Shown in pieces: positions 1-33,759 of a stretch of DNA of 33,759 nucleotides. The stretch covers positions 1-33,759 of the forward strand of contig JWZX01003293.1 of NCBI GenBank assembly GCA_001275005.1, in the 5' to 3' direction. The notes beneath the pieces are model-generated. The model did not search any database, was not told the DNA's origin, and was given only the letters and a program-made list of their open reading frames with translations. The position numbers were made by a program, and so were the translations under genes. The stretch comes from Chrysochromulina tobinii. Its lineage: Eukaryota; Haptophyta; Prymnesiales; Chrysochromulinaceae. How positions within the stretch are numbered: position 1 is the first letter of the stretch; the number at the start of each line of letters is the position of its first letter.

Positions 1-50
1 CAAAATGCGTTCGAATGCAACCGATTTGTAGAATGCAGCGTGTCTGAGTG

Positions 51-117
51 CATGCAAAATACAATGAAATGCATATGAATGCACACACATGCATATGAAT
101 GCACATGAATGCGTATG
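51..117. repeat. Degenerate AT-rich short tandem repeat
   Basis: Repeated variants of 'atgcatatgaatgcac' and 'atgaatgc' with a roughly 8-16 bp spacing. It lies in the otherwise gene-free first 305 bases, which are clearly more AT-rich than the rest. A direct pair of 'gttaaaaaacaacac' follows at about 117-151. Nothing coding is recognised in 1-305. Confidence 0.6.
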
Positions 118-270
118 TTAAAAAACAACACCACTTTCGTTAAAAAACAACACTCATCCCGTGTGCACTTGTTGTACGAGTATAAGTGACTTGCTGTTCA
201 CGGCACCCGCACCGGCAGCTGCGTGGGCCTTTAAGCGGTGGATGCCACCTGGACCTGCGAGAGCGTCATG

Positions 271-330
271 GTAGTTCATGGTAGTTCATGGTAGTTCATG
301 GTAGTTCATGGTAGTTCATGGTAGTTCATG
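271..330. repeat. 10-bp minisatellite, six exact copies, overlapping a stop codon
   Basis: Six perfect copies of gtagttcatg. On the minus strand the unit is CATGAACTAC. The last codons and the TGA stop (306-308) of the MFS transporter lie inside the array. Because the unit is 10 bp, each gain or loss of a copy within the coding part would change the reading frame of the carboxy terminus. Confidence 0.95.
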
Positions 331-1869
331 GTGCGGTGCAGGTGCCATGGCAGGGCGAGTGTTGCAAGCAGGCCGAGCTCAAGGAAGCCATGCACGAGAA
401 TGTATCTCTGGACGGTGGCATCCACAGTGTCGGCGCTGGTAATGAAGCTGTTGAGCATCCCCACAGGCACATCGCCAGCGAGCGCGAGCACTAGGTTGCC
501 GTAGCCGAGCAGCCTTCCAACGTACTGCGCAGGGTAGCGTTTGGGTAGCGAGAGGAGATGGAAGTAGCATGCCCATTGGGTGGTACGCGTCGGGCCGAAG
601 AGCAAAGCGGAGGCCAGCTGGGCGGCGGCGTTGGGGATCAGGTTGTACAACCCGAAGATGAGGGCGAGTACGATCACGAGGAGCATGTACAGGTCTTCAC
701 GGGCGCCGAGCCGCTCGAGCATGAGTGAGGCAAGCACCTGAAGAGAGAAGGTCATCAGTGGCACTCAGTGGAACCCAGAGGCAAGCACCTGAAGAGGGAG
801 GCTGGGAGGGTCATCAGTGGCACTCGGTGGAACCCAGAGGCAAGCAGAGGTGCTCGAGCACCGAGGTGAGAAAGCCTCCGAGTGGAAAGGCAAGGTTGAA
901 CGTGGTGGCGAGCGCCTGGGCCAACGAGCTCGGGAACAGGAGGGCGGCCTCCTCGGCAAACGTGGTGATGTACAGCGAGGACTTGAGGTTCATCACCGAC
1001 ATGAAGCCTAGCAGCAGCACAGTATCTGCTCGAAAAAAGTAGCTCGCGAACGTGGGCGTGGGCGGCACGCCCCGACCGGCTGACGGCGGCGGCGAGCCCG
1101 TGTTGTCGGTCGAATCGTCCACAGCCCCGATGAGGGCGCGTGTGTCGCCTTGGTCATCCGACGCGCCCTCACCGCGCCCTCGCAACTGATGCACCTCGGC
1201 CAGCGACGGGATCACTCGCAAGGTGAGCAGCCCGAGCGGTACTGTGAGCCCTAGCCAGCTGAACGCGATCACGTCGAGGCCTAGTACGGGCCGCTCGTGC
1301 GCGTTGGCGGTCGCAAAGTACACGCCGTTGAAGATCATGAATACCAGTGCCGATGCGTCCCACATCGAGGCTGCGACGGCCGAGATGACGCCGTGAAGCT
1401 CCGGGTATTTCTCACCGAGCATGAGGCATCCCATGAAGACGCCCGGACCCGAGGCTCCGATGGCGAACGTGGCCAAGTACCAGCACGCATCCGAGCCCAC
1501 TCGTGCGCCAACGCCGAGCAGCACCATCCCGAGCCAGGCGAGCGACGCGCCGACGCCGTAGCACATGCGTGGGCCAAGCCGGTCGGAGATCTCGCCGAAA
1601 ACGAGCATCGAGCCGTCAGCAACGAAGAGCGCAATGCTGCTCATGAATGTATACTGCAGCTGCTGATCCTCGCAGCACTTATCGCCCCTCCGCAGCACAC
1701 AGCTCACGGATACAACGTCGGCGCTGCACGACGACGCCTCGAGCGCGCGCTCAAAGTAGAGCACCGGATACAGAGAGGCGATGCCAAAGATTACGCCGCC
1801 CATGCAAAATATTGAAGCAGCCGCGAGGCCGACGGCGCACCAGGCTTCACGGTTCGCGGGCGTCAACAT
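306..1869 (-). CDS. Major facilitator superfamily transporter (SLC43/FMP42-like), two exons
   Basis: A multi-pass plasma- or organelle-membrane transporter. Exon 1 is 1869-862 and exon 2 is 737-306, giving about 479 residues, a normal MFS length. The start is the ATG at 1869 (MLTPANREAW); upstream in-frame codons are not ATG. A first hydrophobic helix spans residues ~10-38. The MFS signature DRLGPR follows the second helix at residues ~96-101, and a long polar cytoplasmic loop at ~230-285 separates the two six-helix halves. Exon 1 ends GGFLTS and exon 2 begins VLASLMLERLG, so the join restores a continuous helix in phase 0. The substrate cannot be read from the sequence; the overall pattern resembles the amino-acid-transporter-like SLC43/FMP42 group (family knowledge, moderate certainty). 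The carboxy terminus (MNYHELP) is encoded by a 10-bp minisatellite. Confidence 0.8.
738..861 (-). other. Intron of the MFS gene with duplicated acceptor
   Basis: Donor GTGCTCGAG at 861 and acceptor TCTTCAG ending at 738; both flanks are phase 0. The intron holds two tandem copies of a ~51-57 nt unit (845-789 and 788-738). Each contains the 'TGGGTTCCAC' and 'GTGCCACTGATGACC' core and ends CTCTTCAG. The upstream AG (at 789) is followed by GTGCTTGCCTC, the same sequence that starts the true exon 2. Its use would reach an in-frame TGA after seven codons. Confidence 0.75.
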
Positions 1870-2418
1870 GGATATCAATTGAGCAGCCTCTGTGCCTCGA
1901 AAGCGAGAAAGGGGCCTGTGGCCTTACTTCGCAAAAAAACCGCCGAAACTGTGAACAGTGTTTGCATGCATCGGCCTTAGCCTGTCGGGGACCAGGGCGG
2001 TTATAGTAAACGAGTTACGACAATGACGCTCGGCTACAACGGCATCGCCAATTATAATTAACTTCGAGCGGTCGCGTCGATCATCTGAGTAACTCTATCG
2101 CGAGTATCGGATTTATGACTGTCTCCTAAAAAAAGTCATGGTGTCCCGGACTCACACACATATGATGGTTCGCTCCTTGCCAGAGAGCGACAATGAAAAC
2201 GGTCCCCGCGGGACCCTCGGACGCTTTCGTCTCTCCCTACATCGATGCGGTTACTACAGACCCCGCTGGTACCCCGGGTATCCTCTGGGATGGGCGAGCT
2301 CTTAAATGGTAGAGCAACGGCTAGCTCGCCACGTCGCCGCTGCCCGAGGCGGCGTGCATGCGAACTGGATGGGGCAGCCTCAATGGAGAGAATCGCGTGC
2401 CCGCAGCGGCGCTTGTGC
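1870..2418. other. Intergenic, upstream of the MFS gene
   Basis: This is the gap between the MFS start (1869) and the 3' end of the next minus-strand gene (2419). Part of it (about 2000-2130) is less GC-rich than the genes. Open frames here are short and lack recognisable protein features. It presumably holds the MFS promoter and the 3' UTR of the proline-rich gene, but I see no clear motif. Confidence 0.5.
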
Positions 2419-3311
2419 TCACGGCCAGTGCTTGCGGTTGTCGTGGTTGGTGATCGCCGTGACGCGGGGCGTGGACGAGCCAAACGAGGGAGTGCTCCTG
2501 CCGCTGCTGCCACTACAATGCGAGCGGCCCGACGAGGTGAACTTGGCAAACGCTGCCTTGATCGACTGCCCGTGCACGCCGCCGCTGCTGCCCGTGCCAC
2601 GCCCCTCCGCGGTCAACATCGCCGCCTTAAGGATCGCCTCCCTCTGACGCACATTCGCTTGCGCACGGGCGACGGCGGCCCGCGCCGCGCCACGCGAGGT
2701 GGGCGAGCTCACGCCGGCCTTGTCTTGGAAGTAGGACGAGGCCGAGCTGTGGAACGCGCCGTGCTGGACACCCACGCACTTGGCGCCGTGTTGGGCGCAG
2801 GACGAGGCTACGAAACTGCTCGGGGTGACGAAACCGCTCACGGAGCGTGCGAAGGAGGGCGGGCTGCGCACGACCATGCCATTGTGCTTCATCTCCAGAT
2901 CGAGATCCAGTCGAGGTAGCGCGAGGAGCTCCGCCGTCTCCTCCCTGGCGAGCTTGAGCTGACGCAGAGAGTCCATGTACGACCTCGAGGCGCGAGCGAG
3001 AGGGCCCGAGGGCGGCGGCGGCGGCGGCGGCGCGGGTGGTGGCGGCGGCGGGGGGGGCGGCATGTAGAGACGCGGAGGCGGCTCCGGGACTGCCGGCTCC
3101 GGTGCGGGGGGCTGGGGCGGCGGTGGTAGCGGCGGCGGCGGCGGCGGCGGCGCCTCCGCGGCATCCAAAGCAGCAGCCGCTCTGTCCAACTCCGCGAGTA
3201 GATCCTCATCAAGCTCGAGCTCGTTGATATCTCCCAGCGGCTCGTCGGCGGGGATCGAGGAGAGCTCGCGTAGCTTCTGGGTCGCGAAGAGGCGCGAGAA
3301 CTCGTGCTCGC
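2419..3311 (-). CDS. Proline-rich protein, 3' exon(s); 5' end unresolved
   Basis: Not recognised. An open frame enters from an acceptor-like CTCCTCAG at 3312 and runs to a stop at 2419 (about 297 codons). It begins GEHEFSRLFATQKLRELSS, continues with an acidic stretch (ELELDEDLLAEL), then two long polyproline blocks at about 3152-3005. A charged helical segment (SYMDSLRQLKLAREETAELL) follows, then a Ser/Gly-rich tail with a conserved-looking AARAAVARAQANVRQREAIL helix. Polyproline next to a short helix is typical of profilin/SH3-binding cytoskeletal adaptors, but no WH2 or formin domain is seen. The upstream exon is unclear: the previous gene's stop is only ~150 bases away on the same strand. 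This may be a 3' part of that gene or a separate gene starting at the ATG near 3448. The reading frame is supported by GC-rich third positions. Confidence 0.5.
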
Positions 3312-3352
3312 CTGAGGAGGAGCATAATGAGAGGGTAAACAGTTGAACACAG

Positions 3353-3385
3353 TGGGTCGCGAAGAGGCGCGAGAACGTGCTCGCC
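3353..3385 (-). repeat. Copy of the downstream exon's first ~33 bases inside the preceding non-coding stretch
   Basis: On the minus strand this segment reads GGCGAGCACGTTCTCGCGCC and onward to GCGACCCA. It nearly repeats the start of the exon at 3312-3278 (GGCGAGCACGAGTTCTCGCG and onward to GCGACCCA), differing mainly by a 2-base gap. It is preceded by CTCCTCCTCTG, which mirrors the true acceptor CTCCTCCTCAG. Confidence 0.85.
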
Positions 3386-3463
3386 AGAGGAGGAGCGTAA
3401 TCAGAGGGAAATCATCCGTGGCAGGCCGTGTCGCTCTCACTGAGGGAATTCGAGCCATCTGTA

Positions 3464-6196
3464 TCAAGGCTCATTAAAGAACGCTTCGAACGGGTCGATG
3501 ATGCCGTCATCCAGGCCGGAGGTCGGCTGTGGCTCCGGCAGCCCCAGCAGCTTTCGAATCGACTTGTCTGCCCGACACGCGGCGAGAAGCTCCTCGAGGG
3601 TCAACTCGCCGTCGCCGTCACGATCGATCCTGCGAAAGGCCTTGGCCGCGAGCGCCTGCTGCCTTTGCGTGAAGGACGCCACTGCGGCTAGATGCTCTCC
3701 GGAGACGATGTCAAGCGAGAGCAGATCAGGAGCCTGCGGCGGCGCACGCTCGACTGGCGGCGCCTCGGCTGGTGGTAGCTCGGCCGCCTCACGCTGGTGC
3801 ACCGCATGCATCAAGCCGGCTTGCATGGCGGCCGAGGGGCTCGCGGGTGTGCACCAAGTCAGGGGCTTCCGCATGCCCCCGTCGTCAAACGGGTCGATAG
3901 TCCGCGGAGTGGCGGTGGCGGCGGTAACAATGGCCGAGAATCCCAAAGGGGCGGCTCTGGTCGCCGCCGCCGCCTTCGCCCAGCGCGACCCTACCGACGA
4001 GCTCACCGAAGGCGCGCTGGCAGCAGAGGCAGAGGGCGAGTGCGCACAGTAGCTCGCGGCGGGCGGCGGCGGACCCGCGGGCTGCATGCCCAGCAACGAG
4101 CTGAGCGTGGCATGCATTTCGTCACACGCGATGCGACGCGCGCGTAACGCATCCAGCAGCTGCTCGCGCTCTTCGAGTAAGGCTTCGACAGACGTGGACT
4201 TGGGCTCTGCGGACTTGGGCTCTGCGGACTTGGGCTCTGCGGACTTGGGCTCTGCGGACTCCAGGCTGAGCGCGAGCCCCTGGGCGCTGTCCGAGCGCGA
4301 ACCGCCTCCGAGATTCCATCCGAGATTCCATCGGCCCTGCGACTCGGCGCGGCCGGCTTCCATCCGAGATTCCATCCGAGATTCCATCCGAGACTCGGCG
4401 CGGCCGGCTTCGGGTGGGGCGCCGCCGCCCGCCGCCCCGCTGCTGCTGCTGCTGCTGCTGCTGCTGCCCTCCGCCCCACTCACCGTAGCCGTCATCGGCC
4501 GCGTCGGAGGCGATGGTGGCCTCGGTGGCGAACGGCCTGAGGCTGCCGCCGGCACAGAGGGATCGAAGACGGAGGCTGTTCGCGGAAGCGAGGGTGCTCT
4601 TATGGCGGCGCTCTCGAGGCGAGTCAGCCGGGCGCGTTCGGTCGCCCGGAAGAGGGACGCATCGACACTTCGGCGCGCGGCGTCGTTGCGAATGGTGAGG
4701 CCGAGCTTGCAGAGCCCCGTCGCGCCGGCGCCATCGAGCGCCGCCGCGAGCGCCTCCTCTACCCGTTTGGACGTGGGCATCTTCTGCCCGTCGAGCCGGA
4801 GCTCGCGCAGCACCGTGTTGGTGCGTAGCCCCTCGACGAGCTCGAGTAGCCCTGCCTCGCGGAAGTCGTTCTGCTCGAGGCTGAGCACCTCGAGCCGGCC
4901 GGTGGGCGCCTCGAGCACGCCACGCAGCGCCGGCGCCACCGCATCCGTCAGGTTGAGGCCGCTCAGGTTGAGCTTCGTCACGTGCGGGCTGCCCTGGAGC
5001 AGCGCGAGCGCGGCGGCCTGGCGCTCGAGGGGCCAGCGCCCGATCTCCGGGTCGTGAGATAGCTCGAGCGATGTGAGGCTTGGGTCGAGCGCGGCCACGC
5101 GGAGGAAGAGCTGCTTGCCTGGCGACACATCACTCAGCGCCGCCGTCGCCGCCTCAAATGCATCGAGGAGGTCCGGAGAGAGCATAGCCGCCGCCGGCGA
5201 CATCATCGGCGCCATCGGCACCTGGCCGTCCGAGCTAGGTGCCGCTCGAGCGCCGTCTCGAGCGCTCGCGCATGCCGCGGCGAACGGGGCGTCGTCGTGG
5301 GCGCACGTCGGAGGTCCGATCAGTGCTGGCATGCCGGCGCTGCCGCTACTGCTGCTGCCATTGTTGCGGACGACCGCCTCGCGCAGCGCCTCGCGCAGCG
5401 CCTCGCATTGTACCTGCGAGTCGGCAAGCGCTCGCTCCGCGCGCTCCGCTTGGCTCTGCCACTGATGGCACCTGTGCCGCAAGTCGTCCTGGACGGCACT
5501 CGCCGTCTGCAGCTCGTGCACGCGCTGTCGTTCGCTCCGCGCAAGCTCCTCGGCCACCTGGACGCGCTGACGCTCGCCATCCGCGAGGCGCTTCTGAGCG
5601 TCCGCCAGCGCCGTCTCCACTTGCGCCTGCGCCACCCCGTTCGCATTCGCATGGAACCCATCCTTCCAGCCGGCGGCCATGGCGTCATCGAGCTGGTGAC
5701 GCTGCTGCGCAAACATCGCCTGCTGCTGCATCTGGAGGTTTTCCAGCCCGTGCTGAGCCTTCTCCTGCTCCTGCAGTGCGAGGCGTTTGGCGGTCTCGGC
5801 GGCCTCCGCGCGTGAATGCATTCCGGAGATCTCGGTTGCGTGTTCCTCCTCCGCCACCTTCATCACGCTCTCGAGCTCGGAGAGCTTATCCTTCATGCCG
5901 GCTAGCCGCGTCTGCAGGCGCAGGATCTTGGAGTCCTTCTCCGCGAGGGCGGCTCGCAGGTCGCTCGAGGAGGCCTCCTCGGTGCTGGCTGTCTCGATCT
6001 TCCGCGTGTCATGGTGGTATACGTAGCCACCGCCCACGCGCACGCGCACCGGCGGGCGCGACGGCGGTCCGAGAGGCGGCGGTGAGACTTTGCCAGTAGG
6101 CGGCGAGGTGCCCGAAGGCGTAAGGACAGTCAAAGGCCGGGGGGTCTCACTCATCATGCCTGCCAAAGGCCGGGGCGCGGCGGGCGAGTCCGCCAT
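3464..6196 (-). CDS. Coiled-coil, tropomodulin-like LRR and EF-hand protein
   Basis: About 910 residues in one exon from the ATG at 6196 (MADSPAAPRP, good context). The open frame continues upstream without an ATG, and an alternative start is MSETPRPL about 14 residues downstream. In order: Pro-rich N terminus (1-55); coiled coil rich in Glu/Gln/Arg (~78-275); a Ser/Ala linker; and an LRR domain (~365-530). The LRR layout matches tropomodulin: an LNLSGLNLTD repeat, an LEVLSLEQNDFREAGLLELV repeat, an LRELRLDGQ repeat, then KLGLTIRNDAARRSVD, equivalent to the tropomodulin C-terminal capping helix region. Repeats follow (SAEPK x4, ESRM x3, nine Ser). The C terminus has one canonical EF-hand loop, DRDGDGELTLEE (~858-869). 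Tropomodulins cap actin pointed ends. By inference this is a calcium-responsive actin- or microtubule-associated scaffold; the biochemical role is not shown. Confidence 0.75.
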   Translation of the reverse strand: MADSPAAPRPLAGMMSETPRPLTVLTPSGTSPPTGKVSPPPLGPPSRPPVRVRVGGGYVYHHDTRKIETASTEEASSSDLRAALAEKDSKILRLQTRLAGMKDKLSELESVMKVAEEEHATEISGMHSRAEAAETAKRLALQEQEKAQHGLENLQMQQQAMFAQQRHQLDDAMAAGWKDGFHANANGVAQAQVETALADAQKRLADGERQRVQVAEELARSERQRVHELQTASAVQDDLRHRCHQWQSQAERAERALADSQVQCEALREALREAVVRNNGSSSSGSAGMPALIGPPTCAHDDAPFAAACASARDGARAAPSSDGQVPMAPMMSPAAAMLSPDLLDAFEAATAALSDVSPGKQLFLRVAALDPSLTSLELSHDPEIGRWPLERQAAALALLQGSPHVTKLNLSGLNLTDAVAPALRGVLEAPTGRLEVLSLEQNDFREAGLLELVEGLRTNTVLRELRLDGQKMPTSKRVEEALAAALDGAGATGLCKLGLTIRNDAARRSVDASLFRATERARLTRLESAAIRAPSLPRTASVFDPSVPAAASGRSPPRPPSPPTRPMTATVSGAEGSSSSSSSSSGAAGGGAPPEAGRAESRMESRMESRMEAGRAESQGRWNLGWNLGGGSRSDSAQGLALSLESAEPKSAEPKSAEPKSAEPKSTSVEALLEEREQLLDALRARRIACDEMHATLSSLLGMQPAGPPPPAASYCAHSPSASAASAPSVSSSVGSRWAKAAAATRAAPLGFSAIVTAATATPRTIDPFDDGGMRKPLTWCTPASPSAAMQAGLMHAVHQREAAELPPAEAPPVERAPPQAPDLLSLDIVSGEHLAAVASFTQRQQALAAKAFRRIDRDGDGELTLEELLAACRADKSIRKLLGLPEPQPTSGLDDGIIDPFEAFFNEP
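4197..4256. repeat. 15-bp coding minisatellite, four copies
   Basis: Four exact copies of gacttgggctctgcg, followed by a partial copy. They are in frame in the tropomodulin-like gene and encode SAEPK repeats. Confidence 0.95.
4309..4396. repeat. 12-bp coding repeats (ESRM / WNLG)
   Basis: Two clusters of cgagattccatc units, at 4309-4332 and about 4358-4396. The first cluster reads WNLGWNLG and the second ESRMESRMESRME. The same unit is therefore translated in two different frames within one protein. Confidence 0.85.
4439..4467. repeat. CTG/CAG trinucleotide run
   Basis: A run of ctg units that encodes about nine serines (AGC) on the minus strand of the tropomodulin-like gene. Confidence 0.9.
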
Positions 6197-6428
6197 GACG
6201 TATTTGCACAGTGACGGTGAGAAAAGGTTCCACTGCCACGCGGAATCTGGCGATCTCACGGGACCCGTCATCATGGCCAATCGTAACGAACGCGTTCCGC
6301 GATCCGCCGCCAGACGCATGCACACGCTTCGAGCCGCGCAACTGGCGCTCAACCTTGTCGGCCTGTATAGAGAAAACACGGCCCCTGCTTCGCCTCTACA
6401 TCCCCTTTTTTGGAATCAACGTTGCGCA
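6197..6428. promoter_or_regulatory. Divergent promoter region
   Basis: 232 bases between the start of the tropomodulin-like gene (minus) and the proposed start of the unknown gene (plus). Both must be driven from here unless 5' UTR introns exist. The minus strand has TTTTCTCTATACAG ending near 6365, which could be an acceptor of a 5' UTR intron. No TATA box is evident. Confidence 0.4.
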
Positions 6429-6767
6429 ATGGAGACGGCCTTCCTCACGCCGGCACCGCCGCACGCGACCGCGGAGATCCGCGCAGCGGCTGCGGCTCGT
6501 GCACAGGCGACCGCACCGCACGCCGCCGCACCGCCATCGAGCGCGCGCGCTCAAGCGGCGCCGAGATGTACGCACGCCGCTCTCATTGAACGACCGAATA
6601 TTGTTGCATTGGAACGTACCGGCCTTGCCCACGCCGGCAGCGCCGCACGCGACCACCGAAACTCGCGCAGCAGCTGCGGCTTGTGATTCGGCGACCGCGT
6701 CGCGCGCTGCTGCTCCGCCACCAAACGCGCACGCTCGTGCAGCGCCGAGACGTATGCCCACCGACTC
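6421..6767 (+). repeat. Tandem duplication of ~165 bases, offset 184
   Basis: Copy A (about 6421-6585) and copy B (about 6603-6767) align over 'cacgccggc...ccgccgcacgcgacc', 'gcagc(g/a)gctgcggct' and 'cggcgccgagatgtacg / cagcgccgagacgtatg'. The copies have diverged by many substitutions. Translated in their own frames they give similar Ala-rich peptides (TAFLTPAPPHATAEIRAAAA and PALPTPAAPHATTETRAAAA). Confidence 0.75.
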
Positions 6768-7650
6768 AGCTGACGAGTCAGCTGATGAAGAAACAACAAC
6801 GGCTGATCAAGGCAATGCCGGTGAACATATTCCCAGAGGCGCCAAGGACGCTCAAACCAAGGGCGCTGAAGCGGGAGCAGCCGCTGCTGCCTTGTCAGAC
6901 GAAGATATTGAAGCGGTCATTGACCCGAAAGGGATCCTCGGGCCCACAGATGGGCGCTACAATGAAGCCCTACTTCGCCGCGCTGGGTCACCTACGCGCG
7001 CGGATCCTGGATGGGCGGAACGCCCGCCTCCAGATGGCTATCAACGCGTTGCTGGGGCGGTCATCTTGTGCAAGCGCCGACGCGCTGGCGATGCAAGTCA
7101 CGAGACCCCGCCACCCGCTGACTACGATCAAGATGCTGACGATGACTCGAGCTGGGCTCAAGCTGTCCTCGAAATGGAGGCCGAGCTCGAGGAGTATGAA
7201 GAGCATATAGAGAGGCCACCGTGTCTGGAGGCCGAGCTTGAGGCCACCATGTCTCACAGACAAGGACGATTTCATATGCGTCGGCAACACGCGAACAGAA
7301 GGTCTCACAACTATGACTATGGAGATCCCTTTGCGAGACAGGCAGCGGCGCACATCCTCGAGGACGGCGACGGCTCAGAATCGGATGACCAAGATTTTGA
7401 TGACGAACGCGTACAATACGCTCCGCGCCCATCACAGGGTCGCAAGAGCCTCCCGGTTCGGTTCATCACGAAGCCCTTCCTCGTTCACATGCCTTCCTTC
7501 TGTGGCGGAGCGCTTCTCAAAGCGTTAGGCCTCGAATCAAGGATTCCATGCTCACGGCCGGTCTCCGGATGCGCGACAGTGCCCAGCTACAGCTTTACTG
7601 AGTTCTCGACGTATAGGAAGAGGGCGCGCGTTTGCGGTATCGCTCGCTGA
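6429..7650 (+). CDS. Unknown acidic, low-complexity protein, possibly two exons
   Basis: Not recognised. A long plus-strand frame ends at 7650 and contains an Ala-rich segment, an acidic Asp/Glu-rich centre (SADESADEETTTADQ; EMEAELEEYEEHIE; DGDGSESDDQDFDDE) and a basic/hydrophobic tail (SLPVRFITKPFLVHMPSF). The simplest start inside the frame is the ATG at 6751 (MPTDSADES), which gives about 299 residues. Alternatively the ATG at 6429 (METAFLTPAPPH) is joined by a GT-AG intron at 6499-6673 and gives about 348 residues; this restores the same Ala-rich peptide in frame. Codon use is less GC-biased than in the neighbours. It is convergent with the TMEM242-like gene and divergent from the tropomodulin-like gene. 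Confidence that it is a real gene is moderate to low. Confidence 0.4.
6499..6673 (+). other. Proposed intron lying across the tandem duplication
   Basis: Donor GTGCACAGG at 6499 lies in copy A. Acceptor GCAGCAG (ending 6670 or 6673) lies in the matching position of copy B. Both lengths (172 or 175) bring the METAFL frame into the frame of the downstream ORF. The donor resembles GTGCACAAG and GTGCACACG in the channel gene. Confidence 0.35.
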
Positions 7651-7810
7651 GGGCTGGGCGCCTGGCGCGCTGCCCGGCGGCGGCCGGCGCGCGCGGTGTC
7701 TCGGTGGGTGCACGGCATTCCCGGTTTGGTTACAACATAAAATCCCTGTGATGTGGTGCTTCCTCGAGAAAGTTCCACCAACTAGAAACGCGCGCGACGT
7801 CGGCTCAAGC

Positions 7811-8398
7811 TTAACAATCAGAGTCCTTGGCGTTGCCGGCGGCGGCGGCAGCACCACCTCCTCCTTCGATGCGCCTCTTGCTGAATTGTCCTGCCCACGT
7901 CGACTGCCATCGCTCGGCGATTCCGTCGCACAAGCCATCGAGGTGCGTTCGGGAGCCATCCGCGCATGACTGGAGCCACTCGCCTTGGCTTTTGAGCCAC
8001 GAGTCGAGTGGGCCGAGAGCGGAGCGTGCGGTTGAGGTCACGTCGCTCGCCGAGCGCACTCCCAGCGCATATGCTGCGGCCACGGCAAGCGCCGCGCTCC
8101 CGAAGGCCGCCGCTGTGCCCCAGCCGAGCGCTCGCACGGCCACACGCGTGGCCATGGCCTCGGCGGCCGGCGATGGCTTCTCCACAGCGTGATCGAGCGC
8201 CTCATGCGCCACTGAGCCGTCAAAGGAGCGGTAGCCTATGAGCATGCCGGAACCGAGCGCAAGCGTGCTAATAGCGCCCCAGCCGACCATGAAGGCAATG
8301 GGCACGCCAGGGTGGATGTCCGGCGCCGGCTCGTCCAGCTCGCGTAGAATGTCGGCCCATGTTGTTTGTGGCGCGGGAGGGTTTGATGCTGTTGACAT
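7811..8398 (-). CDS. TMEM242-like mitochondrial membrane protein
   Basis: 195 residues from the ATG at 8398 (MSTASNPPAPQTTW); the open frame upstream lacks a better start. There are two hydrophobic segments. The first (~31-57) contains PIAFMVGWGAISTLALGSG. The second is preceded by the family's most conserved block, RVAVRALGWGTAAAFG, and ends YALGVRSASD. This matches the RALGWG...ALGVxS pattern that I know from animal TMEM242. In humans TMEM242 is an inner-membrane protein reported to help assemble the ATP synthase c-ring and to contact complex I assembly factors. Its role here is inferred from that. The polar C-terminal ~90 residues, ending in a Gly/Ala run, are longer than in the human protein. 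It is convergent with the unknown plus-strand gene. Confidence 0.75.
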   Translation of the reverse strand: MSTASNPPAPQTTWADILRELDEPAPDIHPGVPIAFMVGWGAISTLALGSGMLIGYRSFDGSVAHEALDHAVEKPSPAAEAMATRVAVRALGWGTAAAFGSAALAVAAAYALGVRSASDVTSTARSALGPLDSWLKSQGEWLQSCADGSRTHLDGLCDGIAERWQSTWAGQFSKRRIEGGGGAAAAAGNAKDSDC

Positions 8399-8999
8399 CG
8401 CGCCTCTCGACCCTCTCCGCGTCACGAGCCCGCGCTGTGAACGTTAACACGACAGACGCGACATTCGACGCAGCCGATAAAGACAAAACGGGGCGCGAAC
8501 AAATTCATCAACTTCTAAACGTCTCCAAGCGTTGTGTGAACGACATGGAGCTCTACTTACGCCGGTCCGTTGTCTGTAGTGTCGATTTTGGAAGCCGAGT
8601 GTGTGAGCGAAGGCGCGCCGATATCACGATATCATGCAACTTGGGGCGCCGCGATTTTGTATGCGTCCGTCGCCACAGATCTGTGAATATCTGTGAAACG
8701 CCTTCGGCCGCCTTACTGGCGGGGTGGAACATGCGGGTAGGTCCGCAAGTTCTCGGTTTTGTGAGCCGTCTGAGGGCGACCAGGGGACAGGGGACGAGTC
8801 AGAGATAGCTCGACCTCGAGAGGCGGAGCGGCCGAGACAAAGTATAAGCCGTGCACGCATGAGTCGCACGTAGATCGTAGAATCGCTACCACACTACGTT
8901 CACTAACTAAGTGAAATGTACAGGGCGCCGGCGGCCGGGGAGCGGTGTTACGAGTATAGGGCGCCCGCGATCAGCACTTTCTTGAACTTTCCCAGAGAG
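8399..8999. other. Intergenic between the PAP/fibrillin and TMEM242-like genes
   Basis: Six hundred bases with lower GC in places (8440-8720). It contains small inverted motifs such as 'atatcacgatatcatg' (8622-8637) and 'cacagatctgtgaatatctgtg' (near 8675-8696). It should include the TMEM242-like promoter and the PAP/fibrillin 3' UTR. No coding feature is supported. Confidence 0.45.
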
Positions 9000-9707
9000 T
9001 CAGACAACCCGCTCAAGGACAAACGTGGTGCCTTTGTTGCCCGTCGAGACCCGCACCTGCTCGCCTAGATAGCTAGTGTCGAGGAAGCCCTCGGCCTCTT
9101 TGCCCAAGAGACGGAAGGGGACTGGGTACGGCACGCGGAGTCCACTCCCAGTGAGCTCGAAGTAGCCCTCATCGAAAGCAAATTTGATGCGCTGAGGCCG
9201 TGCTCGGTCGACGGAGGCTGCTGCGTTGAGATGCAGCTCGCCGAGCGGTGTGCGAACGAGCTGCTCGACGCGGCCGGTCGGCTCCAGCGGGCGGTAGATG
9301 CTCTGCGAGACAGAGAAGGCGGCCGTGACTGCTCGCTGGATTGGGGACGACGAGGCGGTTGTCACGGACTTGCCTCCTGTGAGTGCTGCAATGAACCCCT
9401 CGATTCCTGGGCTGCTGCCATCAAGCCGGCGCCCCAGCGGATTCCTTGGATCAAAACCACTGCTCGTGATGTGCACCAGCTTCCACTCGCCTTCTATGCG
9501 GGGCGACAGCGCCGGCGCCGCCTCGCCACCGCCGGCGGCCACCAGTTTCGCCACGGCAGCCTCGATGTCTCTCGCCGGAGCACTGGCAGCAGCGAGGCGG
9601 AGCACATCCACTTCCAAGTCGGTTGCTGCTGTCATATGAACGCGCGTTTGCGGGCGCACGGTGGGCGCGACGATCGCCAGGAGCGAGGTTGCTAGGAAGA
9701 GCGCCAT
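9000..9707 (-). CDS. PAP/fibrillin family plastid lipid-associated protein
   Basis: 235 residues from the ATG at 9707. The N terminus (MALFLATSLLAIVAPTV) is a hydrophobic signal-like segment, followed by a short basic/hydroxylated stretch. This fits a bipartite signal for a secondary plastid. The lipocalin-like PAP domain starts with EGEWKLVHITSSGFDP (~72-87). It ends with the family's diagnostic motifs PYPVPFRLLGKEAEGFLDT (~190-208) and RVSTGNKGTTFVLER (~219-233); the last block, [RV]SxGNKGxxFVL, is highly conserved in plastoglobule fibrillins. Members bind lipids in plastoglobules and thylakoids and help with photoprotection. Only 62 bases separate its start from the stop of the upstream Sfi1-like gene on the same strand, so its promoter is either very short or overlaps that gene's 3' end. 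Confidence 0.85.
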   Translation of the reverse strand: MALFLATSLLAIVAPTVRPQTRVHMTAATDLEVDVLRLAAASAPARDIEAAVAKLVAAGGGEAAPALSPRIEGEWKLVHITSSGFDPRNPLGRRLDGSSPGIEGFIAALTGGKSVTTASSSPIQRAVTAAFSVSQSIYRPLEPTGRVEQLVRTPLGELHLNAAASVDRARPQRIKFAFDEGYFELTGSGLRVPYPVPFRLLGKEAEGFLDTSYLGEQVRVSTGNKGTTFVLERVV

Positions 9708-9769
9708 GCGTCCTCAAAAAAGCCCAACACAGCGCTTTTTGTCAAAATAAACCCGTCCGAGCACTCGCC

Positions 9770-10500
9770 TCAATCAAGCGGCATCTCGTCCACGCCCGTC
9801 TCGGACGTGGTCTCGAAAAGATGGTCCTCTCGCCCGAGAACAGCGAGATCAGCACCTGCGAGCATCATCTCGACGAGATCCTCCGTGGCGAGCGTGCCGG
9901 GCTTCATCAGGGCACGCGCATCCCACAAGGGCCGCGCCGCGCCACTCGACACGAAGCGCTCCTGCGCCCTCGGCGACCGGTGGGCCGCGTGGCTCGCGGG
10001 GCTCGAGGGGACCGTCACTGCCAAAGGGCGAGCGCCTCGCGCCACCTCCGACAGGTGAGCCGAGAAAGGCAAGGTGACTCTCTCGGCCCCGAGGTTGCGC
10101 ACGCTCCGCTCCACGTAATAGGCCGCGCCCTCGGCGCCCCCGTCCATCACGTCGTCTGCACCGTACGTCGGCGCCGTGCCGGGCGAAGTTGGACTGAGTG
10201 AGAAGGCGCCGCCCTGGGCACTTTGGGCGCCGCCCTGGGCACTTTGCTTGCGATCGAGAGCGCGCACCTCGCCTGGCGTCAGGACGCGCGTGCGCCGTGC
10301 GCGCGGGGGCGTGATCGGCTCGTCCTTGGCCTTGGCCTTGAGCGTCTCGCGCTCCTGCAGCCACATCTCGTGCGGCTGGTCAGCTTGCCAATCCGGGCTG
10401 TGAACCTGGCGCCAGGCGCGTGTAGCGAACGTGGCGTCGACGTGTGGCGAGGGGGGCGCCTTCTTTGGCGCCGGAGTATTCGTGCCCATCGAGCGCATCC

Positions 10501-10547
<47 letters not shown>

Positions 10548-13500
10548 AGGCAGACGAGGCGCAGGTAATGAGCGTGCCAACGGCACAGGCCGCGCCACTG
10601 CCGGTGCACGCGCGCCTGCCTTGTTGCATGTGCCACGAAGGCGTGGCGAGCTCGCGCGAGCTTGCGCTCCACATCGACGCGCCGCACCATCTGACGAAAC
10701 TCGACGAACGCGTGCGCGAGCTGCAGCAGGCGCGACCAGTTGGCACGCGTGGGCGTGACACGCTTGACCGAACGCGCCCATGAGCTGAAGCAGCTTGCGA
10801 GCCCGTGGAGGGTGTTCGCGCGTCGCAGCAGCCGCATCGGGCGCAGCCGCAGGCCGATACGCCGTTCGCGTCTCCAGTGCGCGAGCGCACGGCTCTGCGC
10901 GCACGCGAGGGTCGCGCGCACGCCGATGGCGAGGCGCCGGATCCGCTCACGACGGCGCGTTCGGTACCACTTCCACGCACGCCACTCCTGCCTCAGGCGC
11001 CAACCGCGGAAGCGCCTGCCCACCGCGCGCTCGCTCGCGCGCGTGTGCGCCCCTCCCGGCGCTTCGCGTTTGGGCGAGCTGAAACAGGTCCACACTTGCC
11101 AAGCGCGCTGCAGGCATCGGCGGAGCGCCGTACCGAGCGCCTTGCGACCCCGTCGCTGCTCGGCTTGCCAGGCCTTCCACGCCGTCCAGGGCCTGCGGGG
11201 GCCACTCCCGCGCCCGTTGGGCAGCTTGCGAGACGCAAGCAGGGCGCGACGACGGCGTTCCAAGGAAAAGGCCACCCAGCCGCGCCATCCGTGCCGCTTG
11301 AACTTACGCGCATGCCAACTGCATGCAGCGGCATCCAGTTGCATGCGCTGCGACTGCGGCATCCAGCTGCATGCCATCCGACGCGCCGTATCGAGCAGCA
11401 TCCTCGACCATCGCTGCCAGCCGAGCCGCTCGAGCCTCGCCACGTAGCAGCGGACGGCAGTTGCCTGGAGGGCAGCCTCGCGCCGAGCTTCGGCGGCCAA
11501 GTACACCCAACTGGTCCATGCGCGCATCGCATTCTTGGAGCCGAAGGCGTTGGCGCTCCGAAGCATGAGCGTACGCTTCCGGGCGGCCACAGCCGCGAGG
11601 TACTTCCATGCGCCAAGGCCGTGCGCGAGGCCGCCGTGAAGAAAGTAGGAGAAGCCACGTCGGAGCAGCCGTTTCTCTTCGGCCAGATCCCCACAGACGT
11701 CCACCCATTGGCACCAGCCGCGGGAGAGGCCTCGACCGGACAGATGGGCGAGGCTTCGGTACACCATGTCTCGCGTCCTTGTCAAGTCTGCCCATCTCGA
11801 CACCCATGAGTTCCAGCCACGCGACCAGCTACGGTGGTACAAGTGGCGGAGGGCTCGTCTCATCGGGTCGGAGCTGAGAAGGAGCCACGCTGAACGCCAC
11901 CCTTCGAAGCCGCGCGAGAGCTCGCGGTGGACGATGAACCGAATGCCGTGCCGAAGCGCCCAGAGGAAGGCCGCGCGGCCAGCGCTCATCTCGATCCATG
12001 CGTTGAACGCGCGCGAGAGAGCCCGGTTCATCGTATGGAGGAGGTTACGGCGCATCGACGCATGCCTCGCTTTGAGCTCCGCCCACGTCGCCCTCCACTG
12101 GTTGCAGCCGCGCGCGAGCTCACGATGAACCCAGACTGCGACCACCCTCGATGTCGTCGCCCGCAACCTGGCTGCCGCCCTCACGGCGTGCGCGAAGCTG
12201 TTGAAGCAACGGCGCACAGACTTATTGCGCAGGGAGAAAAGGACCCGCGTCGCCGCCTGCCGTTGGCGACGCCGGTCGTCCACCCACTGTACCCACGTGT
12301 TCACCCCCTTCTTGATGAAGACGTGGATCCACCCCCCGACGCTGCGGCGCCTAAGGCGGGTCGCCCAGCGTGCCTGCTCCACATACGTAGCAAACGTGTT
12401 CCACCCCTTCCGCATGCGCTGGTGGAGAATGCTCTGAACGAGCTGGCGATGAAGTCGACTCCTGAGGCGCACCTGACGAACCTGACGAGCCCTCCCGGCC
12501 CAGACGTGCCAGATTCGGCTCCGGCTACAATCGATGTCCGCGCTGGTGGCCGTTCGCCAGATCCTGAATACCATCGAGCTCTCTGCAACCCATGCCTCCC
12601 ACGTATTCCAAGCGCGCCGGTGCTCCTTGCGGCGCATGCTCGCGAGGCTTCGCGCGAGGCGCCATTTCGTGTGCGCGCAGTTGGTATTGAACCCGATCCA
12701 CGTCCGCCATCCATAACTCTTGGCACGGTGCAAAGAGTTGCGTGCAATCTTTCTCAAGCCCTCGACGAAGATGCCCCTGCGGCGCACGATCTGCACGACC
12801 CGGCACCAGTCGTTCCAAGCAGCGCGCTTGCGCGCGCGCGAGACCGAGCGGTGCGCGATCTGTTCGAGGAGCGAGAGCGACGCGAGATGGAAGCTGAGCC
12901 AGGAGGCGAACACACGCCGCCACTCTCGGCTCCGGAGCCTCTCCAGCCCGCGTTGTTGCTTGGCCAAGACCGCATGAGCATCCGCGGCCGCCTGCGCCCA
13001 CACCTGGAAGCCGTACGATCCGACACGGCGTCGGAAGGCATCGACGGCACGCACCATCACACGAAAGCCTCGATGCACCTGCGAGGGGTCAGATCAAGGG
13101 AGCTCAAGTGAAATCGAGGGAGCTCAAGGGGGATCAATGGCGATGCACCTGCGAGGTCCGATCTCACCACTCAGCTGATTGTCTCAGTGGTCATCAGAGA
13201 GGCAATCAAGAGGCCATTAACGACACTCACCTGCGAGGTCTGATCTCGCCACTCGTGCAGCGTAACCGCAAGCTTCCGTCGCCAGAGGCGCTCACGATGA
13301 GCGTCCGCGGTCTCGGTGAGCGCAGAGAGGCGCCCGCCCCGCGCAAGCGCCGCAGCGCGCCACTCACCGAGGGCCCCGTGCAACGCGCATCGGCGCGCAC
13401 TCTGCTGCTGGCGCTCGCAGAGATGGTGAGAGAGCCTGACAAACTTGCGACGCGTCGCGTTCGCCGCCAAGGCATCCATCGTGCGGCGCGCCTGTAGCCG

Positions 13501-14301
13501 CCACCATCTGAGCGCGTGCGTCGAGACCTTGGCTTGAAGGTGCAGCCGCCGCTTGCAAACGCGCGCCCTTCGAAGCCATCGGCGGCACAGCCGCAGCATC
13601 CGTAGGGCTCCCTTATAGCTTCGCGCTCTCGCCTTGGCTCGCCACACGAAGGCGCGCGAGCGCCACTTCTGCATTGGGGCCAGGAACGCGCGACACCGCC
13701 ATTCGCGCGAGGCGAAGCGCAGCCTCAAAGCCACGCGCTTCAGGCTCTCCGCGTGCCGATCCCAACACTTGAAGCCGCGCCGGAGGGCAATGTGCGCCGC
13801 GAAGGCGGTGAGCATCTCGACCATCGCCTCGTCGATGGGACGGTCCCTGTACTTCACCTTCTTGTCGAAGAGCTCCATGGTGTACGAGGCCGATCCCGGC
13901 GATGGAAGCGTGGCCGAGATGGGTTTGTTTTGAGTCAGGTACCACTTGTCAAGGGTGCGCTGCCATTTGACTTCGATCTCGTCGTACTGAGGCACCCGAC
14001 GTACTGGAGAGCCGACGGGACAAAACGGAGGCTGCGGAGCGTGGACCCGCATATTAGCGGGCGTGCCGAGGGCACGCTCGAGGCGGGCCGCACGGGTGGG
14101 CTGCTCGTATGCGAGGGCTGGACGCTCCTCGGAGGGCTGCACGGCTGGGTTAGCACTGCGAGCGCTCGACTGGCCAACGTGACGCTCCTCGGAGGGCTGC
14201 ACGGCTGGGCCAGCTCGAATGGCCTCTCCCTTGGGGGTGAGAGGCCAAGGGGTGGATACGGCACGGCCCTGGGGCCTGGTTGTGGTGTTGCGGATGGGCA
14301 T
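9770..14301 (-). CDS. Sfi1-like W-repeat (centrin-binding) protein, two exons
   Basis: About 1459 residues. Exon 1 is 14301-13231 (357 codons, ATG at 14301, MPIRNTTTRPQG) and exon 2 is 13078-9770. The Pro/Arg-rich N terminus is followed from about residue 170 by ~25-30 degenerate 33-36 residue repeats with an [AG]-W-x-x-W core, for example GWRTWIGF, AWNTWEAW, GWNSWVSRW and GWQRWSRML, separated by Arg-rich helices. This is the architecture of Sfi1, which binds an array of centrins along one long helix in centrosomes, basal bodies or contractile fibres. A polyproline run (15 Pro) follows the repeats, and the C-terminal ~230 residues are polar. By inference it sits at the flagellar basal body. 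The intron join reads HEWRDQTSQ / VHRGFRVMVR in phase 0, so the repeat pattern continues. The 3' end abuts the PAP/fibrillin start (62 bases). Confidence 0.8.
10500..10548. repeat. GGC run encoding 15 prolines
   Basis: An almost pure ggc repeat within the Sfi1-like gene, read as CCG (Pro) on the minus strand, directly after the last W-repeats. Confidence 0.95.
13079..13230 (-). other. Intron of the Sfi1-like gene with triplicated splice junction
   Basis: Donor GTGAGTGTC at 13230; acceptor CCCCTCGCAG ending 13079; exon 2 begins GTGCATCGAGG. Inside the intron (13172-13141) is a near-copy of the end of exon 1 plus the junction, reading GAGTGGTGAGATCGGACCTC then GCAG/GTGCATCG. The real exon end is GAGTGGCGAGATCAGACCTC then GCAG. 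The junction ACCYCGCAG/GTG thus occurs three times (after 13231, 13149 and 13079). Using the middle acceptor gives a TGA after four codons. The body carries TTGATTGCCTCTCTGATGACC-like and TTGAGCTCCCTTGATC-like short repeats. Confidence 0.8.
14121..14209. repeat. 29-bp direct repeat, offset 60, in the N-terminal coding part
   Basis: Identical 29-base copies starting with gacgctcctcggagggctgc occur at 14121-14149 and 14181-14209. On the minus strand they encode PAVQPSEER twice in the Sfi1-like protein N terminus, so the 60-base step keeps the frame. Confidence 0.9.
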
Positions 14302-14431
14302 CGACCACTTGCTCGCACCGTCTCAGCTGGACGGAGCCTCCCACTCACGAGAATGACCTCGAGTGGCGCGCGAGGGGGACGTCGGTTTTTCGAAAAGTTG
14401 CACTGAAAAGGAAAAGTATGAAACGCATAAT

Positions 14432-15955
14432 TCAATCCGCGTCTCCCGCCTCGCCCACTGAGGAGTTGGAATGCGCCCCGGACGAACGGTCCGAGCTGGC
14501 TCCCCACAGGTCCGGCCTTATCTTTTCCACCTGCCCAATCTGCACCAGCATGGAGGAGAACCACGGCATCGCGAGATCGAACGGCTTGCAGGGTTGCAGG
14601 CGCTCGAAGCTGATCAGGCGAAGCCGCCATGGGTCGTCCCCCTCCTCGTCGAGCGCGACCACGCCCGCCTGCCGTCCAACTGCCTTGTGCGCCGCGACCT
14701 GGGCGGACGCGGTAATGAGGCGCGCGTCCGCGGCATTCGCGGATGCGCCGCGCACGGCGTCACCCGACTTGTGGTAGGCGACCCTTTGCGCGTGTACGAG
14801 CGGCCAGAGCTCGGAGAGTTGCGCCGCGACGCCCTCGGCCACGAAGACGTTCGCCTGACCGTACCGCACAACCACCGCCGCGAGGCGGGCCGCCTCAGCT
14901 GCGAGGTCGAAAGCACGCGCCATCTCGGGCACATAGACGGCGTGCAAGTCCCATCGCGCCCGAGATGGCGCCCCCTCGGGCCCGAGCAGTTGGACCTGCT
15001 CGTCTTCTGCGGGCCACATGCGCACAATGTCCCGGTACATGGCCGACGTCGCAGCGGTGAGCCAGCCGCAGCCCCCTCCGGCGACCTCATGTACATGGAG
15101 TGTACTGGTGGGCATGTGTGCCGCGACAGCGGCTGTGGTCTCGGCGCGCACCCGTGCAAAGAAGCGCGCGCTCTGATCAGCTGCCGTCCACGCGCCGGGC
15201 AGCTGCGTGATGGGGCTCTCATCATTCTCGAGCGCGTGAGGCAGCCCGATCGCCGTCAGGCTATAGTGCTCCCTCTCGAGGTGTATGGCAACGGCCGCGG
15301 CAGCGATCAGGGCCGCATGCCCGCCGATGACGTGAAGCACGTCGACGCCATCCTGGCGCAGCCGATTGGCCACCCTTCGCATCGGGTCCTCTTCGGGTGC
15401 ACACAGCCCACGCCGCACGCACTCCGCCGCGTCGGTCGGCACGACACGCGAGGCGCCGATCGGCGACCCTCCGCTCGCACAACACGCCGCCACCTGCTCT
15501 CGCCACTCCTGGCCTGCATGGAGGGCCACCGACTGGTTGAGCAGCATGCCCTCGAAGCCGTTGGTGTAGCACAGAAGCTTGATGCTGGGGTGCTTCTGAG
15601 CGTACTCGTCGATGAGCGCTTCGACTGTGGCCGCAAAGCCGAGATCCTCACATGGATCGCCAGCGGTTAGCACCGCCACGAGCCTGGGCGGCCGCGGCGT
15701 GTCGGCGCTGTTCTCGCGCGCTGTCGGCACAAGCGGCATCATGTATGAGGCATTCGGTGGTGGGCCCGCGCGAGCCGGTCGTAGCACCTCTGCAAGCAGC
15801 GCCGCAGCCAGTGCGGCCTCCGCCTCATCCTCATCCACGTCCTCAGCGATGCTGATGGATGATAGCATCGGCGCCTTCTTCTTCTTCCTGGCCTTTTTCG
15901 ACCTATCGGATTGGCTGCCCTTAGATCGGTCCGATTTGTCCCCTTTTGGCGCCAT
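14432..15955 (-). CDS. Phosphofructokinase-fold protein with degenerate catalytic motifs
   Basis: 507 residues, ATG at 15955 in a good context. A Lys/Ser-rich and acidic N-terminal extension (1-90) precedes a domain that follows the pyrophosphate-type 6-phosphofructokinase layout. Conserved blocks are GGSPIGASR (~162-170), DGVDVLHVIGG (~202-212), GAWTAADQSARFF (~254-266) and TLHVHEVAGGGCGWLTAATS (~285-304). The residues that normally bind and transfer phosphate are altered. The family GGD(D/G)T motif reads GGHAA (211-215), the PKTIDND loop reads PHALEND (239-245), and the MGR motif reads AGG (292-294). The Gly-rich N-terminal loop is also atypical (TAGDPCEDLG). The fold is therefore clear, but activity is doubtful; it may be a regulatory paralogue or bind another ligand. 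It is divergent from the RluA gene. Confidence 0.8.
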   Translation of the reverse strand: MAPKGDKSDRSKGSQSDRSKKARKKKKAPMLSSISIAEDVDEDEAEAALAAALLAEVLRPARAGPPPNASYMMPLVPTARENSADTPRPPRLVAVLTAGDPCEDLGFAATVEALIDEYAQKHPSIKLLCYTNGFEGMLLNQSVALHAGQEWREQVAACCASGGSPIGASRVVPTDAAECVRRGLCAPEEDPMRRVANRLRQDGVDVLHVIGGHAALIAAAAVAIHLEREHYSLTAIGLPHALENDESPITQLPGAWTAADQSARFFARVRAETTAAVAAHMPTSTLHVHEVAGGGCGWLTAATSAMYRDIVRMWPAEDEQVQLLGPEGAPSRARWDLHAVYVPEMARAFDLAAEAARLAAVVVRYGQANVFVAEGVAAQLSELWPLVHAQRVAYHKSGDAVRGASANAADARLITASAQVAAHKAVGRQAGVVALDEEGDDPWRLRLISFERLQPCKPFDLAMPWFSSMLVQIGQVEKIRPDLWGASSDRSSGAHSNSSVGEAGDAD

Positions 15956-16513
15956 CGTTTAGAGCGCCTGCGGTTGGCTCGCTCGCTCGCCGAAAAGAGG
16001 ACGCGAACACAGACACCATCGCCGTTTCAAATCTCTTCCAAAACTTCCAAAAGAGTCCAAGTCTCCAAGTCCGGAGAGGTGTCCCTCCTCCGCACGCTTT
16101 ACGGCGCGGTGCTTTCCATGTATTCGCCGACTCGAATAGTCCTTTCGTCCGGAGACCACGATATGGTGAGTGAGTTAAAACACAAATACTCAATTGAGTA
16201 CCGGTACGGTCCGCGGTCTCGTGACGCCACGGTGTATGCGTGTTTGCCACGACAGACGCGACAACCGGTGCCACGACACTGTTACTGCCCACTCAGAATG
16301 CGTGTTGTAGGCCGGAGTACAGTACCTCCAGCTCCACAAGTCCACATGATATAATTCCAAAACTCCCTCGCAAGACGCAACCCCACTCCCGATTCTCTCC
16401 CGAAGCCGCACCCCCCTTCCCTCTCACCGAGGTTCGCTCCCCCACGCACGCGCACAACGCACGAACTCACGCTCGTGTTAACGTTCACACAGACGCTCGC
16501 GGTCGCGCTCGAC
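15956..16513. promoter_or_regulatory. Divergent promoter region (PFK-fold / RluA genes)
   Basis: 558 bases between two divergent starts. It includes short direct repeats such as 'ccaaaacttccaaaagagtccaagtctccaagtcc' (around 16038-16073), lower GC than the genes and several C-rich/pyrimidine tracts near 16370-16440. No protein-coding frame is credible. No TATA-like box can be assigned with confidence. Confidence 0.4.
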
Positions 16514-17269
16514 ATGCTCGTCGTTTGTAGCCTTTTTGCAGTTTCCTCTGGGTTGGTTCCAGGCGCCTCGTTGGCTCACGCGACCTGGCGCGTCATCTGG
16601 GAGGACGAGGCGATGCTCGTGGTCGACAAGGACGCTGGGCTGCTCACGGTACCTGGCCGCGGCGCCAACAAGGCGGACTGTCTCGTGTCACGTCTTCAGA
16701 GGCAAGGGTACCCAGAGGTGGAGCACGTGCCTCATCGGCTAGATCGTGACACCTCTGGGCTCATTGTTATCGGGCGCAACGCAAGGGTGCACCGCGCACT
16801 GTCAGTCGCGTTTGAGGAGCGGCGAGTTACGAAGAGTTATGAGGCACTGTGCCTGGGTTGGCCTGAGGCGGACTGTGGAGAGGTGGACGCACCGATCGGG
16901 AAAGTCCAGCTCCCGGGCGAAACTCACGCTCGGATGCGGGTGGTGAGTGATCTCCACCCCGGCGGCCGCAGCAGCCTCACGCGCTGGCGGGTCCTCCACA
17001 GGGCCGTGCACCCCTCTGGTCTCCGGTGGTCGCGCGTCGAGCTGCTGCCTGTCAGTGGGCGCGCCCATCAGCTGCGCCTGCACCAGGATTTGATCGGGCA
17101 CCCTATTCTCGGCGATGAGCTCCACGGCAGCGCCGCGTCACGGGCTGCTGCACCCAGGTTATGCTTGCACGCGGCCCACCTACAACTCGATCATCCACTG
17201 ACGGGCCAGCGTCTCGTGCTTGAAAGCGACAGCGGCTTCGAGCGGCTCGCCATAGGCGAGCCTCAGTGA
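16514..17269 (+). CDS. RluA-family RNA pseudouridine synthase
   Basis: 251 residues from the ATG at 16514; the open frame extends upstream only through a GTG. The hydrophobic start (MLVVCSLFAVSSGLVPGASL) looks like a signal or organelle-targeting sequence. The catalytic domain follows directly: ATWRVIWEDEAMLVVDKDAG, then VEHVPHRLDRDTSGLIVIGR, in which the HRLDRDTSG motif carries the catalytic aspartate. Further family blocks are KSYEALCLGW, and SRVELLPVSGRAHQLRLHQD equivalent to the conserved 'L.TGR.HQ.R.H' motif. The HPILGDELHG and LCLHAAHLQLDHP blocks complete the fold. It isomerises uridine to pseudouridine in rRNA or tRNA. No S4 domain is present. Targeting to plastid or mitochondrion is an inference from the N terminus. 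Confidence 0.85.
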   Translation: MLVVCSLFAVSSGLVPGASLAHATWRVIWEDEAMLVVDKDAGLLTVPGRGANKADCLVSRLQRQGYPEVEHVPHRLDRDTSGLIVIGRNARVHRALSVAFEERRVTKSYEALCLGWPEADCGEVDAPIGKVQLPGETHARMRVVSDLHPGGRSSLTRWRVLHRAVHPSGLRWSRVELLPVSGRAHQLRLHQDLIGHPILGDELHGSAASRAAAPRLCLHAAHLQLDHPLTGQRLVLESDSGFERLAIGEPQ

Positions 17270-17800
17270 GAAACCGACCAGAGCGCATGCCGTCAGTGAA
17301 AAGAACTCGGAAGCATCAAACTCTCGTGCACTGTGGAGGCCTTACATGGAACGTGTCCGTTCCCGGGCTCGTCGCCACGTGCGCGACGGGAGTCCGGGCG
17401 ACGGCTGCGCGCGGGCCCCGGCCGCGCGACGGAGCGCGAGCCGTACGATTCTTTATATTGCGCGGCCGCTTAGAAAACCTAGCGTCATTTTACACGATCG
17501 TGCTCTGTGGACACCTGACTCAGAATCGATTTTTTCCTCCCGCGTCCCGCGGTCGATAGATCGGGATTATACACGGCCACACGCCGGCGTGGCCCCGCAC
17601 CCCGCGGCGTATACGGTCTACCCTACCTTAATACCTTATAAGTCTCGAGAGACAGTGAGATGGCCGCCGCGCGCACATGCATTGCTACCATGCATATTGC
17701 ACATATCGCCATGTCGCGCCTCGGATGCGATGCATGGTCGGCAGTGTGTGGATTGACACGACCCGACCCACCACACGCATCGCATCATGCTGCTGGGTCT
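17270..17800. other. Convergent intergenic region
   Basis: Between the 3' ends of the RluA gene (plus) and OPA3-like gene (minus). It contains a very GC-rich block (about 17381-17440) next to an AT-richer stretch with 'ttctttatattgcgcggccgc' (17450-17470). No gene, tRNA or clear terminator is seen. Confidence 0.45.
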
Positions 17801-18364
17801 CTACCACAGCCAGCCTCGTCGCCTGTGGTTACTCGTTGCGAGCGGATCCGCCAACGCGGCTGCTTCCGTCGCCGCCTTTTCGCCGCGCATGTGCTGCAGA
17901 TCCTGCTGCAGCAGGGTGATGCGCATCTCGAGGTGTCGCAGTTCGTCTCGGTGTCGATCGTGCGTCTCCCAATTCTGCGCCTCATGAGCCGCCGCCGCTG
18001 CCTCGTGCCTCGCCCGCTCCGCCTTGACGGCCGCCTCCTTGGCGCGCTCTTTGATCTTTGACATACAGTACTCGTAGTAGACGGTGGCACCCGCGATGCT
18101 GTAGATGACCATCTCAGAGATGACATCAGCTCCTCGTATTACAGCACGCGCCTCGGGTAGCGGCGCCAAGCTCGTGAGCATCGGCTTACCCTCCGCGATC
18201 CGGTTCAGCTGCAGATCGAAGCGGTGCAGCACGCGGCCGAAGAGCGAGAGCGTGTCTTTCAAGCTTTCCGAGTTTGTGGCCATCTGCTTGGCCACGCCCG
18301 CAATAGGCTTCGACAGCTGACGCACTGCGAGGAAGAAGAGCTTGATCCCGACCTCGAATACCAT
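17801..18364 (-). CDS. OPA3-like mitochondrial protein
   Basis: 187 residues from the ATG at 18364 (MVFEVGIKLFFLAVRQLSKP). The N-terminal block FFLAVRQLSKPIAGVAKQMA (~10-29) matches the OPA3 signature, in which a hydrophobic segment is followed by Q-[VL]-SKP and a lysine-rich helix. It is followed by SLFGRVLHRFDLQLNRIAEG, equivalent to the Q..HR.E.R motif. A second hydrophobic stretch (GADVISEMVIYSIAGATVYY, ~79-98) precedes an Ala/Glu/Arg coiled coil (~102-175), as in fungal and plant OPA3 proteins. OPA3 localises to mitochondrial membranes and affects morphology and lipid/metabolite homeostasis; its exact function is not settled. It is head-to-head with the channel gene. Confidence 0.8.
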   Translation of the reverse strand: MVFEVGIKLFFLAVRQLSKPIAGVAKQMATNSESLKDTLSLFGRVLHRFDLQLNRIAEGKPMLTSLAPLPEARAVIRGADVISEMVIYSIAGATVYYEYCMSKIKERAKEAAVKAERARHEAAAAAHEAQNWETHDRHRDELRHLEMRITLLQQDLQHMRGEKAATEAAALADPLATSNHRRRGWLW

Positions 18365-18705
18365 GAGCAAGAGCTCGAGTGCGAGCTCTGTGCGGACAGG
18401 AGACTATTGAAACGAGGCAGAGCTGCTCGCCTGCGAGTTGGTCGCGTGCGCCAGCGCCAGCGCCAGCGCCAGCGCCAGCCCTGCCGAGTGAACACCACTC
18501 CAAGCGAAGCGGCAATGCCCGAGCGAGTCGAACAGCGTGCAGTGGGGAAAGAGAGGTGCTGACTCGACAGACTCAATCCTATTACATGTAGGAACTCCTC
18601 ACGGAGATCCCCGCGTTCGCATGATTTTTGTTCACGAACAGACTCCTCTTTCGGTCATTGGTGAACTTGATCGCGACAGTTTCGCGACATAGACTTGTTG
18701 ACGAA
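18365..18705. promoter_or_regulatory. Divergent promoter region (OPA3-like / channel genes)
   Basis: 341 bases between the OPA3-like start and the first in-frame ATG of the channel. It includes the gcgcca hexamer array and, nearer the channel gene, an AT-richer stretch (18570-18700) that could carry the core promoter and 5' UTR. Confidence 0.4.
18448..18480. repeat. gcgcca hexamer microsatellite
   Basis: Five tandem copies of gcgcca plus a partial unit in the OPA3-like/channel intergenic region. Confidence 0.95.
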
Positions 18706-21700
18706 ATGCTGTTCCTGAGACAGATGGAATACAGGCACCCTGGAGCGCGGGGTGCTCTGGCGGCGCGAAGGCAGCACCGGAGCGAGGGTGCTGCCCGGAG
18801 CGCTCGCAGCCACGTGACACCGATGGGAGCCACGGATCACATCCTCTTGAATTCGGATCCGCGGCCACCGGCAACCTGGCCGGCCACAGGAGCGGGCGGC
18901 AACACTGCCGTGGCTTCCAGCAGCAGCAGCGACAGCAGCAGCAGCATCGGCGGCGATGACGAAGAGTATCGCTGTCATTCGGAATCGGCTATCTCAGCGT
19001 TACACGTGCAGCGGCCCGCTGGGCGGCTGCGGGGCGGCGGCGCGAGCGTCCTACCGAGCGCGCTGCTGGAGGCTGCGGTACAGGCGCAGCAGCAGCAGGT
19101 GGCGCAGCAGCAGCAGCAGGTACAGGTGCAGCGGCAGAAGAGCAAGCAGCCCGCGGACCCAACCTTCAGAGGGGGGCCCAGAGTGAAGATACCGCCCTTC
19201 ATCATCGACCCTCACACGCCCTGGAAGGCGTTTTGGGACATCTGGGTAGCCTTGCTGATCGCGTACTCGGTGATCATGGTCCCACTGCGCGTGTGCTTTT
19301 CTCTGCGATCGTGCATCTTCTCCGCCGACTGGACGTGGGAGCTCTTCGTCGATTGCTGCTTCTTTGCCGACATCCTGCTGACCTTCCGGACGGCGCTCAT
19401 CCTCGACGACCCCGAGAAGCAGGAGCGCAAGGTAGTGACAGACGCGCGGAGGATCGCCTATCACTACATCAAGGGATGGTTTGTCATTGACGTGGTCTCC
19501 ACCATCCCCATTGACACGATCATTGAGCTGACACTATACGCGTCCACATCGGCCGCCGAGGCACAATCCCTTCGCACGTGCTCCTTCCTAACTGAGTCGC
19601 CCGAAGACTCGAACCTGCGCTCGACGATGATGCTGCGGGTCATGCGCCTCGTGCGTCTCGTGCGTCTTCTCAAGCTCTTTCGCACTCTCAAGCTAGGGCT
19701 CTTGTTTCGCCGGCTGGACGACGCGGTCAACATCAACCCCGCGGTGTTCAAGATGGCGCGCCTCCTAGCGTACATTCTCTTGCTCTCGCACCTGTCAGCA
19801 TGCTCCTGGTTTGGCATTTTCAAGCAGGTCGTCGAGGAGGGGAGCGAGCCCGTCGCCGACAACTGGATCGAGGCATACGCGAGCGCCCAGCTCGTGCCCA
19901 AGTTGGCCGACGCGATCCGCGGCGACATGCTCACCCAGTACACATCGGCCTTGTACTGGGCCTTCACCACACTCACCACGGTCGGCTACGGCGACATCGT
20001 GCCGAAGAATGTGTCGGAGATGTGGTTCGTCATTTTGATGGAGTTTGTGGGCCTGATCGTCTTCAGCATAGCCATCGCTCAGCTCACCAACATTATGGAC
20101 AACTTCAGCGCACAGAAGAAGCTCTTGAGCGCGCTCATGGCCGAGGTCACCCGGTACATGCGCGAGCGCAAAATGACGCCGCGAATGCAGCGTCGCGTGC
20201 TACGCTTCTACGAGTACTACCTGGAGCGCGTCTCCGTCTTCGACGTCAACTTGATGCTATCGGAGGTCTCTCAATCGCTTAAGTATGATATCTGCGAGGT
20301 GCGATCTGCGCGAGCTCGTGCTCGAGCTCTGATCTCCTCCGATGACCTCCCTGATGGCACCTGATGACCTTTGATTGGCCGCCTTCCTCAGGTGATGCTA
20401 CGCGAGCTCGTAGTCGACATGCCGTTGCTGCGGACCCGTGATGCCCAATTTGTCGCGAGGCTGGGCATGCAGCTGCAACCCTTTTTCGCCCTCGCACAAG
20501 AGTTCATCACGCGGCATGGCGTCGTTGGCCACGAAGTCTACTGGGTGCGCCAGGGGCGTGTGGAGCTGTGTATGGCCGCCAGCTTGACGATTCCCGGCGA
20601 CCTTGCGATGGCTGCGACTAGCCAGGCAATAAGCTCGGCAATCAGCTCGGCGCCCTCCACAGAAGACGCCGAACCTGGCGTCTCCTCCTGCACCGGCGCC
20701 AAACTCGCCACCGCTCGCGCCGCTGCCTCGATTGGAAGCGAACTACCTCTCTTTCTGAGCGACGGTGAGCACTTTGGCGAGGAGGTGCTACAGACTTCTG
20801 GCAATCGGATGCTCTTCGACGCTCGCGCCGTGCACTTCTCTCACTTGCTCTACGTGCACAAGCAGGCGAGTCACATGGCCTCTGACTGCCTCTGACTGCC
20901 TCTGATAGCCTCCAATTGCCTCGGATCGCCTCCAAGTGCTTCACACGTCGCTCTACGCCCACCTGCAGGTGCTCGAGTCTCTCAACGAGTCATACCCGAC
21001 ACTCATGGACGAGCTCAAAACAACGGGCCCTGTCAGCAGGCTGCAAGCGCAGGCCGCCGCTGCCGCCGACGCCCCCGCATCCACCGCCGCCACCGCCGCC
21101 AACGCCGCCAACGCCGCCGCCGCCGCCGGTGGAATCGGCGTGCCCTCAACAGCGTCTTCCTCAGCGCCCTCTGCTGCGCCTATAGCTCGCTCCCCGGCGC
21201 CGCCGCCAGCGCTGAGCGCCGAGATGAGCGCCGATCCGGCCACTTTGACCCACACGGAGCCGCCCCCACCAGAGTTCGCAGTCGTTGAGCCGTTGGGACG
21301 TGAGCAGAGCGCGACCGGCGCGGAGGTCTTGCCTAGTTTGGAAACCGCGCCAAAGAGTAGTTCAGTCGACAGGAGCCCATCCCCGAAGCTTCCGGTGCGA
21401 TCTCGCTCGTCGATCTCGTCCTTCTTTAGTCGGCCCAATCGAGCCAGCAAGCGCGGCAAGACGGACGGCAGGGGCAGCCACGAGGACGAGCATGCCAGGG
21501 GCAAGTATCCGCCACGTAGGAGTATTAGCGTAGGGCACGCGCTGAGCGAGCAAGCCACGAGGGAGCAGAACGAGCGTGATCTGAAGGCGATGGCGCTCGA
21601 CCGACTCTCGAAGCGTGGAAACCTCGGTGGCAGCGGAGGCGGCGGCGGTGGCGGCGGTACAGAGCTGCCAGGGCTCCTCGCAACTTTAACTTCTCCTTGT

Positions 21701-23945
21701 GCGCGCAAGGCATCCCACGGACGGGCCCGTGGCAACAGCAGGCACACTTTCCCGGAAAAGCTTGGGCGAGGAAAGACCGTGACCCTCTTTTCCGCACGCA
21801 TCAGGGTGCACACGCCACTGACATGCCCACTGCGTACCCTTGATTCGCCTTTGAGTGCCCTCTGATGACCCTGATGACCGTCTGACTGCCACGGATGGGC
21901 ACTCATTGGCCACGGATGGGCACTCATTCGCACTCATTGGCTTCGCGCAGGAGGACGAGATGCGCCAGCGCCAGGAGCTCGCTCGCAGCTGGGTCCTCCA
22001 TCCGGGCTCGCCTTACAAAAACGCGTGGGACGCGTGCCTCGCTGTGCTCGTCGTCTACTCTGTCGTGGTGGTGCCACTGCGCATCGGATTCAATGAGGAG
22101 GCAACTCCCCGTTCAGCTATATTTTGGTTTGAGGTGTCCATCGACTTCATCTTCATCATCGACATCGTGGTCAACTGCCGCACCGCGTACCTGACAGCTC
22201 ACGGCCTGCTGGAGAAGCGGCCGCGTCAGATCGCGCGACATTATCTGCTCTCGTGGTTCGTCGCCGATGTGGCTGCCTCCATCCCCGTCGACCTCATCCT
22301 GCTCGCAAACCAGGCATTCGCGGAGGGCGATGGCAGCGAGGAGCGCGACTCGTACCGGATGACGAAGCTGATTAAGGCGCTGCGCCTCTTGCGGCTGTTC
22401 CGGTTGGTCCGCCTCGTTAAGCTCGCCAGGCTAATCAAGATTGTGCAGGAGAAGCTCCAAATCAACCCGTTTGTGCTGCAGCTCGTCAAGCTCTGCTTTA
22501 AGATGTCGTTCTTAATTCATCTCTCCGCCTGCGCGTGGCACTGGTCCGCCGCCTTCGATCTACCCGAATATTCTCCATTCGCGTGCCAAGCACGTGCGGC
22601 GGCGGGGCAGCAAACCTGCTTCGACGAGCGCGTCACCATGGCCATGGCTACGTGGCTTCAGTACTTTGAGGCGAGCCACTTTTCGAACGGCGAGTGGCCG
22701 ACCACCCTCGAGGCCTACACCGCCTCGATCTACTGGGCGATGACCACAGTGGCGACGATCGGGTACGGCGACATCAAGTCTATTTCGAATCTCGAGCGCT
22801 TGATGAGCATAGTCATCATGCTCTCGGGCTCGATCGTCTTTGGCGTCGTGGTGGGCGGCATGAGCGACTCGTTAGAACAGATGAATTCGGTGCGCGCGCG
22901 CAGGACCCGGAAGAAGGACTATGTAAAGGCCATGCTGCGCGAGCGCAACGTGCCGCATGCGCTCATCATTCGAACGAAGCAATACTATGAGCGTTACTTG
23001 CTCGAGTGCGGGGACGTTGTGACGGAGCAGAAGATCCTGAGCGAGCTCCCGCCGCCGCTGCGCACCGAGTTGCTCCTCTGCCTCAACTTGCGCACTGTGG
23101 AGTCCATCGCCTTTTTCCACGGCCAAGACTCGACCTTTATCATCTCCGTGTGCAAGATGCTCAAGCCGTGTTACTTTGCACCGCTGGACTGGATCTTCAA
23201 GGAGGGCGACCTCGGGCTCGAGATGTACTTTGTGCAGCTGGGCTCCGTCGACGTGATCTGCTTCCTCGATGGCGAAGAGGTGATCCTGGAGACCCTCGAG
23301 GCAGGTGCGTACTTTGGCGAAGTGGCGGTGATGATGGACGACGTGCGACGCGAGGCGTCTGTACGCGCCGTCTCGTTCTGCTCGATGTTCTCGTTCACCA
23401 AGGAGAACCTCAACCGGCTCCTCCAGATGTACCCCGACGTGATGAAGAAGATGCAGACACAGATGGAGCGCCGGCTGCGCCAGTACCGGCTCAAGCGCTC
23501 CATCCAAAATGTCAAGTCGGCCAACGCCGTCAAGTCGGCCAACACCTTGTCCCCCGATACTGCTGCCAGTTTCTGTCAGCCGAGTGCCTTGCCTTCCGGC
23601 GAGCTTAGGCCGCAAGAGCCCGTACGCCGTCAAGGCTCCCTCGCGAAAGTGTTCCCGATCATGCGCTCGCCTTCGATGCAGATCCGGACGAGCACGACCT
23701 CGATAGGAGAGAAGGAGAAGCAGCCGTCGCTCGAGAAGCTCCTCAAGGTCCTCAACAACACCAACTCGATCGAGCAGATCGAAGAGAAAGTTCGCTCACG
23801 TTCCTCTTCGCATGAGGATATATTCGAGCCGAATTTGGATTGTTCTGTCGCTCCGGCCGAGGCAGGTGGCGCAGGAGCCGCAGGGACCGCGGGGGGCGAT
23901 GGGCAGCCCCCATCGGCCACGCTCGGAGCTCGAGGAGGAGGATGA
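18706..23945 (+). CDS. Tandem two-module voltage-gated K+/CNG-type channel, four exons
   Basis: Proposed exons are 18706-20298, 20392-20853, 20969-21805 and 21951-23945, about 1628 residues. Module 1 has six helices (~175-462). Its S2/S3 is of CNG/HCN/EAG type (CCFFADILLTFRTA), its S4 has Arg every third residue (LRVMRLVRLVRLLKLFRTLK), and its filter is TTVGYGD (~424-430). A C-linker and a weak cyclic-nucleotide-binding domain with a Ser/Ala-rich insert follow. A long low-complexity linker (~700-960) leads to module 2. Its S1 is VVYSVVVVPLRIGF, its S4 is LRLLRLFRLVRLVKLARLIK, and its filter is ATIGYGD (~1231-1237). Its binding domain is more complete (GAYFGEVAVMMDD...RREASVRAV). GYGD filters indicate K+ selectivity. 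The start is uncertain: ATGs at 18724 and 18823 are also in frame. The fusion rests on the intron at 21806-21950; if that is wrong there are two adjacent genes, splitting near 21850. Confidence 0.7.
19080..19133. repeat. CAG-rich tract encoding polyglutamine
   Basis: Interrupted cag repeats in channel exon 1, giving a Gln-rich stretch (AQQQQVAQQQQQVQVQRQ) in the cytoplasmic N terminus. Confidence 0.9.
20299..20391 (+). other. Channel intron 1
   Basis: Donor GAG/GTGCGATCT and acceptor TTCCTCAG/GTGATGCTA, both phase 0, 93 nt. The first ~30 bases of the intron (GTGCGATCTGCGCGAGCTCG) resemble the first bases of exon 2 (GTGATGCTACGCGAGCTCGT). The remainder is a degenerate repeat of CTCCGATGACCTCCCTGATGGC type. 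The joined protein reads YDICE/VMLRELVVDMPLL, the expected C-linker-to-CNBD transition. Confidence 0.85.
20854..20968 (+). other. Channel intron 2 with 10-bp repeats
   Basis: Donor CTAC/GTGCACAAG and acceptor CACCTGCAG/GTGCTCGAG, phase 0, 115 nt. The body holds six successive 10-base units of the type GCCTCTGACT, GCCTCTGATA, GCCTCCAATT, GCCTCGGATC, GCCTCCAAGT (about 20878-20938). Splicing gives HFSHLLY/VLESLNESYPTLMDEL, which matches the end of a cyclic-nucleotide-binding domain. Confidence 0.85.
21056..21128. repeat. GCC-rich tract encoding polyalanine
   Basis: Imperfect gcc/acc repeats in channel exon 3, translated as Ala/Thr/Asn-rich sequence in the linker between the two channel modules. 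Confidence 0.9.
21806..21950 (+). other. Proposed channel intron 3, joining the two modules
   Basis: Donor ATCAGG/GTGCACACG and acceptor GGCTTCGCGCAG/GAGGACGAG, phase 0 on both sides, 145 nt. The body (GAGTGCCCTCTGATGACCCT, then GATGACCGTCTGACTGCC, then two ACGGATGGGCACTCATTGG-like units) is the same short-repeat type as the certain introns of this window. The frame upstream would otherwise stop at 21863. The exact donor could instead be GTGACCCTC at about 21779. Confidence 0.6.
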
Positions 23946-24897
23946 CGTGCCATCGGGGTGGGTCCGAAATCCTGACGGCAGCCTCACCAAGGCCGCCTGA
24001 TCTTCATCGAACCGATTCACACGGCGGCTGATGCAGCTGATGTATGCGTCTGGCAGCACAGTGCACACATGTGGTGCATTGCATTCTGCAGCGCCCTCAA
24101 CAGCCGTTCCTCTTCTCTGTTGGGTTCTTAGAGTCGAGTATATCAGGTCGAGTGTCAGAGATCCATGACGCGCTTGAGACGCATGTTGAGACGTCTTGAC
24201 AGTCTCAGCCCGCAGGTCCGTCCTGCATGCGTGTGCAAGCGCATGTTATGGCAGAAAATGCGTGACACAATGAAGACAAACGTGTTCGTATGTAAGTCTC
24301 GTCTGTGGTAGTATTAAACCTTCGAAGCGTTGGATTCGAAAGCGATAATCGATCGACAGGTGCGAGGCTGGGTGTCTATGTGGGAAGTCTGTGGGCGGCG
24401 AGGTCCGATGACCCGGACGCCCGTCGCGTCCCGTCACGGTATGGGCGACTCCGCCCCGCCACAGCGAGAGCCGAGCACCGGTCGAAGCACCGGAGTCGCC
24501 CGCAGCAGGGTCTTGAGCGTCTCGAGAAGTCTCGAGTCTACGCCTCCCATCGAGCGTGGGCGCGACGGCCCTCCGGGCGCGCGGCTAACGCGGCAAACAA
24601 CGGCCCGGCTGCCGGCGTGGCTGTCGGGTCGTGCCGAGATACACTCGCCCAGACGGGAGCAGACGTACGAACACTCACCTCACCCGGCTCATTATCAACC
24701 ACCTCAGATGGCACCACCTTTCCCCACAAGGAAGACACGTGTGCAGAAATGCGTGCAGAATCCGTGGCAGCACGTCTGCACATGCCCGCGCGCCCGCCGC
24801 TCACGACACAGCTGGCTCCTCTGTGTCGTACCTGGTGAAGGACGCCATCAGACGCCATCAGACGCCATCAGACGTCATCAGACGCAATCAGACGCAA
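23946..24897. other. Convergent intergenic region, channel to GALE
   Basis: About 950 bases. It includes AT-richer DNA (24000-24330) and 'gtctcgagaagtctcgagtct' (around 24519-24539), a small direct and partly inverted repeat. Just after the channel stop, another frame reads EEEDDVPSGWVRNPDGSLTK to a stop at 24000. No other coding or RNA feature is supported. Confidence 0.45.
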
Positions 24898-24909
24898 TCA
24901 GACGCAATC
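24841..24909. repeat. 10-bp minisatellite, seven copies, overlapping the GALE stop codon
   Basis: Units gacgccatca (x3), gacgtcatca, gacgcaatca (x2) and gacgcaatcg. On the minus strand the GALE end GAT TGC GTC TGA (24909-24898) lies inside the array; the unit there is GATTGCGTCT. The unit resembles the intron repeats of this window (GATGGC + TCTGA). Confidence 0.95.
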
Positions 24910-26034
24910 GGCTAGCTCCTCGGGGTCGTACCCGTTGGGATTTTGGCTGATCCATTTCCACGAGTCTGCACACATGTCTTCCAAGTTGAGCTCCGCCTTC
25001 CAGCCGAGCTCGACCTCCGCCTTCTTGGGCAGGCCGTAGCACACAGCCACGTCACCTGATGATATGAAACACTCAGACGGGATCAGATGGCAAGCAGAGG
25101 CAGCCAGAGGGCAGTCAGAGGCCCATCCGAGCGCCATCAGAGGGTCATCTGTCACACCAGGTCGGCGGTCGGCCATGACGTGCTTGAGTTCTTTCCCACA
25201 GGCCTTCGAGTAGGCAGCGAGCATCTCGAGCACAGAGTTGCCGTTGCCGGTGCCCAGGTTGTACGTGGCGCAGCCCGGGTTTGTCTCGACCTTCTTGAGA
25301 GCGGCAAGGTGCCCTTTTGCGAGGTCGACGACGTGGATGTAGTCGCGCACGCCCGTGCCGTCCTTCGTGGGGTAGTCTGACCCGTAGACGGTGAGGTGCG
25401 GGCGCTTGCCCACGGCGACCTGCTGGATGTAAGGCATCAGGTTGTTTGGGATTCCCTTCGGGTTCTCGCCGATCTGGCCGCTCTTGTGCGCGCCTACCGG
25501 ATTGAAGTAGCGCAGCAGGATAACGTTCCACGATTTGTCGCTCTCGTACACGTCCTTGAGGATGTACTCGATGAAGAGCTTCGTGCGCCCGTACGGGTTG
25601 GTGGCCGAGGTGGGGAAATCTTCGGTGACCGGCACCGAAGCCGGGTCGCCGTACACCGTCGCCGATGACGAGAACACGATGTTCTTGCAGCCGCCCGCAC
25701 CCATTGCCTTGAGCAGGTTGACGGTGCCGGTGATGTTGTTCTCGTAGTAGAAGAGCGGCTTGGCGACCGACTCGCCGACTGCCTTGAGGCCTGCAAAGTG
25801 GATCACCGCGTCGAACTTGGTGCTGGCGAACAGCACCTCCATGCCCGGCGCGTCCAGCAGGTCGATCTTGTGCAGCTTGATCTCCTTGCCGGAGAGCTTC
25901 ATCACCCGGTTGAGGGCCTCCTCGCTCGCATTGTACATGTTGTCCATGACCTCGACCTCATGGCCAGCCTCGAGTATCTCGAGCGCCGTGTGCGAGCCGA
26001 TGTACCCAGCACCGCCGGTCAGCAGGACTTTCAT
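24898..26034 (-). CDS. GALE: UDP-glucose 4-epimerase, two exons
   Basis: Converts UDP-glucose to UDP-galactose in the Leloir pathway, normally cytosolic. Exon 1 is 26034-25158 and exon 2 is 25055-24898, giving 344 residues, the usual length. The start is MKVLLTGGAGYIGSH with the Rossmann NAD motif GGAGYIG (7-13). The catalytic set is present: SSSATVYG (122-129) with the active-site Ser, and Tyr148/Lys152 in NPYGRTK. RYFNPVGAH and GTGVRDYIHVVDLAKGH are further family blocks. Splicing joins RRPG to DVAVCYG, exactly the conserved RRPGDVA motif. Without splicing there is a 34-residue insert that has no equivalent in the family. The last residues (DCV) come from a 10-bp minisatellite. No targeting peptide is seen. 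It supplies sugar nucleotides for wall, scale or glycolipid galactose. Confidence 0.95.
   Translation of the reverse strand: MKVLLTGGAGYIGSHTALEILEAGHEVEVMDNMYNASEEALNRVMKLSGKEIKLHKIDLLDAPGMEVLFASTKFDAVIHFAGLKAVGESVAKPLFYYENNITGTVNLLKAMGAGGCKNIVFSSSATVYGDPASVPVTEDFPTSATNPYGRTKLFIEYILKDVYESDKSWNVILLRYFNPVGAHKSGQIGENPKGIPNNLMPYIQQVAVGKRPHLTVYGSDYPTKDGTGVRDYIHVVDLAKGHLAALKKVETNPGCATYNLGTGNGNSVLEMLAAYSKACGKELKHVMADRRPGVTDDPLMALGWASDCPLAASACHLIPSECFISSGDVAVCYGLPKKAEVELGWKAELNLEDMCADSWKWISQNPNGYDPEELADCV
25056..25157 (-). other. GALE intron, 102 nt, in frame and free of stops
   Basis: Donor CCTG/GTGTGACAG and acceptor CATATCATCAG/GTGACGTGG, phase 1. The length is a multiple of three with no stop codon, so it reads through as 34 residues. 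The body is a run of 10-11 base units (GATGACCCTCT, GATGGCGCTCG, GATGGGCCTCT, GACTGCCCTCT, GGCTGCCTCT). The exact family motif across the splice point proves the intron. Confidence 0.92.
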
Positions 26035-26166
26035 TTTTGACGCGGCGTCGCGCGCGTGAGAGCGTGCGCAAAGATCATGGCGTGATGTGACAAATTCCTA
26101 ATTTGTGAAATCTTATCGCAGTGGGGAATGTCGACGTCGACCAAGTTGTGACCGTGCGATTTGCAC

Positions 26167-27030
26167 CTAAAAAGCGGCGGGCTTCTCGTCTACCCTGAGC
26201 GCGCTCGTGACGGCCTGGAAGACGGTCATCGTGATGCCGCAGCCGGGCGCGAGCCACAGGACGCGCGCGAGGGAGCCACGCCACAGCGCACGCGTGCCCT
26301 CCGTCTGCCACACCTGTCGCATGCATGCTAGGAGCCCAACATCCTGCGGTACCGCACCCACTTGAATGCGCGTCCTGCCGCAGTCGACCGGCTGCGTGCT
26401 GAGCGCCGCGGCGGCGCCGGCGGCGACTCCCGCCATCAGATCCTCGCGCACCCCCGCGGCTTGGCGCCCTCCAAGCTGCCAGATGAGCGCCTCGTAGGTG
26501 GCAAAGTAGCACGCCGAAAACGGGCCCCAAACCACTAGGCTCGCAAAATAGCCGCGCTGAAGGCCCACGAGATGGCCCGCGCAATCATAGGCCGCCCGAG
26601 CCGCTTCGGCGGCGCTCAGCCCGAGCGGCCCAACCTGCAAGCGCTGCTTCACCACGTCCGCAGGCGTCCAAATCAGGTTCGCGGTCGCCTGTGCGACGAA
26701 TCCCGCGATTGCGTCGCCCAGCACCGTGCTCTCTGGAGCGCCGCCGCTCAGAGCGCGCCGCGTCGCGCTGTAAGTCGAGAAATAGAGAGCATTGCACGGT
26801 GCCGACACGCAGAGGCACCAGCCGTACCCGCGATAGATGCCGCGCAGGCCGAGGGCACGCGACTCGCTCACGAACGCCTCAACTGGCCCCTGGCGTGTGG
26901 CGGCAGCGATGGCACTGCTGTGTGATGCGCCCATGTCAAGATTCGCTCGTACAGTGTCGAGAGGGTGCAGCAGCGCGTCTTGCGTGAGGCCTGCCGCACA
27001 GCCAGCCAGCAACTCATTGACCTCGACCAT
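26167..27030 (-). CDS. Mitochondrial carrier family protein (SLC25-type)
   Basis: 287 residues from the ATG at 27030 (MVEVNELLAGCAAGLTQDAL); the upstream open frame lacks an ATG. The three ~100-residue repeats each carry the carrier signature after the odd-numbered helix: HPLDTVRANLD, TPADVVKQRLQ and QPVDCGRTRIQ. The matching even-numbered loops include GLRGIYRGYGW and GTRALWRGSLARVLW. It should transport a small metabolite or cofactor across the inner mitochondrial membrane. Three features (QDALLHPLDTVR, AAALSTQPVDCGRTRIQ and a conserved WLAPG near the end) do not identify the substrate for me. It is head-to-head with the UCP-like carrier, 257 bases apart. Confidence 0.85.
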   Translation of the reverse strand: MVEVNELLAGCAAGLTQDALLHPLDTVRANLDMGASHSSAIAAATRQGPVEAFVSESRALGLRGIYRGYGWCLCVSAPCNALYFSTYSATRRALSGGAPESTVLGDAIAGFVAQATANLIWTPADVVKQRLQVGPLGLSAAEAARAAYDCAGHLVGLQRGYFASLVVWGPFSACYFATYEALIWQLGGRQAAGVREDLMAGVAAGAAAALSTQPVDCGRTRIQVGAVPQDVGLLACMRQVWQTEGTRALWRGSLARVLWLAPGCGITMTVFQAVTSALRVDEKPAAF

Positions 27031-27287
27031 CCTAAGAAGACGGGTCCTTCGAGCGCGCGTGCGTTCCTTACGCGGCCCACAGTGCGAGGGCAAGTGTGAA
27101 TTGGTGGGGAGAGAAATCAAGTCAAGTCAAGTCAAGTCATTCTTTGTCTTTTGTATCGCCCGCCCTAAATCGGTTGCGTCGCCTTCTGTCGTCTTGATGC
27201 CGACACTGGCCACCTCGACAATCTCCGCCTGCATCCGAATCGTCGGACCTTCTCTGACAACTCGTCGGGCTTCCCAACCACACAACC
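27031..27287. promoter_or_regulatory. Shared promoter region of two mitochondrial carriers
   Basis: 257 bases between divergent ATGs. It contains four tandem tcaag units (27117-27136) followed by tca, in an otherwise mixed sequence. Both genes are carriers, so co-regulation is plausible but not shown. Confidence 0.45.
27117..27139. repeat. tcaag pentamer repeat
   Basis: Four tandem copies of tcaag plus tca, located midway between the divergent carrier genes. Confidence 0.95.
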
Positions 27288-28383
27288 ATGGCTCCGATGG
27301 GTGGCGGGTGCGCCACAGCACCGCGCAGCACACGGCGGCCCGCACCCGACGCAGGCCTGTGCTCGCGAGGCTCGTGTATCGCCGTTTCGCGCCGCGCGAG
27401 GCCATTCCGACGCCCATGCGGCTCATGCACACCTGACGCAATCCCGTGTGTCCGACTCGCGCAGCGCTGACACTGGCTCCGGCCTCGCGGGCATCGCGAA
27501 AAAGTTCTGCCTCACCGGTGCATCGTCGATGCTCGCCGAGGGCGCCACCTTCCCGATCGACATCACCAAGACGCGTCTGCAGCTCCAGGGCCAGGCCGAC
27601 TTCACCGGCACAAAGTTTGGCTTCGGCGGCATGATGGCCAACATCCTCAAGACCGAGGGCGTCGTTGGCCTGTACGCGGGCGTCACGCCAGCGATCGCGC
27701 GCCACATCCCGTACACGGGCTTCCGCGCCATCGGATACGAATACATCCGCGCCTTTTTTTGCGGCGACAAGCCCAAGGACCAGGCGCCGCTCCTCGCCAA
27801 GATGGCGGCCGGCATGTCGGCGGGCGCCATCGGGCAGGCGATCGCGGTGCCGTGCGACCTGATCAAGGTGCGCATGCAGTCGGATGGCCGCCTCGTCGCC
27901 GCGAAGAAGCTCGACAAGCCGCGCTACACGGGCCTCTTCGACGCGTTCGCAAAGATCCAGGCGGCCGAGGGCATTGGCGGGTTCTATGCGGGCTGCTGGC
28001 CGGCCATCCAGCGCGCGGCGCTGGTCAACCTGGGCGAGCTCACGACGTACGACACAGCCAAGAAGGCCATCGTGCCGATCACGGGCGACAACCTCCTCTG
28101 CCACCTCTCCTCCGCCATCTGCTCGGGCTTCGTCGCCTCCCTCTGCTCCACGCCTGCTGACGTGGCCAAGAGCCGTATCATGTCGCAGACCAAGCTGCCC
28201 GACGGCACGTTCCCGTACAACGGCACGCTCGATTGCTGGAAAAAGGTGGTGGCGAGCGAGGGCCCGATGGCGCTCTACAAGGGCTTCATTCCCGGCTGGC
28301 TGCGCCTCGGGCCGTGGCAGCTCGTCTTCTGGGTGTCGTACGAGCAGCTTCGCATCCTCACCGGCATCGGCGGCTTCAAGTAA
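27288..28383 (+). CDS. UCP/dicarboxylate-type mitochondrial carrier, two exons
   Basis: An inner mitochondrial membrane carrier. Proposed exon 1 is 27288-27307 (ATGGCTCCGATGGGTGGCGG) and exon 2 is 27465-28383, giving 312 residues. That is the normal carrier length and starts MAPMGGGADTGSGLAGIAKK. The three signatures are FPIDITKTRLQ, VPCDLIKVRMQ and TPADVAKSRIM. Helix sequences such as RHIPYTGFRAIGYEYIR and RAALVNLGELTTYDTAKKAI resemble uncoupling proteins and plant PUMPs, which also have 'R.A.VN..EL..YD..K'. The C terminus is FWVSYEQLRILTGIGGF. UCP-type carriers exchange dicarboxylates/amino acids and, in some species, leak protons. The substrate here is not determined. The first exon is short and its choice is based on frame and splice signals, so it is less certain than the rest. 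Confidence 0.88.
27308..27464 (+). other. Proposed intron of the UCP-like gene
   Basis: Donor GGCGG/GTGCGCCAC at 27308 and acceptor GACTCGCGCAG/CGCTGACAC ending 27464, 157 nt, phase 2. It restores a single frame from a good-context ATG (CAACCATGGC) to the carrier domain. The unspliced frame upstream of the domain has no ATG and an unlikely His/Ala-rich sequence. Confidence 0.6.
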
Positions 28384-29211
28384 GCGTCGTCCCGAGCAGC
28401 ACGCAGAGCTCGCCCCGAGGACGACGGCTGTCCACATGCGCCCACGTGCTGGCGTCGTCGTCGGCGTCGGCGGTCGCGCGGGCACGCACTGCGCGCGGGG
28501 GAGCGTGGGAGGGGGCTCGCGCGCGCGCGCTGGAGGTCGTGTGCGGTGCGTGAGAGGATTAAGGGAAGCAGGGAGGGCGCGCGAGCGATGCCGGCCGCGG
28601 CAGTGGACGCGGCGCGAGCCACTCGATGGCGCTCCGAGGCGGCTGTAGCGGCTCTGGTCACGAGGTACAAGCGGACAACAGGTCGAGCTGACTCTACTCC
28701 TCTCCGCCGTGGGGCGTCGGACGCACCGAACCCGATACGAGCCGTTGTGCGTTACCGGCTACCACCGTTCTCCCGGGCTGAGTGGTGTGAGTGCATCGTG
28801 TTTCTTCCGTCGGCTTTTTGGTGAGGATATTTGGTGTCGGCTGTCGCGGTGCGTGTCGCTGTCGGGGCGTGCGTGTCGGGCGACGTATGCCGGTGCACGT
28901 GCAGGGGTTACGGTTAGGTTTACTGTACGTACCGCCGTGTTCGCGGTCCACGCTCCACGGACCACGCGGGTACGTTGCGCGGGGCGCTACCTTGCGTTTC
29001 CGTTCTTCATCTTCCTTGGCGTGCAGGCGTCCTGTGCTCCCGGCTGGGTCGGGGCGCGGGGGCGCGGCCGCGGGCCCGGCGGCGGCGCGGGACACCGGGT
29101 ACGTTTAACATAACTTTAACACGAGTAAATACACGACGGTCACGAGAGACGAGACACGACGCCCCAGCCCCCAGGGCCCAGGCCCCACCAGCCACCTAAG
29201 CGTAAGCCCCA

Positions 29212-29231
29212 CCCCGGGGTCGACCCCGGGG
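29212..29231. repeat. Perfect 20-bp palindrome
   Basis: The sequence ccccggggtcgaccccgggg is identical to its reverse complement. It could form a very stable hairpin in RNA or a symmetric protein-binding site. Confidence 0.95.
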
Positions 29232-29436
29232 CGCGTGTCCCGGACCCCACTGCGCGACTGGACGGTCGTCCCCGCGGGCCCGCGCCTGGCGTCAAACGAC
29301 TGTTCACGACTGGCGTTCCGCGCGCCCGCGAACTGACGAACGCGTGCGGCAGGCCGCGTCGGTGCTCAGCCGCGTCAATTATCACGGGGGCCGTGAGGTG
29401 AGCCTGGGGTCTGGCGAACCGGGACCGGCACCCGGC

Positions 29437-29500
29437 GCCCTGACGCTCGGGGAGCCGCCAACGGCCAAGACCGTCAGGCGACAGGGCTCAGCGTCAGGGC
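29437..29500. repeat. Inverted repeat with 11-bp perfect arms
   Basis: Arm 1 gccctgacgct (29437-29447) and arm 2 agcgtcagggc (29490-29500) enclose a 42-base loop. Inside it, a shorter pair of related motifs (ggccaagaccgtcaggcga) adds potential structure. Function unknown. Confidence 0.85.
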
Positions 29501-29841
29501 ATCAGGAGGGACGCACCCGCACCTTGAGATTCGTCGGTAGGGTGCGGTTTTATATGGTGGGATGTCGATTTCACTGAAATAACAGCGGCGCGGGTGTGAA
29601 CGCGTTTGACAGAAGCCATGGAAATACACACCGCCTAAACACCGCCGCGCGCCGGGGCCCGGGCGTTGTCCGTTGATCAATCACCCCCCCGTGGAGGCGC
29701 TAGTGCGGTTCGCATCTACCAGCGGAGTCTTCGAGGTCGACCATCATGGAGGCGAACATCGGGCGAAAGCCCATGTCGCGCTGTCGTGGCGCGGGTCCCG
29801 TGAGGCGTTGATCGGTGCCCGGTGCGACGCTTCCCGCGCTC

Positions 29842-30674
29842 TCACAGCTTGCCGGCGCCCCCTCGGACGAAGCCAGCCTTGATGGCCTGCGCGTCCGCAA
29901 TGCATGGGAAGAAGTGCACCTGCCCCTTGACGGCGCCCTTCTGGAGCGCCTCGTTGCCGTTAGCCCACTTGCCCGGACCCACGTCCCACTTGTCCGCTGG
30001 CGTCTGAATCTCCTTGAAGTAGACGAGGATGGGGAGCTGCTCACTCGGGAAAAACTCCCAGTTCACCTGCGGGCAAGCACGTGGGTGGGCCCGTGCGATC
30101 GCTCAGCGCGTCCGGTCGTCTTCTCGTTTGGCCGTGAGCAAGGCACGCACCACCGAACTCAGCGCCCAGCGATTCTCGCCACCGACGGCGAAGTTCTCGC
30201 CGGTCGCGCCGAGATCGGTACTAAAGAGGTTGCCGAGTGGTTTGGTCTTCACTTCGATCTGTAACGGTGAGACTCGAGCTCACGCACTTAAGGTCAACAG
30301 CTGCGCGTGCATGAGTTCGACTCATGCGTTCGACTCATGCCACGAGTTCGACTCATGCCACCCACCGCCTCGCCGTCGAATACGAAGCGGATGCGAAAGG
30401 TTTGAAAGACCAAGAACATGCCGAGCACGGTCAAGAAGCCGCCGACTAAGGTAGGTGCGAAGAGGATCGCCAGTCCAGTGACTGCGAAACTCGCTGCGAC
30501 CCGATAGTCTTCCTTCACGACGACCTCCTTGGCCATGATGGGCGTCGAGCGGGCGCCAGTGGTGGTGAGCGCATGGCTGTGTGCAGCTGATACACAGGTT
30601 TTCTGCATGTATGCTGCCGGTGCGTGGAAGGCACCGGCGACAGCGAGAGAGAGAGTGAAGGCGAGAACCCGCAT
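29842..30674 (-). CDS. DUF3119-like plastid protein, three exons
   Basis: Exons 30674-30366, 30258-30154 and 30066-29842 give about 212 residues. The ATG at 30674 starts MRVLAFTLSLAVAGAFHAPA: a signal peptide followed by Phe at the predicted cleavage point (GA/FHAP). This is the hallmark of proteins imported into red-algal secondary plastids. After a short transit region come two hydrophobic helices (SFAVTGLAILFAPTLVGGFL and VLGMFLVFQTF). Next is the beta-rich FVFDGEA/IEVKTKPLG segment, then NWEFFPSEQLPILVYFKEIQ and QVHFFPCIADAQAIKAGF. These last blocks fit the cyanobacterial/plant DUF3119 family ('..F.P..PVL.YF.E....HF.P.LFD...L'). The family has no firmly known role to me; plastid membrane localisation is inferred. 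A middle stretch (NLFSTDLGATGENFAVGGEN) appears to be an insert relative to the family as I remember it. Confidence 0.7.
30067..30153 (-). other. DUF3119-like gene intron 2
   Basis: Donor TCG/GTGGTGCGT at 30153 (or GTGCGTGCC three bases on) and acceptor GCCCGCAG/GTGAACTGG; phase 0, 87 or 84 nt. The frame through it stops at a TGA near 30104. Confidence 0.75.
30259..30365 (-). other. DUF3119-like gene intron 1 with tandem repeats
   Basis: Donor GAGGCG/GTGGGTGGC and acceptor ACCGTTACAG/ATCGAAGTG, phase 0, 107 nt. It holds three tandem units of GGCATGAGTCGAACTCGT type (about 30355-30310). The join FDGEA/IEVKTKPLG fits the domain. Confidence 0.75.
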
Positions 30675-30822
30675 TTTCCCGCAGGACCGTAAAAAGTTTT
30701 CGTTACGGCGGAGCGTGTGATGAAAAACGAGCACGCACCGAGAGTGTGAAGATTTCGCTGCCGTTCCTTCCCCGGGTAAGCATCTTTCAAATCGTCCCTC
30801 GAGCTGCCCGAGTGTGTTCGAC
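30675..30822. promoter_or_regulatory. Very short divergent promoter
   Basis: 148 bases between the starts of the DUF3119-like gene (minus) and the unknown gene (plus). Contains 'gtaaaaagttttcgttacgg' and 'gatgaaaaacgagc', A/T-rich patches in a GC-rich setting, consistent with a core promoter. Confidence 0.45.
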
Positions 30823-31578
30823 ATGCCGCGCGTGCTCGAATCGGCCAGCGGCTTGACGCAGATCGATATCGACCGGTATGCACATGCACGACAGCCATCC
30901 GCCGGTGGTTGGCGGTCGGTCGAGTCGCCACACGTGAGCCAAATCATGGCGCCAGATCAGTATCCGCCCACCGCAGGGGCCCGACCGCTGCTGAAGCCCG
31001 CGATCTCTGCTCGGGACGGCGCAGGATACGCCGCTGCCAATCTTGTGGACTCTACTCGGGACGGCATGCTGCGGAAGAATGCGGTGGGGCCTTTGCCACC
31101 AGCCACAGATGCAGAGAGTCTTCGGCTCATGCAGGCCAAGGTGCGCGTGGCTGCCCCGCCGCCGGATGGTGCATACCTGAGGTCCGACAGCGGTACCGCC
31201 GCAACCTCGGGTCGCTTCCTCGGGAGCGGCAAGGCGCGCGTCGATCCATCGAAGGTCCCCGCCGTGGCCAATCTGCCCGTGGCCTCGGACGCGGACATCG
31301 CCATCTTTGCCGACCCGTCCGCAGAGATTTCCCTTCATCGGGAGATGGGACACATGAACGTGTGCGCGCGGCCGACTGATTCGCTGAGTGAGAGCCTGCA
31401 GGGGCAGCAGCGGCACTGGGTGGAACACGCGGCGGGCGCACCGCCGCCGCCATGCGCACCCGTCGTCGGGCGTACCCCCGACCCGATCGCACACACGGTG
31501 AACCTCAAGGAGGAGCAGCTCTTCGCGCGCAAGCGTGCGGGTGCGCTCAAACCACAGTCGACCTTCGCCTTCGGCTGA
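30823..31578 (+). CDS. Unknown conserved-looking protein
   Basis: Not recognised. 251 residues from the ATG at 30823 (MPRVLESASGLTQIDIDRYA); the open frame upstream has only a GTG. The composition is that of a soluble protein without signal peptide or membrane helix. Features are Pro/Ala-rich linkers and short motif-like blocks: ARPLLKPAISARDGAGYAAA, PSAEISLHREMGHMNVCARP and NLKEEQLFARKRAGALKPQS, ending TFAFG. Strong GC at third codon positions and a clean single frame support a real gene. The pattern of short motifs in disordered sequence is reminiscent of axonemal inner proteins, but this is only a guess. It shares a 148-base promoter region with the plastid gene. Confidence 0.65.
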   Translation: MPRVLESASGLTQIDIDRYAHARQPSAGGWRSVESPHVSQIMAPDQYPPTAGARPLLKPAISARDGAGYAAANLVDSTRDGMLRKNAVGPLPPATDAESLRLMQAKVRVAAPPPDGAYLRSDSGTAATSGRFLGSGKARVDPSKVPAVANLPVASDADIAIFADPSAEISLHREMGHMNVCARPTDSLSESLQGQQRHWVEHAAGAPPPPCAPVVGRTPDPIAHTVNLKEEQLFARKRAGALKPQSTFAFG

Positions 31579-32007
31579 CGAGCCGACGATCGACGCACGC
31601 TGTGGCGTGGGAGCGAGATCAACGACCGGGTGGTCCGTCGGGCACCATGCCTCAGCATCATCGAAACTCGCAAACTCGCGCTCTGCCGCTTGGTAAGCGA
31701 AACTAGTCGCAGTATATAGTCCAAGTTCGTCGTAATCCTAAAGAAACACTAGCCTGCCTCGCGGTACCACGAGTAGGCGGCCAACACTAAAGTCTAGAAT
31801 CGTCGAACGCGTCAGACCCGGCGACCCCGAAGCGGTAAGCGCTTGTCCGCGAACGTCAGGGACCAGCATTCTGTTTCTGATCGATACGGACTGCGAGGAT
31901 CGCTCCTCGCGCCTTACAGCCGTAATCCCGCCGTGCGTTCTGTTCGAGGGCGGTGCAATCTCCAGATTCAAATCTCGACTCCTCCGGCGGCGGGGCGGCG
32001 TGATTAT
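31579..32007. other. Convergent intergenic region
   Basis: Between two 3' ends. Includes AT-richer sequence around 31690-31800 (aaactagtcgcagtatatag; cctaaagaaacac). No gene or structured element is supported. Confidence 0.45.
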
Positions 32008-33685
32008 TCAGCGCATCACGTAGACCACCGAAGCTTCGGAATCAGGATCCTCGAACCCCTTGAGAGCGGCGCGGCGCGCACTCAGGCTGCCAAGGCGCGG
32101 CAGGCGCACCGCAGGCCGCATGCGCGCCGTCTCGGCGCCGGACGGGTGCGTTGTCTGGGACTGCGCCTGGTAAGGCAGCACGTCACGACGGCGGCGTGGC
32201 GTCTTGTTGTGCGGTAGCAGCGGTAGCAGCGGTAGCAGCGGTAGCAGCTGGGTGGGTGGCGGTGGGCGCGCCGTGTCGGGCTGTGGGTGCGCCGTGTTGG
32301 GCTGTGGGCGACCCCCCCTCGCGATCGGTGCGTTGACGCGGCGTTTGGGCTCGAGATTGCTCCGAGATCGAGATTGGCGTTTGGGCTCGAGAGTCCGTAA
32401 CGTCCCATGTGTGCCGGTGAGCGAGGCGAGCACGCCACCGCCGCTGCCACCACCTCTGCCTCGTGCAGCTGGAGGCATCAAATCCTCAGTGCTCATCTCG
32501 ACGCAGCGTCGAGAGCGTCGGGTCTCCTCCACATATTTGGCAAAGCGAGAGACCTCATCACCCTCGATGACGTGCGCCGCAGCCGCTGCCGGCGGCGGCG
32601 GCGGCAGTTCTGGAGGCGGCGCTGGAGGTGGCGCTAGAAGCGGCGCTGGAGGCGACGGCTGGCAACGCCCGACGAACCCTGGAGAGCTCCGATATTTCTC
32701 CGAGATTTCTCCGAGATTGAGATTGACGATCCCTGGAGAGCCGTCGCCTCCATCTCCGAGCATGAGCCCGAAATCTCCGAGATTGAGATTGCGCAGGCCG
32801 CCGCCCTGAACGGTGGCAGCGCTGAGACACTGCGGCAGCGGCGGTGGCAGCACGTCCGGCACGATCGAGGAGTGTTGGACGATTGGAGTGTCGATCATCT
32901 GAGGAACGAGGACTCTGCCTGAGCCGTACGCGGCACCATACGGCAGGGCTGCTGCGTACGGCGCGCCCTCGCCACCAAGGGGGAAGGGGTTGCGGGGCGC
33001 AGGCGGCGTCATGCGCGCGGCCATCACCGCCGCGCCATACGCCCCGGCGGAGGTGGAGTAGTAATGGTACCGTGAGAGCGTCTCATCCACGTAGGCCTCG
33101 CGATTCTCGGTCAGAGATTGGAAGTGGTCCTTGGGCAGATGATCGAGATTGGGCGGGAGATTGGGCGGGAGATTGGGCGGGAGATTGGGCGTGATCATGC
33201 CCGATGGCGAGCGATGTCGCCGTGGGACGGGCAGCACGTTCATGATCGCCTCGGCCAACGGCCGCTCGCGCGGCGTCAACTCGGTTGACAGGCGCCTCGC
33301 GCCACCGCTGGAGCGGAGTGACGAAGGGGGCGTGGGCCGTGTCTCGTGTATCTGCACCCGCAGCGGGTGAAGAGCCGTGCCGAGACCGCCGCCCTCGTAG
33401 ATCGAGAGATCTTCCTCAAGGCTGGCCACGCCTGCGGCCTTCCAGTGCGGACGATTGTCCCACTCCCCCCTCAGCCGCGCCAGTCGTTCCTCCTCTTCCT
33501 CCTTTGAGCGGATCCTCTCGCTCGCCAAGTGCGCCTTCTCTGCCGCAGCCGCCTCACGAGCCCGCGCAGCGGCTTCTCTTTGGGCGGCCTCGCGCGCGGC
33601 GGCGGCGGCGGCCCTCTCCTCGCGAAGCGCTTGGGCTTCGGCACGCCGTCTCTCATCCTCGTCGTCCGATGGCGTATGCGGCGGC

Positions 33686-33730
<45 letters not shown>

Positions 33731-33759
33731 AGCGGCGGCCTCTGCCGCCGTGGCGAAGT
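32008..33759 (-). CDS. Proline-rich repeat protein, 5' end outside the window
   Basis: Not recognised. The frame is open from the window edge (33759) to the stop at 32008, 583 codons, with no need for an ATG inside. It begins with a polyproline run (about 33738-33680), then an acidic/Arg-rich Ala-Glu coiled coil (AAAREAAQREAAARAREAAA), then EEERLARLRGEWDNRPHWKA. NLPP repeats, NLNLG motifs, a Pro/Ala-rich block and a helix, EVSRFAKYVEETRRSRRCVE, follow. The basic, Pro-Leu-repeat tail ends VVYVMR. The layout (polyproline, Ala/Glu helix, short repeats) is like the proline-rich gene at the other end of the window, without clear homology. It may be a cytoskeletal scaffold. Low complexity makes any function uncertain. 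Confidence 0.6.
32212..32247. repeat. 9-bp coding repeat, four copies
   Basis: Four copies of cggtagcag, read on the minus strand as LLP repeats in the proline-rich protein. Confidence 0.95.
33147..33194. repeat. 12-bp coding repeat, four copies
   Basis: Three copies of gattgggcggga and a variant gattgggcgtga; on the minus strand they encode PNLP repeats. Confidence 0.95.
33680..33738. repeat. GGC run encoding polyproline
   Basis: Nearly pure ggc repeats at the window edge, read as CCG (Pro) on the minus strand. Confidence 0.95.

What the first reader, a model, noticed from the sequence alone, without database searches (positions are those of the whole stretch)
18706..23945. A pseudo-dimeric 2 x (6TM + cyclic-nucleotide domain) K+ channel gene
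Two full channel modules, each with S1-S6, an Arg-rich S4, a GYGD filter and a C-terminal binding domain, sit in the same direction. They are separated by 145 bases that look like an intron of this genome, with phase-0 ends. Module 2 has no convincing start of its own. Known single-chain tandem channels include four-repeat CNGK and two-repeat TPC types. A two-repeat CNG/EAG-type K+ channel would be an unusual intermediate in which two chains would build one pore.
Basis: partly seen in the sequence, partly recalled or inferred. Interest (0 to 1): 0.8.

Follow-up and report, generated by a model that had tools for sequence, protein, structure and literature searches.

The report
Two-repeat potassium channel gene in alga
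One gene of a haptophyte alga most likely encodes two complete potassium-channel modules in a single protein chain, so that two chains would make one channel; such two-repeat channels were already described in other protists, and this one adds a haptophyte.

Summary
Window 18706-23945 reads as one four-exon gene of Chrysochromulina tobinii: a 1632-aa chain with two 6TM + C-linker + cyclic-nucleotide-binding-domain (CNBD) modules and GYGD filters. The 145-base spacer 21806-21950 looks like a phase-0 GT-AG intron. Best evidence: three unnamed metagenome proteins (P0121-P0123) carry both modules in one chain and align through the junction. The public model P0018 already joins the modules, but starts inside S1 and skips CNBD1.

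[quoted passage not shown] What is added is a haptophyte, outside the SAR supergroup of that report. In its family, repeat-2 CNBDs keep the phosphate-binding Arg and repeat-1 CNBDs have Met there.

Dimer assembly, K+ selectivity and ligand gating are inferred. I saw no transcript of this gene. Whether the tandem shares its origin with the SAR ones is unresolved.

The parts
18706..20298 (+). Exon 1: N-terminal region, repeat 1 S1-S6 and start of the C-linker (S1 at 19231-19293)
   Evidence: Ion_trans E 5.5e-30; the start MLFL.QMEYRHPGARG is shared by relatives P0159 and P0160; coordinates
19627..19707 (+). S4 of repeat 1, 7 Lys/Arg
19975..19995 (+). Selectivity filter of repeat 1, TTVGYGD
20299..20391 (+). 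Intron 1, 93 bases, GT-AG, phase 0
   Evidence: P0121 reads straight through (DLCEVIFREM)
20392..20865 (+). Exon 2: most of CNBD1, with an insertion of about 70 residues absent from P0121-P0123
20767..20832 (+). Phosphate-binding cassette of CNBD1, HFGEEVL...NRMLFDARAV; Met at the position of the phosphate-contacting Arg
   Evidence: alignment; that this Arg contacts the ligand is recalled
20866..20968 (+). Intron 2, 103 bases, GC-AG, phase 0
   Evidence: P0121 reads straight through (LLYIPKQALEELNNTYPTL)
20969..21805 (+). Exon 3: last helix of CNBD1 and a long low-complexity linker to repeat 2
   Evidence: the linker is 31% identical to P0121
21806..21950 (+). Intron 3, 145 bases, GT-AG, phase 0, between the repeats
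   Evidence: P0121-P0123 are continuous here
21951..23945 (+). Exon 4: repeat 2 S1-S6, C-linker, CNBD2 and C-terminal tail (S1 at 22023-22085)
   Evidence: Ion_trans 1.1e-26 and cNMP_binding 4e-16
22359..22436 (+). S4 of repeat 2, 8 Lys/Arg
22752..22772 (+). Selectivity filter of repeat 2, ATIGYGD
23307..23372 (+). Phosphate-binding cassette of CNBD2, YFGEVAVMMDDVRREASVRAV; Arg kept, Glu where HCN has Thr

Best explanation
The region is a single spliced gene for a two-repeat (2 x 6TM-CNBD) potassium-channel subunit of the haptophyte Chrysochromulina tobinii. Shown from sequence: both modules are complete, relatives have them joined in one chain, and the two repeats belong to separate lineages. 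Inferred: two chains assemble into one fourfold pore with alternating repeat-1 and repeat-2 quarters; the GYGD filters make it K+-selective; the four S4 helices sense voltage; and, if a cyclic nucleotide acts at all, it acts through the two repeat-2 CNBDs, while the repeat-1 CNBDs keep a structural place in the gating ring. Opening would hyperpolarise the cell or set its resting potential. The confidence given is for one gene and one two-repeat chain; I put the dimeric K+ channel at about 0.75 and ligand sensing by CNBD2 at about 0.5.
For: P0121 (1677 aa), P0122 (1488 aa) and P0123 (1265 aa) are single chains with both modules (P0123 lacks the first part of repeat 1). P0121 aligns through all three splice junctions, P0122 and P0123 likewise at the repeat junction. 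P0121 identity to the window: 58% in repeat 1 and 65% in repeat 2 (S1 to C-linker), 56% in CNBD1, 80% in CNBD2. The spacer has intron ends, phase and composition, and no start of module 2 is shared with relatives. The public model P0018 joins both modules; the genome paper says its MAKER2 models used RNA-seq among other evidence (PMC4580454, passages), but I did not see which evidence this gene had. In the tree, repeat 1 and repeat 2 of the family each form a clade with 100/100 support. Both modules match HCN, KCNH, CNG and plant K+ channels of known structure (best E 1.1e-53 for module 2, 1.2e-32 for exon 1). In the three family members aligned (window, P0121, P0122) the PBC Arg before the HCN Thr position is present in repeat 2 (RREAS) and is Met in repeat 1.
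Against: I saw no transcript of this gene. P0018 joins 20298 to 21951 and drops CNBD1, so it is either a mis-model or a splice form. P0121-P0123 are predicted proteins from unnamed metagenome contigs whose DNA I could not fetch (viral-contig scans found nothing), so their organism and their freedom from introns are not shown. One search listed no two-repeat chain from a named haptophyte, though that search holds transcriptome proteins (only the 7989 candidates sharing most words were scored). Sixteen close relatives have an ATG just upstream of the acceptor. CNBD2 has Glu where HCN has Thr. Dimer assembly, selectivity and gating are untested.
Confidence: 0.82

Rival explanations
1. Two neighbouring single-module channel genes, each with its own transcript, perhaps assembling as a heteromer.
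For: Without the splice, the module-1 frame stops at 21863-21865 and an ATG lies at 21960; other single-module CNBD channel frames exist in this genome.
Against: The gap from that stop to that ATG is 94 bases. Single-chain relatives P0121-P0123 exist. The ATG is not conserved (16 of 17 relatives read Ile). The spacer has intron ends and composition.
Confidence: 0.07
2. The two-repeat chain is real, but the main product lacks CNBD1 as in the public model P0018 (20298 joined to 21951), giving a 2 x 6TM channel with one CNBD per chain.
For: P0018, an 881-aa deposited model; dinoflagellate tandem channels with reduced CNBDs are reported (PMC7576140, passages).
Against: P0018 starts inside S1 and ends in a short tail not in the relatives. 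CNBD1 is 56% identical to P0121 (70 of 126 aligned residues), and the exon joins fall at homologous positions.
Confidence: 0.1
3. It is a two-repeat chain, but both CNBDs are ligand-blind and the channel is purely voltage-gated, as KCNH channels are.
For: CNBD1 lacks the PBC Arg; CNBD2 has RREAS where HCN has RRTAS.
Against: CNBD2 keeps FGE and the Arg, is above the Pfam cut-off and is 80% identical to that of P0121.
Confidence: 0.35

Closest known systems
[quoted passage not shown] 2020, PMC7576140)
   Same: 2 x (6TM + C-linker + CNBD) in one chain, K+ type filters, diverged repeats that form their own clades
   Different: From a haptophyte, outside SAR; no supported tie to the SAR-type repeats, but none excluded; long linker between repeats; in this family repeat-2 CNBD keeps the phosphate Arg and repeat-1 CNBD does not
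CNGK channels of animals and choanoflagellates (PMC4749565, passages)
   Same: CNBD-channel repeats chained in one protein with GYG/GFG filters; in sea urchin CNGK only the third CNBD is reported to gate
   Different: Four repeats, not two
HCN / KCNH / CNG channels (solved structures)
   Same: Same 6TM + C-linker + CNBD module
   Different: One repeat per chain, four chains per pore (recalled)
Two-pore channels (TPC; recalled, and named as two-repeat 6TM tandems in PMC7576140)
   Same: Two 6TM repeats per chain
   Different: No CNBD and no GYGD K+ filter (recalled)

Membership tests
Two-repeat tandem CNBD-channels | Two 6TM-CNBD repeats in one polypeptide | tested here: met
   Gene model and single-chain relatives P0121-P0123; no transcript seen
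Two-repeat tandem CNBD-channels | TVGY/FG-type filter in both repeats | tested here: met
   TTVGYGD and ATIGYGD
Two-repeat tandem CNBD-channels | Repeats diverged to about 30% identity, first and second repeats in separate clades | tested here: met
   32% between repeats over query residues 14-374; clades of three rows each at 100/100
Two-repeat tandem CNBD-channels | Common descent with the SAR tandem channels | tested here: inconclusive
   AU: repeat 1 with seven SAR-type first repeats p 0.55; repeat 2 with five second repeats p 0.132, lnL 24 lower
Two-repeat tandem CNBD-channels | Short S4-S5 linker (under ten residues) | tested here: inconclusive
   By alignment only: no insertion in the S4-S5 stretch against the other rows; linker length was not measured on a structure
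CNGK | Four repeats in one chain | tested here: not met
   Two repeats
HCN | CIGYG filter and S/T in the middle of S4 | tested here: not met
   TVGYGD/TIGYGD; Lys or Arg where HCN row P0139 has Ser
KCNH (EAG) | N-terminal PAS domain (recalled) | tested here: not met
   No PAS match in the exon-1 frame at E 0.001
TPC | Two 6TM repeats without CNBD (recalled) | tested here: not met
   CNBD2 above the Pfam cut-off, CNBD1 just under it
Functional K+ channel | K+-selective current, dimer of chains | not testable with these tools
   Needs expression and structure

The most novel reading that the evidence does not exclude
Haptophytes built a two-repeat CNBD K+ channel independently of SAR by fusing two different channel genes (not by internal duplication), giving a twofold-symmetric channel in which only the two repeat-2 CNBDs sense a ligand.
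Probability: 0.3. Interest if true: 0.5.

Novelty: new member of a known kind. Interest (0 to 1): 0.36.

Why it matters
It extends single-chain two-repeat CNBD channels to a haptophyte, which bears on how often channel repeats were chained in evolution. It also gives a natural candidate for a twofold-symmetric channel in which the role of two versus four binding domains could be measured. The public model of this gene looks incomplete and could be corrected.

Tried and rejected
Two separate genes: rejected on the single-chain relatives. Internal duplication of one module within this family: weakly rejected (AU p 0.044; the group was named after the tree was seen). A shared tandem origin with SAR-type tandems: not rejected for repeat 1 (p 0.55) nor for repeat 2 (p 0.132 with lnL 24 lower), so left open. 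In one search four AU tests did not finish: the repeat-1 test, run again; a wider repeat-2 set, replaced by the narrower one; and repeat 1 and repeat 2 with the oomycete rows, not run again. Scans of viral contigs for DNA of relatives found nothing. I compared by eye the longest-contig lengths of close module-1 and module-2 relatives to look for shared contigs: none equal apart from P0018, which is this gene; uninformative. No structure prediction was run: the chain exceeds the tool's length limit, and inter-chain assembly would not be tested.

Rows left out of the tree: P0018 (same gene), P0123 and P0134 (repeat 1 truncated), P0130, and the partial or split two-repeat rows P0023, P0032, P0033, P0035. 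The 35 single-module rows were chosen by hand; several are fragments or single exons (for example P0027 and three rows of this genome), so 'single' is not proved for them.

Full report
Where it is. The window is contig C2134 of the held genome (53.2 Mb, 2253 contigs). A deposited protein, P0018, lies on a contig of the same length (33,759 bases) and is named 'cation channel family protein [Chrysochromulina tobinii]'. The genome paper gives a compact 59 Mb genome with on average one intron per gene (PMC4580454, passages).

Gene model. I read four exons: 18706-20298, 20392-20865, 20969-21805 and 21951-23945, all joined in phase 0, giving 1632 aa. Introns are 93, 103 and 145 bases; the second has GC-AG ends. 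Each junction is supported by homology: P0121 reads continuously through all three. The start MLFL is shared by relatives P0159 and P0160.

Modules. The two modules match Ion_trans (5.5e-30 and 1.1e-26), with S4 segments of 7 and 8 Lys/Arg and GYGD filters. CNBD2 matches cNMP_binding at 4e-16. CNBD1 is just under the curated cut-off (26.5 against 27.5 bits) and carries an insertion of about 70 residues; the same domain of P0121, without the insertion, scores 44.6. Both modules match HCN, KCNH, CNG and plant K+ channel structures.

One gene or two. The main evidence is comparative. Of the 38 proteins listed with the whole chain as query (7989 candidates scored), P0121-P0135 (15) show two repeats by a profile built here from eight repeats, two of them the window's (in P0134 the first is partial). 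P0121-P0123 belong to the same family as the window: P0121 is 58% and 65% identical in the two membrane-plus-C-linker parts and 31% in the linker. Close relatives of module 2 do not share its only early ATG: 16 of 17 read Ile there. These 16 are near-copies and begin at another ATG upstream, so this is supporting evidence only. The spacer has the TGA[CT]-rich make-up of the other two introns. The public model P0018 also joins the modules, but it begins inside S1 and skips CNBD1.

Against it. I saw no transcript of this gene. The single-chain relatives are predicted proteins on unnamed metagenome contigs, and I could not read their DNA. No two-repeat chain from a named haptophyte was listed, so the haptophyte claim rests on this genome; P0018, shorter than that search's length limit, is the same gene.

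What it is related to. In a tree of 67 rows (32 repeats of 16 two-repeat proteins, 35 single modules, 13 of them from this genome), repeat 1 of the family and repeat 2 of the family are separate 100/100 clades and are not sisters. Repeat 2 sits with P0027, a single-module fragment (99/89); that P0027 is not itself half of a tandem gene is not shown. Holding repeats 1 and 2 together is weakly rejected (p 0.044). Joining repeat 1 to seven SAR-type first repeats is not rejected (p 0.55); joining repeat 2 to five second repeats is not rejected either (p 0.132, lnL 24 lower). So one origin or several remains open. 'SAR-type' is a convenience: P0126, P0128, P0130, P0132 and P0133 bear names of oomycete species (that these are oomycetes is recalled); P0135 is a Paraphysomonas transcriptome entry by its cut header; P0124 is MMETSP0115 (its identity as a bicosoecid is recalled); others are unnamed metagenome rows. 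No dinoflagellate tandem was in my tree.

Mechanism. From established knowledge of CNBD channels, four modules surround one pore, so a two-repeat chain should work as a dimer. In the three family members aligned, the PBC Arg that precedes the HCN Thr position is kept in repeat 2 (RREAS) and is Met in repeat 1; the window's repeat 1 has an Arg, and its relatives a Lys, one place earlier. I infer that ligand sensing, if any, is by CNBD2. There is a precedent for chained CNBDs of which only one works: the sea urchin CNGK channel is reported to be gated through its third CNBD only (PMC4749565, passages). CNBD2 has Glu where HCN has Thr, so binding is uncertain.

What was known. The 2020 paper states that it reports two-repeat tandem CNBD-channels for the first time, in oomycetes and dinoflagellates, building on long Prorocentrum transcripts of the authors' earlier work, and it places all tandem groups in SAR (PMC7576140; abstract, section 6, section 13 part 1 and passages seen). 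Its four mentions of haptophytes in the main text concern CNBD-channels that cluster with HCN, not tandem ones; its supplements were not seen. Among the titles listed by my paper searches (capped lists, open-licence PMC papers only) I saw none on a haptophyte two-repeat channel. The finding is therefore a new member, in a lineage not named there, of a known kind.

Limits. No transcript, no DNA of the single-chain relatives, no functional data.

Noticed in passing
L045 (G000:C2242:60000-68500, minus strand), L049 (C2155:35900-45000), L050 (C560:3500-13000): Apparent four-repeat CNBD-type channels in the same genome. In C2242 most of it lies in one 2323-aa frame; in C2155 and C560 the pieces lie in several frames and their joining is assumed. 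Filters are odd: repeats 1 and 2 G(L/F)GD; the third PIGD in C2242 and C2155 (not found in C560); the fourth GLGD or GSGD. PMC7576140 describes four-repeat CNGK channels from animals and choanoflagellates.
   Followed up: partly
window 23900-24001: The 8 of the 16 relatives P0002-P0017 whose ends I printed finish in GWVRNPDGSLTKAA; the window encodes a similar end in another frame past its stop at 23945, and P0001 (96%) has the window's shorter end: a frame difference at the C-terminus.
   Followed up: partly
window 20866-20968: GC-AG intron supported by homology on both sides.
   Followed up: yes
P0018 (public protein model): The deposited model starts inside S1 of repeat 1 and skips CNBD1, so it probably needs correction.
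   Followed up: yes
window 14435-15958 (-), 24901-26097 (-), 27169-28380 (+): Neighbouring frames match phosphofructokinase, a GDP-mannose 4,6-dehydratase type epimerase, and mitochondrial carrier.
   Followed up: no
P0153 (1700 aa, metagenome): Shows three GYG/GFG-type filters and several partial module matches, perhaps a chain of three or four repeats.
   Followed up: no
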